Notes: generated from the letters alone by a model not told the origin. A stretch of DNA of 62,803 bases from Chloroflexota bacterium (GCA_016183425.1 JACPEP010000048.1:1-62803), one strand, 5' to 3'; positions 1-62,803 are shown, counted from the stretch's first letter. Translations and numbers: made by a program.

Positions 1-124
1 CAGGCTCGTCACCCACAACCGTTATTTCCCGTCGGTCGAGGAACTCAAAATGGCTCTGATTTCTCATTTTACGAAATGGGCGCAACCAAACAACCCTCTC
101 AAAATATTATGCGCAAACATTTAA
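1..124 (+). pseudogene. C-terminal end of a DDE (IS630-like) transposase, cut by the window edge
   Basis: Reading from base 2 gives about 40 codons ending at a TAA (122-124). The peptide contains V-T-H-N-R-Y-F followed by an L-K-x-A-L helix and ends in L-C-A-N-I, which resembles the C-terminal tail of IS630-family transposases. The rest lies outside the window, so it may be an intact insertion sequence or a remnant. It marks a possible mobile boundary just upstream of the catabolic locus. The family call is from a short tail only and is moderately uncertain. Confidence 0.5.
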
Positions 125-225
125 GACGTTTCATATAGAAGCTGGCCAAGAGCACGATTTTAATGGTCTCATGGCCGGAAAGGACGGGGCAACCTCTGGC
201 CATGAGATCAATGGAGGAACAACCG

Positions 226-1598
226 ATGGCAAAAGACCTGCCCGGCTTCATCACTGAGATAAAGGAAACCTTCCCCCAGGAAATTCTGGAGATTCACAGG
301 CCGGTGGATCCCAACAACTTCGATGTTTCGGCCATCCTCCAGCACCTGGAGAACAAGGGCCAGTTTCCTATGGTGCTTTTCCATGCCCCGAAGAACCTGC
401 GAGGAGAGGCGTCGTCCTTCCCTGTCGTCGTCAACCTCTTCGCCCAGCGGGAGCGTTCGGCCATCGCCCTGGGGTTTCCCCCAGAGCAGAGCCAAATGCC
501 CTTGAGTCTGGAATTTGCCCGTCGGGAGCAATTGCGCTTGATGCCCCAGGTTGTCTCTCCCTTAGAGGCACCGGTGAAAGAGGTGGTGGAAATGGGGGAA
601 GACGCCGATGTGCGTAAGTTCCCTGGCGTGCGACAGCACCACATGAACCTGGGGGCCTATTTCACTATGCTGGTGGTGGTGAAGGACCCAGATGAGGGCT
701 TCTATGAGGCTTCTTTCATCAAAACCTACCCTAAAGCCCCTCGCAGAATGGGTATTTCCGTCACCTCCCCCCATGTGAGCCGAATACGCCAAAAGTACGA
801 GGCCCGGGGCCTCCCCACCCCCATCATCAACATCCTGGGCCACCACCCTGCCTTCTCTTTGGGCACTCTAAGCGCCACCCCCTTCGGCAACAACGACTAC
901 GAGACCATCGGCGCCTTCATGGGCGAGCCGCTGCGCCTGGTGGCCTCAGAAACCTGGGGCGACGACTTTCTGGTGCCCGCCGATGCCGAGATTGTCATTG
1001 AAGGGGAGCTGGAGCTCGGCGTCATGGAGATCCTCCAGCCCTACGGTGAGGTGACCCGCCACTACCAGCCCCAATCTCTGAAGCCGGTAATGAGGGTCAC
1101 CAGCATCACCCATCGCCGTCACGCTATCATGGAGGATGTCTTCTGCGGCCACGTGGGCCACTGGATCCTGGGCGCTATCCCCAAGGAAGGAAGCGTTTAC
1201 AACTCCGTCCGCAAAAAATTCGCCGACGTCACTGCCGTGCACATACCCAACTCGGGGTGCGGACGTCTATCCTGCTACGTAGCTATAAAGAAGAGCCACG
1301 AGGGAGAGCCCAAGTGGGTAGCCCTGGAGACTCTGACAGTGAACCGGGAGTTCCAGTGGGTAGTGGTAGTCGATGACTTCATAGATGTCTTCAACGAGCA
1401 GGACGTAATGTGGGCTTTTTTCACCACGGTAGACCCCAGCCGAGACATAACGGTGATCGAGAACATCGTCCCCACGCCTCCTCCGGTAACAGCAAGATCA
1501 TCGTCGATGCCACCATCCCCCTGGATCGCACTTTCCCGGAGCCCATCAAGGTGCCGGAGGAGGCCATGAGCCGGGTGCGCCTGGAGGACTATTTGTGA
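226..1598 (+). CDS. UbiD-family (prenylated-FMN) decarboxylase, with an apparent frameshift near the 3' end
   Basis: UbiD enzymes (de)carboxylate aromatic or unsaturated acids with prenylated FMN in the cytoplasm. The protein has the family's I-E-G-E...P-Y-G-E-x-T segment (about residues 260-285) and the F-G-N-N-D-Y and G-H-W-I-L-G blocks. ATG 226 is preferred to ATG 163 because GGAGG (213-217) lies eight bases upstream. The first frame carries about 416 codons, then runs into a stop at 1569 as low-complexity sequence. A typical UbiD ending (N-S-K-I-I-V-D-A-T...L-E-D-Y-L) continues in the next frame to 1598. The switch falls at a C4 run (1470-1473) and one extra C would restore a 457-residue protein of normal length. 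It could be an assembly error, a phase-variable tract or a pseudogene. No UbiX flavin prenyltransferase is visible nearby. Confidence 0.85.
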
Positions 1599-1721
1599 GC
1601 GACGCAAGGGGTGTGTCTGGACTAAGGCGGGGGAGGTGATACGGGACGAAAGAGAAAGCATAAAGACCGACCTTTTACGAGCCCTCGGTATGAGCCGTTG
1701 AAGATTAAGGAGGGAGCAACC

Positions 1722-3395
1722 ATGAAAGAGGAACAAAACTACTGGACTACCTTATTAGCGAGGCGCTTGTCGCGTCGCCGGGCGCTGCAGGCTGGCATTG
1801 GCCTGGGAGGCGCGGCCCTGGTGGGGTGCGCGGCCGCCCCCGCGGCCACCCCTACTCCCACCAAAGCACCGCCTACAGCGCCCACTCCGTCTCCACGGCC
1901 GGCAGCCAGCCCCACCCCCGTGGCGAAACAGCTAGACAAGCTGGTGGCCGCTTTTGTCCGGGATTTGGCAACCCTGGACCCCGCCGTTTCAGCGAGGCAG
2001 AGCGAGGCCATGGGCTTCTTCCCCAATCTCTTCGATGCCTTGGTTATCATGAACCGAGACATGAAGCCATCTCCTAACCTCGCTTTGTCCTGGGAGAACC
2101 CAGACGACACCACCTTTCTGTTTAAGCTGAGGCCGGGGGTGAAATTCCACAACGGTGAGGACCTGGACGCTACCGTGGTCGTGGCCCACATAGGACGGAT
2201 ACGAGATCCAAAAACAAAGTCCGGCATTACCCAGCTCATTTCCAGTTTGAAAAGTGAGGAGGCGGTGGACAGCCAGACCTTACGCCTTGTCGCTAAAGCC
2301 CCCGACCCCTTACTAGTTCGTACCTTGAGCGATATCTATATAACGCCCAAAAAGTACAGCCAGGAAAGCCCCGACCTGTTGAATACCAAGCCGGTGGGGA
2401 GCGGGCCCTATAAGTTTGTGAAGTGGGTCAAGGACGAGGCTATAGAGCTGGAAGCCTTGCCCAGCCACTTCCGCATGGGCGCGCCTCGGGTCAAAACATT
2501 CGTGGAAAGCGTCGTGCCCGCGGCGGCGGGGCGGGTGGCGGCCTTCACCACCGGTGCTGCGGATGTTATCTATAATATCCCCTATGAGGATATTCCTCGT
2601 ATCAAGCAAAATCCCGATCTTGAGGTCAAGTTTGTCCAGTCCACCAGCAACCCCGCCATCATGATGAGCATGTTCAAAGAGGGGCCGCTGCAAGATAAGC
2701 GGGTCCGCCAGGCTATGAACTATGCCGTAGACAAAGGCGCCATAACCAAAGACCTTCTTCAAGGCTACAGCAAGCCGATGCCCGTCGTCGTCAACTCTAT
2801 ATGTTTCGGCTACGATGCGACAATAAAGCCCTATCCCTACGACCCCAAGAAGGCGAAGGAATTGCTGGCGGCGGCGGGGTACGCCAACGGGTTCGAAGTT
2901 AATTTTTATCTGCCTGATAGCACGTATCCTAAGTATAGAGAATACAATCAAGCAGTGGCCAACTATCTGGGAGAAATAGGAATAAAGGCTTCCATACGAC
3001 CGGTGCCCGGAACTCATAGCGCCTTCGTGCGTGACCTGCGTGAGAAGGACCAAGGCCCCGATGGCCTCGTCCATTACTCTGCAAGCTGTGGCGCTGAGGT
3101 GGATGCCTACGGCGTCCTCGTCAACTACGAGGAATGGGATGCGAAGTCGAGGCTGGGCAACGGCATGTACTGGTCCAACCCTGAGCTGGACAAGGCGTTG
3201 AAGGATGCTCGGGCAACGCTGGATGAAAAGCGACGCACGGAGTTGTACAGCAAGGCCCTGCGCATCATCTACGACGAGGCCTATGCCATATTTCTTTTTG
3301 ACATCCCCGACATTTGGGGCTACAACAAGAAGAAACTGAAGGCCATCTATCCCAGAACCTCCCGCCTCCACGCCTGGGACGTGGAGCCAGCCTGA
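1722..3395 (+). CDS. ABC transporter solute-binding lipoprotein, family 5 (peptide/opine/nickel type)
   Basis: A 557-residue extracytoplasmic binding protein that would deliver a solute to an ABC importer. A twin-arginine-like S-R-R-R is followed by a hydrophobic stretch and an L-V-G-C lipobox (cysteine near residue 34), then a Pro/Thr/Ala-rich linker and the SBP_bac_5 fold (R-P-G-V-K-F-H-N-G-E signature near residue 140; R-Q-A-M-N-Y-A-V-D-K near 330). ATG 1722 follows AAGGAGGGAGCAACC. No permease or ATPase gene is in the window, so it is an orphan here. It lies between a decarboxylase and an amidase gene, so the cargo may be the compound degraded by this locus. The ligand cannot be read from sequence. 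Confidence 0.9.
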   Translation: MKEEQNYWTTLLARRLSRRRALQAGIGLGGAALVGCAAAPAATPTPTKAPPTAPTPSPRPAASPTPVAKQLDKLVAAFVRDLATLDPAVSARQSEAMGFFPNLFDALVIMNRDMKPSPNLALSWENPDDTTFLFKLRPGVKFHNGEDLDATVVVAHIGRIRDPKTKSGITQLISSLKSEEAVDSQTLRLVAKAPDPLLVRTLSDIYITPKKYSQESPDLLNTKPVGSGPYKFVKWVKDEAIELEALPSHFRMGAPRVKTFVESVVPAAAGRVAAFTTGAADVIYNIPYEDIPRIKQNPDLEVKFVQSTSNPAIMMSMFKEGPLQDKRVRQAMNYAVDKGAITKDLLQGYSKPMPVVVNSICFGYDATIKPYPYDPKKAKELLAAAGYANGFEVNFYLPDSTYPKYREYNQAVANYLGEIGIKASIRPVPGTHSAFVRDLREKDQGPDGLVHYSASCGAEVDAYGVLVNYEEWDAKSRLGNGMYWSNPELDKALKDARATLDEKRRTELYSKALRIIYDEAYAIFLFDIPDIWGYNKKKLKAIYPRTSRLHAWDVEPA

Positions 3396-3520
3396 CCCGA
3401 GGTCGATAGGTATGAAAGGAGGCAGGGCAGGATTCGTAAAGAATTAGGAAAAGGTGGCCAGCAATTGGAGGGCGGTCCGGACTACAAAGGGTAATCTGGT
3501 TTCTTCTTCAGGAGGGTAGT

Positions 3521-4243
3521 ATGGCTATTTGGGACGATGTTATCACCGAGAGAGACAGAATGGTTTACGAGAAGGCCGGCTGGGGGCAGAGGGTTGGTTT
3601 TGGAACCAAACCCGCCCTGCTGATAATTGATGTCAATTATAACTTCGTCGGCGACCGGCCGGAGCCCATCTTGAACCTTATCGAAAGATTCAAGAGTAGC
3701 TGTGGCGAAGAGGGCTGGGAGGCCGTTAAAGAGATCCAGGGCCTTCTACCAGCGGTCCGAGAGACCGCAATCCCCATCATCTACAGCACTAACGATTTAC
3801 GGGCTCGTTCCTTCCCCCGGCAATGGCCGAGCAAGAATCGGCGCAGCACAGAACGCAGCCAGCCACCCCCGGGGCGAGAAGGCACGGATATCGTGGATGA
3901 GATCGCTCCCCAGGAAGGGGACATCGTTATTTACAAGGCCAAGCCCAGCGTTTTTTTCGCCACTCCTTTGATGACCTACCTCAATTACTTTGATGTAGAT
4001 ACGCTGCTGGTCTGCGGTTGTACCACCAGTGGCTGTGTCCGAGCCACCGTCATTGAAGCCTTTTCTTATGAATTCAGAGTGGCGGTCATCCAGGAGTGCA
4101 CCTTTGACCGGGCACAGGTTAGCCATAAGATCAACCTTTTTGATATGAATGCCAAATACGCCGATGTCGTCTCGGTAGCGGAGGTAGAAAGGTACCTGGC
4201 GGGTCTGCGAGGTAGGGTGAAGGCAAAAGTGAGCAGTAGTTAA
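3521..4243 (+). CDS. isochorismatase-fold cysteine hydrolase (amidase type)
   Basis: A 240-residue member of the isochorismatase/N-carbamoylsarcosine amidase family. The Asp-Lys-Cys triad is visible: D37 in L-L-I-I-D-V-N, K141 in K-P-S-V-F, and C172 in T-T-S-G-C-V-R-A. Relatives hydrolyse amides such as nicotinamide, maleamate, N-carbamoylsarcosine or biuret. A cytoplasmic amidase that releases ammonia fits the surrounding catabolic genes. The start has AGGAGGG seven bases upstream. The gene is followed at once by the first aldolase-fold gene (the stop at 4243 adjoins its ribosome-binding site), suggesting one transcript. The substrate is not determined; maleamate-type cleavage is only one possibility suggested by the two Mo hydroxylases downstream. 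Confidence 0.88.
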   Translation: MAIWDDVITERDRMVYEKAGWGQRVGFGTKPALLIIDVNYNFVGDRPEPILNLIERFKSSCGEEGWEAVKEIQGLLPAVRETAIPIIYSTNDLRARSFPRQWPSKNRRSTERSQPPPGREGTDIVDEIAPQEGDIVIYKAKPSVFFATPLMTYLNYFDVDTLLVCGCTTSGCVRATVIEAFSYEFRVAVIQECTFDRAQVSHKINLFDMNAKYADVVSVAEVERYLAGLRGRVKAKVSSS

Positions 4244-4257
4244 TGAAAGGAGACAGA

Positions 4258-4986
4258 ATGGCTGCCGAAGGCATCCAGGAAGTCAAAGAGAAGTTAGCCC
4301 TGGCCCTAAGGATTCTGGTGAACGAGGGTGTCATTGAGAACTCGGGGCATCCCAGTTTCCGTCTTCCCGGCACAGAACAAGTCTGCATCCTGGGCCACAT
4401 CCATGAACACGGTGGTGTGCTGGGCAAAGCCACCGCGGAGGACTTCGTCGTTGTCGACTTGGACGGGAAGGTAGTGGAGGGGAAACATGAGCCCGTAGGA
4501 GAAATCGGTCTGCACACCGAGATCTATCGCGCCCGTAGGGATGTGGCTGCCATCATCCACTCCCATCCCCCAACGGTGATCGCGTTGAGCATCGCTGGTA
4601 TACGGGTGCTGCCCGTTTGGTTGAACTGGACCAACTCCTCCGAAGCGGTGCCCATGTTTAGCTCTTCCCGCCAGATCAGAAGCAAGGCCGATGGCCAGGA
4701 GTTGGCAGGGGTTTTGGGTATGAGGGATGCGGTAGTGCTAAAGGGACACGGAGCGGTGACGGTGGGCACCAGTATCGAGCAGGCTTGCGTGGTGACCTTG
4801 ACCCTGGAGAAAACCGCCAAGCTGCAGTTCATGGCCGCTCAGTTCGGCCAACCCCAGCCCCTTTCTGCCCAGGATCTGGCGACCTATGCTAACAAAGGCA
4901 GAGATTCCGAGGAATCCCGGGAACTTTTCTGGAACCTGTATGGGGGAAGATTGGACAAAGGTCTGAGCTACCACTACCTGCGATGA
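4258..4986 (+). CDS. class II aldolase/adducin-fold protein, paralogue 1
   Basis: A 242-residue protein of the fuculose-phosphate aldolase/adducin family, whose members are Zn2+-dependent aldolases, epimerases and some decarboxylases. The metal histidines are present (H-S-H at about residues 99-101, and the histidine of L-K-G-H-G-A-V-T near 162), with the acidic residue in G-E-I-G-L-H-T-E. The loop that is G-N-x-S in sugar-phosphate aldolases reads G-H-P-S-F-R, so a phosphorylated substrate is less likely. ATG 4258 is chosen over ATG 4243 because GAAAGGAGA lies between them. It is the first of three paralogues in the same orientation; together they may act on successive carboxylated intermediates or form a hetero-oligomer. 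Confidence 0.88.
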   Translation: MAAEGIQEVKEKLALALRILVNEGVIENSGHPSFRLPGTEQVCILGHIHEHGGVLGKATAEDFVVVDLDGKVVEGKHEPVGEIGLHTEIYRARRDVAAIIHSHPPTVIALSIAGIRVLPVWLNWTNSSEAVPMFSSSRQIRSKADGQELAGVLGMRDAVVLKGHGAVTVGTSIEQACVVTLTLEKTAKLQFMAAQFGQPQPLSAQDLATYANKGRDSEESRELFWNLYGGRLDKGLSYHYLR

Positions 4987-5233
4987 CCCCCGGACATCTA
5001 TCCGATTGGATGTTGTCCAGGGTGGCTAGGTTGAGGTCACATAGGTCTGGACTGCTGTGAAAACAACTGTCACCCTGATCCGCCTCAGGCGGAGAAGGGT
5101 CTCGGCCCACGTGTGTCGAGATTCTTCGTCTCCCCGCCATAGGCGGGGCTCAGAATGACATTTTTCAGCCTGATGAACTGTTTGAATTAGAATAATCCAT
5201 CCCCCGAGGCCGCTAGACATGAAAGGAAATTAG
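4987..5233. repeat. intergenic region of short dispersed palindromes
   Basis: No gene is visible. The stretch holds a perfect 14-base palindrome TCCGCCTCAGGCGGA-type element near 5081-5095, another of form CCCCGCCATAGGCGGGG near 5132-5148, and the motif GATTCTTCG...CTCAGAATGACA (5121-5161). Related copies occur at about 6140-6235 and 62577-62665. These look like members of a genome-wide dispersed repeat family. Confidence 0.7.
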
Positions 5234-5947
5234 ATGGTGACGGAAGACATTCAAGAGATCAAAGAGAAGCTAGCTCGAGCTCTCCGCATCCTGGTAAACG
5301 AGGGGATCATCGAGAATGCGGGGCATCCCAGTCAGCGTCTGGCCGATGGCCGCATCTGTATCGTGGGTCACATCCATGAAAGGGCAGGCGTCTTGGGCCA
5401 GGCCACCCCTCAAGACTTCGTCATCGTGGACGCTGATGGCAACCTTCTGGAAGGAGACCACGAGCCGCCGGGGGAGGTGGCCCTGCATACCGAGGTTTAT
5501 CGGGCGCGACCGGAAATCGTCTCTGTGGTCCACACTCATCCTACGGCCGTCATCGCCCTGAGCATCGCTGGCCAAACAGTATTGCCCGTCTGGCTGTATG
5601 CCACCGTTTTTGCTCCCAGCGTCCCCGTCTTCCCCTCCGGGTGCCAGATCAACACGCCGGACTTGGGCCGATGGATGGTGGAGGTGATGGGGGACCGAGC
5701 GGCGGTGGTATTGAAGGGCCACGGCGCCGTCACTGCGGGCACCAGTATCGAGCATGCCTGCACACTGTCCCTCAACCTGGAGAAGACGGCGCGGCTTCAG
5801 CTTGCGGCGGCCCCTCTGCTTCCACCAGGAGCGCAACCCCATTCTCTCTCCACTGCCGACCTGGCTGGCTACACAAATATGGGTGCCGACAGCGAAGAGT
5901 CTCGCCTCCGTTTCTGGGCCTACTACGGAGGAAGGCTACCCAAGTAG
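5234..5947 (+). CDS. class II aldolase/adducin-fold protein, paralogue 2
   Basis: A 237-residue paralogue of the gene at 4258, clearly alike throughout (N-E-G-I-I-E-N-A-G-H-P-S start; V-L-P-V-W-L centre; S-E-E-S-R end). Zn-ligand candidates are kept: H-T-H near residue 98-100 and the histidine in L-K-G-H-G-A-V-T. The G-H-P-S-Q-R loop again replaces G-N-x-S. The preceding GAAAGGAAA is a fair ribosome-binding site. It is separated from paralogue 1 by about 250 bases of repeats, so the array probably arose by tandem duplication followed by repeat insertion. Substrate unknown. Confidence 0.88.
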   Translation: MVTEDIQEIKEKLARALRILVNEGIIENAGHPSQRLADGRICIVGHIHERAGVLGQATPQDFVIVDADGNLLEGDHEPPGEVALHTEVYRARPEIVSVVHTHPTAVIALSIAGQTVLPVWLYATVFAPSVPVFPSGCQINTPDLGRWMVEVMGDRAAVVLKGHGAVTAGTSIEHACTLSLNLEKTARLQLAAAPLLPPGAQPHSLSTADLAGYTNMGADSEESRLRFWAYYGGRLPK

Positions 5948-6470
5948 TAGTGATGTCATGGCTATGAAAATGCCCTCACCCCCTCTGTCCCCCTCTCCCG
6001 CGCCGCGGGAGAGGGGGAAGAATTGTGAATCAGGGGGATACCCCCTGAAACCCCTGCCAAAGGGGCTTCGCCCCTCTGGACTCCCCTCATTTTCATCAAT
6101 CGTGGTGTCCTATGCAAGTAGGACATGGACGATTCTGAGAAGGCCCCCGCCAGAGGCGGGGGACGACGAAGAATCTGGAGATTCTTCTCCGCCGCTGACG
6201 GATCAGAATCAGTCATCCGCCTCAGGCGGACCACGGAGTATGAAAATGCCTCTCAGCCCTCATCCCCTTAGTCCCCTTCTCCCCGAGGGAGAAGGGGAGA
6301 TGGATGATATTTGGGGGTGTCCATCCAAACCCCCGCCAGGGGGCAAAGCCCCCTGGACCCCCAGAGAGGATATCGTGGCATCTCCCTCGGGCAGTCGCCG
6401 GAGCGGTATTTTCATAGCAATAACACGACCTGACAAATAAACACCCTCATATTGTAAAAGGAGGAGCTAA
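5948..6470. repeat. 523-base intergenic block of dispersed repeat elements
   Basis: No gene is supported here. Two composite units are visible: a C-rich element with a CTCCCGCGCCGCGGGAG palindrome (about 5993-6015) and an AAGGGGCTTCGCCCCT hairpin (about 6058-6075), and a second with CTTCTCCCCGAGGGAGAAG (about 6278-6297) and a GGGGGCAAAGCCCCC hairpin (about 6340-6355). Between them lie GCCCCCGCCAGAGGCGGGGG (about 6145-6165) and TCCGCCTCAGGCGGA (about 6220-6235). Similar units recur at 10913-10990, 31850-31950 and 62400-62530. An open reading frame crosses the block but is an artefact of the repeats. Confidence 0.75.
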
Positions 6471-7178
6471 ATGGCTGACAAAGAGACCCAGGAAATCAAG
6501 GAGAGGGTAGCTCAGGCGATACGCATCATAGTCAATGAAGGGCTCATCGAGTGGTCGGGGCACCTCAGCGCCCGAATCCCAGGTACTCGTCACTTCTGCG
6601 TTTTGGGGCACCTCCATGAGGAGGGCCGTAGCCTGGAGGAAACCACCGCCGAGGACATCGTTACCGTGGATCTGGACGGCAAGCTGGTAGAGGGCGGCCA
6701 CGAGCCTCCGGGAGAGGTATCCATCCACACCGAGCTGTATAAGGCTCGGAGCGACATTAGCTCGGTGCTCCACACCCATGCGCCGGCGGCTACCGCCTTG
6801 GGTGTTTCCGGCGCGGCGCTGCTCCCCCTGAACATTTCCTACGGCCTTATGTTCGCCGATGGAGTACCCGTATTTCCATCGGCCTGTCAAATCAACACCC
6901 CAGAGGTGGGTCAGGAGCTGGCTAAGGTGCTGGGCAACAAAAACGCCGCTTTAATGAAGGGCCACGGCACGGTGAGCGTGGGCACCAGCATCGAGCACTG
7001 CTGCAGTGTCTCCCTGTTCTTAGAGAAGGCGGCCCGATTCCAGCTCATGGCTACCCAGTTCGGCGAACCTCAGCCCATTTCGGCGGTGGACCTGGCCCGC
7101 TATGCGGGGAGAAAATGGGATTCCGAGGAATCTCGCCAGCGCTTCTGGGCTTTCTATGGCGGCAGGCTACCCAAATAA
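6471..7178 (+). CDS. class II aldolase/adducin-fold protein, paralogue 3
   Basis: A 235-residue third paralogue. It keeps H-T-H (about residues 101-103), the histidine of M-K-G-H-G-T-V-S and the G-E-V-S-I-H-T-E acidic residue. Its loop reads G-H-L-S-A-R. It is more divergent from paralogues 1 and 2 than they are from each other: the central V-L-P-V-W-L block is L-L-P-L-N-I. AAAAGGAGG lies nine bases before ATG 6471. The C-terminal S-E-E-S-R-x-R-F-W-A-x-Y-G-G-R-L-P-K matches paralogue 2. It is probably co-transcribed with the zinc ribbon and cyclase genes that follow. Decarboxylase relatives exist in pyridine-dicarboxylate catabolism, which would suit this locus, but that is inference. Confidence 0.88.
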   Translation: MADKETQEIKERVAQAIRIIVNEGLIEWSGHLSARIPGTRHFCVLGHLHEEGRSLEETTAEDIVTVDLDGKLVEGGHEPPGEVSIHTELYKARSDISSVLHTHAPAATALGVSGAALLPLNISYGLMFADGVPVFPSACQINTPEVGQELAKVLGNKNAALMKGHGTVSVGTSIEHCCSVSLFLEKAARFQLMATQFGEPQPISAVDLARYAGRKWDSEESRQRFWAFYGGRLPK

Positions 7179-7242
7179 CTCCCCTTATGGGGTTATCTTT
7201 GAAAGGGGTACGAAGGAAACTGCAAGGAGAAGGAGGTGCAAG

Positions 7243-7398
7243 ATGGAGAGAATATTCTATGTCCGTTGCCCCAGTTGCCAGGGACGCTTCTGCTGTAGCT
7301 ACGAGCTGCGCTTCGCTACTGTGGAACTGGTCTGCCCCTTCTGTAAGGGGAGTTTCCCGGTTACTGAGAGCCCGGAGATCGACGACCGCTGGCGCTAG
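7243..7398 (+). CDS. small zinc-ribbon protein
   Basis: A 51-residue protein with two C-P-x-C knuckles, C-P-S-C near residues 9-12 and C-P-F-C near 31-34, plus an extra C-C pair at about 17-18. It most likely binds one Zn2+ as a rubredoxin-like or zinc-ribbon knuckle. AGGAGGTGCAAG precedes ATG 7243. It sits between the third aldolase-fold gene and the cyclase gene with short gaps, so it probably shares their transcript and may be a small subunit or metal chaperone for one of the neighbouring enzymes. No specific family was recognised. Confidence 0.75.
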   Translation: MERIFYVRCPSCQGRFCCSYELRFATVELVCPFCKGSFPVTESPEIDDRWR

Positions 7399-7445
7399 GG
7401 AGCGGAAGGAAGAAGAGGTTTAGCTGAGCAGGAGGAAACGCGGGA

Positions 7446-8153
7446 ATGAAGATCATCGACATCACCATGCCTCTTTACAACGGGGTGCCCACCGGTCGCG
7501 AGCACACCTTCTTTCAAAATCATCCTTTGTGGCCCGAGGCGTTCAAGATGGAGGAAACCCGCTCCTATGAGCAGCACGGCGTCCAATCCTTCGTCTATAC
7601 CATGTTCATGGAGCCGGCCACCCGCTTCATCGTCCCCTCCTACCGCAAAGAGTATCGGGATGGTCCGCGGCTGCACAACATGGATTTGTCTCGTGTCGTC
7701 CTGCGGGATATGGTGGTCGTCGATACGCCCAAAGGGGACGACGAGATTTTGGAGGCAGATGAGCTAGAGGCTGCCTTCCGTAAGGCTCCCGTGCAAAGGG
7801 CAGACGCCCTCCTCATTCGCTCCGGCTGGGGGGACAACGAACGCTACTTCAAGATGGGCTATGACTATAAGCTCCGCGGCCCTCATTTCAACGATGCCAG
7901 CGTTAACCGGCTGCTGGATCTCATGGCTGAGAATGGGAGCGATCTCTGGCTCTATGATATGTCAGATATGCGAGGGGTGGATAAGCGCACCGGTGTGGCC
8001 GGTGGCTTCGCCATCAGAGCCGGTATCATGGCGGTGGGCGGTGTGGTCAACTGCGGTGCCATCACCCAGACCAGAGCCAAGCTCATCGTCCTGCCCCTCA
8101 AAATTCAAGGGGCGAGTATGGCCCCTTGCCGGGCGGTGGTCATCGAGGAGTAG
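7446..8153 (+). CDS. cyclase-family (kynurenine formamidase-like) protein lacking the metal motif
   Basis: A 235-residue protein with the overall pattern of the cyclase family: I-D-I-T-M-P-L start, a G-W-G-D-N-E block near residue 130, and a terminal K-I-Q-G-A-S-M-A-P-x-R-A-V. Active members hydrolyse N-formyl or related amides and bind metal through H-x-G-T-H-x-D-x-P-x-H. The aligned segment here, E56 to Y66, reads E-P-A-T-R-F-I-V-P-S-Y, so all three histidines and the aspartate are changed. It may be catalytically altered, metal-free or a structural partner. GAGGAAACGCGGGA precedes the ATG. It is the last gene before the first Mo hydroxylase (36-base gap). Confidence 0.78.
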   Translation: MKIIDITMPLYNGVPTGREHTFFQNHPLWPEAFKMEETRSYEQHGVQSFVYTMFMEPATRFIVPSYRKEYRDGPRLHNMDLSRVVLRDMVVVDTPKGDDEILEADELEAAFRKAPVQRADALLIRSGWGDNERYFKMGYDYKLRGPHFNDASVNRLLDLMAENGSDLWLYDMSDMRGVDKRTGVAGGFAIRAGIMAVGGVVNCGAITQTRAKLIVLPLKIQGASMAPCRAVVIEE

Positions 8154-8188
8154 CTCGCTATCTAAGAAAGGCTATAAAGAAGGAAAAC

Positions 8189-10885
8189 ATGGAAACCATA
8201 GCATTCACCGTCAACGGCCGGGCCGTGACGATTACTACCCGGCTCGACCGTACTTTGTTGGAGGTGCTGCGGGAAGACCTGGACCTGACGGGCACCAAGA
8301 AGGGCTGCGACGGTGGAGAGTGCGGCACCTGCACTGTCCTCCTGGATGGCAAGGCGGTGATGTCTTGTCTTTTGCCTGTGTCGCGCGCGGCGGGGAAAAA
8401 CATCCTGACCATCGAGGGCCTGGGCTCCCCAGAGCATCTTCATCCTCTTCAGGAAGCCTTCGTGGATGCGGGGGCGGTGCAGTGTGGCTTCTGCACGCCG
8501 GGGATAATCATGGAGACCAAGGCCTTCCTGGATGGGAATCCCCATCCCACTCGGGAGGATGTAGTGAGAAGGCTGTCCCGACACCTATGCCGCTGCACCG
8601 GCTACACGAAGATCATCGACGCTGTTCTTCGCAGCGCCCAGATGCTGGCAGGACTCCCGTCGGTCAAAGGAGATGGAGCCGTCGTAGGGCAAAACGTGGA
8701 GAGCTTATGGGTTCGCGATAAGGCCACCGGCAAAGCCCAGTTCGCCGCCGATATCAAGATGCCGGGCACCGTCCATGCCAAGATTCTGCGCAGCCCCCAT
8801 CACCGCGCCCGAATCCTTGCTATAGATACCAGCCTGGCCCGGGCGTTATCGGGAGTGCTGGCCGTTTTGACGGCCGTCGACATACCGGGCGTCAATACTA
8901 TGCGGAAGGGACCCAAGGGGCGCCAGCCCGTCTTGGCCCAGGACGAGGTTCAGTTTTTGGGAGACGCCGTGGCGGTGGTGGCGGCCACCACGGAGGAAAT
9001 CGCTGCTCAGGCTCTATCCTATATCAAAGTGGATTATCAGCCTTTAGAGCCTGTCTTCCATCCCTTACAGGCTCCAGAGGAAAACCTGGACTACCGCAAC
9101 CGAGTGGATAGAGGCGACGTGGCCCTGGGCTTTGCCCGGGCCGACATCGTGGTGGAAAACACCTATAGCACCCCCTTTCAGGAGCACGCCTACATGGAGC
9201 CCGATGCCTCCCTCTCCTATCTGGATGAGACGGGCCGCATCATTGTTCGTTGCGGCGACCAGATGCCCCATACCTTGCAAAAGGTGATCGCTTCTGCGTT
9301 GAGCGTTTCTCCAGAGCGGGTTCGTATCGTCCCCACCTTCATGGGCGGTGCCTTCGGCGGAAAGTTTGCCGAGCCCGGCCCGGTACTCACGTCCCTTCTC
9401 GCCTACCGTTTGAAGCGTCCTGTAAAGCTGGTCTTGAGCCGTGAGGAATGCCTCCTTTACACCAAGAAGAGGCAGGCCTACCATATGAAATACCGCATTG
9501 GGGCCACCAAAGAGGGGAAGCTGACCGCCCTTCAGGCCGAGCTGGTGGCGAACAGCGGCGCTTACCCCTTCGGCGCCGCCGCCACTATGGATTTCCCCAA
9601 ATCGGTGTTGTGCTCCACGGGGCCTTACGTCTTCCCCCACGTCCTGGTGGAGGGACGGGCAGTGAGTACCAACACCCCCAAGGGGGGCGCCATGAGGGGG
9701 CTGGGTGGCATTACCTACTGCTTCGCCCTGGAGTCCCAGATGGACATCATGGCCGCCCGGCTGGGGATAGACCCCCTGGACTTCCGGCTACGGAACGTGG
9801 TGGACGTGGGCTACAAAACCCTCTGGGGAGAGGAGCTGGAAGAAGGTATCACCATTCGAAGAACCCTGGAGGCGGTGCGGGAGCACTGGGCCGAGGCTTT
9901 GGCCTGGAGGCGAGAAGCGCCAGAGGGCCAGGTGCGACGGGGAGTGGGCCTGGCCTGTTACTGGAAGTCCTCCGGCGGTTCCACCAGTCCGGTAGATGCC
10001 TATGTAGAGCTTCTGGAGGACGGGCGGGTTCGAGTGCTGGCCGGCCCCGCCGACGGCGGCCAGGGCACCTGGACGACCCTTTCCCAGATGGCCGCCGCCG
10101 AGCTAAGGGTACCCTACGAAAACATCGTCTTCGTGGGCGGCGATACTGACCTGACCCCGGAAGGCTCGGCCACGGGCAACAAGTCCACTTACGGCACCGG
10201 CGGAGCCGTCAAAAGGGCCGCCGCTAAGCTGCACGCCGCTCTGCTTCGCCAGGCGGCGGAAGTGCTGGAAGAGAAAGAGGCAAACGTTCGTTTGGAAGGA
10301 GGCCATGCCTTCTCCATCCTCGACCCCGCTCAACGTCTGCCTCTATCCCGCCTCGCCGCCGTCAGTAAGGGCAAGGGTATCCCTTTGAAGTACAAAGGCA
10401 CCATGGGCCCCACCTCGGGCGTCTTTGGCACCGATGTGGGGATCAGCATGGCTACCTGGTTTTTCAGCTTCGGCACCCAGATAGCCCAGGTAGAAGTAGA
10501 CCTGAAGACAGGTAATGTCAAAGTGCTGCGGATTGTCTCGGCCCTGGATGTGGGAAAGATAATCCATCCCATCAATCTAGAGGGCCAGGTGGAGGGGAAT
10601 ATCATGCAGGGGCTGGGATTCGCCCTCAAGGAGGGGTTCGTGCCCGGCGAAAGCCGTAGCTTCAAGGACTACCGCATCCCCACCACCCAGGATTTGCCCC
10701 AGATTACCCACATCTTCATCGAGGACGGCATACCCTCTGGCCCCTTTGGGGCCAAAGGGGTCTCCGAAGGCGCTATCGTGGCCACGCCAGCGGCGATAGC
10801 CAATGCCGTGGCCGATGCCCTGGGGCATCGTATCTTCCACTTGCCCGCCTCGCCTGACAGGGTCTTGATCGCCCTGAAAGAATGA
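8189..10885 (+). CDS. fused [2Fe-2S]-molybdopterin hydroxylase (xanthine dehydrogenase family), copy 1
   Basis: An 898-residue fusion of the small iron-sulfur subunit and the large molybdenum subunit of the xanthine oxidase family. The plant-type [2Fe-2S] site uses C40, C45, C48 and C60; the second uses C99, C102, C134 and C136. A linker near residue 160 leads to the Mo domains with G-G-A-F-G-G-K near 390 and a late G-V-S-E-G-A carrying the usual catalytic glutamate. The FAD (CoxM-like) subunit is absent here and next door, so electrons must leave by another carrier. Such enzymes hydroxylate N-heterocycles or oxidise aldehydes using water. GAAGGAAAAC supports ATG 8189. A paralogue lies at 13867. 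Confidence 0.93.
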   Translation: METIAFTVNGRAVTITTRLDRTLLEVLREDLDLTGTKKGCDGGECGTCTVLLDGKAVMSCLLPVSRAAGKNILTIEGLGSPEHLHPLQEAFVDAGAVQCGFCTPGIIMETKAFLDGNPHPTREDVVRRLSRHLCRCTGYTKIIDAVLRSAQMLAGLPSVKGDGAVVGQNVESLWVRDKATGKAQFAADIKMPGTVHAKILRSPHHRARILAIDTSLARALSGVLAVLTAVDIPGVNTMRKGPKGRQPVLAQDEVQFLGDAVAVVAATTEEIAAQALSYIKVDYQPLEPVFHPLQAPEENLDYRNRVDRGDVALGFARADIVVENTYSTPFQEHAYMEPDASLSYLDETGRIIVRCGDQMPHTLQKVIASALSVSPERVRIVPTFMGGAFGGKFAEPGPVLTSLLAYRLKRPVKLVLSREECLLYTKKRQAYHMKYRIGATKEGKLTALQAELVANSGAYPFGAAATMDFPKSVLCSTGPYVFPHVLVEGRAVSTNTPKGGAMRGLGGITYCFALESQMDIMAARLGIDPLDFRLRNVVDVGYKTLWGEELEEGITIRRTLEAVREHWAEALAWRREAPEGQVRRGVGLACYWKSSGGSTSPVDAYVELLEDGRVRVLAGPADGGQGTWTTLSQMAAAELRVPYENIVFVGGDTDLTPEGSATGNKSTYGTGGAVKRAAAKLHAALLRQAAEVLEEKEANVRLEGGHAFSILDPAQRLPLSRLAAVSKGKGIPLKYKGTMGPTSGVFGTDVGISMATWFFSFGTQIAQVEVDLKTGNVKVLRIVSALDVGKIIHPINLEGQVEGNIMQGLGFALKEGFVPGESRSFKDYRIPTTQDLPQITHIFIEDGIPSGPFGAKGVSEGAIVATPAAIANAVADALGHRIFHLPASPDRVLIALKE

Positions 10886-11088
10886 CCACGATATGCGGGT
10901 CGTTTAGCAACTGGGGAGTTAAGAGGGGCGAAGCCCCTCTGACAGGGGTCTGGGGGTGTCCCCCTCCGCCATAGGCGGACAAAAATCCCCCAAGAGTGGG
11001 GGGGATATAGGGGGTTGAAAAAGGGTTGATGATCATCCTCAATACTGACCTTTTAAAACGGTTTAGATACAGGAAGGAGAGAAAAATC
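10886..11088. repeat. intergenic dispersed repeat with hairpins
   Basis: After the Mo hydroxylase stop lies AGGGGCGAAGCCCCT (about 10923-10938), then GGGGGTGTCCCCC (about 10950-10963) and TCCGCCATAGGCGGA (about 10966-10980). The same order of units appears at 31850-31905. The hairpins may terminate transcription of the upstream gene. No coding sequence seen. Confidence 0.65.
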
Positions 11089-11397
11089 ATGGCTTCCATA
11101 ACCGGGGCGAAGCTCATTCACAGCCTACTTTTCAGCTTCAAGGAAGGAGTGACGGAGGAGCAGAAGGAGGCTTTCTTTAAGGCCGCCAAAGCCATGGCGC
11201 AGGTGCCGGGGATAATGGGGGTGGATATAGGCCCCAATCTAGAAAACCCGCCCTACCAGTACACCGGCATCATTTACTATCGGGATGCCGAAGCGCGCCA
11301 GGCCTTTTTGCCCAATCCCATCCATCGCCACTTTGTGGAGGAGCACTACCTCCCCCTCACCGAGAAGCGCGTCTCCACTACCACCGTAGCTGGCTAA
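11089..11397 (+). CDS. Dabb-type (stress-responsive alpha/beta barrel) small protein, copy 1
   Basis: A 102-residue protein with the dimeric alpha/beta-barrel pattern: K-L-I-H-S-L-L-F-S-F-K beginning, a helix K-A-A-K-A-M, and I-H-R-H-F-V-E-E near the end. Members act as small enzymes or binding proteins in aromatic and polyketide metabolism. AGGAAGGAGAG precedes ATG 11089; the TTG/ATG upstream starts are poorer. Two clear paralogues lie at 51993 and 52318 on the other strand next to MFS transporters, sharing G-P-N-x-x-N-P-P-Y-x-Y-T-G. The shared family links the two loci and suggests a common substrate class. Confidence 0.82.
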   Translation: MASITGAKLIHSLLFSFKEGVTEEQKEAFFKAAKAMAQVPGIMGVDIGPNLENPPYQYTGIIYYRDAEARQAFLPNPIHRHFVEEHYLPLTEKRVSTTTVAG

Positions 11398-11491
11398 CTT
11401 CAAATTTCTAATTTTTTGATGGATAAAGTTTGGATAAAAATACCTCGTCAATAAAACGAAAGATGACGAAATTGCCGCAGAGGAGGAGTCG

Positions 11492-12364
11492 ATGAATGAG
11501 AACTCAACGTTCGTTTCGTTTACAGAGGCAGATCGGTATTTTGTCGACCTCTTAGTTGAAGTACTACGCTTTCACGGCGTGAGAGTATGGTGTAGCAATA
11601 CTTCGCTGACTGCCGGAGACCAATGGCGCGCGACTATTCACGAAGCGATCAAGAGCGCTGATTCGCTTACCGCCGTTGTGTCAAAAAACACTATCAACTC
11701 CGATTGGGTAAAGCGGGAAGTCGCGGTTTTCTTAGCAACAAAGCCAAATGCGCCAGTAATCCCTCTGTCATTGGACGGCACCCCACTTTCGCTGGTCGAC
11801 TCTGATCTTGAACGCTTCCAGGCGGCCAAGCTTGAGGTCTCAATGTTGGAAGGGTTTAGAACTCTCTTGGCAGCTCTCGGGAGGAAGTTTTTATCGGAAG
11901 ACAGCATTGTCGTAACCGATCGGAGGTCCGGAAGGGATCGCCGAAGCGGAGTCGATCGTAGGGTCTCACCAATTAGTCAGCGGGTCAAGATTGGTTTTTG
12001 GAAAGCTTTCCATGGGGTCACCGGATCTGGTAAGTTCGACGAGGTCGGCTCATTGGGCGAATTCCTTCACGGAGCGATCGGGGCAATTAAGCCTGAGGCC
12101 GACAAATACGTCTACCAGGATACAAGCGGGCAGCGGGTTCCTTCGTCCCAAGTGCTCGATAAGGCATCTATGCACGTCTTTGATATGTTCTGGCAGAAGC
12201 AGGCGGGAAACATTTCGGGACTGAAGATGATTTATATAATCGAGGCGTTAGCAAAATTTGTAAGCAGCAACTACGAGGTGACGGTGATCGATCGGCGAAG
12301 GAGTGAGAGAAGAAGTGGAGTGTCGGCCTTGCAGCCGAAGATAAGCGAGGTTCAAGAAGGATGA
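11492..12364 (+). CDS. TIR-domain protein with arginine-rich D-R-R repeats
   Basis: A 290-residue protein starting with a TIR domain (about 5-130): S-F-T-E-A-D opening, G-V-R-V-W-C-S-N-T-S-L-T-A-G-D, and D-W-V-K-R-E-V in which E76 matches the catalytic glutamate of TIR NAD+ hydrolases. Bacterial TIR proteins serve as NADase effectors or protein scaffolds, often in anti-phage defence. The linker has a repeated D-R-R-S-G-x-D-R-R unit (about 142-159), echoed by D-R-R-R-S-E-R-R-S-G near 270. The C-terminal region (160-270) is unrecognised. Base composition is less GC-rich than the flanking catabolic genes, which points to insertion. GAGGAGTCG precedes the start. Confidence 0.85.
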   Translation: MNENSTFVSFTEADRYFVDLLVEVLRFHGVRVWCSNTSLTAGDQWRATIHEAIKSADSLTAVVSKNTINSDWVKREVAVFLATKPNAPVIPLSLDGTPLSLVDSDLERFQAAKLEVSMLEGFRTLLAALGRKFLSEDSIVVTDRRSGRDRRSGVDRRVSPISQRVKIGFWKAFHGVTGSGKFDEVGSLGEFLHGAIGAIKPEADKYVYQDTSGQRVPSSQVLDKASMHVFDMFWQKQAGNISGLKMIYIIEALAKFVSSNYEVTVIDRRRSERRSGVSALQPKISEVQEG

Positions 12365-12619
12365 GAAAGGGGATCTCCACAAACAAAGCGCATCTGGCTA
12401 AAGTGCTTCGCAACTCTGCCCAAATCCAGCTATGCAAGACTTCCTTTAGGCCTTCGAACTCAACAGCACGTGATAGAGAAAACTCAGTAGCTGAATACTG
12501 CTACAGGAGAACAAATGCCCGCTCATCTACTATAGTTCCACCTGAAAAATGAAAACTAATGGCATAGGTGGTAAGTTAGTGTCGAGGTTTTTTGTTCTCT
12601 GGCAGGAAAGGAAACAAAT
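12365..12619. other. intergenic stretch after the TIR gene, no supported gene
   Basis: A 63-codon frame (12361-12552) overlaps the TIR stop in an A-T-G-A arrangement, but its peptide shows no fold-like pattern and no family resemblance. The AT-richer composition continues to about 12600, where the catabolic genes resume with GGAAAGGAAAC before ATG 12620. This probably marks the right edge of the TIR insertion. Confidence 0.4.
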
Positions 12620-13870
12620 ATGGAGCGAGTGGTCGTTATCGGTGGTGGCCCCGGCGGCTGTGGCGCAGCTTTGACAGCGGCCAAAGCTAGCGTGCAGGTG
12701 GTTCTTCTAGAGAGGACGGACTCCCTTTCTGGCCTCTCCCCCTGGTGTGGCCAGTTAATGGGCTGGGGGCCCCGCCATGAATCTCGGCTCATGGGGGGTG
12801 GGGATTACTTTAACGTGTGGGAGTCCCTGGAGATAAACCGCAAGAGCGACTTCAGTATTCCCGACGGCAATATCCTGTGGGATGTCACCCAGGTGGAGCA
12901 GGCCACCGCCAGGGCCATGGAGGCGGCGGGGGTGAAGGTGATGCTCCAGGCCCAGGCCGTGGATGTGGAGATGGAGGGGAACCGAGTAACGGCGGTGGTC
13001 CTGGCCAACGGCGACCGGGTGGCGGGGGACGCCTTTGTGGATGCCACCGGCGCCACGGGAGGCGTGGCTCTCTGCACCCGGCATGGCCAGGGCTGCGCCC
13101 TCTGCTGTCTCAAATGCACCGTCTTCGGCGACCGGGCAAGCATATCGGAAAAAGCTGGCGTTCCGGATCTCCCTGGTACCCCCAGATACCTGACCATGAA
13201 CTTCGTCGCCCTGGAAAGCCTGGCCCCCTGGAAGAGGCGGGAGATCGAAGAGACCCCCGGGGGATACTCCTACCACCCCATCCCTGAGGCCTTTTTCACC
13301 AGCGATTTCACCAACGACTGGCCCTACCCGCAGCGGCCCATCAAAGCCCGATGGCAGGACGAGGACCTGGAGGTGGTCAATGTTCGCTTTGCCAAAACCC
13401 GCCTTTTGGTGCCCTTGAGTTACATGCGCCAGGTGCCCGGATTCGAGAACGCCTGGCCGGCCATGCCCATGACCACCGCCGGCATGGCCGTTGGCGCCTC
13501 CTCCCCCGCCCCCCGGGAGGATACTATGAGGGTGAAGGGCCTGGACAACCTCTTCGCCGCCGGCAGCCGGGCGGGCAACTACAGCTCCGCCGTCCCTGCC
13601 ATATTCACTGGCGAGCTGGCGGGACACAATGCGGCGCGGAAGGTCCTGGGACGAGGGCTATTGGTGTTGCCCAAGTCCACCATCCAGGGGTTCTTCATCT
13701 CCATGGTCAATCGGGGCAAGACACCCACAGAGTGGCCGCGAACCCACAAGGCGGAGCCCATATTCGATGAGCACGGCTTCGACATACCGCGGCTCACCGA
13801 CTTTCAACGTATAAAGGAATCTATCCAGGAGTCAGGGTTGACGAGTGTCTACGAGAGGAAGCTAGCGTGA
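12620..13870 (+). CDS. FAD-dependent oxidoreductase with a cysteine cluster
   Basis: A 416-residue flavoprotein. The Rossmann dinucleotide fold is at the N-terminus (V-V-V-I-G-G-G-P-G-G, residues 4-13, with E31 closing the ADP-binding unit) and the second FAD contact is G-L-D-N-L-F-A-A-G near 310. An unusual cluster C152, C159, C162-C163, C166 (C-A-L-C-C-L-K-C) follows the A-T-G motif and could bind an iron-sulfur cluster or form a redox disulfide. The stop overlaps the next start (G-T-G-A at 13867-13870), so translation is coupled to Mo hydroxylase copy 2. Since that enzyme has no FAD subunit, this protein may take its electrons or act on its product. Substrate unknown. Confidence 0.87.
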   Translation: MERVVVIGGGPGGCGAALTAAKASVQVVLLERTDSLSGLSPWCGQLMGWGPRHESRLMGGGDYFNVWESLEINRKSDFSIPDGNILWDVTQVEQATARAMEAAGVKVMLQAQAVDVEMEGNRVTAVVLANGDRVAGDAFVDATGATGGVALCTRHGQGCALCCLKCTVFGDRASISEKAGVPDLPGTPRYLTMNFVALESLAPWKRREIEETPGGYSYHPIPEAFFTSDFTNDWPYPQRPIKARWQDEDLEVVNVRFAKTRLLVPLSYMRQVPGFENAWPAMPMTTAGMAVGASSPAPREDTMRVKGLDNLFAAGSRAGNYSSAVPAIFTGELAGHNAARKVLGRGLLVLPKSTIQGFFISMVNRGKTPTEWPRTHKAEPIFDEHGFDIPRLTDFQRIKESIQESGLTSVYERKLA

Positions 13871-16647
13871 GAAACATCTTCTTCACCGTTAATGGGCAGA
13901 GACGGACGGTAAGTGTCGATCCAGCTACCCCCCTCTTGGAGGTGCTGCGAGACGACCTGGATCTGACGGGCACCAAAAGGGGCTGCGATGGCGGCCAGTG
14001 CGGCACGTGTACCGTCCTCATGGACGGCAAGGCGGTGATGTCCTGCCTTCTGCCGGTGTCCCGGGCGGCGGGAAAGAACATCCTGACCATCGAGGGCCTG
14101 GGCTCCTCGGACCAGCTTCACCCCCTCCAGCAAGCCTTCGTCGACGCCGGGGCGGTGCAGTGCGGCTTCTGCGCGCCGGGGATGATCATGGAGGCCAAGG
14201 CCCTTTTGGATGCCAACCCTAACCCCAGGCGTACCGATGTGTTGAGGAGGTTGTCCCGCCACCTGTGCCGATGCACCGGCTACGTGAAGATCGTAGACGC
14301 CGTTCTCATGGCGGCGGCCAGGATGAGAGGCGAAGAGGCCAAGCCTCATCGAGCAACGATTTTACCTCCGCCGATCCCATCTTCCTTAGCGGTGGTGGGC
14401 CACAGCGTGGAGCGGGGGGACGCTCGGGCCAAGGTGTTGGGCCAGGCCAGGTACGCCGCTGACCTCAAGATGCCCAACATGCTCTACGCCAAGATGCTCT
14501 TCAGCCCTCACGCCCACGCCCGTATTCTGTCCATAGACACCGCTCGCGCCGAGGCCCACCCAGGGGTAATGGCTGTGGTCACGGCCCGAGACATCCCAGG
14601 GGTGAACCGAGTGGGCACCTTCGTCAAAGACCAGCCGGTGCTGGTGGACGACATAGTTCATTTCCAAGGGGAACCGGTGGCTCTGGTGGCGGCCACCTCC
14701 CGCCAGGTGGCGGCCCAGGCCTGCGACCTCATCCAGGTGCAGTACCAGCCCCTGGAGCCCGTCCTCGACCCCGCCACCGCCCTGGCTCCCGGTGCCCCCG
14801 TGGTAGGGCCCAAGGGAAACCTTCTCCATACTCAGCGGATAGCCAAAGGGGATGTGACCAGGGGTTTTGCTGAGGCGGACGTGGTGGTGGAGAAGACCTA
14901 TGTGACCAGCTTTCAGGATCATGCCTATATGGAGCCGGAGGCGGCCCTCTCCTACCTGGATGAGGAAGGACGAATAGTCATTTGTGCCTCCACCCAGAGT
15001 CCTCACGGCGCTCAGAGAGAGATCGCCCAGGCCCTGGCCATAGGCGAAGACCGGGTGCGTGTTTTTCAGGCCGCTCTGGGGGGCTCCTTCGGTGGCAAAG
15101 GAGAGAGCTTCATCTCCGCCCTGGCCTGTATGGCTCTTCTTACTCAGCGCCTGATGAGGCCGGTGAGCATCGTATACAGCCGGGAGGAATCCCTCCGCTC
15201 TACCAGCAAGCGCCATCCGATGACCATCAAATACCGCACCGGTGCCACCAAAGAGGGCAAGCTCGTAGCGGTGCAAGGGGAGATTCTGGCCGACACTGGT
15301 GCCTACGCCATGCGAGGGCCGGGGGTGAGCACCCGGGCCGCGGTGCACGCTACCGGGCCCTACGATGTGCCCAACGTGCTGGTGGAGACGCACTTCGCCT
15401 ACACCAACAACCCGCCCTGCGGTGGAATGCGAGGTTTCGGCGTCGTCCAGACTACCTATGCCTTCGAATCCCAGATGGACGAGTTGGCCAAGCGGCTGGG
15501 CATGGACCCTCTGGAGCTTCGCTTGAAAAATGCCCTCTCCCCCGGCTCGGTGACCGCTACCGGTCAGCTCCTTGAGGCCAGCGTAGGCATCCGGCAAACC
15601 CTGGAGGCGGTGCGTCCCTTTTATCTTAAGACAAAGGCATCCATAGAGGCGCAACGGAAGGCTACCTCTCCCCTGCGGCGAGGGGTGGGCCTGGGGGCCA
15701 TGTGGTACGGCATCGGCAGCACCGGTCTAAAGTTTCGGGGACAGGTTTATCTGGAGCTTACCAAGGAAGGCCGCTTCTGCCTCTATTCCGGCGCTAGCGA
15801 GATGGGCCAGGGCTCCAGCACCGTACTCGCCCAGATAGCCGCCGAGGAGATGGGATGCCCCTTCCCCCTGGTATCGGTGGTCATCGGCGATAGTACCCTC
15901 ACCCCCGACACTGGCGGTTCCGGCGCCAGCAAGACCACCTACAGCTCCGGGGCGGCCACCAAAAAGGCGGCGGCCCAGCTAAAGGAGATCGTCTTCAAAG
16001 TGGGGGCGGAGGTACTGGAGGAGGAGGTGGCCAACGTGCGCATGGGCGATGGTTACCTTTACCCCAGGGAGCACCCCGACCAGCGGGTATCTTTGGAGCG
16101 CATCGCCGCTCTCTGCCACAATCGGGGGATAGCCACCAAACTTCTCGGCGTCCACGAGCACCAGGTGAGCGTGGATCAGGCGACGGGACAGGGCCTGGCT
16201 TATGTTACCTATGCCTTTGGCACTCAGGCGGTGGAGGTAGAGGTTAATATGGAGACCGGGGACGTCAGGGTATTGCGGGTAGTGGCTGCCCACGATGTGG
16301 GCAAGGCCATCAATCCCCTGAATGTAGAGGGACAGATCGAAGGCGGTTTCATGATGGCCCTGGGCTTTGTGCTTAAAGAAGAGTTCATCCCTGGAGTAAG
16401 CCGAGGCTTCGATGACTATATTCTTCCTACCACCAGAGACCTTCCGGAGATCACCCCCATAATCGTTGAGGATGGTGAGCCCAGTGGGCCCTTCGCCGCC
16501 AAAGGCATGGGGGAGTGCGCTCTCGTGCCCGCCGCGGCGGCCATCGCCAACGCCGTGGCCCACGCCACCGACGCCCGGGTTTTTCACTTGCCAGCCACGC
16601 CACCTCGGGTGCTGGAGGCCATTCAGCAGGCCCGCGGCCACCCTTAA
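13867..16647 (+). CDS. fused [2Fe-2S]-molybdopterin hydroxylase, copy 2
   Basis: A 926-residue paralogue of the gene at 8189 with the same order of domains. [2Fe-2S] ligands are C40, C45, C48, C60 and a second set in Q-C-G-F-C and H-L-C-R-C-T-G. The Mo part begins near residue 175, with G-G-S-F-G-G-K near 405 and G-M-G-E-C-A near the C-terminus carrying the catalytic glutamate. No FAD-binding subunit gene is next to it, but the preceding FAD oxidoreductase overlaps its GTG start. The N-terminal 140 residues are nearly the same in both copies, while the Mo domains diverge, as expected for enzymes acting on two different intermediates of one pathway. Confidence 0.93.
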   Translation: MRNIFFTVNGQRRTVSVDPATPLLEVLRDDLDLTGTKRGCDGGQCGTCTVLMDGKAVMSCLLPVSRAAGKNILTIEGLGSSDQLHPLQQAFVDAGAVQCGFCAPGMIMEAKALLDANPNPRRTDVLRRLSRHLCRCTGYVKIVDAVLMAAARMRGEEAKPHRATILPPPIPSSLAVVGHSVERGDARAKVLGQARYAADLKMPNMLYAKMLFSPHAHARILSIDTARAEAHPGVMAVVTARDIPGVNRVGTFVKDQPVLVDDIVHFQGEPVALVAATSRQVAAQACDLIQVQYQPLEPVLDPATALAPGAPVVGPKGNLLHTQRIAKGDVTRGFAEADVVVEKTYVTSFQDHAYMEPEAALSYLDEEGRIVICASTQSPHGAQREIAQALAIGEDRVRVFQAALGGSFGGKGESFISALACMALLTQRLMRPVSIVYSREESLRSTSKRHPMTIKYRTGATKEGKLVAVQGEILADTGAYAMRGPGVSTRAAVHATGPYDVPNVLVETHFAYTNNPPCGGMRGFGVVQTTYAFESQMDELAKRLGMDPLELRLKNALSPGSVTATGQLLEASVGIRQTLEAVRPFYLKTKASIEAQRKATSPLRRGVGLGAMWYGIGSTGLKFRGQVYLELTKEGRFCLYSGASEMGQGSSTVLAQIAAEEMGCPFPLVSVVIGDSTLTPDTGGSGASKTTYSSGAATKKAAAQLKEIVFKVGAEVLEEEVANVRMGDGYLYPREHPDQRVSLERIAALCHNRGIATKLLGVHEHQVSVDQATGQGLAYVTYAFGTQAVEVEVNMETGDVRVLRVVAAHDVGKAINPLNVEGQIEGGFMMALGFVLKEEFIPGVSRGFDDYILPTTRDLPEITPIIVEDGEPSGPFAAKGMGECALVPAAAAIANAVAHATDARVFHLPATPPRVLEAIQQARGHP

Positions 16648-16768
16648 CGACGAGGGTAGCCAGAACAGAGCTTAACTTGAGGCAGAGGTCGAAACCGTAT
16701 TTGGGGTGCTATACGGATCAATATAAACAATGTTGGATGGCAACGCAGAATGACATGGGAGTTAGAAG

Positions 16769-17797
16769 ATGAGCGATAGGAAACGCCCGAGCCATGAAGC
16801 CAGGGCAGAGCAGTTAGAAATTCGAGAACCATCGGGAGAGTACGCCCGCAACAAAGATATTCTGACTTTCTTTGGCCAGCCGATGGTCAAAGGCGCTTTT
16901 GCTCAAATCGATCCCGCTCAAATAGCCCCAGATGTTCCAACCTTGTTCTACACACATCCGAACGGGGAAATCTGGCTCGGAGACGCGGTTGCTTGGTTTC
17001 GCTCTCTGAAAAGTGAGTCGGTTGACCTGATCTTTGCTGACCCACCTTACAACATCAAAAAGGCGGAGTGGGATAGTTTCGAGTCACAAGAAGAATACGT
17101 TAAGTGGTCGTTGCAGTGGATAGAACAAGCAGCCCGAGTCTTGAAGCCGACTGGCACGCTCTACGTCTGCGGATTCTCCGAGATTCTGGCCGATCTGAAA
17201 CTTCCCGCGGCACGTTCCTTCAAGGGTTGTAAGTGGCTGGTTTGGCACTACAAGAACAAAGCCAATCTTGGTTCTGATTGGGGACGTTCGCACGAAAGCC
17301 TTCTCCACTTCCGAAAGAGCCAACATTTCACCTTCAACGTGGACGACGTGCGGCTACCTTACGGCAATCACACGTTGAAATACCCCGAACATCCACAGGC
17401 CGAGACCAGCCAGTACGGGAAAGGCCACGCTGGCAATGACAAGCTATGGAGGCCACATCCCAAAGGGGCCAAGCCCAGAGATGTGATCGAAATCCCCACG
17501 ACGTGCAATGGAATGCACGAAAAGACGCCTCATCCTACACAGAAACCTGAAGAGCTTTTGAGAAGGATCTTCCTGGCGTCATCAAACGCGGGCGATTTGG
17601 TGATTGACCCGTTCCTAGGATCGGGAACGACTGCCGTTGTGGCTGAGCAACTTGGTCGAAAGTGGAAAGGTTGCGACAACTCCCTTGAATACTGTCAATG
17701 GGCTGCCAGAAGAATTGAACTGGTGGAGGATTGGCCGGTTGAGAAATGGAGCCAATACGACCTTGAGAACGCCGAACGAAGGAAGTCCATTCGATGA
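16769..17797 (+). CDS. DNA methyltransferase of a type II restriction-modification pair (beta-class N6-A/N4-C)
   Basis: A 342-residue amino-methyltransferase. The catalytic D-P-P-Y (91-94) comes before the AdoMet-binding F-L-G-S-G-T-T (282-288), the beta-class order. T-Q-K-P-E-E-L-L (257-264) precedes the latter as usual. The enzyme protects host DNA against the endonuclease encoded immediately downstream; the two genes overlap by four bases (17794-17797). Codon and base composition are less GC-rich than the Mo hydroxylase upstream, in keeping with horizontal gain. The start is preceded by GTTAGAAG, a weak ribosome-binding site, so ATG 16769 is not certain. The recognition sequence cannot be deduced. 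Confidence 0.9.
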   Translation: MSDRKRPSHEARAEQLEIREPSGEYARNKDILTFFGQPMVKGAFAQIDPAQIAPDVPTLFYTHPNGEIWLGDAVAWFRSLKSESVDLIFADPPYNIKKAEWDSFESQEEYVKWSLQWIEQAARVLKPTGTLYVCGFSEILADLKLPAARSFKGCKWLVWHYKNKANLGSDWGRSHESLLHFRKSQHFTFNVDDVRLPYGNHTLKYPEHPQAETSQYGKGHAGNDKLWRPHPKGAKPRDVIEIPTTCNGMHEKTPHPTQKPEELLRRIFLASSNAGDLVIDPFLGSGTTAVVAEQLGRKWKGCDNSLEYCQWAARRIELVEDWPVEKWSQYDLENAERRKSIR

Positions 17798-18750
17798 CAG
17801 AAGCTATATTGGCGGACCTGCAAGCGAGTGTCAAGGATACATCAGCGTTTGGTACTTTACCCGACTATTTTACCATATGCGAGGCCTTTCTCAGGCTCGT
17901 CCAAAGTACACACCCCACGCGCATTGTTTCACCTTCGCACCACAATTACATTTTCTACCAGTACGATGAAGCTTACGGCCACAGAATCACTCGTCCTTTG
18001 AACGTTGATCTGTTCATCGAGTCGGCCAGCGACTTCACGGTAGCGTTTGAGAGGTTTATCGCCTTTCTTGCCGACTTAAGACAGTACCAGGAATCAGCCG
18101 TCAGCCGAAAGGGCCGCAAGAGCTATATTGAGTCGAAAGAAATCAATAAAGTCGTCTATACTATCCAACAGGCTATTGGCAGTGTCGGTGACTCGTTCGA
18201 TAACCCCAATCAGTCCAGAAAGCGGGTGGGACAACTCTTCGAGACGCTGGTCAAACTCACCATCCAAGAAGTGGGCTTGGAGTGCGAGCCACGCACCATC
18301 AGTATCCCAATCCCAGGATATCCTGGCTACGAAATGTCCTACGAGTTGGATTTGGTTTTCTCTCGCAACAAGGCGATTGTGGCTGCTGAGACAAGGTTCA
18401 TACATGTCACGGAGATTGTCGGCTCGGTGAAGACCACAAGTAAGGACCGGATAGACAAAGTCTTTCTCGATAAATATCTCTTGACGAAGCTACTCGGTAG
18501 AAACGTGCCCGTAGTAGCGGTCTTCCTGCATGACGTTCAGCGTGCCCGCAGAGGGAAAAGCATCTTCGGGATTAACTCTACCTTCAAGAGCAATCATTTC
18601 TTAGGCTACACTGTTGCACTGAGCAGGCTGGACGGTGTCTATTACGTTGATCCCAGGCCAGAAATGGTCGCCAATGAACGGCTATGTGAGCAGATAGGCG
18701 ATTTTCAGAAATTCCTGGTAAGGGATTTGTGGACGCTTTCAAGCGGGTGA
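17794..18750 (+). CDS. putative type II restriction endonuclease
   Basis: A 318-residue protein with no methyltransferase or helicase motif, placed directly after the methyltransferase with an A-T-G-A overlap. Residues E184-D186 (Y-E-L-D-L-V-F) followed by S211-V-K213 and K-T-T-S-K-D-R (213-219) resemble the D...S/E-x-K nuclease core with the K-T-T/S-x-x-D-R extension seen in EcoRII/CCGG-type endonucleases. That motif assignment is by eye. Context makes a restriction role likely. A hairpin-rich intergenic region begins soon after its stop, and the pair may be the first element of the mobile patch. Confidence 0.78.
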   Translation: MTEAILADLQASVKDTSAFGTLPDYFTICEAFLRLVQSTHPTRIVSPSHHNYIFYQYDEAYGHRITRPLNVDLFIESASDFTVAFERFIAFLADLRQYQESAVSRKGRKSYIESKEINKVVYTIQQAIGSVGDSFDNPNQSRKRVGQLFETLVKLTIQEVGLECEPRTISIPIPGYPGYEMSYELDLVFSRNKAIVAAETRFIHVTEIVGSVKTTSKDRIDKVFLDKYLLTKLLGRNVPVVAVFLHDVQRARRGKSIFGINSTFKSNHFLGYTVALSRLDGVYYVDPRPEMVANERLCEQIGDFQKFLVRDLWTLSSG

Positions 18751-18773
18751 TGGGGATTTTTCAGAAGTTGCCA

Positions 18774-18846
18774 GCTAACAAAGGCATGGAGCCGGCTGCC
18801 TACAGCCTACGCCACGCTCCGGCTTCCGGCAGCGGCTGAGCGCCAG
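18774..18846 (+). repeat. degenerate attC-like hairpin 1
   Basis: GCTAACAAAGG (18774-18784) opens an imperfect hairpin whose arms include A-GCCGGCTGCC (about 18789-18799) and GGCAGCGGCT (about 18828-18837). The spacing and the TAACAA-type left box resemble an integron attC site, but no right-hand GTTRRRY box is present. It may be a decayed recombination site following the endonuclease gene. Confidence 0.35.
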
Positions 18847-18865
18847 CATTCAACATTCTCCTTCT

Positions 18866-18898
18866 GCTGGGGGTGCTGCACCCTTTAGTAAGGCATGG
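18866..18898 (+). repeat. 33-base direct repeat, copy 1
   Basis: This segment (GCTGGG...TGCACCC...GTAAGGCATGG) recurs at 20663-20695 with a few differences. Both copies lie inside the repeat-rich patch, near its two ends, so they may be the edges of one inserted unit. The gap between 18751 and 19202 otherwise holds only hairpins and repeats. Confidence 0.55.
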
Positions 18899-18924
18899 AA
18901 GGACTTCTAAGGCCAAGCCAAGTC

Positions 18925-19000
18925 GTAGGGTGGGTGGAGTGAAACGCAACCCACCATTAAGATGTGCCGGTGGGTTCCGCAGCGCTACACCCACTCTACC
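18925..19000 (+). repeat. 76-base palindromic repeat, copy A
   Basis: Begins GTAGGGTGGGT and ends ACCCACTCTACC, with an inner pair AACCCACC...GGTGGGTT. Copies B (19837-19912) and C (20501-20595) have the same orientation. The ends form an inverted repeat, so it can fold as a cruciform or long hairpin and looks like a REP/MITE-type element without its own gene. Confidence 0.85.
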
Positions 19001-19092
19001 AGCTACCAGGTGCTGTCATTCGTAGTAGCCGTATCGTCGGTCATGTGCCAATGGGGTTTTCAAACGGAAGTCGTGGCGGCAGGTCAGGGACC

Positions 19093-19152
19093 GCCTAACC
19101 AGCCGATACACCCGCTGGGCTGCGCCCGCGGGTAATCGGCATGGCGTTCGGC
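19093..19152 (+). repeat. attC-like recombination site 2 (best match)
   Basis: Sixty bases with the layout of a short integron attC site: left box GCCTAAC (19093-19099, fits RYYYAAC), inner arms CCGATACACCCGC and GCGGGTAATCGG that pair with one slip, a GGGC...GCCC apical part, and right box GTTCGGC (19146-19152, one mismatch to GTTRRRY). It lies 14 bases before the brnT promoter, where a cassette boundary would be expected. No integrase gene is in the window. Confidence 0.55.
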
Positions 19153-19166
19153 CGATTACTCCTAGC

Positions 19167-19195
19167 TTGACTAGGGTTTATAAAAGGTATATTTT
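19167..19195 (+). promoter_or_regulatory. candidate brnT promoter giving a near-leaderless transcript
   Basis: TTGACT (19167-19172), a 17-base spacer and TATTTT (19190-19195). A start seven or eight bases downstream would fall at the GTG start codon 19203. An alternative -10, TATACT, overlaps the start codon. BrnT/BrnA operons are usually autoregulated by the antitoxin. Confidence 0.45.
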
Positions 19196-19202
19196 TTATA
19201 CT

Positions 19203-19466
19203 GTGATAGAATACGAATTTGGCAAGCGGAAGAGCGACGCCAACAAGAAGAAACACGGTATCGATTTTGTTGAGGCGCAAGCTCTGTGGCAGGATGAAAG
19301 GCGGATCGAGATTCCGGCTCGCACAGAAGATGAGGCGAGGTTTCTCGTTGTGGGAAGGATTGGGGACATTCACTGGTCTGCTGTGATAACCTATCGTGGG
19401 GATGTTGTCAGGATCATCTCGGTTCGGCGATCCCTGAGGGAGGAGGTCGACCTGTATGAAAGCTAA
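19203..19466 (+). CDS. brnT: BrnT-family toxin (type II toxin-antitoxin)
   Basis: An 87-residue ribonuclease-type toxin. The family start (Y-E-F-G...K-S-D-A-N-K-K-K-H-G-I-D-F-V-E-A) and the R-x-x-V-V-G-R-I-G-D...I-I-S-V-R-R pattern are typical of BrnT, a RelE-like fold that cleaves RNA. GTG 19203 is chosen over TTG 19167 because the latter lies in the putative -35 box and would add a tail not found in the family. It overlaps brnA by 11 bases, toxin first, the normal order for this system. The module lies between two attC-like hairpins, as a gene cassette would. Confidence 0.88.
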   Translation: MIEYEFGKRKSDANKKKHGIDFVEAQALWQDERRIEIPARTEDEARFLVVGRIGDIHWSAVITYRGDVVRIISVRRSLREEVDLYES

Positions 19467-19683
19467 AGAATTTGATAGAAAATTTGATCAAGGAGAGGAC
19501 ATAACGTCTCATTTGGATCTTTCTAAAGCGAGACGCCCTGGGTTGGAGCAGAAACGAGTCAATGTTGATTTCCCGGAATGGATGCTCGAATCCTTGGACA
19601 GGGAGGCCAAGAGGTTGGGAGTAACTCGTCAATCTATAATCAAGATTTGGCTTGCGGAGCGATTGGAAAGAGTAGTTGAATAA
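19456..19683 (+). CDS. brnA: BrnA-family antitoxin (ribbon-helix-helix)
   Basis: A 75-residue antitoxin. The C-terminal half (K-R-V-N-V-D-F-P-E-W-M-L-E-S-L-D-R-E-A-K-R-L-G-V-T-R-Q-S) is a ribbon-helix-helix DNA-binding unit; the N-terminal half would wrap the toxin. It neutralises BrnT and probably represses the operon. It overlaps the toxin gene by 11 bases. An attC-like hairpin begins seven bases after its stop codon, the spacing expected of an integron cassette. Confidence 0.87.
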   Translation: MKAKEFDRKFDQGEDITSHLDLSKARRPGLEQKRVNVDFPEWMLESLDREAKRLGVTRQSIIKIWLAERLERVVE

Positions 19684-19689
19684 ACTCCG

Positions 19690-19789
19690 GTCGAACAAGC
19701 GGTTGGAGCGGACGGTTTATGTGCGTGTTCAGTCTTTCCCGTGTAGGAGTCTTCGACACCCGTAAAGCGGCTGAACCGGAGCGTTGGGC
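19690..19789 (+). repeat. attC-like recombination site 3, after brnA
   Basis: One hundred bases. Left box GTCGAAC (19690-19696), then AAGCGGTTGGAGCGGAC as left inner arm; right inner arm AGCGGCTGAACCGGAGC and right box GTTGGGC (19783-19789), which fits GTTRRRY. The inner arms pair with an unpaired G in the left arm, a feature of real attC sites. The 364 bases from 19684 to 20047 contain this site, repeat copy B and the promoter of the next module, and no gene. Confidence 0.55.
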
Positions 19790-19836
19790 CGCGACGCCAA
19801 CGGCAAGAGGGTGGTCCACCGAGGAATGAATCAGTC

Positions 19837-19912
19837 GTAGGGTGGGTGAAGTGAAACGAAACCCATCATTAAGATGTGCCGGTGGGTTGCGCAGCATTAC
19901 ACCCACCCTACC
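19837..19912 (+). repeat. 76-base palindromic repeat, copy B
   Basis: Same length and orientation as copy A, with GTAGGGTGGGT at the left and ACCCACCCTACC at the right, a near-perfect terminal inverted repeat. It begins 47 bases after attC-like site 3. Confidence 0.88.
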
Positions 19913-19941
19913 AACTCGTTTTTCAGGGAATTTTTTGTTTT

Positions 19942-19970
19942 TTGACAACCATCGCATTCTCTCATAAACT
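19942..19970 (+). promoter_or_regulatory. candidate promoter for the MNT/HEPN module
   Basis: A consensus -35 TTGACA (19942-19947), 17-base spacer, then TAAACT (19965-19970) as a weaker -10. It points toward the nucleotidyltransferase gene at 20048. Confidence 0.4.
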
Positions 19971-20047
19971 AACCTGAGCAATACCGCTTAAAAGTAAATG
20001 TTAGCCGCCACGAACAAGGTCAGGTATACTTCTAAGCAGAGGCAACT

Positions 20048-20350
20048 ATGTTGACCAGGGACAAGATCGTTCAAGTCTTACAAAGGGAACAGGACTATCT
20101 GGCTGCCGAGTTTGGGGTCTGTAAGGTCGGACTATTTGGTTCGTATGCCAAGGGGCAAGCTGACGAAACCAGTGATATTGATATTCTCGTGGAATTTGAG
20201 CGTCCGATTGGATTTCGATTTCTCGAATTCGTTGACTATTTAGAAGCTGTTCTAGGCCGTAAGGTCGATGTGCTGACGCCAGCCGGGATGCAGAATATTC
20301 GTATCGCTAGAGTCACGAAGAGTATTACCGAGAGCATTGTGTATGTATGA
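20048..20350 (+). CDS. MNT-type nucleotidyltransferase (antitoxin of a HEPN/MNT pair)
   Basis: A 100-residue minimal nucleotidyltransferase. The catalytic signature G-L-F-G-S-Y-A-K-G (residues 33-41) and S-D-I-D-I-L-V-E-F (about 47-55) supplies the two metal-binding aspartates. In HEPN/MNT modules this enzyme adds AMP to the HEPN ribonuclease toxin and silences it. The stop overlaps a HEPN reading frame, the normal gene order, but that partner is cut short. If the toxin is dead, this antitoxin is an orphan. Base composition is lower in GC than the chromosomal neighbours. Confidence 0.88.
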   Translation: MLTRDKIVQVLQREQDYLAAEFGVCKVGLFGSYAKGQADETSDIDILVEFERPIGFRFLEFVDYLEAVLGRKVDVLTPAGMQNIRIARVTKSITESIVYV

Positions 20351-20441
20351 GCGGACAGACCAAGAGTTTCTCAGTGACATCCGTGAAGCCATCCAGCGTA
20401 TTTTGGCTTACGTGGCTGGGTGGCGGCTGACAACGGCTTGA
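20343..20441 (+). pseudogene. truncated HEPN (DUF86-like) toxin remnant
   Basis: A 32-residue frame starting with ATG 20343 inside the end of the nucleotidyltransferase gene. The peptide D-Q-E-F-L-S-D-I-R-E-A-I-Q-R-I-L-A-Y-V-A-G matches the first helix of HEPN toxins. After this the family sequence stops and the frame ends at TGA 20439-20441, within the next attC-like hairpin. The R-x4-6-H active site is missing, so it should be inactive. It looks like a toxin gene trimmed by recombination at the hairpin. Confidence 0.7.
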
Positions 20442-20488
20442 AGTGGACGGCGTACCGCCGCCGTTGAAGCCGAACCCTCGCTGTAGCC
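20425..20488 (+). repeat. attC-like hairpin 4, fused to the HEPN remnant
   Basis: Outer arms GGCTGACA (20425-20432) and TGTAGCC (20482-20488); inner arms CGGCTT (20434-20439) and AAGCCG (20467-20472), with GGCG-TAC-CGCC at the tip. The right box does not fit GTTRRRY well, so it is a degenerate member of the series. It lies 12 bases before palindromic repeat copy C. Confidence 0.4.
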
Positions 20489-20500
20489 GTAAAGGGAGTC

Positions 20501-20595
20501 GTAGGGTGGGTGAAGTGACCTGTCCGCCTCTGGAGGAAACGAAACCCACCATTAAGAGGTGCCGGTGGGTTGCGCTGCGCTACACCCACCCTACC
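20501..20595 (+). repeat. palindromic repeat, copy C, with a 19-base insertion
   Basis: The outer sequence matches copies A and B, but 19 extra bases (about 20519-20537, containing TCCGCCTCTGGAGGA) interrupt the left half between GTGA and AACG. The insert resembles the TCCGCCTCAGGCGGA element found elsewhere in the window, so one small palindrome seems to have landed inside another. The 303 bases from 20442 to 20744 hold only this and the flanking hairpins. Confidence 0.82.
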
Positions 20596-20717
20596 AGCTA
20601 ACAAGTCCCTCGATCGTACGGCTGATAGCCGCCGCACAGTCTAGACCTTCAAACCCCCTCCGGCTGGGCATGTTGCACCCCTGGGTAAGGCATGGTATCA
20701 TTAGGCCCTTGTTAGAC
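20596..20717 (+). repeat. attC-like site 5 with an internal 33-base repeat copy
   Basis: CTAACAAG (20598-20605) and CTTGTTAG (20708-20715) form a perfect 8-base inverted repeat about 100 bases apart. The right side reads GTTAGAC (20711-20717), a canonical GTTRRRY box. Inside, 20663-20695 is the second copy of the 33-base repeat seen at 18866. This is the right edge of the repeat-rich patch; the housekeeping genes follow. Confidence 0.45.
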
Positions 20718-20744
20718 GTAGTAACACGCTAAGGAGACATCGAG

Positions 20745-21425
20745 ATGTTGGCAGTCCCTTGGAGGGGTGGGGACATTCTTTTGGGGATAGGGCTGTTCTT
20801 TTCCCTCCTTTTGGCTATTGTGGGGGCTTCCTATGTTGTCCTGACGGTGGTCGGTGTTCCCCTGGGAGGGGGAAACGGGGCAATGATAGTGGCCCTGGCC
20901 TTGGTCGAGTTGGCTTTGCTGTTTTCGGCCTGGTTTTTCAGCGTTCGCAAGTACGGATGCTCTTACCAGGAGTTAGGCTTTCGGCCCCTGCAGTGGGCAA
21001 GGCACATGCCTATCATAGCCGCGGCGTTGGTGGGCGGTCTGGCTATCAATGCTGGCTATCTGATTTTAATTGGTCAATGGGGGCCGAAGATCCTCCAGCC
21101 GCCGCTGCCGCCCCCTTTCCTTCTCGAATCGGGCCTCCCTTTGCTTTTCGGCTCACTGACGGTCACTTTGCTGGCTCCTGTGTCGGAGGAGGCCTTTTTT
21201 CGAGGCTTTCTCTTTCCTGGCCTGGTACACCGTCTGGGGGTATGGGGTGCCGCCCTGGCCAGCGCACTGATCTTTGCCCTGGGGCATCTCCAATGGGGGG
21301 TCCTCATTCCCATCTTTTTCCTGGGGCTGATTCTCGCCTGGCTCTACATCAAAACGGGCTCTCTGTGGAGTTCCATCACGGTGCATTTCGCCTATAATTT
21401 CCTGGCCCTCGTCTCTATCGTCTAA
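20745..21425 (+). CDS. CPBP-family intramembrane metalloprotease
   Basis: A 226-residue membrane protein with six or so hydrophobic segments. The family motifs are E-E-A-F-F-R-G (near residue 147, the glutamate dyad and arginine) and F-A-L-G-H-L-Q-W-G (near 180, metal histidine). Such proteases (Rce1/CAAX type) cut peptides within the membrane and some give immunity to bacteriocins. AAGGAGACATCGAG precedes ATG 20745. It is followed three bases later by the trpA frame, so it is at the head of the aromatic amino-acid group, though a functional link is not evident. Confidence 0.88.
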   Translation: MLAVPWRGGDILLGIGLFFSLLLAIVGASYVVLTVVGVPLGGGNGAMIVALALVELALLFSAWFFSVRKYGCSYQELGFRPLQWARHMPIIAAALVGGLAINAGYLILIGQWGPKILQPPLPPPFLLESGLPLLFGSLTVTLLAPVSEEAFFRGFLFPGLVHRLGVWGAALASALIFALGHLQWGVLIPIFFLGLILAWLYIKTGSLWSSITVHFAYNFLALVSIV

Positions 21426-21443
21426 ATCTTGGGAAAATCCAGT

Positions 21444-22238
21444 ATGGGACGCATCAGCAACACGTTTCACCAGTTGAAGAAGCGAGGTAGGATGGGACTC
21501 ATCCCTTTCTTCACCGTGGGCTACCCTGACTTGGCCACTACTGTGACCCTCGTGTCCCAGGCAGTAGCTGGCGGGGCGGATTTGGTGGAGCTGGGGGTGC
21601 CCTTCAGCGACCCCCTGGCCGATGGCGCTACCATCCAACGCTCCAGCTTCCACGCCCTGCGCCAGGGGGTAAACTTGCAGAATTGCCTGGATGTTTGTCG
21701 GCAGTTGCGGGATGATTCCGTCTCCGTGCCTCTCCTTCTTATGGGCTACTACAACCCCTTTCTCAACTACGGTTTAGAGGCCCTGTGTCGAGAGGCGGCG
21801 GCGGCTGGGGTGGATGGCTTCATCGTCGCCGACCTCCCCCCGGAGGAAGGAGACGGTCTGCGGGATGCCTGTTTGGGGCGAGGGTTGGATTTGGTTTTCC
21901 TGGTTTCGCCTACCAGCCCGGACGAGCGCATTGCCATGATTGGCCAAAAGGCCCGGGGCTTCCTGTACTGTGTCAGCCTTAGGGGGGTTACTGGAGCGCG
22001 TCGGGAGCTACCGGCGGATCTGCCTCTTTTCTTGAGTAGGGTGCGTCGTTTCACGCAGCTTCCTCTGGCGGTGGGCTTCGGGATATCCACTAAAGCCCAC
22101 GTTCAGGCTTTAGCTGGCCATGCCGATGCCGCCATCGTGGGCAGCGCTCTTGTGGACGTTATCCAGGGAGAAGAACCGGCCCAGATGCCGGATCGGGTAC
22201 GAGAATACATCCGGAGGCTAACATCGGAAGATGATTGA
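21444..22238 (+). CDS. trpA: tryptophan synthase alpha subunit
   Basis: A 264-residue TIM-barrel that cleaves indole-3-glycerol phosphate to indole and glyceraldehyde 3-phosphate. Seen motifs: L-I-P-F-F-T-V-G-Y-P-D near the start, E-L-G-V-P-F-S-D-P-L-A-D-G with the catalytic glutamate near residue 50, and G-F-G-I-S near 213 for phosphate binding. ATG 21444 is preferred to the TTG at 21429. trpB is not in the window and may lie elsewhere. The stop overlaps the extended frame of aroH; the genes continue as trpA-aroH-aroF, an aromatic biosynthesis operon. Confidence 0.95.
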   Translation: MGRISNTFHQLKKRGRMGLIPFFTVGYPDLATTVTLVSQAVAGGADLVELGVPFSDPLADGATIQRSSFHALRQGVNLQNCLDVCRQLRDDSVSVPLLLMGYYNPFLNYGLEALCREAAAAGVDGFIVADLPPEEGDGLRDACLGRGLDLVFLVSPTSPDERIAMIGQKARGFLYCVSLRGVTGARRELPADLPLFLSRVRRFTQLPLAVGFGISTKAHVQALAGHADAAIVGSALVDVIQGEEPAQMPDRVREYIRRLTSEDD

Positions 22239-22275
22239 AGGGACGTGGAAAGGCCGGGTTATGCCAGGAGGTAAC

Positions 22276-22650
22276 ATGTGGTGTCGCGGTATTCGAGGAG
22301 CTATTACGGTGGATGGCAACACTAAAGAGGAAATACTGGCCGCTACCAAGGAGCTACTCCAGGAGATAGTAGACGCCAACCAGGTCGTTCTCCAGGATGT
22401 GGCCAGCGCCATCTTCACTACTACCCCCGACCTCAATGCCGAGTTCCCCGCTGTGGCGGCTCGCCTTATGGGGTGGAACGACGTGGCTCTCCTGTGCGGC
22501 CACGAGATGAGCGTGCCGGGCAGCCTTCCCCGGTGCATTCGCATCCTCTTGCTGGTAAATACGGAAAAGGAGCCCGAGGAGATCGTTCATATCTATCTCA
22601 AAGGGGCCAAGAATCTTAGGTCTCTAGACAGAGGTCCCGAAAAAAGCTAA
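22276..22650 (+). CDS. aroH: chorismate mutase, AroH type
   Basis: A 124-residue monofunctional chorismate mutase of the Bacillus AroH fold, converting chorismate to prephenate. The start M-W-C-R-G-I-R-G-A-I-T-V carries the active-site arginine; F-T-T-T-P-D-L-N-A-E-F-P-A and E-M-x-V-P-G-S-L-P-R-C-I-R are family signatures. ATG 22276 directly follows AGGAGGTAAC, so the earlier ATGs at 22231 and 22261 are rejected. It sits between trpA and the DAHP synthase gene with short gaps. Confidence 0.94.
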   Translation: MWCRGIRGAITVDGNTKEEILAATKELLQEIVDANQVVLQDVASAIFTTTPDLNAEFPAVAARLMGWNDVALLCGHEMSVPGSLPRCIRILLLVNTEKEPEEIVHIYLKGAKNLRSLDRGPEKS

Positions 22651-22681
22651 TGTAACCATAAGAAGCCAGGGAGGTGGCCAG

Positions 22682-23707
22682 ATGATCGTGGTAATGAGGG
22701 TGGACTGTAGTCAGCAAGAGATCGACGCCATATTGGAGCGCCTCAGGGAGAGGGGGCTTGCCGGCCATTTATCCCCAGGGGTGGAGCGCACCGTTATTGG
22801 CGTGGTGGGACACACCTATCCCGAGCTAAAGGACATGCTGGAGCTATTGCCCGGCGTAGAGGAGGTGGTGCCTATCTCCAAGCCGTATAAGCTATCCAGT
22901 CGGGAGTTCCGCCGTGAAAACACAACCATCCAGGTCGGTAATGTGACCATCGGGAATGGCGACCTGGTGGTCATCGCCGGCCCCTGCGCTGTGGAGACGG
23001 AGGAGCAGGTGCTGGCCACCGCCAGGGCGGTAAAAGCGGCCGGAGCGTGTATGCTGCGGGGAGGGGCTTATAAGCCCAGCACATCCCCTTACCAGTTCCG
23101 CGGCCTGGGGGAGGATGGCCTCAAGATACTGGAGACCGCCCGCTATGAAACGGGGCTACCCATCATCACCGAGGTGATGGCCCCCGCCGACGTGGAGCTG
23201 GTGTGCCGCTACGCCGATGTCCTCCAGGTGGGGGCACGGAACATGCAGAACTTCATGCTCCTGGACGAGGTGGGCAAAGCCAGAAAGCCGGCGATGCTGA
23301 AGCGCGGCTTTGCCAACACCATCCAGGAGTGGCTTCTGTCGGCGGAGTACATCCTGTCCCAGGGCAACCATCAGCTCATGCTTTGCGAACGGGGGATACG
23401 CACCTTTGAGACCTTCACCCGCAATACTATGGATGTGAGCGCCATCCCCCTGGTTAAGAGATTGAGCCACCTGCCCGTCCTGGGAGACCCCAGCCATGGC
23501 ACGGGAAAGTGGTATCTGGTGGCGCCCCTGGCCGCGGCGGCGGTGGCCGCCGGCGCCGATGGCATAATGGTGGAGGTCCATCCCAACCCGGACATCGCCC
23601 TTAAGGATGGGGCCCAATCTCTCACCTTCGAGAACTTTCAGCGCCTCGTGGCGCAGGTCAATGCGGTGGCTGCCGCTACCGGACGCAAGCTGGCCATCCC
23701 CGTCTAA
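22682..23707 (+). CDS. aroF: 3-deoxy-7-phosphoheptulonate (DAHP) synthase, type I-beta
   Basis: A 341-residue first enzyme of the shikimate pathway, condensing phosphoenolpyruvate and erythrose 4-phosphate. The N-terminal 70 residues form a ferredoxin-like regulatory domain (M-I-V-V-M...V-I-G-V-V-G). The barrel carries A-G-P-C-A-V-E (about 100-106), [20 protein letters not shown], and D-P-S-H-G-T-G for metal binding. GGGAGGTGG precedes ATG 22682. Feedback control by the N-terminal domain is typical of the subclass. It completes trpA-aroH-aroF and is followed closely by scpA. Confidence 0.95.
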
Positions 23708-23741
23708 ACCCAGAACGGTTCCTAAAGAGGGAGGTGGTTCT

Positions 23742-24503
23742 TTGCCCTCCAAGGCCCTGAGCAACGGCCGCAATGAGGTGGCCACGGTAGACCCACCCAT
23801 GGCGGGCCAGGGGGGGTATCAGTTGAAGCTGCCCCTATTCCAGGGGCCTCTAGAGCTCTTGCTGGAGCTTATTCAGGACAAGCACCTGGATATTACCACC
23901 ATCTCTCTGGTTGAAGTCACCGACCAATACCTGGAGTACATCTACTCTGCCGAGACCGTTGACTCCGAAGAACTATCCGACTTCATTGTTATCGCCGCCA
24001 AGCTCCTTTTTCTCAAGTCGTGCCATCTCTTGCCTCATCCCCCGGACCTTCCTGGGGAGGAGGTGGGCCACGGGCTGGTGATCCAACTTAGTGAGTATCG
24101 GCGATTTCGTGCCGCCGCCCAATGGCTGCGAGAGCGGGAGGAAAAGGGGGGCCGTTGTTATCCGCGCCTGGTGCCCGCCCCGCCCATCACCTTTGTTAAA
24201 CCCGAGAACGTTAGCTTGAGTGACCTGGCCCGGGCCTTTTCTCAGGCCCTGCAGCGCCATACCCCGCGCTCGACTCGCCTTTTGGAATCAGAACCCCTTA
24301 TCATCACCAACCTCATGGAGGTCATTCACCGCGCCCTTCTGGCCTCCTCGCCGGTGAGCTTTCGCAGCCTTATGTCCAGAGCCGCTTCCTCTAAGGAGAT
24401 TGTCATCCTCTTTCTTGCCCTTCTGGAGATGGTAAAAGAAAGAAGGGTTCAGGCCACCCAGGAGAGCCTTTTCGGCGACATCGCTATCACGCCCGCTCGG
24501 TAA
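23742..24503 (+). CDS. scpA: segregation and condensation protein A
   Basis: A 253-residue kleisin that joins SMC and ScpB in chromosome condensation. The L-P-L-F-Q-G-P-L-E-L-L-L-E-L-I start and the D-I-T-T-I-S-L-V-E-V-T-D-Q-Y helix are diagnostic. The C-terminal winged-helix region ends near residue 240. TTG 23742 is preferred because GAGGGAGGTGG lies just before it; ATG 23799 is an internal alternative that begins close to the conserved core. Its 3' 216 bases overlap, in antisense, a VanZ-like frame on the other strand. scpB lies 4 kb downstream. Confidence 0.92.
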   Translation: MPSKALSNGRNEVATVDPPMAGQGGYQLKLPLFQGPLELLLELIQDKHLDITTISLVEVTDQYLEYIYSAETVDSEELSDFIVIAAKLLFLKSCHLLPHPPDLPGEEVGHGLVIQLSEYRRFRAAAQWLREREEKGGRCYPRLVPAPPITFVKPENVSLSDLARAFSQALQRHTPRSTRLLESEPLIITNLMEVIHRALLASSPVSFRSLMSRAASSKEIVILFLALLEMVKERRVQATQESLFGDIAITPAR

Positions 24504-24878
24504 AGACTCCACCCAGCGGCGAAGAGGCCGTAGGTGGATGAGGAGTAGAGCCGTCGCCGCTCCCAGCCCATCCACCGCTACATCGAAGAAGGAGGCGTCG
24601 CGGCCGGGCACGAAGTTTTGGTGCCCCTCATCGGAGAGGGCATAGGCCACCGCCAGAATGAGGGTCACCCCGTATCGTCGCCAGGAACCGGCGCCGGAAC
24701 CCCCTTGGGCCCGATAGATGAGTAAGGCCAGCACGGCGTATTCTAGAAAGTGCCCTCCGCTGCTTAACAGAAGGCTCAGAAGAGGCTGGGAAGGGTGGGG
24801 TAAGTCAGACCGAGAGGAAACGAGGAAGATGACCCCCATCCACAGAACCACCGGCAACCAGGACATAATCCGGCCCAT
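24288..24878 (-). CDS. VanZ-like membrane protein
   Basis: A 196-residue frame whose first 125 residues match the VanZ-like pattern: W-M-G-V-I-F-L-V-S-S-R-S-D-L, a G-G-H-F-L-E-Y-A-V-L helix, and A-L-S-D-E-G-H-Q-N-F-V-P-G-R-D-A-S-F-F-D-V. Four hydrophobic segments are expected. The remaining 70 residues are antisense to scpA and are not family-like; the functional protein may rely only on the first two thirds. It follows the dapA gene on the same strand with a 13-base gap, so it may be co-transcribed. Role unknown beyond the family name. Confidence 0.78.
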   Translation of the reverse strand: MGRIMSWLPVVLWMGVIFLVSSRSDLPHPSQPLLSLLLSSGGHFLEYAVLALLIYRAQGGSGAGSWRRYGVTLILAVAYALSDEGHQNFVPGRDASFFDVAVDGLGAATALLLIHLRPLRRWVESLPSGRDSDVAEKALLGGLNPSFFYHLQKGKKEDDNLLRGSGSGHKAAKAHRRGGQKGAVNDLHEVGDDKGF

Positions 24879-24891
24879 TTTTATCTGTCCG

Positions 24892-25782
24892 TCAGGGACT
24901 TGCTTCCTCAGCGAGTGCCCTTATTTCTTGCTCCAGGCTTTCTACCTGCTGAGGAGTGAGGGAAGAAAGAGGAGGGCGGACATGGGACAGAGGCAGCCCG
25001 GCCTGCCACACCAGACCCCACTTCAGGGCGCTATAAAGAGGGTATGGGGCCAAGATGGCCCGGGCTCGACTCAGCCTTTCCTGGGCGGCGGCCGTGTTGC
25101 CTCCGCTTTGGTGGGCACGGTACACGGCGGCCACTAGGCCGGGGAAAAGATTGGCCAGGGCGCTGATAACCCCTACTGCCCCCGAACAAAGGGCGGCGCT
25201 GGCCAGCTCATCACTGCCGACGAAGGTGGCTAAAGAGGGGTGGCGCTGGATGTAATGGCGCGTCTTTTCAATCTGGCCGCTGGTATCCTTCACTCCGGCA
25301 AGCTGGAGGGGGTGCGCCACCCTTAGGGCATCTATCAACTTGTCCTCTATCTCAACCCCGGAGTGACTGGGTATGTTGTACAGCAAAACCTGGGCCTCTG
25401 AAGGGAGGGCTTGAAGAAGAGCGTGGTAGTACTGGTAGAGTCCCGGGGGGCTCTTATAGTAATAGGGCGGCACTACCAGCAGCGCAGAAGCGCCCTTCTC
25501 CCAGGCGTAACGAGAAATATCTATGGTATCGGGGAGAGCCGGGCATCCCGTCCCCACCAGTACCGTCAGGCCCTGGGCACAGGCCATGATGGTATCGATG
25601 ATGGCCCATCTTTCCGCCATGCTCAGGGAGGGGCCCTCCCCGGTGGTACCCAAAGCAAGAAGGCCGTCCACTCCGCCCCTCCGGAGGTACTCCACATGGC
25701 CAGGAATCCAGGCCACATCCACGCCAGCACCCCTGGGGAGGAAGGGGGTTACGATAGCGGGGAAAACGCCTCTCAAAGTCAT
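24892..25782 (-). CDS. dapA: dihydrodipicolinate synthase family protein (4-hydroxy-tetrahydrodipicolinate synthase)
   Basis: A 296-residue pyruvate-dependent aldolase. The Schiff-base lysine lies in G-V-K-D-T-S-G (near 165) and the proton-relay tyrosine in Y-N-I-P-S-H-S-G (near 137); G-T-T-G-E-G-P-S-L is the carboxylate-binding loop near 45. DapA condenses aspartate semialdehyde and pyruvate in lysine synthesis. dapF and dapL are also in this window (37727 and 34155), which supports that role, though N-acetylneuraminate lyase-like relatives share these motifs. GAGAAGGACA precedes ATG 25782. A divergent promoter for mtaB lies just upstream. Confidence 0.88.
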   Translation of the reverse strand: MTLRGVFPAIVTPFLPRGAGVDVAWIPGHVEYLRRGGVDGLLALGTTGEGPSLSMAERWAIIDTIMACAQGLTVLVGTGCPALPDTIDISRYAWEKGASALLVVPPYYYKSPPGLYQYYHALLQALPSEAQVLLYNIPSHSGVEIEDKLIDALRVAHPLQLAGVKDTSGQIEKTRHYIQRHPSLATFVGSDELASAALCSGAVGVISALANLFPGLVAAVYRAHQSGGNTAAAQERLSRARAILAPYPLYSALKWGLVWQAGLPLSHVRPPLSSLTPQQVESLEQEIRALAEEASP

Positions 25783-25798
25783 TGTCCTTCTCTCCTAA

Positions 25799-25855
25799 GT
25801 AGGTCGGGTTTCTCAACCCGACCATAGCGCTAGGGAAGCCTGCCCTACGCGTGTC
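25799..25855 (-). repeat. 57-base dispersed repeat with hairpin, copy 1 (inverted relative to copy 2)
   Basis: It is the reverse complement of 33984-34040 with four differences over 57 bases. It contains the hairpin GGTCGGGTT...AACCCGACC (25801-25823). It lies in the divergent gap between dapA and mtaB, so the hairpin could influence either leader. Confidence 0.85.
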
Positions 25856-25880
25856 TTGCCCCCTCCAAGGGGGGGTTACC

Positions 25881-25910
25881 TTGACGCTTCCAGGTTGACC
25901 CTCCTATAAT
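25881..25910 (+). promoter_or_regulatory. sigma70-type promoter for mtaB
   Basis: TTGACG (25881-25886), 18-base spacer and a perfect TATAAT (25905-25910), 33 bases before the mtaB start with GGGGAGGTG as ribosome-binding site. Confidence 0.6.
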
Positions 25911-25943
25911 AGCACGGATGGATAGGAAACTGAACTCGGGGAG

Positions 25944-27197
25944 GTGGTGGTGAGGGCTTGCGTGGCCAGCCTGGGGTGTAAGCTTAACCAGGCGGAGGCG
26001 GAAAGCTGGCGGCAAGGGCTGGAAGAGGCGGGGTGGCAAGTGGTGGGGCCCCAGGAGCCCAGCGATGTCTGCATCGTCAACACCTGCACGGTGACCCATA
26101 TCGCCGACGGAAAGTCCCGTCACCTGCTACGCCTGGCCCGCCGCCGCAACCCCCAGGCCCTGGTGGTGGCCGTTGGGTGCTACGCCCAGAGGGCGCCCAC
26201 AGAGGTCGTCTCTCTGGGGGGAGTAAACACGGTGCTATCCGCCGCCGAAAAAGATAACTTGGTCCAGATAGTGACGTCGGCCCGAAAAATAGACACCAGG
26301 GCGGCCCTTACTTCTTATGTCCCCAGCATGGCGCGAACCCGAACCTTCGTCAAGATACAGGAGGGCTGCGATGCCGCCTGCTCCTACTGCATCGTGCCGA
26401 AAGTGAGGGGGCAAGAGCGGAGCCTTCCCCTAGAGACTGTGATGGCTCAAGTGCAGGAGAGATCGGCCGGAGGATACAGAGAGGTGGTGCTTACGGGCAC
26501 CAACCCCGGTAGCTACCGGTATGTGGATTCAGGGGGTCACGTAACCACTCTGGAGGCGCTGATAGAGCGGCTGCTTATGGAGACGGCGGTGGAGCGGCTG
26601 CGTATCTCATCCCTTCAGCCACTTGACATAACTATTTCATTGCTGGGGCTGTGGTCTCAGGGCCGTTTGTGTCGCCATTTTCACCTCCCCCTTCAGAGCG
26701 GCAGCGATGCTGTCCTGAGACGGATGCGTCGCCGCTACTCCACCACCCAGTACCGAACGGCCCTAGATATGATTCGCGAGCTGATACCCCAGGCGGCGCT
26801 GACCACCGATGTCATGGTGGGCTTCCCGGGCGAGACGGAAGTGGAGTTCCAGGAGAGCCTAGCTTTCTGCCGCGATATGGCCTTTGCCTCCATCCACGTC
26901 TTTGCCTATTCGGACCGCCCGGGCACAGACAGCTTCCAGGCGGAAGGCAAGGTTATGCCGTGGCTGAAGAAGGAGCGGAGCCGGCGCATGATGGAGTTGG
27001 GGCAGGAAAGCAGTCGCCGTTTTCGGAGCTCCTTCTGCGGCCAGAGGCTGGACGTGCTGTGGGAAACTCGAAAAGGCGACACCTGGATGGGCCTATCAGA
27101 CAACTATCTGCGGGTCTTTTCTCGTAGCGGAGGGCCGAGGAACCAGATTACAGTTTCATCTATCGTCTCTCTCTGTGAGAAAGGATTGAGGGGCTAA
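25944..27197 (+). CDS. mtaB: tRNA ct6A37/t6A37 methylthiotransferase MtaB
   Basis: A 417-residue radical SAM methylthiotransferase that converts t6A37 to ms2t6A37 in tRNA. N-terminal UPF0004 domain cysteines occur in L-G-C-K-L-N-Q, V-N-T-C-T-V and A-V-G-C-Y-A-Q-R for the auxiliary cluster. The radical SAM C-x3-C-x2-C is C-D-A-A-C-S-Y-C near residue 143. The C-terminal TRAM-like region is short. GTG 25944 follows GGGGAGGTG. The stop overlaps the start of the next cyclase gene by one base. Confidence 0.93.
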   Translation: MVVRACVASLGCKLNQAEAESWRQGLEEAGWQVVGPQEPSDVCIVNTCTVTHIADGKSRHLLRLARRRNPQALVVAVGCYAQRAPTEVVSLGGVNTVLSAAEKDNLVQIVTSARKIDTRAALTSYVPSMARTRTFVKIQEGCDAACSYCIVPKVRGQERSLPLETVMAQVQERSAGGYREVVLTGTNPGSYRYVDSGGHVTTLEALIERLLMETAVERLRISSLQPLDITISLLGLWSQGRLCRHFHLPLQSGSDAVLRRMRRRYSTTQYRTALDMIRELIPQAALTTDVMVGFPGETEVEFQESLAFCRDMAFASIHVFAYSDRPGTDSFQAEGKVMPWLKKERSRRMMELGQESSRRFRSSFCGQRLDVLWETRKGDTWMGLSDNYLRVFSRSGGPRNQITVSSIVSLCEKGLRG

Positions 27198-27859
27198 TGC
27201 TGGTGGATTTGAGCCACACTATTGGTGGGGGGATGTCCCTTTTCCCCACCCTGCCGCCGCCGGACGTTCACCCCCTGTGGAGCCATGAGGAGTCCGCCCG
27301 GAGTGGTCGCTACCAGGGTTGCACCTGCGAGGTAACGGAGATTCGCATGGCGACCAGCCTGGGCACCTACCTGGACTCCCCTTTTCACTTCCATCCCCAG
27401 GGAAGGGATGTGAGCCAGCTATCTCTGGAGGAGTGTGTGCGGGAGGGGATATGCCTGGATCTAGGCGGCCTGGCACCCAGGGAAGGGATAACAGCGGCTC
27501 AGTTCCCCGCGGGAGACTGGAGAGGCAAGGCTTTGTTGTTGTGCACCGGCTGGAGCCAATACTGGGGCGGGGAGGCGTATTATAATCACCCCTTCGTCAC
27601 CCGACAGGCCGCCCTGGCGCTGATGGAGAGGGGGATTGGCCTCCTGGGGATGGATACCCTCACGGCCGATGATCCCAGGGACCCCACTCGTCCCACCCAC
27701 AGCCTTCTTCTTCCCCGGGGAATACTTATCGTGGAGAATTTGGTGGGCCTAGAGGCTATCCTGAGCCAGAGGTTTACCTTCGTCGCCGCGGCGCCCAAGA
27801 TTCAAGGGGCGGCCGCCTTTCCCATTCGTGCTTTCGCCATCACGGATAACCGAGGATAG
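27197..27859 (+). CDS. cyclase-family (kynurenine formamidase-like) protein, copy 2
   Basis: A 220-residue cyclase-family protein. The start L-V-D-L-S-H-T-I and end K-I-Q-G-A-A-A-F-P-I-R-A are typical. The metal motif H-x-G-T-H-x-D-x-P-x-H reads S54-L-G-T-Y58-L-D60-S-P-F-H64, so the aspartate and last histidine are kept and two histidines are changed; a G-T-Y-x-D-S-P-F-H form is known to me in some relatives, so activity is possible. It overlaps mtaB by one base, probably by chance of operon packing. It is unlike the cyclase at 7446, in which all ligands are lost. Substrate unknown. Confidence 0.83.
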   Translation: MLVDLSHTIGGGMSLFPTLPPPDVHPLWSHEESARSGRYQGCTCEVTEIRMATSLGTYLDSPFHFHPQGRDVSQLSLEECVREGICLDLGGLAPREGITAAQFPAGDWRGKALLLCTGWSQYWGGEAYYNHPFVTRQAALALMERGIGLLGMDTLTADDPRDPTRPTHSLLLPRGILIVENLVGLEAILSQRFTFVAAAPKIQGAAAFPIRAFAITDNRG

Positions 27860-27879
27860 TAGTAGCGAGGAGAAAAAGG

Positions 27880-28545
27880 ATGGATACATTCAACCGCATT
27901 TTTATTATCGGGCTCCTTCTGGTGTGGGCCTTCATATGGGCCGCCATCGCCGCGATAGCCTTTCTATTCCCCCTGGAGGCCATCACCGCGGTGCGAAACT
28001 TTCTGGCCGTCATGGAAGGAAACGCTACCCTTTACATTCGGGTGATGGTGGGCCTTCTGGGGGTTATTTTTGTCATCATCTCCCTTCTTCTCCTGGTGGT
28101 GGAGCTCACCCCATCCGAGCCTAAGGCGGTTCAACTGGACCAGGTCAGTGGCGGCGTCGCCTGGCTGACCACCGATGCCGTGGTGCAGAGAGTGAAGTAC
28201 GATGCGGAACAATTGCCCTTCGTTCTCGCCGCCAAGCCCAGGGTCACCCCCAGAGGGCGGTCGGTGGACATTCTGGTTGAGCTTACTCTGGGCGCCGATA
28301 GCGAGCCCACGGCCAGCACCCAGGAGGCCTACCGCATTATTAGGGAGGCGGTGGAGACCAAGATGGGTGTCAAACTGGGACGGCTCCAGGCTCGCGTTCA
28401 CCAAGAGGTACCCCGGAAGGGGACTAGCCGGCCCACCACCGAGATATCTTCTGTGAAACAGGCCAATATCGCCGTGCCCCCGGCAGATACAACCCCTCAG
28501 CCAACAACGCCACCGAATCCAGCGCCCACTGAAGAAAGAAAGTAA
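27880..28545 (+). CDS. AmaP-like alkaline shock response membrane anchor protein
   Basis: A 221-residue protein with two N-terminal transmembrane helices (about 8-33 and 52-72), then a soluble region with the Asp23/AmaP-like segment (V-A-W-L-T-T-D-A-V-V-Q-R-V and a following V-E-L-T-L-G beta strand), and a Pro/Thr-rich tail. In Gram-positives AmaP anchors the Asp23 protein to the membrane and affects envelope stress. AGCGAGGAGAAAAAGG precedes the ATG. No asp23 gene is adjacent. It lies between the cyclase gene and scpB. Confidence 0.72.
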   Translation: MDTFNRIFIIGLLLVWAFIWAAIAAIAFLFPLEAITAVRNFLAVMEGNATLYIRVMVGLLGVIFVIISLLLLVVELTPSEPKAVQLDQVSGGVAWLTTDAVVQRVKYDAEQLPFVLAAKPRVTPRGRSVDILVELTLGADSEPTASTQEAYRIIREAVETKMGVKLGRLQARVHQEVPRKGTSRPTTEISSVKQANIAVPPADTTPQPTTPPNPAPTEERK

Positions 28546-28632
28546 TGCCTTGCCCATGAGAACATGATAGCGTGGGCCACACCCGCCGAGAGACGATGCT
28601 CTACCTAAGATAAACCAGGCACATTGATAACG

Positions 28633-29145
28633 ATGGCAGGTTGGGATGAAGAGAGCCTGAAAAGAGCGGTGGAGAGCCTCCTATTTGTGGCCGACCGACC
28701 ATTGGTCCTGTCTCAACTGAGTCGGGCGTTGGAGGCAGAAGTGGCCGACATCGAGACAGCTTTCGCCTCCCTTTCAGAGGAATGCCGGGGAAAGGGAATT
28801 CGTGTGCAGCGATGGGGCAACGAGGTTCAGATGGTGACTGCCCCTGAGATGGCTCCCTACGTAGAGCGCTTCCTGGGGACAGAGCGGGGCGGGCGCCTCT
28901 CTATGGCCGCCCTGGAGACCCTGGCCATTATCGCTTATAGGCAGCCCATCACTCGCGCCCAGATAGAATCCATTCGCGGCGTGAACTCAGAGCGAGCCCT
29001 GGCTACTCTCAGCGTCCGGGGACTAGTTGCCGAGGCGGGACGGTTGGAGGGGCCGGGAAGGCCGATGCTTTGGGTTACCTCCATGGAGTTCCTGGAGTAC
29101 TTTGGTCTAAAGGGCAAGGAGGATCTTCCGCCCCTTCCTGAGTAA
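28633..29145 (+). CDS. scpB: segregation and condensation protein B
   Basis: A 170-residue ScpB with two winged-helix domains, partner of ScpA and SMC in chromosome segregation. Seen motifs: L-K-R-A-V-E-S-L-L-F-V-A-D-R-P, then L-S-M-A-A-L-E-T-L-A-I-I-A-Y-R-Q-P-I-T-R and I-R-G-V-N-S-E-R-A-L. The final G-R-P-M-L-W-V-T-S-M-E-F-L-E-Y-F-G-L is the usual end. ATG 28633 begins nearer the conserved start than TTG 28624. Confidence 0.94.
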   Translation: MAGWDEESLKRAVESLLFVADRPLVLSQLSRALEAEVADIETAFASLSEECRGKGIRVQRWGNEVQMVTAPEMAPYVERFLGTERGGRLSMAALETLAIIAYRQPITRAQIESIRGVNSERALATLSVRGLVAEAGRLEGPGRPMLWVTSMEFLEYFGLKGKEDLPPLPE

Positions 29146-29167
29146 AAAAGGTTTCTGGAGGTTCACT

Positions 29168-29461
29168 ATGCACGTGGGTGTCTGCAGGGTCACCCTCCAT
29201 CTACCGGAGAATCATTCCCTGAAAGATAAGCGGCAGGTACTGAAATCGCTGACGGCGCGATTAAAAAATCGCTTCAACGTGTCGGTGGCGGAGATCGACA
29301 ACCAAGATGTCTGGCAGACTGCCTCGGTGGGCATCGTCTGCGTCAGCAACGACATTCGCCATATTCACCAGGTTCTCTCTAACGTCATGGCCTTCATCGA
29401 GGACACTCGTCTGGACGCTCAGGTCTGGGACTACCAGACCGAGGTCATCCAGGCACTATAA
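29168..29461 (+). CDS. DUF503 (YlxP-like) small protein
   Basis: A 97-residue member of DUF503: V-G-V-C-R-V-T-L-H-L-P-E-N-H-S-L-K-D-K-R-Q-V start, R-F-N-V-S-V-A-E-I-D-N-Q-D near 35-47, and a ferredoxin-like fold. Relatives sit in the nusA-infB-rbfA operon in Firmicutes and may bind ribosomes. TTCTGGAGG precedes ATG 29168. It is 22 bases after scpB and 17 bases before the helicase gene, forming a compact operon. Confidence 0.88.
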   Translation: MHVGVCRVTLHLPENHSLKDKRQVLKSLTARLKNRFNVSVAEIDNQDVWQTASVGIVCVSNDIRHIHQVLSNVMAFIEDTRLDAQVWDYQTEVIQAL

Positions 29462-29478
29462 GAAACAGAGAGCGGGAG

Positions 29479-31818
29479 ATGGACTGTCGAGCCTTCCTCC
29501 ACCATCTCATCGGTTTGTCGGACTACAGGGGGCAGGTGGCCCATGTGGAATATTTGCCTCCCAGGGAGGCAATACACGGGGAGGTGGAGCCGCCCCTGAT
29601 GCCGGCGGTGGAGGTGGCTCTTAGGGAGCGAGGGATGCTTCCTCTGTACTCCCACCAGGCGGCAGCCGTTAATGCTCTGCACGGCGGGGCCAACGTCATG
29701 GTGGCCACCCCTAGCGCCAGCGGCAAAACCCTGTGCTACAACATACCGGTGATGGAGACTCTTCTCAAAGGCACGGATGACCTCGCCCTTTATCTCTTCC
29801 CCACCAAGGCCTTGGCCCAGGACCAGCTCCGGAGCCTATCCAAGTTGATGCCCACCATCAAGGCGGCCACCTTCGATGGCGACACTCCCACGGAGGAGCG
29901 GGGATGGATCAGACGGTCGGCCCAGGTGGTGATAACCAACCCGGACATGCTCCACCTGGGGATATTGCCCCATCATCGTCTCTGGTCCCGCTTTTTTAAG
30001 AGGCTTCGTTACGTGGTGGTGGACGAAGCCCACGTTTACCGCGGGGCCTTCGGAAGCCATGTGGCCCAGACGTTGCGTCGGATGAGACGCCTTTGCTCCC
30101 ACTACGGCAGCCGGCCCCAGTTTATTGCCTGCTCGGCTACTATCGCTAACCCCAAAGAGCACATTCAGAACCTGGTGGGACTGCCCTTTCAGGTAGTAGA
30201 CGAGGACGGCGCCCCTTTCCCGGGCAAATACTTCGTGTTCTGGAATCCTCCTTTCCTTGATCGGGGCCGGATGGCGCGCCGCAGCCCCAACACTGAAGCC
30301 TCTAGTCTCTTTACCGAGCTGGTGGTGGCTGGCTGGCGCACCTTGACCTTTGCCCGCACCCGCCGCCTGGCGGAGCTCATCTATATCTACACTCGGAATG
30401 CCCTTCGGGAGCGGGCGCCGGAGCTAGCGGAGCACATCAAGCCCTACCGGGCGGGCTACCTGCCCCAGGAGCGGCGCCGCATCGAGCAGGAGCTTTTTCA
30501 GGGCCGCTTGGTGGGCGCTGCCACCACCTCCGCTTTGGAGCTGGGGGTGGACATCGGCCAACTGGGAGCCACCGTGCTTGCCGGCTACCCGGGCAGCGTG
30601 GCCAGCACATGGCAGCAAGCGGGGCGCAGCGGCCGCGGTCAGGACGAGTCCCTCAGCTTCCTCATCGCCACCGATAACCCTCTGGATCAATACTTTATGC
30701 GTCATCCGGAGGCGTTTTTGGGCCGGAGTCATGAGCACGCCCTTATCGACATCACCAATCTTCACATCCTCAAGCCCCACCTGCTGTGCGCTGCCCATGA
30801 GATGCCCCTTGTGGAGGCCGACAGCGAGGTTTTCGGCACCGCCTTCCACCAGGCCAGGGCGGAGCTAGAGGAGGGGGGGCTTGTGAATCGTCGGGGGGGC
30901 CGCTGGCACCTATCCCCCCGCATCTTCTACCCCGCCCGGGAGGTGAACCTGCGCTCCATCTCCGCCCAAAGCTACACCATCTTGGACACTTCCCAGGGCA
31001 ACCAGGTGCTGGAAACGGTGGAGGATTCGGTGGCCTTCTCTCAGATTCACTGCGGGGCTATTTATCTCCACCAGGGGGAAGCCTATATCATCACCCGGTT
31101 GGATCTGTCCACAAGGACGGCCTATGCCGCTCCTACCGACCAACCTTATTACACTCAGGCCAGGGAAATCGTTGACCTTAGGATAGAAGACGTCCTTCAG
31201 GAGAAGAAGCAAGGGTCAGTGGCAGCCAAAATGGGGCACGTGATGGTGACCACCACCGTGGTGGGCTTCAAAAAGAAGCATCAGATCAGTGAGGAGGTTC
31301 TGGGAGACGAGCCCCTGGATTTGCCCCCCCAGTCTTTTTCCACGGTGGCCTTGTGGTTTGATATACCTCCTGATACGGCGAAAAGGATAAAGGACGCCGG
31401 CCTGGACTTGGCCGGAGGGCTCCATGCCGCCGAGCACGCCGCCATCGGCGTACTGCCCCTTTTCGCTCTATGTGACCGAAGGGATATGGGTGGCCTCTCC
31501 ACTCTCCTCCACCCCGATACCGGACAGCCTCAGATTTTCATCTACGACGCCTATCCCGGCGGCATCGGCATCGCTGAGAAAGGGTACCATCTCTTGGAGG
31601 AGCTGTGGCGGGTCACCCTTCAGACTGTGGCCGAGTGTTCCTGCGACGACGGCTGCCCCAGTTGCGTTCAGTCCCCCAAGTGCGGCAACAATAATGAGCC
31701 ACTGGACAAAAGAGCAGCCCAGGAAATCCTGGCTGCCTTGCTGGGCATCGCAGACTCCCCAAGCTCCCCGCCGATGGCGGGGGCCCAGGCAGCAGGGTTG
31801 CGGGCTAAGGGAAACTAG
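29479..31818 (+). CDS. DEAD/DEAH-box helicase with C-terminal zinc-binding (DUF1998/MrfA-like) domain
   Basis: A 779-residue superfamily 2 helicase. Motif I is A-T-P-S-A-S-G-K-T (near residue 76), motif II D-E-A-H (near 183), motif III S-A-T, and motif VI Q-A-G-R-S-G-R-G near 378. The C-terminal DUF1998 region ends with a four-cysteine cluster (C-S-C-D-D-G-C-P-S-C...C-G) near residue 720-740. Relatives (MrfA/Hrq1 type) are 3'-5' helicases in repair of mitomycin-type damage. The gene has GAGCGGGAG before its ATG and follows DUF503 closely. Confidence 0.92.
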   Translation: MDCRAFLHHLIGLSDYRGQVAHVEYLPPREAIHGEVEPPLMPAVEVALRERGMLPLYSHQAAAVNALHGGANVMVATPSASGKTLCYNIPVMETLLKGTDDLALYLFPTKALAQDQLRSLSKLMPTIKAATFDGDTPTEERGWIRRSAQVVITNPDMLHLGILPHHRLWSRFFKRLRYVVVDEAHVYRGAFGSHVAQTLRRMRRLCSHYGSRPQFIACSATIANPKEHIQNLVGLPFQVVDEDGAPFPGKYFVFWNPPFLDRGRMARRSPNTEASSLFTELVVAGWRTLTFARTRRLAELIYIYTRNALRERAPELAEHIKPYRAGYLPQERRRIEQELFQGRLVGAATTSALELGVDIGQLGATVLAGYPGSVASTWQQAGRSGRGQDESLSFLIATDNPLDQYFMRHPEAFLGRSHEHALIDITNLHILKPHLLCAAHEMPLVEADSEVFGTAFHQARAELEEGGLVNRRGGRWHLSPRIFYPAREVNLRSISAQSYTILDTSQGNQVLETVEDSVAFSQIHCGAIYLHQGEAYIITRLDLSTRTAYAAPTDQPYYTQAREIVDLRIEDVLQEKKQGSVAAKMGHVMVTTTVVGFKKKHQISEEVLGDEPLDLPPQSFSTVALWFDIPPDTAKRIKDAGLDLAGGLHAAEHAAIGVLPLFALCDRRDMGGLSTLLHPDTGQPQIFIYDAYPGGIGIAEKGYHLLEELWRVTLQTVAECSCDDGCPSCVQSPKCGNNNEPLDKRAAQEILAALLGIADSPSSPPMAGAQAAGLRAKGN

Positions 31819-32026
31819 TGTTGCGCCAGGTTATTAGGGCATCATTTGGAGGTAGAGGGGGCGAAGCCCCTGCCCGGGGGTCTGGGGGTGCCCCCCAGAT
31901 ACTCTATCTTCCCCCTCTCCTGCAGGAGAGGGGGCCAGGGGGTGAGGTATAGGCCCCTGAGGGGATGCACTCAATGTACTCTGATTTAGGTGACGCGACA
32001 CTAGAGGGCATAAAGAAAGGAGACAG
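31819..32026. repeat. intergenic dispersed repeat
   Basis: Holds GGGGCGAAGCCCC (about 31858-31870), CGGGGGTCTGGGGGTGCCCCCCAG (about 31875-31898) and CCTCTCCTGCAGGAGAGG (about 31913-31931). The order of units matches that at 10913-10990 and, inverted, 5985-6080. No gene seen. Confidence 0.65.
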
Positions 32027-32347
32027 ATGTCCAAGGTCCTGTGGCTGGTGTCCATGAACTTCAACCAGCCGGAAAAAGAGGCGGAGTTCAACCACTGGTA
32101 CAATAACATCCATCTTCCCGAGGTGCTGACCTCCCCTGGCATCGTCGGTGCCACCCGCTATCGGGCCACCCGGGAGGTGGCGGGGCAGCGGCGCTACCTC
32201 TCTGTATATGAGTTTCCCAACCAAGAGGTTCTGGAGGCTTTCAACGCCAGCCCCTCCATGGCCAGCGCCCGCAAGGATTTCCAGACCAACTGGCGCCACT
32301 ATACCAGCGATTTCTTGAGCTGGTGGTTCGAGGTCATCGAGCCTTAG
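32027..32347 (+). CDS. small alpha/beta-barrel (EthD/Dabb-like) protein
   Basis: A 106-residue protein with a K-V-L-W-L-V-S-M-N-F strand, E-F-N-H-W-Y-N-N-I-H-L-P-E-V motif typical of EthD-like and Dabb-like dimeric barrels, and a L-S-V-Y-E-F strand. The histidine in the H-W-Y-N-x-H-L-P-E motif is the common active-site residue in this superfamily. AAAGGAGACAG precedes ATG 32027. Function not defined; relatives occur in oxidative degradation. It is distinct from the three Dabb proteins elsewhere in the window. Confidence 0.78.
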   Translation: MSKVLWLVSMNFNQPEKEAEFNHWYNNIHLPEVLTSPGIVGATRYRATREVAGQRRYLSVYEFPNQEVLEAFNASPSMASARKDFQTNWRHYTSDFLSWWFEVIEP

Positions 32348-32399
32348 CTAGCTTGCAGCGCTTCCCAAAAGGCACTGATATGATAAGACTAGCCCCTGG

Positions 32400-33905
32400 A
32401 TGATCGCTTCCCGGATAGGATACCCAGTGGGGCCCAGGCTATGGATTTGTAGCGCTGGCATCTTCGTTGCATCCCTGGCACTGTACCTCTTCACCCTGGC
32501 CCCCACGGTGCTCTGGGGCGACTTCGGGGGCTTCCAGACCAGAGCCTATACGGGCGAGATCGGGGCCCATCCGGTGAATCACCCCCTCTGGCTCTACCTG
32601 GCGCGGCCCCTGGTGCTGTTGCCCGTGGGCGACGTTGCCTACCGGGTTACCCTCTCCGCTGCCCTCTTCGCCGCCCTGGCCCTGGTGGTTGTCTTTCTTC
32701 TGGTCAACTATCTGACCCGGTCCCTACTGGCCAGCCTCCTGGCCACGGTGGCCCTGGCCCTCTCCCACACCTTTTGGACCTACGCCGTGGTGCCCAAGAA
32801 CTACTCCCTGAACAGCCTCATGCTGGCCTCGATGATATTCCTGCTTCTCCTATGGCGGGATAAGAGACGAAGCTGGCACCTTTACGCTTTCGCCTTCCTC
32901 TTCGGCTTGAGCCTGATGAGCCATCTCATCATGCTCACCGCTGCCCCCGCCTTCCTCTTCTTCATATTGATGGTGACGCGAGGCATGAAATGGCGGCCTC
33001 TTCTGGGCGGTGGCCTCTTTTTCCTCCTGGGCCTAGCGCCCTACCTGTTGTTGATGGCGAGCACGGGACAGACGGGCACCACAGGCGGCTTCGTCACAGG
33101 CCCCCTGGCCGGGTTCGCTAAACTGCTGGTCTCGCCTCGGGACCTGCTCCTTGCCCTTACCACTCTGGCGCTGACCCTGGGGTATCAGTTCTTCTTCTGG
33201 CTTATACCGGGGCTGGTGGGCATCTGGGGCCTTTTGCGCCGGGATTTCACCGCTGGCGCCATGCTGGCCCTGGCTTACTTAGGGGTAGTGGCCTTCGTCA
33301 GCGTGCCCACCGCCGAGGGCCCGGCCATGCAGCACTGGCACCTGTACATGACCTCATACGTCATCTTCGCCCTCTGGATCGGGATGGGGCTCAAAGAGCT
33401 TCGGCCCCGCCTCCCCACCACCGGAATGGGGTGGCTGGTCCTACTAGTGCCAGTTCTGGCGCTGCCCATACTCACCTACGCTGTCATCCCCACCGTGGCC
33501 AGAGACTACCCCCATTTGCTAGGGGTGCGGGACGTGCCCGGTCGGGACAGCGCCCGCTTCCTTTTCACCCCCTGGAAACAGGGCGTCTACGGGGCGCGTA
33601 CCTTCGGCGAGGAGGTGTTCAGAACGCTGCCTCCGGATGCCATCATCATCGCCGATTGGACCCTGGCCTCCCCCCTCATGTACCTTCAGCAGGTGGAGGG
33701 ACAAAGGCCCGATGTGGAGATAGCGGAGCTATACGCCCAGGAGCAGGTCCCCTATGCCCTGAAGCATTATCAGGCGAACCCTCTCTTCTTGGCCAACACA
33801 GAAGCCTACTATGACATCGCTGGCCTGAGCCAGCACTTCGACATTCTTCCCCAGGGGCCGGTGTACCAATTGGTGCCCAAGCCACCCCTCTCCCGCACCC
33901 AGTAG
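32400..33905 (+). CDS. DUF2723-type polytopic membrane protein (glycosyltransferase-like)
   Basis: A 501-residue membrane protein with about ten hydrophobic segments. The opening L-Y-L-F-T-L-A-P-T-V-L-W-G-D-F-G-G-F with an acidic residue in the first loop, then H-P-V-N-H-P-L-W, matches DUF2723, relatives of GT-C (O-mannosyltransferase-like) enzymes that use lipid-linked sugars. A soluble C-terminal region starts near residue 385. The ATG at 32400 lacks a clear ribosome-binding site, so a later start is possible. It is convergent with dapL. Confidence 0.85.
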   Translation: MIASRIGYPVGPRLWICSAGIFVASLALYLFTLAPTVLWGDFGGFQTRAYTGEIGAHPVNHPLWLYLARPLVLLPVGDVAYRVTLSAALFAALALVVVFLLVNYLTRSLLASLLATVALALSHTFWTYAVVPKNYSLNSLMLASMIFLLLLWRDKRRSWHLYAFAFLFGLSLMSHLIMLTAAPAFLFFILMVTRGMKWRPLLGGGLFFLLGLAPYLLLMASTGQTGTTGGFVTGPLAGFAKLLVSPRDLLLALTTLALTLGYQFFFWLIPGLVGIWGLLRRDFTAGAMLALAYLGVVAFVSVPTAEGPAMQHWHLYMTSYVIFALWIGMGLKELRPRLPTTGMGWLVLLVPVLALPILTYAVIPTVARDYPHLLGVRDVPGRDSARFLFTPWKQGVYGARTFGEEVFRTLPPDAIIIADWTLASPLMYLQQVEGQRPDVEIAELYAQEQVPYALKHYQANPLFLANTEAYYDIAGLSQHFDILPQGPVYQLVPKPPLSRTQ

Positions 33906-33983
33906 TCGGCTTAGTCTCCGAGGCCAACGGGTCGGGACCATCTCGACCCCGAGTGCTAGATATCCCTCCCGAAAATAGCGATT

Positions 33984-34040
33984 GACACGCGTAGGGCAGG
34001 TTTCCCTGGCGCTACGGTCGGGTTGGGAAACCCGACCTAC
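33984..34040 (+). repeat. 57-base dispersed repeat with hairpin, copy 2
   Basis: Reverse complement of 25799-25855 with four differences. The GGTCGGGTT...AACCCGACC hairpin lies at 34016-34038. It is in the gap between convergent genes. Confidence 0.85.
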
Positions 34041-34084
34041 AAATTGAATCGCTGATTTTAGGTACCGGCAGGGGGAGGTGTGTA

Positions 34085-34108
34085 GTCGGGGTCGTCACCG
34101 ACCCCGAC
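34085..34108. terminator. strong hairpin between convergent genes, possible terminator
   Basis: GTCGGGGTCG (34085-34094), loop TCAC, CGACCCCGAC (34099-34108): a perfect 10-base stem. It has no T-run on either side, so it may be a repeat rather than an intrinsic terminator. It lies between the ends of the DUF2723 gene and dapL. Confidence 0.4.
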
Positions 34109-34154
34109 CCCGCCAGAGGCAGGGGACGATGCCGACTACTGTTAAAGTAGCACC

Positions 34155-35315
34155 TCAGAAGGTGAGCTTGGCCAGGCGGGCCAGCCCCTCCTCCATGCGG
34201 TCGTCGGGGATGGTGATGGAGAGGCGGATGTAGCCCTCCCCGGCGTGGCCGTAGCCCACGCCGGGGGTGACCACCACCCCCGCCTCCTCCAGGAGCTTGG
34301 TGGTGAAGGTGACAGAGGTGTAGCCAGGGGGCACCCTGACCCAGAGGTAGAGGCTGGCCTGGGAGGGCCGCACCCGAAGCCCCATGCCGTTGAAGGTCTC
34401 CACGATGCGGTCCCGCCGCCGCTGGTAGATGGCGTTGTGCTCCGGGATGCAGTCCTGGGGGCCCTCCAGGGCGGCGATGCCCGCCAGTTGGATGGCCTGG
34501 GGGATGCCCGAGTCCAGGTTGGACTTGACCCGCATCAGGGCATCCACCATAGTGGCGTTGCCCACCACCATCCCCACCCGCCACCCCGTCATGTGGTAGC
34601 TTTTGGACAGGGAGTGAAACTCCACCCCCACCTCCCGCGCCCCCTTGGCCTCCATGAAGCTCACCGGCCGGTAGCCATCGAAGGCCACCTCCGTGTAGGG
34701 ACCGTCGTGGCACACCGCCACGTCGTAGCGCTTGGCGAAGGCCACCGCCCGCTCAAAGAAGTCCAGATCAGCCACCCCGGCGGTGGGATTGTTGGGGTAG
34801 TTGAGCCACAGCAGCCGCGCCCGGTGAGCCACCGAGGGCGGGATAGCCTCCAGGTCGGGGAGAAAGTCCTTCTCCTCGGTAAGAGGCAGATAGTAGGGCT
34901 CGCCGCCGGCGAAGAGAGTACCTATAGAATACACGGGATACCCCGGGTCGGGCACCAGGGCCACATCCCCGGGGTCGATGAAGCAGAGGGCCATGTGGCC
35001 GATGCCCTCCTTGGAGCCGATGAGGGGCAGCACCTCCTTATCCGGGTGAAAGGTGAGGCCGAAGCGCATCTGGTACCAGGCGGCGATGGCCTGGCGGAAC
35101 TGGGGTAGGCCATCGGACTCCGGGTAGCGGTGGTTGGCCGGGTCCCGGGCCGCCTCACAGAGGCAGTCGATGACGTGATGCGGGGTGGGCAAATCCGGGT
35201 CGCCGATGGCAAAGCTGATGACATCTACCCCCTCCGCCCGCTTCTGGGCCATCTTGCGGGTTATGTCCACGAAGAGATAAGGGGGCAGCTTCTCGATGCG
35301 TTTGGAAAGGCGCAC
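34155..35315 (-). CDS. dapL: LL-diaminopimelate aminotransferase-type PLP enzyme
   Basis: A 386-residue fold type I aminotransferase. It has I-G-D-P-D-L-P-T-P near residue 37, H-R-Y-P-E-S near 65, N-Y-P-N-N-P-T near 175 and the PLP lysine in S-L-S-K-S-Y-H-M-T-G-W-R near 240. DapL turns tetrahydrodipicolinate directly into LL-diaminopimelate. dapF on the same strand upstream and dapA in the window support this assignment over a general aspartate aminotransferase. GTG 35315 follows AAGGAGTGATGCC; longer starts overlap the preceding gene. It is separated from the KAP NTPase gene by four bases. Confidence 0.88.
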   Translation of the reverse strand: MRLSKRIEKLPPYLFVDITRKMAQKRAEGVDVISFAIGDPDLPTPHHVIDCLCEAARDPANHRYPESDGLPQFRQAIAAWYQMRFGLTFHPDKEVLPLIGSKEGIGHMALCFIDPGDVALVPDPGYPVYSIGTLFAGGEPYYLPLTEEKDFLPDLEAIPPSVAHRARLLWLNYPNNPTAGVADLDFFERAVAFAKRYDVAVCHDGPYTEVAFDGYRPVSFMEAKGAREVGVEFHSLSKSYHMTGWRVGMVVGNATMVDALMRVKSNLDSGIPQAIQLAGIAALEGPQDCIPEHNAIYQRRRDRIVETFNGMGLRVRPSQASLYLWVRVPPGYTSVTFTTKLLEEAGVVVTPGVGYGHAGEGYIRLSITIPDDRMEEGLARLAKLTF

Positions 35316-35319
35316 GGCA

Positions 35320-37116
35320 TCACTCCTTGCTAGTCGTCTTTTCCTCACCGCGCCCAAAGCGACGCAGCAAGATCTCGAGAACCTCAGGGTCCCAGCGAGC
35401 CTCTCGCCAGCCCATGGTTTCCGACAAGTCTATAGTCTCAGGGTCAAAGATAGCCCCTGTCAAATTGGCGTACCTCAATTCGGCGCCCATCAAGTTGGTG
35501 TACCTCAAGTCGGCGCCCCCCAAGTTGGCGCCCCTCAAGTCGGCGCCCCCCAAGTTGGCGCCCCTCAAGTCGGCGCCCCCCAAGTCGGCGCCCCTCAAGT
35601 CGGCGCCCCCCAGGTGGGCGTCCCTCAAGTCGGCGCCCCCCAAGTCGGCGCCCCCCAGGTCGGCGCTCCCCAGGTCGGCGCCCCCCAGGTGGGCGTCCCT
35701 CAGGTTGGCGCCCCTCAGGTTGGCGCCCCTCAGGTTGCGGCCTTCGGCCACCGCCCGTTCCACCTCCTCCCTGGTCAGGGGCCGCCTTGCAACGGCGGGG
35801 GTCGGCTCCGGGGCAGCCAGGGCGGGGGGTGGAATGAGGTTCACACACAGGCGGATGTCTTCCAGGCTAAAGAAGAAGCCGCTGCTCTTGAGGACGGCCA
35901 TGAGCCGCTGGTTGGAGGCGAATTCAGTAAACTGCTTATTTTCAGGGTTGTTCAAAAGGTCTCTTTGCTCATCGCCTGTAGCGTCGGCTATTTTCTTCAT
36001 CATGGTGATTAAGCCCAGGCGTTCTTTGTCACTATTGGCTGCCTTCACCGCCGCCCGGAAGGTTGGGGCCACATCGGGATGGGCGAGCACCAGCCACTCC
36101 ACCAGCCGGGTCTTTTTGCTTGCATCTCTAGCGGCATCAGCAACCAACGCCCACTGCACCTCAACGTGGTTGAGGAAGGTCTTGATCTTGCGGGGGTTGG
36201 TGGGAATCCCCTGAATGATGAGCTTGAGGAGATTCTTCGTGGATTCGTCTACCTGAGCCAGAGCGCCCACGTATGCCTCCATGTCCGCCTGGCGGATGGG
36301 AGGCAAAGGAAAGCGCACCTGGACGATCTTCTCCATGTACTCATGGCCGTTGATGGTGCCCATCTGCTCCTTGGCATAGTAGCTTTGCACCGCATGGGCA
36401 ACGGTTTCCTCGGCGGCCCCCAGGACAAAAACGCAGTCCTGTTGATCCATAAAAAGCTTGATGGCCTCCAGCACTTGGACGGCCTTGTGGGGCAGGCACC
36501 GGTCCAGGTCATCGATGAAGACCACCAGTCGCCCCCCTTTTTTCTTATCTATGAAGTGGTCGCTGAGGGAGGCGAAGGCGCTGCGGAACTCGTCGTAGAA
36601 GGCGAGGTTTTTGCGAAAGCTGGACTCCCTCTCGAACTGAGAGGCATCGGGCACAATACTGCCCAGGGGGATGGAAACGAGGTTGCTTACAGCGCTGGCC
36701 ATGAACCCTGTCCAGTTGAACTCACCCTGCTTGGGGTCATCAAGCCAGGCGCGCACCTTACCGAGGAAGCCATCCTTCTCCATGGCCCGAAGCACCTCTT
36801 CCACCAGGGCCACGAAAAGCTCCTCATGTTTGGCGTACTTCCAGGCATTGAACCAGACCGTCTTGCAGGGGGCGAAATCCTTCGCTGGCTTCAGGCCCTC
36901 TTTCAGCTTTCCTTTGACCAGCCGCATGAGGCTGGTCTTGCCGCTGCCCCACTCGCCGTGGATGCCCACGGTCAGAGGAACCTGGGTGCCCGTGAAGGCG
37001 ATGAGGCGAGCCAGGCGGTCGGCGTACAGGTCAAACTGAAAGCCTGCTCCTGCTGCCTCGCCTTCACTCAGTTCCCTATCTGAGAACACTTTAGGGACAT
37101 AGGGCTGGGTCACCAT
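35320..37116 (-). CDS. KAP-family P-loop NTPase with C-terminal pentapeptide repeats
   Basis: A 598-residue protein. Residues 1-450 form a KAP NTPase: Walker [10 protein letters not shown] (54-62) and Walker [12 protein letters not shown] (near 215). Residues about 461-556 are 19 tandem pentapeptides of form A-(D/N)-L-x-G, which would build a right-handed beta helix. A 42-residue tail follows. KAP NTPases are often found in mobile or defence settings and many are membrane-bound; only a weak hydrophobic stretch near residue 130-145 is seen. ATG 37116 follows GGGGGAGTGGCT; ATG 37158 is an alternative that overlaps the DUF433 gene. It is placed between two lysine genes and reads as an insertion. 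Confidence 0.9.
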
Positions 37117-37154
37117 AGCCACTCCCCCTGGAATACCGTCTCCGCCGGATCCGC

Positions 37155-37391
37155 TCATTGATGCTCGGCTCTACGGATGCGTGCCCTGCCGGAAACCAGC
37201 TTCAGGGCGTAGTTCAGGGCAGCAATAATATCGTCCTTAGTTATGCCATATTCGGCCACGATCTCTTCGAAGCTTGTTCCCCCTACCAGCGCTCCTAGAA
37301 CGGTCTCTACTGGCACCCTGGTGCCCTTGATGACCGGCTTGCCGAAATGGATGTCCTTGTCCGCCACGATCCCGGGTACTATCTCGACCAT
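37155..37391 (-). CDS. DUF433 antitoxin-like protein
   Basis: A 78-residue DUF433 protein: [25 protein letters not shown] and a helix-turn-helix near 45-65 ([13 protein letters not shown]). Such proteins usually act as antitoxins beside PIN-domain (DUF5615) toxins. No such toxin is adjacent here; its stop region overlaps the possible ATG 37158 of the KAP gene. It may regulate or neutralise the KAP protein. AAAGAGAG precedes the ATG. Confidence 0.87.
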
Positions 37392-37474
37392 CTCTCTTTA
37401 CCCTGGCTCATATCACCCACTTCCCCTGAAAAACCATCTTCTCCAGGCCACAATACCCGGCAAACAGCGATAGC

Positions 37475-37723
37475 CTACGGCACGGCAACCATCTCAAAGT
37501 CGTAGATGGTAAACTCGGCACGCTTTCCTGGTAGCGCATCTCCCTTTACCCTCTTGGTGATGTCCAAGAGCCTTTGGGTCACCTCTGGTGTATAGTAACG
37601 CTCTCCACATTTGGTACAGACCTCGGCAGGAACGTTCTCTACCGCAAGGTAAAGTCCCTTTTCGGCATAAAGGTCGGCCACAACTCTGGACTCAGTCTCA
37701 CCACTACACACGAAACACTTCAT
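37475..37723 (-). CDS. YgiT-type zinc-finger protein (MqsA N-domain-like)
   Basis: An 82-residue protein with C-F-V-C (3-6) and C-T-K-C-G-E-R-Y-Y-T-P-E (about 37-48), the pair of zinc knuckles of YgiT-type antitoxins. Usually a DUF4258 toxin gene precedes it; here dapF ends three bases upstream instead. It therefore looks like an orphan antitoxin that has joined the dapF operon. Another 83 bases separate it from the DUF433 gene. Confidence 0.87.
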   Translation of the reverse strand: MKCFVCSGETESRVVADLYAEKGLYLAVENVPAEVCTKCGERYYTPEVTQRLLDITKRVKGDALPGKRAEFTIYDFEMVAVP

Positions 37724-37726
37724 AGG

Positions 37727-38566
37727 TCATCCTATCCACTCTCCCTCAAAGACCGTCTCCGCCGGGCCGGTGAGGAACACCTCTTCTCGCCCATCCCAGG
37801 CCACCATGACCACGCCCCCGGGCAGGGCTATCTGGACTTCATTTCCCACCAGGCCCTTGAGGCGGGCGGCCACGGCCACAGCACAAGCGCCGCTGCCACA
37901 GCCCAGGGTCTCTCCGGCCCCCCGTTCCCATACCCTCATCATCGCCCTGCCCTGGTCAACTATATTAACTACCTCGAAGTTGACGCGGTTGGGGAAGGCG
38001 GGGTGTCTTTCCACCGCCGGACCCACCTGGGCCAGAGGGAAATCCGCCACCGGCGATTCCGGGAAGGCCACGGCGTGAGGGTTTCCCATAGAGAGGCAGG
38101 CCACCTTCAGCCCCATGCCGCCGGCCATAAGGGGGTAATCAAGCACCGGCCCCGCTTCAGGGACATCGACAGCCATAGGTATATCTCTGGGCGCAAATTG
38201 GGGCGCTCCCAGGCTCACCCGCACCGCCACCTGGCCCTTTTCAGTGAAAAGTTTAGCCCGACGGAGGCCGGCCTGGGTGGCTATGAGTAGCTCCCCGTTC
38301 CTTGGGGTCACCAGCCCCCTTTCCACAGCGTATCGGGCCACACAGCGAAGACCGTTGCCGCAGGCCTCGGCCTCGGAGCCATCGGGGTTGAACACTCGCA
38401 TGGCCACGTCGGCATCGGTGACGGGGGAGACCACCAGCAGCCCGTCAGCACCCACCCCGAAATGGCGGTGACACACGGCGCGAGCCAGGGAAGCCCAGTC
38501 CTGCTCTTGGATGGCCTGCACCACCACGAAGTCGTTGCCTACGGCCTGCATCTTGGTAAAGCGCAT
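37727..38566 (-). CDS. dapF: diaminopimelate epimerase
   Basis: A 279-residue enzyme that converts LL- to meso-diaminopimelate. The two catalytic cysteines are in E-A-C-G-N-G (near residue 74) and L-G-C-G-S-G-A-C-A (near 224). The start K-M-Q-A-V-G-N-D-F-V-V and G-N-P-H-A-V are also typical. A well-formed promoter lies 30-57 bases upstream. It is the first gene of a minus-strand operon with YgiT, DUF433, KAP NTPase and dapL. Confidence 0.95.
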   Translation of the reverse strand: MRFTKMQAVGNDFVVVQAIQEQDWASLARAVCHRHFGVGADGLLVVSPVTDADVAMRVFNPDGSEAEACGNGLRCVARYAVERGLVTPRNGELLIATQAGLRRAKLFTEKGQVAVRVSLGAPQFAPRDIPMAVDVPEAGPVLDYPLMAGGMGLKVACLSMGNPHAVAFPESPVADFPLAQVGPAVERHPAFPNRVNFEVVNIVDQGRAMMRVWERGAGETLGCGSGACAVAVAARLKGLVGNEVQIALPGGVVMVAWDGREEVFLTGPAETVFEGEWIG

Positions 38567-38595
38567 GACGTACCTGCCTTCTTTAAAGTAACCCG

Positions 38596-38623
38596 ATTAT
38601 AGCATTCCTTTTTTCGGTATCAA
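38596..38623 (-). promoter_or_regulatory. sigma70-type promoter of the dapF operon
   Basis: On the minus strand, TTGATA (38618-38623), a 16-base spacer and a perfect TATAAT (38596-38601), 30 bases before the dapF start. Confidence 0.65.
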
Positions 38624-38728
38624 AGGCCTTTTCAGTGCGCAGCCTTGTAGAGGCACCAGACAGACCTTGACGGTGTCAAGAAACACTGTTAGTCTTGAAC
38701 AGAGAAGATTTATGAAAAGAGATATTAC

Positions 38729-39400
38729 ATGGTGAGCATTCCTGGTATTGTGACACTTCCGCCCATTCCAACAGGACATATTAAGGGTGTTGGCCTAGCT
38801 AAAACCGCCGAACAAGAATTGCGCAGACAGTTCATCGAGCTGTTTCAACCCCTCGCTTTGACAAAGGCACAGAGGACGCTCGAAGCAGAACTAAACAAGA
38901 GAACACAGGAATACCTGCATCTGCTAAGTGGAGTACAGCGTCTAATAAATGCCTACGTGCCTGAAGCACGCCTCGTGCCTTTTGTATTGCAGTCGTTTGA
39001 AGAGGCTTCGTATCTCGTAACGATAAATGCCGAGATATTGGGTTCCAGAGAAAGGCAAATTCTTTTACTTGTACTAGATGACCTAAGGGAACTGTTAGAG
39101 GCCAGCATTGAAAATTTACGTAGGGATCCCGGGAGCCTCATAAATGTTCTGCTTGAATGCGCCATTCCATTGCTCAAAGGTAACATGTGCCTCTTTACAG
39201 TGTTGCTCGTTCTAGAGAAGGAAGTCAAGCTCTGGGATGGCGCCTCTATCAAACTCCTTTGTCATATGGCCAGTAAGTACATGGGTGAGGTAGAAGACGT
39301 CTTTCTTGCCCACAATAAGGAACTCGGCAGAAGACTGGACACAAGTTCACCAACCATAAGCATCGATATGGTAAAGCAAGAGCTTAAACTATCAGGTTGA
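38729..39400 (+). CDS. unrecognised 223-residue protein
   Basis: I do not recognise this family. The sequence is largely helical, with leucine-rich stretches and a Q-R-T-L-E-A-E-L-N-K-R-T-Q-E-Y-L segment near residue 48 that may be a short coiled coil. No signal peptide or transmembrane segment is evident. Base composition is lower in GC than the flanking chromosomal genes, so it is probably acquired. Its end overlaps the upstream part of a RelE-like frame, suggesting one locus. ATG 38729 has only a weak AAAAGAGA upstream. A candidate promoter TTGACG-17-TAGTCT lies at 38667-38695. Confidence 0.65.
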   Translation: MVSIPGIVTLPPIPTGHIKGVGLAKTAEQELRRQFIELFQPLALTKAQRTLEAELNKRTQEYLHLLSGVQRLINAYVPEARLVPFVLQSFEEASYLVTINAEILGSRERQILLLVLDDLRELLEASIENLRRDPGSLINVLLECAIPLLKGNMCLFTVLLVLEKEVKLWDGASIKLLCHMASKYMGEVEDVFLAHNKELGRRLDTSSPTISIDMVKQELKLSG

Positions 39401-39644
39401 ATTTGATAGACGAGCCAACAAGGATTTGGAGAGGCTGGACTCCCAAGCCAGAAAGCGTGTTATCCGAAAATGCTCACTCTTAGGTAAAAACCCTCTTAGG
39501 GGCTCGAACATCCGTCGTCTTGGAGGGTATGAAAATCTCTACAGAATTCGGATCGGTGACTGGCGTGTGGTTTACATTGTTGAGGGCAACGTCGTTATTG
39601 TCAAATATATTGGTCATCGCAAGGAGATCTATCGAAATATATAA
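39375..39644 (+). pseudogene. RelE/ParE-type toxin frame without a normal start
   Basis: The open frame from 39375 to 39644 reads Y-Q-V-E-F-D-R-R-A-N-K-D-L-E-R-L and ends G-D-W-R-V-V-Y-I-V-E-G-N-V-V-I-V-K-Y-I-G-H-R-K-E-I-Y, a clear RelE-superfamily mRNA interferase with the R-I-G-D-W-R-V and H-R-K-E-I-Y motifs. The only standard start is TTG 39426, which would remove the first strand and part of helix 1. The complete N-terminus lies inside the end of the preceding gene in another frame. It could be a decayed toxin, use a rare start codon or be made by frameshifting. No antitoxin gene is recognisable. Confidence 0.72.
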
Positions 39645-39667
39645 ACTCGATAGTTGAATCGTCCCCG

Positions 39668-40606
39668 TTACCTAATGCCCGCCTCAAGGCCAGAGAGAAG
39701 CTCCAAAACCTCTCCACACAACTCTTCCGACGACCTCCCTGTGGTATCGAGCCAGTGAATACGTTCGTCTCTAGGGCGAAACCAGGCGTACTGGTGCCGA
39801 GCGAAATCATGGGAGCGATATTTGAAACGGCTGACGGCGGTGGCCAGGTCCATCTGCCCATGTAAAAACAGGCCCATCTCCCGATAGCCCATCCCCTGCA
39901 AAGGGGGAAGGGCCAGGGAATACCCCCGGGTCACCACCCCCTCCACCTCCGCCACCAATCCCCTTTCCACCATGACATCGATGCGGGCATCGATACGCTG
40001 GTAGAGGACGTCTCGCCGCGCCGTGAGGCCAACGATGAGGCATTTAAAGGGAGGTGGGATTTTGCCCTGAAGTCGAGAGAAAGGGGTTCCCGTACCATAC
40101 CACACCTCTAAAGCTCGAATAACGCGGCGCCGGTTGTTAGGGTCTATTCTCTCAGCGGCCTGGGGGTCTATCTGCTCCAGCTCTCGAAAAAGGGCGCCCA
40201 CGCCCTCGCCAGCCGCCCTTTCCTCCAGTCTCCGTCGAAGGTCCTCGTCGGGGGGCACCTGGGGGACCTGCCATCCTTCCACCAGGGCCCAGATATACTG
40301 CCCGCTGCCCCCTACCACCAGAGGCAGCCGCCCCCGAAGCTGGATATCCTCTATGGCATGGCGAGCTTTTTCAAGAAAGAGGGCCAGGGTGAAGGTTTCA
40401 TCGGGGTTGACCACATCGATGAGGTGATGGGGAACCTGGGCTCGTTCCTGTGGTGTAGGTTTGGCGGTGCCGATGTCCAGATAGCGGTAGACCTGGCGGC
40501 TATCGGCAGAGACTATTTCTCCATTTAATTTCTGAGCTAGTGTGAGGGCCAGGGCGCTTTTGCCCACTGCCGTGGGCCCCACTACCACCACCACCCATTC
40601 CATCAC
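39668..40606 (-). CDS. miaA: tRNA dimethylallyltransferase
   Basis: A 312-residue enzyme that adds a dimethylallyl group to A37 of tRNAs reading U-starting codons. P-loop G-P-T-A-V-G-K-S (10-17), S-A-D-S-R-Q-V-Y-R near 35, G-G-S-G-Q-Y near 100, and C-terminal H-D-F-A-R-H-Q-Y-A-W-F-R near 270 are diagnostic. The start overlaps the tpiA stop by four bases, so it is the last gene of the minus-strand glycolytic operon. Confidence 0.95.
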   Translation of the reverse strand: MMEWVVVVVGPTAVGKSALALTLAQKLNGEIVSADSRQVYRYLDIGTAKPTPQERAQVPHHLIDVVNPDETFTLALFLEKARHAIEDIQLRGRLPLVVGGSGQYIWALVEGWQVPQVPPDEDLRRRLEERAAGEGVGALFRELEQIDPQAAERIDPNNRRRVIRALEVWYGTGTPFSRLQGKIPPPFKCLIVGLTARRDVLYQRIDARIDVMVERGLVAEVEGVVTRGYSLALPPLQGMGYREMGLFLHGQMDLATAVSRFKYRSHDFARHQYAWFRPRDERIHWLDTTGRSSEELCGEVLELLSGLEAGIR

Positions 40607-41388
40607 CCCCCCTTAACGGCAGCCGTCTCCTTGACGATGGCGGCAAACTCCTCTGCCTTGAGGCTGGCGCCCCCTACCAGGGCGCCATCTATATCCGGCT
40701 GGCTCATAAATTGACCTGCATTGGCGGCGGTGACGCTGCCCCCATACTGAATCCTTAGTTCTGTCGCCTCCGTTGGCCCGAAAAGGGTGGCTACCTCCCC
40801 TCGAATGAGGGCGGCCACCTGGTTGGCCTGGGCTCCGGTGGCGGCCCGGCCAGTGCCGATGGCCCATATGGGCTCGTAGGCTATCACCAAGGAAAGAGTG
40901 CTGCCCACACCCTCCAGCCCACCCCTCACCTGACGCACCACCACCGCTTCCGTGCGCCCCGCCTCCCTATCATCCAGAGTCTCACCGAGACAAAATATCG
41001 GCTTGAGGCCCACCCGCAGGGCGGCCAGAAGCTTCTTGTTTACCGTCTCATCGGTTTCCCCAAAGTATTGGCGCCGCTCCGAGTGGCCCAGGATAACGTA
41101 CTGGCACAAACCGGTCAACATAAGGGGCGATACCTCGCCGGTGTAGGCCCCCTTCTCCTGGTGGTACATGTTCTGAGCCCCCAGCCCTACCCCAGAGCCT
41201 TTGAGAAGCGGGGCGACTGCCGCCAGAGAGACGAAGGGGGGGCAGACCGCCGTTTCCACACCACGAATTCCCGACAACAAGGGGAGCATGTTCCGCACCA
41301 GCTCCACCGCTTCGTCAAGGGTAGTGTTCATCTTCCAGTTGCCAGCGATAAAGGGCACACGCTTGGGTGTAGCCATCTTAGGCTCCAT
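40603..41388 (-). CDS. tpiA: triosephosphate isomerase
   Basis: A 261-residue TIM-barrel enzyme interconverting dihydroxyacetone phosphate and glyceraldehyde 3-phosphate. N-W-K-M-N (near 17-21), the catalytic histidine in L-G-H-S-E-R-R (near 102) and the catalytic glutamate in A-Y-E-P-I-W-A-I-G-T-G (near 175) are present. ATG 41388 overlaps the apgM stop by 11 bases; ATG 41376 (M-A-T-P-K-R) is an alternative start. It overlaps miaA by four bases at the other end. Confidence 0.96.
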   Translation of the reverse strand: MEPKMATPKRVPFIAGNWKMNTTLDEAVELVRNMLPLLSGIRGVETAVCPPFVSLAAVAPLLKGSGVGLGAQNMYHQEKGAYTGEVSPLMLTGLCQYVILGHSERRQYFGETDETVNKKLLAALRVGLKPIFCLGETLDDREAGRTEAVVVRQVRGGLEGVGSTLSLVIAYEPIWAIGTGRAATGAQANQVAALIRGEVATLFGPTEATELRIQYGGSVTAANAGQFMSQPDIDGALVGGASLKAEEFAAIVKETAAVKGG

Positions 41389-42586
41389 ACTTGGTCAATT
41401 TCAAGGCGTTGGCCAGAGCCAGGGGCATGGCTTGCAGAGCGCTGAAGCGCCCCAGGGAGCCGCGAGCGCAGGCCCGCTCTGAGAACTGGGGTATGCCATC
41501 AGGGCGGCACCAGGGAGAGCTGAGGAGAAAGGGGACAGGATGCCAGCTATGACCCTTCAACAGAGCCGGTGTGGAATGGTCGCCGGTGACTACTAGAACC
41601 TCCGGCTTCAGGTTCAGGAGCCGGGGCAAAAGCCCATCCACCTCCTCAATGGCCCCTACCTTTCCCAGAAAATCGCCATCTTCACCGGTGGTGTCCGTTT
41701 TCTTCACATGGAGATAAAAGAAATCATAAAGGGGGTATTGTTCCTCCAGCGTCGCCAGCTCATTGGCCAGGGTAGCTCCGGTGGCCAGGACGGTCATTCC
41801 CACCAGCTTGGCCAAGCCCCGGTACATGGGGTAGGTGGCGATGGCCCCCGCCCTTAGCCCGTAGAGCTCACCTAATGAGGGTAGGTGAGGAAGGCGGGAA
41901 AAGCCCCGCAGCATGACCATGTTGGCCGGAGAAGAATCCGCCAGGGTCTCCTTGGCCTGGGCGATGAAGCTATTGGCCACTATCGCCCCCCGCTCCGCCT
42001 GGGGGGCCAGAGCCACCACTGTCCGGGGGGGGACCCCCTCTCGCTGAGGGTCGGTTTCCGACAGCCGGTCGTCCAGGGGCTCTCCGCGAAACACCACGGC
42101 GAAGCGGTGCTCCTGTACCGGCTGAACTATGATCCGTACTCCGTCTATGGACAAACCGTCCAGGCGGCGACAAAGCTCCGCCGCCTTAGAGGTGGGCAGC
42201 CGCCCCGCCCGCCGGTCTACGATAAGACCCTTCTCGTCCATTGTGCAGAAGTTCCCCCGCGCCGCCAAATCCTCCGGCTGAAGGTCGAAGTCGATGCCCA
42301 GGGCCTCCAGCACTCCTCTCCCGATGTCAAAGCGCAAGGGGTCGTAGCCAAAGAGAGCCAGGTGGGCTGGCCCGCTACCCGGAGTGATGCCTGGGGAGAC
42401 GGGCTCCGTAAGACCGAGGGTAGAACTCTCCGCCAGGCGGTCTAGATTGGGGGTACGGGCCGTTTCCAACTCCGTTTTGCCCGTTTCAGGGGCAGGCAGC
42501 CCCCCCAGACCATCCATCACCAAGAGCACTATCTTGGCGGGAGAACTGACAGCCAGCTCCTTAAGCTGCTCTACACTCATACCCAC
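41378..42586 (-). CDS. apgM: 2,3-bisphosphoglycerate-independent phosphoglycerate mutase, archaeal type
   Basis: A 402-residue alkaline-phosphatase superfamily enzyme interconverting 3- and 2-phosphoglycerate. [11 protein letters not shown] near residue 20 holds the metal aspartate; [16 protein letters not shown] near 68 holds the serine nucleophile region; V-T-G-D-H-S-T-P near 338 holds the final metal ligands. This form is archaeal in character but is shared by several bacterial groups, including Dehalococcoides relatives. It is 21 bases after pgk and overlaps tpiA by 11. Confidence 0.94.
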
Positions 42587-42607
42587 AGCCAGACTCCTTC
42601 ATAAACG

Positions 42608-43795
42608 CTATTTCTGCCTGTCCAGAAGAGCGGCCACCCCAGGCAGGCGCCTCCCCTCCAGGAACTCCAGGGTCGCCCCTCCCCCGGTAGACAAGTGGGT
42701 GATCTTCTCCCCCAGGCCCAGAGATTCCACCGCCGCCACCGTCTCTCCGCCTCCGACGATAGTGGTCGCCTTCAGCCCAGCCAGAAGCCTGGCCAAAGCC
42801 CGGGTGCCTTGAGCGAAGGGCTCCATTTCGAAGACCCCCAGGGGCCCGTTCCAGAGCACGGTCTTGCAATTTCTTAGCTCTTCTGTGAAGGCCGCTATTG
42901 TTTCGGGGCCCACATCCAGGATGAGCTTGTCGGAGGGCACCTTCTCCACTGCCACCACCTGAGGCACGGCCTGGGGGCTTATTTCGTCTGCCACCACCAC
43001 GTCCCGGGGCATGATGACAACCACACCGCGACGCTCCGCCTTATCCAAGATGCTCCGGGCGAAATCCAGGCGGTCCTCCTCCACCCGGGAGCGCCCCACG
43101 GAAAGCCCCTCTGCTTTGAGGAAAGTGCAGGCCATAGCTCCTCCCAGAAGAAGCGCGTCCACCCGGGCGATGAGCTGTTCCAAGACAGCCACCTTGTCGC
43201 TCACCTTGGCCCCCCCCAGTATGGCGGCGAAGGGTGGCTCTGGGTTGGTCAGCAGCCGCCCCAGGTACTCCACCTCCTTCTCCATAAGGAGGCCGGCCAC
43301 TGCGGGAAGATAGCTGGCGACACCCGATGTGGAGGCGTGAGCACGATGGGCCGTGCCGAAGGCATCGTTAACATAGAGGTCCGCCAGGCGAGCTAAGGAT
43401 TGGGCGAACTGAGGGTCGTTTTTCTCCTCCTCAGGGTGGAAGCGAAGGTTCTCCAGCATCATGACCGAGCCTTCTTTAAGCTGACTCACCATCTCCTCCA
43501 CCGGTAACCCCACGCAGTCGGGAGCTACCGGGACCGCAATGTCCAGGAGTTGGGACAGTCGACGCGCTGCCGGGGCCATACGTAGCCCCTCCACCACCTG
43601 GCCATCGGGTCGCCCCAGGTGAGAGCACAGAACCACCCCAGCGCCATTGTTTAGAAGGTAATGGATGGTGGGCAAGGCAGCCCGAATTCGAGCATCGTCG
43701 GCCACCCCGCCTGTCTTCTTGTCCAGAGGCACGTTGAAGTCCACGCGCACCAACACCCGCTTTCCGGCCACCGCCACGTCTCTAACGGTTAGCAA
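42608..43795 (-). CDS. pgk: phosphoglycerate kinase
   Basis: A 395-residue kinase that makes ATP from 1,3-bisphosphoglycerate. R-V-D-F-N-V-P-L-D (near 16-24), C-S-H-L-G-R-P-D-G (near 57-65), [10 protein letters not shown] (near 195) and G-G-G-E-T-V (near 347) are the family motifs. The start is TTG 43795, supported by GAGAGGAGTCCG directly before it. It overlaps the CooC-like gene by 14 bases. Confidence 0.95.
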
Positions 43796-44579
43796 CGGAC
43801 TCCTCTCGAAGCAAACTCTCCAGCCTTGCCTTTATCCCCCTCGCCTCCGCCGCCGCCTGGGGCGCGTGGTGAAAGACGTCTGTTCCCAAGAGGTCGGCCT
43901 GCTGGATCAGCGGGCTGTAGCTTATGAAGCCCAGCACTGTGAAATCGGGCAGGTTTTGCGTGATGAAATCTCGGTCGCTGTCGTTGGTTACCTTGGAGCC
44001 CACCGCGTAACAGCGTTGGATACCGATGTCCTGGCCCAGCTTGCGGATGGCCTGGGCCGTCCCCAGGCTGCGCATGCCGGGCTCCACCACCGCGATGAGG
44101 GCGTCCACCCCCTGGGCGGTTGCCCGCCCCAGGTGCTCGATGCCGGCCACCATGTCCACAATGACCACCTCGGAACGGCCCAGGAAGAGGTGCTGCACCA
44201 GACTCCGGAGAAGAACGTTTTCGGGGCATACGCAGCCCCCGCCCCCCTTTTTCACCGTGCCCAGGACAAGAAGCTTTATCCCGTTTCTGGTAAGACAGAA
44301 GCGCTCCGGGATGTCGTCCACTCTGGGGTTTAGCTTGAAGAAGCCACCGGAGGTGCCCGGCCTCATTCCGGTGCGCTCCTCGATAAGGTCTTCCATTTGA
44401 GATATGGGAGCAATAGCCTGCGCTTCCTCCGCGGGAATGCCCAAAGCGGAGGCGAGGTTAGTATCGGGGTCGGCGTCTATGGCCAGGACGGTGTAGCCTT
44501 CCGCGGCGTACAGATTTGCCAACATGCTAGCCAAAGTGGTTTTACCCACCCCGCCTTTGCCGGTAATGGCTAGCTTCAA
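43782..44579 (-). CDS. CooC-like P-loop ATPase (nickel-enzyme maturation type)
   Basis: A 265-residue MinD/CooC ATPase. The deviant Walker A K-G-G-V-G-K-T-T is at 8-15, the switch D-A-D-P-D-T-N at 40-46, and the C-V-C-P-E-N motif (C-x-C near residue 116-118) is the metal-binding pair of CooC proteins, which insert nickel into CO dehydrogenase. No CO dehydrogenase gene is in the window. It starts an operon with pgk, apgM, tpiA and miaA and overlaps pgk by 14 bases, an unusual pairing. A TGCTATAAT extended -10 lies 37 bases upstream. Confidence 0.88.
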   Translation of the reverse strand: MKLAITGKGGVGKTTLASMLANLYAAEGYTVLAIDADPDTNLASALGIPAEEAQAIAPISQMEDLIEERTGMRPGTSGGFFKLNPRVDDIPERFCLTRNGIKLLVLGTVKKGGGGCVCPENVLLRSLVQHLFLGRSEVVIVDMVAGIEHLGRATAQGVDALIAVVEPGMRSLGTAQAIRKLGQDIGIQRCYAVGSKVTNDSDRDFITQNLPDFTVLGFISYSPLIQQADLLGTDVFHHAPQAAAEARGIKARLESLLREESVANR

Positions 44580-44615
44580 AAGCCCCCTCCTGGAAACTCT
44601 CGAACCACTTTAGCT

Positions 44616-44621
44616 ATTATA
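44616..44621 (-). promoter_or_regulatory. extended -10 box upstream of the cooC-pgk operon
   Basis: The minus strand reads TGC-TATAAT. No good -35 is seen at the right distance (TTATTG is the best, 16 bases away), which fits an extended -10 promoter. It separates this operon from the aspS-adh pair. Confidence 0.45.
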
Positions 44622-44665
44622 GCATATCTCTAAAGCCCAATAACCCGCGGGCGATGTCCTTCCTC

Positions 44666-45676
44666 TTACTCCTGAGGTCGAATGACGATGCGCAGCGCCC
44701 CCTCCGTCCGGTTGACCATCATCTCCAGGCCCTCCCGTGTCCTGTCCAAAGGTAGATAGTGGGAGACGAGGGGCAGCACTTGCACCTTGTTCTCTTGAAC
44801 CAGCCGGGCGGCATCATCGTAGGGGCCGCCTCGAGTGCCGACGATGCTTAGCTCTTTGTGAACCATGTCCTTGAGGAGAAGTCCGTCTACCGGCTGGCGA
44901 TGGACAGAGAAGATGACGATACGGCCGCCATCGGCCACTATCTCCATGGCCTGTCTCATGGCAGCGGGGGTGCCCGCGGCGTCTATGACCACGTCGAAGC
45001 CCCGGTCGCCGCCAACGTCTTTGAGCCGAGGGATGCCACCTTCCTGCTTCACATTGACGGTGACATCGGCCCCCAACTGGCGGGCCAGCTTCAGCCGATG
45101 CTCCCTGGTGCCGGTGACAACGATGGTCTCCGCCCCGGCCAGGCGGCACAGTTGCAGTAAAAGCAGGCCGCCATGCCCCGGCCCCAGGATAGCCACTCGG
45201 GAGCCTACGGAGACGCCTCCCCGCTGCACCCCCCGCAGGGCACAAGCTACGATCAAAAGGGATTGGGCCGCCTCGTCGGAGACGCCCTCCGGAATGCGGT
45301 ACAGGGCTTGAGGGCCGATCTTGAAGTAGTGGGCGAAGGCACCGCCAGCGTTTCCTCCCAGAAGGCGATGCTGGGAGCAGAAAGCCGCCATACCCTTGCG
45401 GCACATGGCACAGAAGCCGCACCCCCAGGCGGGCTCTCCGAAAACCCGATCCCCCACCCCTAGCCCGGCCACCTGCTTTCCCAGTGCCACCACCACCCCG
45501 GCGAACTCGTGGCCGATGACCATGGGCGTCTGACCAGGCGCTAGGTAGCCCGCTACATCGGTGGGACAAATGCCTACTGTTATGGATTGGACGAGCACCT
45601 CATCGTCGCCGAGAACAGGCTCAGGCACCTCCTCCACCCTGACGTCCCTGGGGCCGTACAGAACTGCACCCTTCAT
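44666..45676 (-). CDS. zinc-dependent medium-chain alcohol dehydrogenase
   Basis: A 336-residue MDR dehydrogenase. Catalytic-zinc ligands are C37 in G-I-C-P-T-D and H55-E56 in I-G-H-E-F-A-G; the structural zinc loop has C-G-F-C...C-R-K-G...C (near 87-103). The NAD(P)-binding G-P-G-H-G-G replaces the common G-x-G-x-x-G near 167. It resembles threonine/sorbitol dehydrogenases. The start overlaps the aspS stop by four bases, so the two are translated together although no functional link is evident. Substrate not determined. Confidence 0.9.
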
Positions 45677-47478
45677 TCTGGTTCCCTTTCTGTCCTCTCA
45701 ATGGGCCGAAGCATCAGATGCAACTCCTCAAGCTGGGTCGGAGACACCGGCGAGGGAGCCTGCATCATCATGTCCACGGCGCTCTGGTTCTTGGGGAAGG
45801 CGATGACCTCCCGGATGGTCTGCTCCCCAGCCAGGAGCATGACGATGCGATCTATGCCCGGGGCGATGCCGCCGTGGGGTGGGGCGCCATACTCCAGGGC
45901 CTCCAGGATGGTCCCAAAGCGCTCCTCTATCTCTTCCCCCGTATATCCCAAAAGGCCGAAAATCCTTTCTTGCAGGGGGCGAGAGTGGATCCGGATGCTG
46001 CAGCTGGACAGCTCGTAGCCGTTGCAGACCAGATCGTAGTGGCGCGCTCTCGCCAATTGAGGGTCCGTATCCAAGAGGGGTATGTCCTCCTCCAGAGGGG
46101 CGGTAAAGGGGTGGTGCATGGACTGCCAGCGTCCCTCCTCCGCGCTCCACTCCAAAAGGGGGAAACCGGTAACGAAGGCAAAGGCGAGAAGGTCGGCGTC
46201 GGCCATGTGCAGGCGTCGTGCCATCTCCAGGCGAAGCTGTGACAGGGCTCCATTCACCACGCCAGGCTGCCCGGCCACTATCAAAATAAGGTCACCGCCC
46301 TTAGCCCCCACCCGTTCTGCTATTCCTTTGACCTGCTCCAGAGTAAGATATTTGGCCGCCAGAGACCGCACCTGGCCCATATCTTCCGGCTTTCCCTCTC
46401 CGGCTAGAGCTATGGTAATCAGTCCGGCGGCGCCGTAACCCTTGGCTAGCTCCGCCAGCTCATCGATCTGCTTTCGGGAGTAATTGCCACAGCTTGGAGC
46501 GCAGAAACCCTTCACTATGCCCTTCGCCCTCGCCTGCTGAAAAGGACCAAAGTCCGATGTGGCCACCACCTCCGTCAGGTCACCTAGCTCCAGCCCGAAG
46601 CGCAGGTCCGGCTTGTCAGTGCCATAGCGCTCCATAGCCTCGGCGTAGGTGAGGCGAGGAAAGGGCTTTATTACCCTTAGGGATGGCGTCGCTGTCTCTA
46701 CCAGAAAGGTAAACATCTCCTCTGTCAGGGCCAGGATATCTTCCTCGTCCACGAAGCTCATCTCCAGATCCAGTTGGGTGAACTCCGGCTGTCGGTCGGC
46801 CCGTTGGTCCTCGTCCCGAAAGCAACGCGCGATCTGGAAATACTTCTCTATCCCCGCCACCATGAGAATCTGCTTCAACTGCTGGGGGGACTGGGGAAGG
46901 GCATAGAACTTGCCCGGGTGAACTCGGCTGGGCACCAGGTAGTCCCGCGCCCCCTCGGGGGTGCTTTTGATGAGGATGGGGGTTTCCACCTCGATGAAGC
47001 CCCGGGCATCCAGGAAATCCCGAATAAACTTTACCACCCTGTGACGGAGGATGAGGTTTTCCTTCATTCGCTGGCGACGCAAGTCCAGATAGCGATAGCG
47101 GAGACGGAGAGGCTCATCCACCTCTGTTTCCTCATTGATGGGGAAGGGAGGGGTGGGGCAGGTGTTGAGGATCTGGCACTCTTCTGCCAGCACCTCCACC
47201 TCCCCCGTGGCCAGATTGGGGTTCTCCGTGCCTGGGGGTCGCCGCATCACTCTGCCCTTCACTGCCAGCACATACTCGGGGCGCACCTCCCGGGCCACCG
47301 CCAAAGCCTGGGGAAACTGAGCGGGGTTAAAGACCACCTGGACGATGCCCTCTCTGTCTCTCAGATCGACAAAAATGAGGCTGCCGTGGTCGCGACGGCG
47401 ATGAACCCACCCCGCCAAGGCGACCCTTTCCCCCACCTGTTTCGGATTAAGCTCTCCACAGCTATGGCTCTTGAGCAC
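45673..47478 (-). CDS. aspS: aspartyl-tRNA synthetase
   Basis: A 601-residue class IIb synthetase. The N-terminal OB fold ([14 protein letters not shown]) binds the anticodon; motif 2 is F-R-D-E-D near 220; the bacterial insertion domain lies at about 290-420; motif 3 is [13 protein letters not shown] near 542-554. Q-S-P-Q-Q-L-K is also present. Whether it is discriminating or charges both Asp and Asn tRNAs cannot be said. A good promoter lies 56-84 bases upstream. Confidence 0.96.
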
Positions 47479-47533
47479 TGGTGATACTATCCCCTCTCAG
47501 CATATAGCCAGGTATTTGAACACGCGGAAATGG

Positions 47534-47562
47534 ATTATAGACTATGCCTCACTGTTTTTCAA
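47534..47562 (-). promoter_or_regulatory. sigma70-type promoter for aspS
   Basis: On the minus strand TTGAAA (47557-47562), a 17-base spacer and a perfect TATAAT (47534-47539), 56 bases before the aspS start codon. Confidence 0.65.
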
Positions 47563-47600
47563 TGATAGCAGGGGGCGGCAACGAATATTACCCTCCACAG

Positions 47601-47628
47601 TTGACGGCGGAGGGTGAGGTGCTATAAT
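47601..47628 (+). promoter_or_regulatory. promoter that would give a leaderless mRNA
   Basis: TTGACG (47601-47606), a 16-base spacer and perfect TATAAT (47623-47628). The expected start, about seven bases downstream, coincides with GTG 47635, the start codon of the DUF123 gene. No ribosome-binding site is present. Confidence 0.6.
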
Positions 47629-47634
47629 CGAGGC

Positions 47635-48123
47635 GTGTCCGCCGCGGGAGGCACCTATGCCCTGCTTCTTACCTTAGAGAAGGACTATCTGGTGGAGGTG
47701 GGGCGGCTAGGGTCGCTGCATTTTCAGCCCGGCCATTATATCTACGTTGGCCGAGCCCGTCGTCGGCTCTTCAGTCGGATAAAAGCCCATCTTCACCTCC
47801 ACCAGCGGCCTCACTGGCATATCGACTACCTACGTCAGCGGGCCGGGGTGACTGGCCTGTGGTGGGCCCTCACCCCCGAGCCCCAGGAGTGCCTCTGGTC
47901 CCAGGCCGTTTTGTCTCTCCCCGGTGCCCTCGTCCCCCGGCCCCGCTTTGGCGCCTCCGATTGCCGTTGTCTAACTCATCTGGTGTATTTTAACACTGCT
48001 CCCTCCCCATCCCTTTTCAGGCGCCACTTGGCAAAGTTGGGCGGGCAGGTTCCCGTGCACGTTTGGGCTGAGAAAGAGCTGGCGGAGCAAATGGAGTACA
48101 CAAGGGAGTGCCGTGGGCGATAA
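47635..48123 (+). CDS. DUF123 (GIY-YIG superfamily) nuclease-like protein
   Basis: A 162-residue protein of the DUF123 branch of the GIY-YIG fold: G-T-Y-A-L-L-L-T-L (near 5-13) and H-Y-I-Y-V-G-R-A (near 33-40) are the two core tyrosine motifs, followed by a helix with R-L-F-S-R-I-K-A-H and W-H-I-D-Y-L-R. A C-terminal D-C-R-C-L-T-H-L holds two cysteines. It probably cuts or binds DNA, but the family's function is not settled. GTG 47635 is chosen because the promoter before it would make a leaderless transcript. Its end overlaps the MFS gene by 11 bases. Confidence 0.85.
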   Translation: MSAAGGTYALLLTLEKDYLVEVGRLGSLHFQPGHYIYVGRARRRLFSRIKAHLHLHQRPHWHIDYLRQRAGVTGLWWALTPEPQECLWSQAVLSLPGALVPRPRFGASDCRCLTHLVYFNTAPSPSLFRRHLAKLGGQVPVHVWAEKELAEQMEYTRECRGR

Positions 48124-49333
48124 TACCCTCTCCTCCCGGTGGGCTGCCCTGGGACTATTCATTGCCGGGGATTCTGCAGGCAGGATGGCTGGTCAATCCA
48201 TAGGTGTTATGCTACCCCTGATAACGAAGGAGTTGGCCATCACTCCCCTGGGGGCGGGGTGGCTGGGGGCGGCCCCTTGGATAGGGAATCTCTTTTTCTC
48301 CATCCCCTTTGGATGGTGGCTTTCCCGTTATAGCTATCGGCGGCTTATGGCCCTTTATCTTTTCACCGCCGCCGGTCTGGTAGCCCTTCAGGGTGGAGCG
48401 GCCACCTTCGCCATCCTGCTCGGAGCCAAGATCATGGAGTCGGTGACGTCCGTAGTTCGTGTCCCCGTCCGGGCTCTCCTTCTTCACCGCTGGTTTCCCA
48501 AGAAGGAGCTGACCTGGGCCAACGGCATAAGTATGGGGTTGGCGGAGCTGGCATCGGGGCTTACCGTGGCCACCGCTCCCTTTCTCTTTATCTTGCTGGG
48601 TGGATGGAGAAACACTTTTTACCTCTTTAGCCTGGCGATCATGCTCGTCGGCATACTTTGGGTTGCCTTGGTCAAGGAAGGCGGCCCCCTTTTGTCCCCC
48701 ACCACGGCGGTACCGGAGCGGGCACCTATTGCAGCGGTGGTGAGATACAAACACCTTTGGGTCATGGGGGCATGTCGTTTCGGCAGCCAGTTCCAATGGT
48801 CGGCTTTTACTATCTTCTTTCCCACCTATCTTCTTAATACCTACCAGGTGCCCCTTACCACCTCTGGCTTTGTCGTCAGCCTGCTCTATGTGGGGGTAGT
48901 GGTGGCCTTTCTGACGTGTGGTTTCCTGTTGGACAAGGTGGGGCGAACCCGGCCCATGATCTGGATTCCCGGCTTCGCGGTGCCCATCCTTTCCCTGGCT
49001 ATGCTTTTCACCTCTTGGATTCCTCTCTTGGCCTTTCTCTCCTTCATGAGCGGCTTCACCCGCATCTCCACCCCCATCATCCACACGATGCCCTTTCAGC
49101 TTCCAGAGATAAAGCCCCGGGAGATCGCCGTAGCCAGTGGCTTGGTGATGACTATGCAGACAGTGGGCGGCATCGCCGGCCCCCTGGTGGCGGGAGTCCT
49201 CTACCAGACCTGGGGCTCTCTACACTTGGCCCTGGCCCTTTGTTTTCTTTCTCCCCTCCTCATTGGGTTTGGGGGACTGATACTTCCGGAGATGGGGCCT
49301 AAAGCTTCTGAGAGGGTATCCCTGGAGTTGTAA
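48113..49333 (+). CDS. MFS transporter, first of three
   Basis: A 406-residue major facilitator with 12 predicted helices. The loop 2-3 signature appears as G-W-W-L-S-R-Y-S-Y-R-R (near 60-70), and the central cytoplasmic loop has R-A-P-I-A-A-V-V-R-Y-K (near 203-213). The first residues G-D-S-A-G-R-M-A-G-Q-S-I-G-V-M-L-P-L-I-T-K match the second copy. It starts by GTG within the end of the DUF123 gene. The substrate is unknown. Organic acid or aromatic carriers have this general form, and the linked Dabb genes suggest a catabolic substrate. Confidence 0.87.
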   Translation: MGDNTLSSRWAALGLFIAGDSAGRMAGQSIGVMLPLITKELAITPLGAGWLGAAPWIGNLFFSIPFGWWLSRYSYRRLMALYLFTAAGLVALQGGAATFAILLGAKIMESVTSVVRVPVRALLLHRWFPKKELTWANGISMGLAELASGLTVATAPFLFILLGGWRNTFYLFSLAIMLVGILWVALVKEGGPLLSPTTAVPERAPIAAVVRYKHLWVMGACRFGSQFQWSAFTIFFPTYLLNTYQVPLTTSGFVVSLLYVGVVVAFLTCGFLLDKVGRTRPMIWIPGFAVPILSLAMLFTSWIPLLAFLSFMSGFTRISTPIIHTMPFQLPEIKPREIAVASGLVMTMQTVGGIAGPLVAGVLYQTWGSLHLALALCFLSPLLIGFGGLILPEMGPKASERVSLEL

Positions 49334-49350
49334 ATGAGGCGGAAATAGAG

Positions 49351-50571
49351 ATGGTGGAGTTACAAGGAAAGTACCGGTGGCTGATGCTGGGTGTGCTGGT
49401 GACGGTGCAAGCCATGGCCCGTGCCAGTTCCCAGACCCTGGGCCTTATGCTGCCTCTCATGACCAAGGAGTTGGACATTAGCCCCTTCTGGGCCGGATGG
49501 TTGGGCTCCTCGGGGTCCATTGGATCAGCCCTTCTCGCCCTTCCTTTTAGCTGGTGGCTGTCCCGATACAGTCCCAAGGCCCTGGTAATGGTGTCATCCT
49601 TTGCCGGCTCGTTGTTCATACTGGCGCAGGGTGTGGCGGGGAGTTTTCCCCTCCTTTTTGGGGCCCGGCTGATGGTAGTGGTGTCCACTACGCTTCAGGG
49701 GCCAGCCCGAGCCCTTTTGTTGCAGCAATGGTTCCTGGTTCGAGAGATGACGTGGGCCAACGGTGCCATGACTGGCTTCGCCGAGGTGGTGGTGGCCCTG
49801 GCTATAGCGGGAACCCCCTTTATCATGGCGTGGCTGGGGGGCTGGCGGCAAACCCTCGTTTTTTTCGCTGCCCTTCTTTTTTTTACTGGCCTAGTGTGGC
49901 TTTTTGCGGGCAAGGAGCGGGTGACCCAGGAGTACCAGCAAGGGCTCCATTCCCAGGAGCGGGCCCCCATTGGAGCAGTGCTGAAATACAAGGAACTTTG
50001 GCTGGCGGGGGCTTCCTTTTTTGCCAGTGAGTTGCAGTGGGCAGCCTTTCTCACCTTCTGGCCTACCTACCTCCGGGATGTGCAGGGTGTCGCTCTGTCC
50101 ACGGCGGGGTATCTCCAGGGCCTGAGCTTTTTGGCTGCCTTCGGCAGTTACTTTGTGTGTGGCCTCCTCATGGATCGTATGGGGCGAAGGAGGCCTTTGG
50201 TGTGGGCATGCGGCCTTCTTAAAGTGCCGGTGGTTTTTGTCATGCTGGCCAGCGCCTCGCCCCTGGTGCTTATTGTGGGCGCCTTTTTCAACGGATTCAC
50301 CTGGCTATTTTTCCCCGCCGTCCAGGCCATGCCCTACGAGCTAAAGGGGATAAGGCCCCGGGAGGTGGCGGTGGCCACGGCCCTGATGATGACCATGTTG
50401 ACTATGGGGGCCGTGGCTGGCCCCTTGATTACCGGTTCCCTTTATCAGGCCTCGGGCTCCCTTTACCTCGGCCTAGCGGTGGCTGGCTTCTTCCCCCTGA
50501 TAACCGCGTTGAGCGGCATTTTCCTCCCCGAGCGGGAGGAGATTCCGACAAAGGTAGTGGGGGGGGGATGA
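49351..50571 (+). CDS. MFS transporter, second of three
   Basis: A 406-residue paralogue of the gene at 48113, same length, with shared segments such as L-M-L-P-L-M-T-K-E-L-D-I, W-W-L-S-R-Y-S-P-K-A and R-A-P-I-G-A-V-L-K-Y-K. Twelve helices are expected. It starts 17 bases after the first transporter stops, so the two are in one operon and derive from tandem duplication. Substrate unknown. Confidence 0.87.
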   Translation: MVELQGKYRWLMLGVLVTVQAMARASSQTLGLMLPLMTKELDISPFWAGWLGSSGSIGSALLALPFSWWLSRYSPKALVMVSSFAGSLFILAQGVAGSFPLLFGARLMVVVSTTLQGPARALLLQQWFLVREMTWANGAMTGFAEVVVALAIAGTPFIMAWLGGWRQTLVFFAALLFFTGLVWLFAGKERVTQEYQQGLHSQERAPIGAVLKYKELWLAGASFFASELQWAAFLTFWPTYLRDVQGVALSTAGYLQGLSFLAAFGSYFVCGLLMDRMGRRRPLVWACGLLKVPVVFVMLASASPLVLIVGAFFNGFTWLFFPAVQAMPYELKGIRPREVAVATALMMTMLTMGAVAGPLITGSLYQASGSLYLGLAVAGFFPLITALSGIFLPEREEIPTKVVGGG

Positions 50572-50716
50572 ACATGGCCTCCCTTCCGGTGGGGCGGCCG
50601 GGATTCCTCACTCGGGCCGTTATCTTCCGCTTACCGCTGGGTGCTGACGGAATTCGGTTGCCGGAGTGGGCGGGGGGGCGAGGGACTAAAACCGGGGAAG
50701 CGTCCGCGTAGGCTCT

Positions 50717-51964
50717 ATGGAAACATCTGGGACGACTTCGGAAAGGGGCCATCCCCGCTACCGGTGGGTGGTCATGGGGATCTACCTGGCGACTACGGCA
50801 ACGGTGTTGCTGCCCCTTACCCATGCCATCGGCGTCCTTCTGCCCGATATGGTTCGAGACCTGAAGATGACTCCCCTTCAGGCAGGCTTCCTGGGCTCAC
50901 TTACTTGGCTTGCCTTGTTTCTCCTCTCCATTCCTTTCAGTTTATGGCTGGCGCGTTACAGCCCCAAGCTGGTAATACTCCTGGCCCTGGTCGGTTCGGG
51001 GCTTTTCGCTCTGTGGCAGGGCCTGGCCGACTCTTATAATCTCCTCCTTCTGGGCCGATGGTTCTTCGTCGTTCTCATGGTTACCAGGCTAACCTCCGTT
51101 ACCCTGGTTAAGTTGCAGTGGTTTCCCTTGCGGGAGATGGGGACCATAAACGGCCTGGAGGCCATGGTAAGCCCGGTGGCCCAAACGCTGGGATTGGCCT
51201 TTATCCCCTTTCTCATAGAGGTGAGCGGAGGGTGGCGCCCGGTCTTCTTTATCTTTGCTGGTGGGCTCTTCCTTTTTGCCCTTTTGTGGATGCTCCTGGG
51301 GCGCGACCGGATAACCCCTGAGTATCAGAGACGCATAGCATCCCAGGGAAAGGCGTCGTGGCGGTCCGCCTTAAGGTACTCCGAGCCGTGGCTTATGGGC
51401 CTGGGCGATCTGGGACATGCCACGACCTGGATGGGATTCATGGTCTTCTGGCCCACCTTTCTCATCGAGTACCGAGACCTGCCCCTGACCACGGCCGGTT
51501 TTTTTATGAGCCTGTTCTCCGTAGGGGCTACTATCTCGTCTTTTGGCAGCGGCTATGCTTCGGATCGTCTGGGGCTGAGAAAGCCCTTCATCTGGCTTCC
51601 CGGCCTTCTCCTTCCCGGAGGCTATCTGGCTATGATAACGGTGGCCAACCTGCCTCTTCTGGGGGTCGTCGCCTTTGTCACCGGGCTGCTGGCTTACGGC
51701 TATTGGGCAGCCATGCTCACCGTCCCCTTTGAATTGCCTAAGGCGACTCCCCACGACATTATGATGGTGCGTGGAGTGCTTACTACGGTGTCCACCATGG
51801 GAGGCATCATAGGCGGACCTCTGGTGGGAGGCCTATTTCAGGCCACGGGCTCTTTACATACGGCTATGGCTCTGAGCTGCTTCTTTCCCTTCACCCTTGT
51901 CTTGGTCTCCCTGCGTCTTCGGGAGACGGGCTGGCGGCGGCGACAAGTCCCCCGGGTCGAATGA
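50717..51964 (+). CDS. MFS transporter, third of three
   Basis: A 415-residue MFS protein related to the previous two (L-L-P-D-M-V-R-D-L-K-M-T-P-L-Q-A-G-F-L; L-W-L-A-R-Y-S-P-K) but more divergent. Its central loop reads R-I-T-P-E-Y-Q-R-R-I-A-S-Q-G-K. A gap of 145 bases separates it from the second copy, with no strong terminator seen. It converges with the two Dabb genes. Three carriers side by side may handle related substrates or opposite directions of transport. Confidence 0.86.
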   Translation: METSGTTSERGHPRYRWVVMGIYLATTATVLLPLTHAIGVLLPDMVRDLKMTPLQAGFLGSLTWLALFLLSIPFSLWLARYSPKLVILLALVGSGLFALWQGLADSYNLLLLGRWFFVVLMVTRLTSVTLVKLQWFPLREMGTINGLEAMVSPVAQTLGLAFIPFLIEVSGGWRPVFFIFAGGLFLFALLWMLLGRDRITPEYQRRIASQGKASWRSALRYSEPWLMGLGDLGHATTWMGFMVFWPTFLIEYRDLPLTTAGFFMSLFSVGATISSFGSGYASDRLGLRKPFIWLPGLLLPGGYLAMITVANLPLLGVVAFVTGLLAYGYWAAMLTVPFELPKATPHDIMMVRGVLTTVSTMGGIIGGPLVGGLFQATGSLHTAMALSCFFPFTLVLVSLRLRETGWRRRQVPRVE

Positions 51965-51992
51965 CCCTTTCCCGCCGCTGAGCCTGGCCTAC

Positions 51993-52304
51993 CTACTCCA
52001 CGATGGTGTTGCAGGAGACGCGGTTTTCCTGAGTTAAGGGCCGGTAGTAGTTTTCCACGAAGTAGCGGTGGGTGGGATGGGTGACGTAGACCTGCCGCGT
52101 CTTGTCATCGGTGTGATAGATGACGCCGGTGTACTCGTAAGGGGGGTTGTCAATGTTGGGGCCCAGCTCCACGGCGATTATTCCCGGTATCTTCTCTATA
52201 GCCTTGGCAGCCTTGAAGAACCCCTCTTTTTGATCTTCGGTCACCCCGGGATTGAAGCTGAAGAGAAAGCAGTGGATTATCTTGGCCTTGGTTATAGACG
52301 GCAT
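51993..52304 (-). CDS. Dabb-type small protein, copy 2
   Basis: A 103-residue alpha/beta-barrel protein: K-I-I-H-C-F-L-F-S-F-N-P-G-V-T-E-D-Q-K-E start and H-P-T-H-R-Y-F-V-E-N-Y-Y near residue 78. It resembles the protein at 11089 over its whole length, about half of positions alike by eye. It is 13 bases downstream of its neighbour at 52318, so they are co-transcribed and could form a heterodimer. Confidence 0.83.
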   Translation of the reverse strand: MPSITKAKIIHCFLFSFNPGVTEDQKEGFFKAAKAIEKIPGIIAVELGPNIDNPPYEYTGVIYHTDDKTRQVYVTHPTHRYFVENYYRPLTQENRVSCNTIVE

Positions 52305-52317
52305 GACGATCCCCCCC

Positions 52318-52629
52318 CTAGTACTTTACTTCCATGTTGATAAAAACCATGTTTTCCAGATTGGGCCGAAGCCACTTGTCGCCGAACTCCCGATGGATGG
52401 GGTGGGTGCGATAAACCTCTCGGGTCTGGGCGCTGGTGTGATAGAAAATGCCGGTGTACTTGTAAGCCGGATTGTCACCTATGTTGGGGCCGATATCTAC
52501 CCCTAGTACCCCGGCGATCTCCGTTATTCTGCGTCCGGCAGCGAATATCTGCTCCTTCAACTCTTCGGTCACCCCCGGTTTTAGGTTAAACATGAAGACG
52601 TGGATGATTTTAGCGCCAGTCAGGGACAT
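52318..52629 (-). CDS. Dabb-type small protein, copy 3
   Basis: A 103-residue protein of the same family: A-K-I-I-H-V-F-M-F-N-L-K-P-G-V-T-E-E-L-K, G-P-N-I-G-D-N-P-A-Y-K-Y-T-G-I-F-Y-H, and H-P-I-H-R-E-F near residue 78. It is the first gene of the minus-strand pair, with AAAGGAGCCGACT before the ATG. The histidines in the I-H start and H-P-x-H-R motif are shared by all three copies and may form the active site. Confidence 0.83.
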   Translation of the reverse strand: MSLTGAKIIHVFMFNLKPGVTEELKEQIFAAGRRITEIAGVLGVDIGPNIGDNPAYKYTGIFYHTSAQTREVYRTHPIHREFGDKWLRPNLENMVFINMEVKY

Positions 52630-52802
52630 AGTCGGCTCCTTTCGCTCCCTTTTTTATCGACCATAAGTCTTTCCTCAAGATCCCGTCTTCTGAACTGGAT
52701 ACCTCCTTTCTTAGGTCTCCCCTGACTTCTTACCTCCGTTAGGGCCAGCCCTTGAAAAGTATGTCCATTATAGCTGGGCCGACGCAACATGGCAAGGAAA
52801 AC

Positions 52803-53783
52803 TTAGTGGCGCAGAAACCACACGCGACGCCGTGACCAATCCGGGCAGTCGGCGCACAAGGGAAGGGAAGCATAATCGCCCCGCTGGTGCGCGGCCCGGG
52901 CCGCCTGGAACCCCTCTCCCCGCCAGATATCCTGAAGGCTTTGGTCATTAACATCCCCCACCGCCACCGAGCAGTCGGCGTCGCAGCCGCAAAAAGGCAC
53001 TCGCCCGTCGGAGAAGATGGTCATCCTCTCCCACAAGAAAAGGCAGGGGCATCGCTTCTGAGGCACGGGGTCTACCCGCCGATCGGGAACCCGCCCCCCC
53101 ATAGTGGAAAAGTTGACGAAGTTGGTGATTTGGACCTCGTCTACCACCGGTTGCCAATCCCTGCATAGGACATCCAACTCTTCTAGATTGTCCCTCATCC
53201 GGATGGTCTGGAGGACAACCCTGGGTTTGGCCAGCCGCCGCTGCCCCTTGAGGGCCATAAGGCGTCTCAGATTCTCCGTCACTACCTGGTACTTGGCGTT
53301 GACCCGTATGCGCTGGTAGGTCTCCTCCCGGGCCCCCTCCATAGAGATGCTTATGGCATCCAACCCCGAGGCGATGAGCCTCTCCGCTGCCTCCTCGTCC
53401 AAAAGGGTACCGTTGGAGTTGAACCTGACCTCTCTTATGCCCCTGTCCTTGGCGTACCTGACCATGTCGAAAATGGCGGGATTAAGAAGAGGCTCGCCAT
53501 AATTGCAAAGGATGATGCCCTCCACCGGGTGCTGGGTTACTTCGTCCACGATCTTTCGATAAAGAGCGAAATCGAGATTCCCCTTTCGCCGGGTGAGGTG
53601 AGGGTTGGGACACATAATGCACTTGAGGTTGCATAGGGATGAGGTCTCGATACCCACCTTGATGGGAAAGCGAAGGGCCCGCCGAAGGTGGAACCACTTG
53701 GGCACCGCGTTCAACCCCCTGGTATCGAGGACTAGTTCCTTGATCTTTCGTAACGACCGGCTGGCGGCACGATTTCCATTCAT
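52803..53783 (-). CDS. radical SAM/SPASM-domain protein
   Basis: A 326-residue radical SAM enzyme. The cluster motif C-N-L-K-C-I-M-C is near residue 50-57 and the G-E-P motif reads Y-G-E-P-L-L-N near 95. The C-terminal SPASM part has C-P-C...C-G-C-D-A-D-C...C-A-D-C, for one or two extra clusters. Relatives modify peptides or act in cofactor synthesis. ATG 53783 (M-N-G-N-R-A) follows GGAGAAGCC; the longer frame to 53858 lacks support. No precursor peptide gene was recognised next to it, so the substrate is open. Confidence 0.87.
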   Translation of the reverse strand: MNGNRAASRSLRKIKELVLDTRGLNAVPKWFHLRRALRFPIKVGIETSSLCNLKCIMCPNPHLTRRKGNLDFALYRKIVDEVTQHPVEGIILCNYGEPLLNPAIFDMVRYAKDRGIREVRFNSNGTLLDEEAAERLIASGLDAISISMEGAREETYQRIRVNAKYQVVTENLRRLMALKGQRRLAKPRVVLQTIRMRDNLEELDVLCRDWQPVVDEVQITNFVNFSTMGGRVPDRRVDPVPQKRCPCLFLWERMTIFSDGRVPFCGCDADCSVAVGDVNDQSLQDIWRGEGFQAARAAHQRGDYASLPLCADCPDWSRRRVWFLRH

Positions 53784-54002
53784 GGCTTCTCCGGCAGCGG
53801 AGTCTCCCCCTCTTCTTTCACTGCCACTCATTCTAACCCTGTCCCGGAGAGGAGTCAAACTCCCTTCTGGCAGGCATTGTACTAGTACCTTTGGCTGAAG
53901 AGGGAATTCATTCTAGAGTTTAAGACCCATCATAGTGCGTTATGGGAGGCAGCGAATGCCAGAAAAAATTAGGCCTTTTTTGAGTCCTAAAATGGAGCTG
54001 GG

Positions 54003-54021
54003 GACGATAGTTCATATCGTC
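54003..54021. promoter_or_regulatory. inverted repeat, candidate operator of the respiratory operon
   Basis: GACGATA (54003-54009), five bases, TATCGTC (54015-54021), a perfect 7-base inverted repeat 44 bases before the first gene. The size fits a dimeric regulator's site. The regulator is not known. Confidence 0.45.
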
Positions 54022-54064
54022 ACAAGCTCGTATCATTGTATTAGAACAAAAGGAGGATGCAGCC

Positions 54065-54439
54065 ATGACCGCCCGGGGGAAAACGGAAGAGAAACGGGAC
54101 ATCGTGGTGGTCTACGGAAAGTCCCTCCTGGCTCAGGGCATCGAGCGGCTGCTCAGGAAAGTCGAAGATATCGAGGTGGTGGGGATAGACCTGGAGCGAG
54201 CCGGAGCCATGGAGAGTATCCGCTCGGTGCAGCCGGGGACGGTGGTGCTGGATATGGATGATGTCAGCCTCAAGGGCGGCGACCTGATACTAAGGCTTCT
54301 CCAGAACGTGTCCAGCCTCACGGTAGTTTGCCTCACCAACAACGGAGAACGGGCGGACATCTACCACAAGGAACAAAAGCCTCTGACCACTACTCAAGAG
54401 CTCTGGGAGATTATTGGCATCATGGGAAAGGAGGTTTAA
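54065..54439 (+). CDS. degenerate response-regulator receiver-like protein
   Basis: A 124-residue single-domain protein with a receiver-like alternation: I-V-V-V-Y-G-K-S-L-L-A-Q-G-I-E-R-L-L, E-V-V-G-I-D-L, then T-V-V-L-D-M-D-D near residues 57-64 with a possible phospho-acceptor aspartate. The first acidic pair is replaced by Y-G, and the usual late lysine is not evident, so normal phosphorylation is doubtful. AAAAGGAGGATGCAGCC precedes the ATG. It heads the operon leading to the cytochrome and molybdoenzyme genes and may be a sensor adaptor. Confidence 0.68.
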   Translation: MTARGKTEEKRDIVVVYGKSLLAQGIERLLRKVEDIEVVGIDLERAGAMESIRSVQPGTVVLDMDDVSLKGGDLILRLLQNVSSLTVVCLTNNGERADIYHKEQKPLTTTQELWEIIGIMGKEV

Positions 54440-54440
54440 C

Positions 54441-54704
54441 ATGACAGCGGGGATTCTGATCCAAACCGCTCATAGGCTCTACTTGGCGGCCGGCTGGGTG
54501 GCCTTGGCAGGGCTGTCCTTACACGCCCTTCTCATCTTCTCCTATGGGGCTCACTTCCTGATGGTAACGGCGGGGCTGGCCCTGGCGTTGGGGCTCATAT
54601 CCCACCTGGTTGGCGGGGCAACGTCGACTCTCTCCCCTCATTACCACCGAATGATAACTCATGAGACGACGGCCCTTCAGCCCCATCACCGGGGAGGTTC
54701 ATAA
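54441..54704 (+). CDS. small membrane protein with three hydrophobic segments
   Basis: An 87-residue protein with hydrophobic stretches at about 15-33 and 38-60 and a short amphipathic start, ending in a His-rich hydrophilic tail (H-Y-H-R-M-I-T-H and H-H). AAAGGAGG, inside the end of the previous gene, precedes ATG 54441. No family recognised. Its histidines might bind haem or metal, but that is only a suggestion from composition. It lies just before the slipin gene. Confidence 0.68.
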   Translation: MTAGILIQTAHRLYLAAGWVALAGLSLHALLIFSYGAHFLMVTAGLALALGLISHLVGGATSTLSPHYHRMITHETTALQPHHRGGS

Positions 54705-54763
54705 AAAAACCGTACTTCCAGGTTCAAAAATATTATTGAAGTCCGTTAGCTAAGGAGGACGAT

Positions 54764-55555
54764 GTGGAGATTACTTTGGCGCTGGTGGCTGGGTTGCTGG
54801 TTATCACCCTCTTGAGTCTGTCCATAAAGCTGGTTCAGCAGTGGGAAAAGGGAGTTGTCCTGCGCTTTGGCAAGCTGCAAGGGCTTCGTAACCCAGGTTT
54901 TAACCTCATCATTCCTATCGTAGACCGCATGGTGAGGGTAGATTTTCGCATCACAACCATGGTTCTGCCACCCCAAGAGGTGATAACCAGGGATAACGTG
55001 ACCATACGAGTGGACGCCGTGGTTTACTTTCGGGTGGAGGACGCCGTAAAGGCTGTGGTGCAGGTGGAGGACTACCGCAACGCCACTACCCAGATCTCTC
55101 TGGCCACCTTGCGCAGCGTCCTGGGACAGTCTGAGCTAGACGAGCTCCTGGCTCACCGGGAGCGGGTAAACGAGCGCCTGCGCGAGATCATCGACGAGCA
55201 AACGGAGGCTCCCTGGGGGGTTAAGGTGAGCGTGGCCGAGGTTAAGGATGTGCTCCTTCCGGAAGCCATGCAGAGGGCCATGGCCCGCCAGGCGGAAGCG
55301 GAGCGGGAAAAGCGAGCCAAAGTGGTTCATGCCCAAGGCGAATACCAGGCCGCCGAAACCCTCGTGCAGGCGGCGGACATGATCGGCCGTCAACCCATAG
55401 CCCTTCAACTTCGCTACTTACAGACCCTGACGGAGATCGCCGGCGAGAAGAGCAGCACCATCATTCCCCTTCCCCTGGACATAATTACCCCGTTAGTCGG
55501 CGCCCTACAGCGGGCCGTACCTACGGACAAAGGTTCCTTGAGCAGTCATAGCTAG
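54764..55555 (+). CDS. slipin/stomatin-like SPFH-domain protein
   Basis: A 263-residue SPFH protein. One N-terminal transmembrane helix (4-23) is followed by V-Q-Q-W-E-K-G-V-V-L-R-F-G-K-L, R-N-P-G-F-N-L-I-I-P, and a long coiled segment rich in A-E-A-E-R-E-K-R-A-K (about 180-195). Slipins form membrane scaffolds that hold or protect membrane complexes. GTG 54764 follows AAGGAGGAC. It lies directly before two multihaem cytochrome genes, so it probably organises the respiratory complex encoded there. No NfeD partner gene is present. Confidence 0.92.
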   Translation: MEITLALVAGLLVITLLSLSIKLVQQWEKGVVLRFGKLQGLRNPGFNLIIPIVDRMVRVDFRITTMVLPPQEVITRDNVTIRVDAVVYFRVEDAVKAVVQVEDYRNATTQISLATLRSVLGQSELDELLAHRERVNERLREIIDEQTEAPWGVKVSVAEVKDVLLPEAMQRAMARQAEAEREKRAKVVHAQGEYQAAETLVQAADMIGRQPIALQLRYLQTLTEIAGEKSSTIIPLPLDIITPLVGALQRAVPTDKGSLSSHS

Positions 55556-55568
55556 GGAGGACGGTGAG

Positions 55569-56396
55569 ATGGCGTTCTTGAGGTGGCCTTTCTGGGTCTG
55601 GCCCCTGAGCCTGGTGGGAGTTATCCTGGGCTTGAACGGAGCCACCTGGCTTCCCCAATTCACCACCTCCGATCCTGTCTTTTGCCTCTCCTGCCACGCC
55701 GCTGGCGATACCAGGAATGTGGGGCAGGCCTCGGCCATCCATCCTCCTTACCAGGCGGTGGGCTGCACCCAGTGCCACGCCAAGTCCGGGCAATGGCCCA
55801 TCACGGACATCTACCGCAATGGCGTCTCGGCAGACCCCAAACGGGTGAGCGAAAATTGCCTCCGCTGCCACAAGGACGCAGCGAAGAAGGATGAGAGCAA
55901 CTTCAAGTACAACGTTATTAATATTCGCATCCCTCACCAGCTCCACGTGGAAGGAGTGGGGGCCACCTGCGCCACCTGTCACCGCAACATCGCCCACGAT
56001 TTCACCCCAACCCCCACTAACCGCCCCCGTATGGACTACTGCTTTCAATGTCATGACCAAAAGCGGGATTCGTGCCTTAAATGCCATGCTCAGGGGTTGC
56101 CCCAGCCCACGGCACCACCTAAGGAGGTGGCCTCTCCCTCCTCTTCTACCAAACCTGATGGGGCTTCCCTTTATAGCCAGAGCTGCGCCCTATGCCACGG
56201 TCCTAAGGGGAATGCCCTTTCCAGCGCTAACCTTGCCTCCAAAGAGTTCCTCTCTAGCCGCGGCGAGGATTCCCTCCTGAATGCCGTTGCTCGGGGGACG
56301 GGAGCGATGCCTGGCTATGGGAAGATGGCCGGAGGCCCGCTATCAGAAGAGCAAATAGCAGCCATCATCGCTTGGCTTCGGTCTCAGGCACAATAG
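55569..56396 (+). CDS. seven-haem membrane-anchored cytochrome c
   Basis: A 275-residue c-type cytochrome. One N-terminal helix (about 7-27) anchors it, as in NapC/NrfH proteins. Seven C-x-x-C-H motifs are present: six in the first 180 residues (C-L-S-C-H, C-T-Q-C-H, C-L-R-C-H, C-A-T-C-H, C-F-Q-C-H, C-L-K-C-H) and one in a C-terminal class I cytochrome c domain (C-A-L-C-H-G-P-K-G, with M in G-A-M-P-G-Y as possible sixth ligand). Joining a NapC-like part to a monohaem domain is unusual. It would pass electrons between quinol and the outer-face redox partners. Confidence 0.9.
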   Translation: MAFLRWPFWVWPLSLVGVILGLNGATWLPQFTTSDPVFCLSCHAAGDTRNVGQASAIHPPYQAVGCTQCHAKSGQWPITDIYRNGVSADPKRVSENCLRCHKDAAKKDESNFKYNVINIRIPHQLHVEGVGATCATCHRNIAHDFTPTPTNRPRMDYCFQCHDQKRDSCLKCHAQGLPQPTAPPKEVASPSSSTKPDGASLYSQSCALCHGPKGNALSSANLASKEFLSSRGEDSLLNAVARGTGAMPGYGKMAGGPLSEEQIAAIIAWLRSQAQ

Positions 56397-56408
56397 AGGT
56401 TTAGGAGG

Positions 56409-57362
56409 ATGGAACGGTTTATGGGACGCCTCACCGGATGGATTAGAAGTCTCACCATGGGGCGTCGCCGCGTGGTCATTCCCCTTTTTGTGGTGGGGTT
56501 GCCCCTGGTCTTCCTGGGCATCTCTCGCCTTATAGGTGCCTACAGCTACATGCAGGAAAACCCCAACTTCTGTCGCGCCTGCCACATTATGGAGGAGGCT
56601 TGGAACCGTTGGCAAACCAGCGAGCACCGGAGCATTAGCTGTCATAGCTGTCATGACATTAGTCCCATCCAGGGCGTCGAGCAGCTAGTCAAATTCTCCC
56701 TCAATCAGCCAGAGCAGGTATCCAAGCACGCCGTTGTTCAGCCTGACGCCTGTGTCCGATGCCATGAAAGCGACAATCCGAGATGGAAACAGGTGACGGA
56801 CACCGCCGGCCACAAGATCCACGCTAAGGAACAAAACATCACCTGCGTAAAGTGTCACTCCGTCACCTTGCATCGCTTTGCTCCTCCCAAAACCATGTGT
56901 CAGGTGTGCCACGAGGATAAGAAGATGGCGGTGAAGGCCATGGGGGAGTTACACTGCCTGAGCTGCCATGCATACCTGGCGGACAAAGACACCCTTGAGC
57001 CAAGCCGGGAGCCCTGCCTTAGCTGCCATGTCAATAAAAAGATTATCAGCAGCAACGGCACCGTTGTACAGTGGCCGGAAGCAGCTCCTATGCGTTTCAA
57101 ATGCGACCAGTGCCATCAACCCCATAAGCAAGAGAAGCCCGTAGTGGACTGCCTCACCTGCCATCCGGGGGCTAAGGAGTCGGGGCTGCACACCAAGGGG
57201 GCCCACGCCGCAGCCACCTGCCAGACCTGCCATGCCCCCCATCAATGGCAGGTTAAGGAGCGTACCACCTGCCAGACCTGCCACGCCAACAAGCAGGATC
57301 ACTACTCAGGGGTCTTCTGTGGCCAATGCCATAACTTCACTTTCGCCAAGAGCCGGGGGTAA
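56409..57362 (+). CDS. twelve-haem membrane-anchored cytochrome c
   Basis: A 317-residue cytochrome with an N-terminal helix (about 18-38) and twelve C-x-x-C-H motifs from C-R-A-C-H (near 55) to C-G-Q-C-H near the C-terminus. The first part matches NapC/NirT (Q-E-N-P-N-F-C-R-A-C-H-I-M-E-E-A-W). About one haem per 22 residues means the protein is essentially a haem wire. The gene follows the seven-haem gene by 12 bases. It could collect electrons from menaquinol or carry them outward to the molybdoenzyme or an extracellular partner. Confidence 0.92.
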   Translation: MERFMGRLTGWIRSLTMGRRRVVIPLFVVGLPLVFLGISRLIGAYSYMQENPNFCRACHIMEEAWNRWQTSEHRSISCHSCHDISPIQGVEQLVKFSLNQPEQVSKHAVVQPDACVRCHESDNPRWKQVTDTAGHKIHAKEQNITCVKCHSVTLHRFAPPKTMCQVCHEDKKMAVKAMGELHCLSCHAYLADKDTLEPSREPCLSCHVNKKIISSNGTVVQWPEAAPMRFKCDQCHQPHKQEKPVVDCLTCHPGAKESGLHTKGAHAAATCQTCHAPHQWQVKERTTCQTCHANKQDHYSGVFCGQCHNFTFAKSRG

Positions 57363-57373
57363 GGAAAAAGGAC

Positions 57374-57976
57374 TTGTCTAAGGTAAGGTACGGCATGATC
57401 GTAGACCTGAGGCGGTGCATCGGCTGCCACGCTTGCAGCGTGGCTTGCAAGGCAGAGCTAGGGGTGCCCTTGGGGGTCTTCCGTACCTGGGTGAAACAGA
57501 TCGAGAAAGGCAGCTACCCCCAGGTGAGCAAGTCCTTTCTCCCCGCCCTCTGCAATCAATGCGCCAACCCCATCTGCCTTCAAAACTGCCCCACTCGGGC
57601 CACCTATCAGTTGGACAATGGCATCGTGGTGGTAGACCCCCACCGCTGCATCGGCTGCAAGTACTGCATTGCCTCCTGCCCCTATGCCGTGAGACACGTG
57701 AATCCTTTGAAAAAGATCGTGCAAAAGTGCGAGTTTTGCCTCCATCGGGTGGAGGTGGGCCTGGAGCCAGCCTGCGTCAACACATGTCCCACCCGAGCTC
57801 TCACCTTTGGGGATATGGAGGATCCTGACAGTGAAATCTCCCGGCTCCTTGCTACCTATCCGGTGCAGGTTCTTAAGCCAGAGCGGGCCACTCAGCCTCA
57901 GGTGTACTACATCGGGGCCGACATGTATGTCATGGAGGCCAGAGGAATGGGAAATGCGGAGGTGAGGAATGGCTAA
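57374..57976 (+). CDS. 4x[4Fe-4S] electron-transfer subunit (NrfC/PsrB/DmsB type)
   Basis: A 200-residue ferredoxin-like subunit. Cysteine groups include C-I-G-C-H-A-C-S-V-A-C (15-25), C-N-Q-C...C-L-Q-N-C, C-I-G-C-K-Y-C-I-A-S-C-P and C-E-F-C...C-V-N-T-C-P, enough for four clusters. No Tat signal is seen; it probably moves across the membrane with the catalytic subunit. The start is TTG 57374. It overlaps the NrfD-like gene by eight bases, the usual order for complex iron-sulfur molybdoenzymes. Confidence 0.93.
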   Translation: MSKVRYGMIVDLRRCIGCHACSVACKAELGVPLGVFRTWVKQIEKGSYPQVSKSFLPALCNQCANPICLQNCPTRATYQLDNGIVVVDPHRCIGCKYCIASCPYAVRHVNPLKKIVQKCEFCLHRVEVGLEPACVNTCPTRALTFGDMEDPDSEISRLLATYPVQVLKPERATQPQVYYIGADMYVMEARGMGNAEVRNG

Positions 57977-58871
57977 CATCCTTATCACCTACAACGTAGA
58001 GCACGAATTGCCTCTAAGCATTCATCTTGCCGTCTACTTCTACCTTACCGGGCTGAGCGCCGGTTCGTTCATCCTTTCCACCCTGGCCTATGGCTTCGGC
58101 ATGGAGCAGTTCAAACCCCTGGGTAAGGTGGGGGTAATCATGGCCATTCTACTTCTGGTAATGGCCCCCTTGAACCTCATTGCTGACATGGAGCAGCCCT
58201 TTCGCTTCTGGTATCTCTTCCTGTACCTCAACCCCACCTCCCCTATCACCTGGGGCTCCTTTCTCCTGACGCTATATCCTCTTAACTCCTTGGTATACGC
58301 CTACTTCATGTTCCGGGGGGATGCCCCCAGGACCAAGTTCTTTGGCCTCATAGGCATCCCCCTGGCTGTATCGGTGCATGGCTACACAGGATTCATCTTG
58401 GCCCTAGGAAAGGCACGGGCCCTCTGGAACACCGCATTGATGCCCACCCTGTTCCTGGTCTCGGCCATGGTCTCCGGCATCGCCATGATGATACTAGTGG
58501 TGATAATAAAGGATCGCTTCTTCTCGCCAGAGCGCCAGGTGAAGACGGAGCTTATCTCTCGACTGACTCAGCTTTTGGCAGGCACCATCATCCTAGACCT
58601 TTTCCTGGTGGTGTCTGACGTTCTGGTACTCCTGACCTCCGACGCCGAGGCCAAGGAGGGGGCTTCCCTTATCCTTACCGGTGAGCTCAGCCCCTATTTC
58701 TTAGGAATGGAGATACTCCTGGGTTCTCTGGTGCCCCTCTTTATTCTTACCTTCCCTCTCACCCGGCGACGAGTGTCTGCGGTGGCCTTTGCTTCAGCCC
58801 TGGTGATGGTGGGCATCATGGCCATGAGGTACGTCATGGTCATTGGTGGACAGATGGTTCCCTTGAGCTGA
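57969..58871 (+). CDS. NrfD/PsrC-family quinone-interacting membrane subunit
   Basis: A 300-residue integral membrane protein with eight or nine helices. The start H-E-L-P-L-S-I-H-L-A-V-Y-F-Y-L-T-G-L-S-A-G-S-F matches NrfD/PsrC. No haem ligands are expected. It would hand electrons between the quinone pool and the iron-sulfur subunit encoded just before, with which it overlaps. G-Y-T-G-F-I-L-A near residue 139 is a conserved region of the family. Confidence 0.92.
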   Translation: MANILITYNVEHELPLSIHLAVYFYLTGLSAGSFILSTLAYGFGMEQFKPLGKVGVIMAILLLVMAPLNLIADMEQPFRFWYLFLYLNPTSPITWGSFLLTLYPLNSLVYAYFMFRGDAPRTKFFGLIGIPLAVSVHGYTGFILALGKARALWNTALMPTLFLVSAMVSGIAMMILVVIIKDRFFSPERQVKTELISRLTQLLAGTIILDLFLVVSDVLVLLTSDAEAKEGASLILTGELSPYFLGMEILLGSLVPLFILTFPLTRRRVSAVAFASALVMVGIMAMRYVMVIGGQMVPLS

Positions 58872-58883
58872 AAGGGGGATCTG

Positions 58884-61160
58884 GTGAGACTGGGAAGGCG
58901 TCAATTCCTGAAGCTGGGGGCGGGGATGGCCGGCGTGGCCGCCCTGGAGCAAGGGTTGACACGCCTCCTGGAGGCGGCACCGCCCACCCCCCCCAGCGTG
59001 TCCCGCACCACAGGTCTATACCGCCGAGGGGTGCCCACCACCTGCCAGCTTTGCCCCGCCCGCTGTGGCGTCGTCGCCTACGTGGACGAGGGACAGGTGG
59101 TGAAGATAGAGGGCAACCCCCTTCATCCCAACAATCGGGGGCGCATCTGCGCCAAGGGGCAAGCGGGGGTCAACCTCCTTTATGATCCGGAGCGGCTGCT
59201 GTACCCCCTTAAGCGGGCGGGGGCTCGTGGTGAGGGGCAGTGGCGGCGAGTCTCCTGGGACGAGGCCCTGGGAATGGTGGCCGATCGCCTCAAAGCATTG
59301 CGGGACCAGGGTCATCCCGAGGAGTTCGTCTTTCAAGCCGGCACCATGGCTACCCAGCGCTTCGTCACTCGTTTCTTAGATGCCTACGGCACCCCCAATG
59401 GCCTCAACCGCTATCCTCACGGCGACACCAATATGGCCATCGCTCAGAAGCTCACCTGGGGGGCCCAGGTAGCCGTGCCCGATGTGGCCCGCACCAGCTA
59501 CGTCCTCAACTTCGGAGCCAATCCCTACGAGGCAAGCCTCTTCCACCTTCCCTTGGTACAGCGTCTTGTAGAGGCCCGCGTTGAGCGGGGGGCACGCCTG
59601 ATAACCTTCGACTGCCGCCTGTCTAATACCGCCGGCCGTAGCGACCGATGGCTCCCCATTCACCCCGGCACCGACAGTCTGGTGGCTTTGGCCATGGCTA
59701 GTGTCATCATGGGGGAAGGCCTCTTTGACCAGGAGTTCCTGAAACAGTGGACTAACTACCCCTCTGAGAAGCTGACCCAGCACCTGGCCCAGTACTCACC
59801 TGAGGTGGCGGAGAAGGCCAGCGGTGTAAAGGCAAAGGACATTCGCCTCATCGCCCGGGAGTTCGCCACCACCAAACCGGCGGTAGCCATATCCGGCGCT
59901 GGCCTCACCATGCACGGCAACGGCACCCAAAACGAGCGCTGCGTGACCCTTCTCAACGCCATCACAGGGAACGTTGACGTGCCGGGGGGCTACTGTCTAC
60001 CCCGGACCTATTCCTTTGCCGAACCGGAGCCGATACCACCACCACCTTCCAGAACAGAGGTTACCAGTGCTTTGTTCCCCTTTGGGCCCCACGCTCCCCT
60101 TCACTGGCTGTCGGCTTTGATGGGAAACGGGAAAATGAAGGTGGGAGTCTATATGACCTACATGCACAACCCCGCCTACTCGGATCCCCAGACGGGCCGG
60201 GTTCTGGAAGTAGTGAAAGACGAAAGGCTCGTACCCTTTTTCGTGGCCGTAGATTCTTATCTGAGCGAGAGCGCCCAACTGGCCGATGTCATCCTGCCGG
60301 AGGCCATCTATCTGGAGAGGTGGGATGTAGAGTCCGTCCCCGCCTTTGACCTGGTGCCCCACGTCTCAATACGCCAGCCGGCAGTTGTCCCCCAGGGGGA
60401 GACGAAAGCCTTCCCCGACATGGCTGTGGAGTTAGCCCGCCGCATCGGCGGGGGCATGGAAGCCTACTTCAACTACGGCGGTCCAGAGGACTACCTGAGG
60501 GCAGCCGTAAGCGGCATTCCCAAACTTAAGGAGGCCGGCGGACTGGAGTACCTGAAGGAGAAGGGCGTTTGGTACGACACGGAGGCCCGTCCCATGTACG
60601 GCGCTTATCGGGACGCCGGGTTCGAGACCCCCTCCCGGCGCTGGGAGGTCTTCTCCTCCCGACTCCAGGAGAGGGGCTTTCCCCCCTTGCCCACCTACCA
60701 GCCCCTGGAGAGACATGACAGCCTGGGGGATGGCCAGTTCGTCCTCGTTACCTTCAAACCCAACGTCCTCACCTCGGCCAGCGCTCAGAGCAAGTGGCTC
60801 TCTGAGATAGAGCACGAAAATCGCCTTATGCTCCATCCTCAGGCAGCCGAGACCAAGGGCATCAAGGCCGGCGATATGGTTAAAGTATCTTCACCCCAGG
60901 GCTTCGTATCGGCCAGGGCCGTAGTGAGCCAAGGCCTTCATCCCCGGGTAGTAGCCCTGGCATGGGGTCTGGGACATGGTGGTCTGGGGCGGCTGGCGCA
61001 AGGGAAGCCCTTCAAAAGTCGGGATGTAGACACCCTTTTGCTGTGGTGGGAGAAGCATGGTCGAGGCATCTCCCCCAACCCCGTTATCCCCCTGGCTCCG
61101 GACCCCATAGCCGGCGGTCAGGCATGGCACGATACCATAGTGGCTCTAGATAAAGTTTAG
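58884..61160 (+). CDS. Tat-exported molybdopterin oxidoreductase (DMSO reductase superfamily)
   Basis: A 758-residue catalytic subunit. A twin-arginine signal R-R-Q-F-L-K (5-10) precedes a [4Fe-4S] site C54, C57, C61, C89. The overall layout fits polysulfide/thiosulfate reductase-like (PsrA/PhsA) enzymes. Where that group usually has H-x-x-T-C with the Mo-binding cysteine, this protein reads H179-G-D-T-N183, so the Mo ligand is altered or lies elsewhere. The C-terminal molybdopterin-dinucleotide domain begins near residue 620. GTG 58884 follows AAAGGGGGATCT. The substrate is not deducible; sulfur, arsenic or nitrogen oxyanions are open. No dedicated chaperone gene is present. Confidence 0.9.
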   Translation: MRLGRRQFLKLGAGMAGVAALEQGLTRLLEAAPPTPPSVSRTTGLYRRGVPTTCQLCPARCGVVAYVDEGQVVKIEGNPLHPNNRGRICAKGQAGVNLLYDPERLLYPLKRAGARGEGQWRRVSWDEALGMVADRLKALRDQGHPEEFVFQAGTMATQRFVTRFLDAYGTPNGLNRYPHGDTNMAIAQKLTWGAQVAVPDVARTSYVLNFGANPYEASLFHLPLVQRLVEARVERGARLITFDCRLSNTAGRSDRWLPIHPGTDSLVALAMASVIMGEGLFDQEFLKQWTNYPSEKLTQHLAQYSPEVAEKASGVKAKDIRLIAREFATTKPAVAISGAGLTMHGNGTQNERCVTLLNAITGNVDVPGGYCLPRTYSFAEPEPIPPPPSRTEVTSALFPFGPHAPLHWLSALMGNGKMKVGVYMTYMHNPAYSDPQTGRVLEVVKDERLVPFFVAVDSYLSESAQLADVILPEAIYLERWDVESVPAFDLVPHVSIRQPAVVPQGETKAFPDMAVELARRIGGGMEAYFNYGGPEDYLRAAVSGIPKLKEAGGLEYLKEKGVWYDTEARPMYGAYRDAGFETPSRRWEVFSSRLQERGFPPLPTYQPLERHDSLGDGQFVLVTFKPNVLTSASAQSKWLSEIEHENRLMLHPQAAETKGIKAGDMVKVSSPQGFVSARAVVSQGLHPRVVALAWGLGHGGLGRLAQGKPFKSRDVDTLLLWWEKHGRGISPNPVIPLAPDPIAGGQAWHDTIVALDKV

Positions 61161-61168
61161 GTGATGAT

Positions 61169-61471
61169 ATGCGCACCCGAGGATCAGAAAACCGTTTTTC
61201 TCGGCGAGGCTTCCTGGCCGCCTCCCTAGCATTACTGGCCCTCCTCTTGCCCCTGAGGGGGAGGCGGGAGGTCAGGTGGTATGAAGTGGTTCAGGACATG
61301 AGAAGCCCCACCCGCTGGCACGTCAACCTCTACTCCGGCCCTATTTTTGGCGACCTGGCGGAGGGAAAGCTTTTGCGCCATGGAATGGTGGAATCACTGG
61401 ATGCCCCCGCGAACCTGGAAGTCTCCGCCCGCATCCAGTACCGGGATGGACGCCGCAGGGAAGTTCTGTAG
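61169..61471 (+). CDS. small Tat-signal protein
   Basis: A 100-residue protein starting with F-S-R-R-G-F-L-A-A-S and a hydrophobic A-L-L-A-L-L-L-P-L stretch, a twin-arginine or signal-anchor type leader. The remaining 65 residues (V-R-W-Y-E-V-V-Q-D-M...) show no known family. It is eight bases after the molybdoenzyme stop. It may be a small periplasmic subunit or escort of the molybdoenzyme. Confidence 0.75.
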   Translation: MRTRGSENRFSRRGFLAASLALLALLLPLRGRREVRWYEVVQDMRSPTRWHVNLYSGPIFGDLAEGKLLRHGMVESLDAPANLEVSARIQYRDGRRREVL

Positions 61472-61523
61472 ACAAAGGGATACCCCCATAGTAGCTCCTG
61501 GCGGGCTAGAAAGGCAGGAAAAT

Positions 61524-61769
61524 ATGCAACGCTTCATGAGATTTCCCCACCTGGTGACCCTTCTCATGGCCCTGTCGGCCATCGGGGGCTGGCTCTTCCT
61601 TCTCTCCACCATCTCCCTCAGTACCATAACCAGGGGCGGCATCAGTCTCCTTCGACCCTCATGGGGGGACCTGACCCTGGCCACCTTCGCCATGCTGGGA
61701 GGCTTGGCCCTTCTCAGCATCTTCATCGCCAGCGTCCTGGATGAGGTGATGGGTGGGGAAGCCCACTAA
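61524..61769 (+). CDS. small two-helix membrane protein
   Basis: An 81-residue protein with two hydrophobic segments (about 9-31 and 50-71) linked by a short hydrophilic loop. AGGCAGGAAAAT precedes ATG 61524; upstream starts run through the previous gene. No family recognised. As the last gene of the operon it may anchor the preceding Tat protein or the complex. Confidence 0.68.
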   Translation: MQRFMRFPHLVTLLMALSAIGGWLFLLSTISLSTITRGGISLLRPSWGDLTLATFAMLGGLALLSIFIASVLDEVMGGEAH

Positions 61770-61813
61770 CTAATCCACAGTCTTATGGGGAGGTTGAAAA
61801 ATATTACTTCCAA

Positions 61814-62278
61814 TTAGCTAGGGCCGAGCAAAGCCGCCACCGCTTTGCTTACGCTGTCTCCTGGGCGCACACCTATCTGAGCGTCCACGATTTTGCCCCC
61901 GGCATCGATAACGTAGTGGCTCCTGACGACACCGAGGAATTCCCTTCCATACAGCTTCTTTGGCCGCCAGATGCCGTAGCTTTTCAACACTTCGTGATGG
62001 GGGTCAGAGAGGAGGACGAAAGGCAGATTGTGGTGTGAACGGAACTTGCTCAGCGCCTCGGGGGGATCCGGGCTGACACCGATGACGACCCCGTTGGCTG
62101 CTTTGATTCTTTCGAATTCATCACGGAATCCAGAGGCCTGATCCGTTCAGCCTTTAGTGTCTGCCTTGATAAAAAAGAATAGGATTACCTTTTTACCACG
62201 GAAATCCGATAGACGAACCGTTTCTCCGCCATCGGAGACCAGCGTGAATTCTGGGGCCGTTTCTCCAATTTTGGGCAT
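61814..62278 (-). CDS. BCP-type peroxiredoxin with in-frame TGA at the peroxidatic position (probable selenoprotein)
   Basis: The frame runs from ATG 62278 (AAGGAGGCGACTT before it) to TAA 61814-61816 with one internal TGA at 62147-62149. Reading it as Sec gives 154 residues, the normal length for bacterioferritin comigratory protein. The TGA is codon 44, in K-A-D-T-K-G-(U)-T-D-Q-A-S-G-F-R-D, where the family has P-G-C-T-x-x-A-C. It is therefore exactly the peroxidatic cysteine; the usual resolving cysteine five residues on is serine. The sequence after the TGA remains family-like to the end (G-V-S-P-D, Y-G-I-W, Y-V-I-D). A hairpin with a GAAA loop follows at 33 bases. The enzyme would reduce peroxides. 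The alternative is a nonsense mutation in a Cys gene. Confidence 0.85.
62104..62120 (-). promoter_or_regulatory. candidate bacterial SECIS hairpin
   Basis: On the minus strand TGAATTC-GAAA-GAATCA folds into a six-pair stem with one bulged A and a GAAA loop that begins with G. The loop is 33 bases after the TGA, within the 16-37 range given for bacterial SECIS elements. A second hairpin (62123-62146, ACGGA...TCCGT) lies directly after the TGA. Both are by-eye foldings. Confidence 0.5.
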
Positions 62279-62294
62279 AAGTCGCCTCCTTAAA

Positions 62295-62304
62295 AGCACG
62301 TGCT
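62295..62304. promoter_or_regulatory. palindrome in the peroxiredoxin leader, possible operator
   Basis: AGCACGTGCT is a perfect ten-base palindrome 17 bases before the start. Upstream on the minus strand, TTGCCC, a 17-base spacer and TACTAT form a weak promoter (about 62315-62352). A redox regulator could act here, but none is known. Confidence 0.35.
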
Positions 62305-62803
62305 CTTGACGTGGCGCGATAATAGTATCAGTATCGGGGAGGGAGGGCAAGTTCACTTTGTTCCACGCTGATATTGAAGAGCAGATCGCTCGTCCAATAC
62401 CCGAGACCGTTTAACAAAGGGGAGTCCAGAGGGACGAAGCCCCTTTCCTCCAGAGGCGGGCATGTGGCAGGGGGATCGGGGGATGTGCCCCCGAACAAAT
62501 TTAACCCCGAAGGGGGTCCTGGAACCCCCTTATAGTCTTAAACTAATTAATATGCCTCGAAGATAGGGGCCCATTATCATTCTGATCCGTCACAAGCGGA
62601 GAATCTCAAAGGCTCACGAGGAGATTCTTCGGTCGCTGCGCTCCCTCAGAATGACAAAATACCACTTTATTTTGTTGATGACCATAAGGGCAGGGCCTGA
62701 GGGGTGTCGGGGCGCAGCATGCTGCGCCCGCTACGGATGAACGCCTATGGCGGACTGTCCTTGCTGCCGGGGGTTCTGGCCCCCCCTTAATCCCCCCGTC
62801 AAG
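62305..62803. repeat. terminal intergenic region of dispersed repeats
   Basis: No gene is seen to the window end. It holds GGACGAAGCCCC (about 62432-62443), CCCCGAAGGGGG-type hairpin (about 62505-62516), the motif GATTCTTCGG...CTCAGAATGACA (about 62622-62656), the perfect palindrome GGGCGCAGCATGCTGCGCCC (62710-62729) and CCGCCATAGG-type fragments near 62745. All belong to families seen at 4987, 5948, 10886 and 31819. Confidence 0.6.

Follow-up and report, generated by a model that had tools for sequence, protein, structure and literature searches.

A KAP NTPase with a C-terminal pentapeptide helix between dapF and dapL, and its possible origin by capture of a resident gene

Tmn, a member of the KAP family of NTPases, acts against phages (PMC11846954). 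QatA has been reported to form a 7-8-mer that binds DNA and contributes to the range of Qat defence (PMC13279940), and KAP NTPases that carry lectin-like/FGE domains have been described as putative antigen sensors, some of them diversified by retroelements (PMC10907252). Here, we describe a KAP NTPase of a Chloroflexota bacterium that has a pentapeptide-repeat beta-helix in place of such a domain and whose gene lies between dapF and dapL. The stretch of DNA that we analysed, called the window (62,803 nucleotides; GCA_016183425.1 JACPEP010000048.1:1-62803), is a complete contig (C24) of a 2.7 Mb genome assembled in 52 contigs. The relatives of this genome available for comparison belong only to its class or phylum.

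Gene order and the KAP-pentapeptide protein

On the minus strand, dapF is followed codirectionally by genes for a YgiT-type protein, a DUF433 protein and the KAP-pentapeptide protein, and then by dapL (Table 1). Three bases separate dapF from the YgiT-type gene and 83 bases separate the latter from the DUF433 gene; the longest KAP ORF overlaps the DUF433 gene by 4 bases and ends 4 bases short of dapL, whose Shine-Dalgarno sequence AAGGAG, as read from the sequence, sits within the 3' end of the KAP gene. A sigma-70-like promoter lies 30 bases upstream of dapF, and a search of the minus strand inside the gene group for a second strong promoter found none. Judging by this anatomy and by the promoter consensus, dapF, the small genes, the KAP gene and dapL look cotranscribed. 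Given a family match for each of the genes and their tight codirectional order, we take the arrangement to be more than a set of chance ORFs. The YgiT-DUF433-KAP trio was found between dapF and dapL in one genome, represented by one assembly. An earlier sequence-only reading had named these three genes between dapF and dapL, counted 19 repeats in the KAP protein, gave the successive spacings as 3 and 83 bases, an overlap of 4 bases or a short gap, and 4 bases, and placed the group under the dapF promoter. ORFs and family cut-offs bear out the genes, the repeat count and the spacings are exact, and a single strong site does precede dapF.

Table 1. Features of the dapF-dapL region in window coordinates.
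Feature	Coordinates	Strand	Basis
Insert between miaA and dapF: 223-aa protein without a family and ParE/RelE-like ORF	38729..39644	+	
Promoter-like site TTGATA-16-TATAAT, TG-extended -10	38596..38623	-	11/12 consensus matches
dapF, diaminopimelate epimerase	37727..38566	-	TIGR00652, 273 bits (cut-off 114.65)
YgiT-type zinc-finger protein, 82 aa	37475..37723	-	TIGR03831, 46.2 bits (cut-off 20.2)
DUF433 protein, 78 aa	37155..37391	-	PF04255, 73.6 bits (cut-off 23.6)
KAP NTPase-pentapeptide fusion protein, 612 aa	35320..37158	-	ORF and family matches
KAP P-loop NTPase domain, residues 42-334	36157..37035	-	PF07693, 139.8 bits (cut-off 20)
Pentapeptide beta-helix, residues 472-571, 19 repeats	35446..35745	-	PF00805, 99.2 bits (cut-off 20.2); pLDDT 95-98
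C-terminal cap/tail of the pentapeptide domain, residues 564-602	35353..35469	-	homologous to the tail of the f19 dapF-dapL protein
dapL, LL-diaminopimelate aminotransferase, GTG start at 35315	34155..35315	-	TIGR03540, 601.5 bits (cut-off 593.25)

The Walker A and B motifs of the KAP domain are intact, and both GEWGSGKTS and FIDDLDRC are conserved in our alignment A1. PF00805 proteins are expected to have eight or more repeats in a row; the window protein has 19, from NLRGA to NLTGA. In the predicted structure (mean pLDDT 85), the NTPase core is followed by a disordered linker (residues 447-457), a leader helix (463-471) and then the beta-helix, with a cap helix at 591-601. Its closest solved folds are pentapeptide proteins and the RdrA ring, and the sequence matches among solved structures were confined to pentapeptide entries and one entry with a pentapeptide-like stretch. 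Many KAP NTPases have transmembrane helices inserted in the P-loop domain; here, the most hydrophobic stretch, residues 151-169, is weak (Kyte-Doolittle mean 1.49), and most of it lies where the confidence of the model is low.

An internal Met near residue 15 (AGGGGGAGTGGCTATG) is more likely to be the KAP start than the upstream start, because AGGGGGAG lies a few bases before the internal ATG, residues 1-13 are unstructured in the predicted model, and the N-termini of KAP relatives align downstream of these residues. With this start, the DUF433 and KAP genes would not overlap but would be separated by a gap of ~40 bases.

A second insert lies between miaA and dapF, with a GC content of 0.44-0.46 compared with 0.59-0.65 in miaA and dapF. 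The conserved N-terminus of its ParE/RelE-like ORF, LNYQVEFDRRANKDLERLD, is in frame, and no ATG, GTG or TTG precedes the TTG at 39426; the ORF may thus be damaged at its 5' end.

The YgiT-type and DUF433 genes

DUF433-DUF5615 and YgiT-DUF4258 pairs are type II modules, of which the antitoxin-type halves are present here and the toxin halves are missing at the locus. We searched the locus for a toxin gene adjacent to the YgiT-type gene and for a PIN-like DUF5615 toxin adjacent to the DUF433 gene, and both were absent. The genome as a whole encodes five DUF433 and six YgiT-type genes. Each of the other four DUF433 genes abuts a DUF5615 gene, and DUF4258 abuts two of the five other YgiT genes. 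The two copies in the window are local orphans, as the sequence-only reading had said in calling them antitoxin-type proteins without their usual toxins; neither DUF5615 nor any other toxin adjoins them. MqsA/YgiT antitoxins combine a zinc finger with a C-terminal HTH and lie beside a toxin gene, whereas the YgiT-type protein of the window is a zinc finger that lacks an HTH and an adjacent toxin and falls under the cut-off of the MqsA profile PF15731 (27.6 vs 30).

The same reading had proposed that the YgiT and DUF433 proteins may control the NTPase in an undescribed conflict system, wired to lysine synthesis so that loss of the operon is costly. In such a system, the two proteins would repress or neutralise the KAP-pentapeptide protein, and coupling to dapF and dapL would penalise loss. 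The tight spacing, the common promoter, the orphan state of both antitoxins and the presence of a conflict-type NTPase are all consistent with this idea, and solo antitoxin homologues have been proposed to be recruited, in some cases, to regulate other operons (PMC2701414). However, neither the trio nor an orphan DUF433 or YgiT gene with KAP ever recurs in the loci that we examined, an outcome that the reading itself had named as grounds for its refutation. These were 92 KAP loci found in viral contigs and in 84,980 genomes, to which sampling of the class and phylum added loci of ~650 genomes. Recurrence was sought by BLAST and with HMMs built from the genome's own DUF433 and YgiT copies. No KAP locus had an orphan DUF433 or a YgiT gene nearby, and DUF433 occurred near KAP solely in complete DUF433-DUF5615 pairs, at two loci. 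The trio is thus private to the window genome within the collections searched, a result whose reach is limited because the closest KAP copy on record has ~48% identity or less. The missing HTH of the YgiT copy also argues against the three-gene system, and with five DUF433 and six YgiT genes in the genome, proximity of such genes to any other comes cheap. We therefore give a three-gene system little credence. What survives of the proposal is the NTPase, which falls in a modular KAP clade of conflict type; control of the NTPase by YgiT and DUF433 found no comparative support. Most likely, the two small genes are carried along as passengers, or autoregulate the operon at most, and do not form the antitoxin half of a pair, and the tempting toxin-antitoxin reading of the locus is corrected here as unsupported.

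Relatives of the NTPase and of the pentapeptide domain

Near copies of the window KAP were found neither among 84,980 genomes nor in viral contigs, and none on record exceeds ~48% identity. In our phylum sample, the NTPase part is 35-39% identical to its nearest relatives, and a profile scan that returned 80 KAP loci from many phyla gave a nearest full-length relative at ~39% identity. One relative on a viral contig also has 39% identity, while plasmid and phage relatives are below 60% (~24-31% among the matches listed). The 65 full-length KAPs that we compared, counting that of the window, differ widely in their C-termini: 36 are FGE-sulfatase/lectin-like, five HEAT, five pentapeptide and three TPR. 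One further relative ends in TIR and another in sigma-70 region 4. In the tree of KAP cores, the window protein falls in a clade of 15 (support 100/99) together with FGE-, TIR- and sigma-bearing KAPs. By its sequence, the window core belongs to a modular clade with swapped C-termini, and a conflict-type nature of this KAP NTPase is plausible.

Individual relatives show the variety of partners. Viral contig IMGVR_UViG_3300031539_009070 (L252, 985-2679) encodes a KAP NTPase-sigma-70 region 4 fusion that is 39% identical to the window KAP, and a TIR domain forms the C-terminus of a KAP NTPase in genome G351 (L115, 3398-5227). On Acaryochloris marina plasmid pREC4 (L281, 3917-5862), a KAP NTPase gene is followed by a separate pentapeptide-repeat gene, possibly an unfused counterpart of the architecture described here. 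The literature on KAP NTPases with pentapeptide repeats yielded a plasmid-related match.

None of the other four KAP-pentapeptide proteins (L173, L174, L194 and L232) falls in the 100/99 clade of the window, and the starred branches of the KAP tree require four changes of the pentapeptide label. A common origin of all five was rejected (p-AU 2e-60), while a grouping of the window with L173 was not (p-AU 0.15).

The relatives in the class keep the gene order tpiA-miaA-dapF-dapL, for the most part with dapF and dapL adjacent. In one family of the same class (f19), we found a free-standing pentapeptide protein of ~140 aa encoded between dapF and dapL. The arrangement dapF-pentapeptide-dapL is present in 11 f19 genomes and in one more that is cut at a contig end, and the slot gene was found in all seven high-quality genomes (7/7) and all nine genera (9/9). 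Its dN/dS of ~0.06-0.20 indicates purifying selection. Our searches found no paper that names this protein, and the literature on pentapeptide proteins with dapF held nothing relevant; an apparently unnamed and strongly conserved gene of the whole family is thereby brought to light. In genomes of other families, other single genes are inserted between dapF and dapL, namely in G033 (L056, 3650-4021; 123 aa) and G027 (L045, 2372-2896; 174 aa).

A pentapeptide protein in this position, free or fused to KAP, could simply serve DAP/lysine synthesis or the envelope, with the NTPase as an accessory. Its fixed place between dapF and dapL and the strong purifying selection in f19 fit such a housekeeping role, yet most genomes of the class have dapF and dapL without a pentapeptide gene, and the KAP clade is sporadic and shuffles its domains, as conflict systems do; we see hardly any likelihood in this explanation. 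The suggestion of the sequence-only reading that the NTPase is wired to lysine synthesis is weakened by the pentapeptide gene that, in another family, was already present in the slot and offers a simpler reason for the position.

The alignment of the KAP C-terminus to its closest f19 counterparts covers 131 of 131 residues (of a 131-136 aa domain), cap included, at 47-49% identity and with one 5-aa gap. Because repeats inflate identity, we tested the non-repeat cap alone. An HMM built from f19 tails only recovered the window cap with an i-E of 2e-9 and a protein of G105 with 1.4e-6, while the other pentapeptide proteins of the set reached values no better than 0.8. A second cap model (A2), which includes the window sequence, matched 12 f19 genomes and the window among 393 class genomes, all in the dapF-dapL slot, and beyond these only G105, at another location, and a 13-residue fragment in G111; the cap model matched no further genome in the 370-genome phylum sample. 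The G105 protein (L155, 1021-1845) has 274 aa; its N-terminal region is hydrophobic, it also has a pentapeptide helix and a window-type cap, and it is not encoded near dapF. Since the cap, the length and the slot are common to the window and f19, common descent of the pentapeptide part is likely.

Together with the KAP tree, this shared descent favours capture of the resident gene by an incoming NTPase, that is, a KAP NTPase would have entered the dapF-dapL operon and taken up the pentapeptide protein residing there as its own C-terminal domain; we hold this to be somewhat better than an even bet. In the dapF and dapL trees, the window groups with G034 (88/84 in the dapL tree) and not with f19, and the dapF-dapL junction of G034 is empty; capture therefore requires that the resident gene was lost in relatives or was transferred. 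Transfer of the entire dapF-pentapeptide-dapL block from f19 is unsupported given this grouping. Homology of the leader helix to the f19 N-terminus (EEV...EGRNL) was also considered and set aside, as EEV is probably a Shine-Dalgarno sequence read in frame.

A KAP-pentapeptide protein might instead have been inserted ready-made between dapF and dapL, the f19 gene being a coincidence or a decayed C-terminal remnant. Such fusions occur elsewhere (L173, L174, L194 and L232), and the architecture has arisen several times. L173 is tolerated as the sister of the window protein by the test given above, and its pentapeptide-domain match of 101 bits is comparable to those of the G105 protein (111 bits) and the f19 proteins (88-109 bits). 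The window linker resembles PLTREKVEEIIRKG of L174, and f19 proteins begin right after the position of the leader helix. What speaks against arrival of a complete fusion is that no other pentapeptide protein shares the well-supported clade of the window core; that few genomes of the class have an f19-type cap, which is confined to the slot except for G105 and the fragmentary match; and that, unlike a decaying remnant, the f19 gene shows purifying selection in all nine genera. Ready-made insertion thus appears unlikely, though it deserves to be taken seriously. If capture on site is correct, the locus would be a traceable case in which a conflict-type NTPase gained a C-terminal domain and the probable donor still stands alone in the same slot in another family.

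A proposed course of events and comparison with known systems

Capture on site would have proceeded from an ancestral tpiA-miaA-dapF-dapL order, with, in some lineages, a small pentapeptide-repeat gene standing by itself between dapF and dapL. Preceded by two orphan antitoxin-type genes, a KAP NTPase from the Chloroflexota clade that bears lectin/FGE domains would then have lodged after dapF. Its C-terminal domain would have been replaced by the resident pentapeptide protein to give a single KAP-pentapeptide polypeptide, whose expression would presumably start at the dapF promoter and be coupled to that of dapL. By analogy with RdrA and QatA, the KAP core probably forms an NTP-driven, NTP-hydrolysing oligomer. 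The pentapeptide beta-helix would occupy the place of the lectin-like, HEAT and TPR domains of relatives, providing the surface for binding or recognition by which the NTPase is switched; because the C-terminus varies within the clade, this position is likely to be a surface for recognition or scaffolding. We infer the direction of the fusion, the oligomerisation and the role in defence from these comparisons. A more speculative version, which we regard as a long shot, likens the protein to the integrated decoys of plant immune receptors: the defence-type KAP NTPase would have captured on site, as its sensor domain, a housekeeping pentapeptide protein resident in the dapF-dapL operon, and an invader acting on the partner of the free protein would trip the NTPase.

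Like the KAP P-loop NTPases of PF07693 (Tmn, PifA), the window protein has a KAP domain above the cut-off with intact Walker motifs; it differs in that no clear transmembrane pair stands out in its sequence, that it ends in a pentapeptide helix and that it is encoded in an operon with dap genes. The best PADLOC matches were QatA (the top match, 128.9 bits), PDC-S20 and PifA, all of them partial. On the curated QatA model, the window protein reaches 150.9 bits where the cut-off is 600, it has a different C-terminus, and qatB, qatC and qatD are absent beside its gene, where the neighbours are dapF, YgiT, DUF433 and dapL. RdrA of RADAR (8hr8, a heptameric ring) is the closest solved structure that spans the NTPase core, at a TM-score of only ~0.35-0.39, and no rdrB adjoins the window KAP gene. 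The KAP-FGE sensors belong to the same KAP clade (36 of 65 relatives are FGE/C-type-lectin proteins), with the pentapeptide helix of the window protein in the position of the lectin-like domain. The free-standing f19 protein is collinear with that helix over its full length, in the same slot and with a common cap, but is not fused to an NTPase. The window protein falls below the curated cut-offs for the gyrase-protection proteins Qnr and MfpA (MfpA 51.4 vs 360; Qnr 26 vs 240). Finally, the protein is not counted among the STAND/NLR-like NTPases, as it stays under the Pfam cut-off (nSTAND_NTPase5, 13.9 bits vs 34); nevertheless, the combination of one NTPase core with exchangeable C-termini (FGE, HEAT, TPR, TIR, sigma-r4 and pentapeptide) suggests, by analogy, a STAND-like mode of action.
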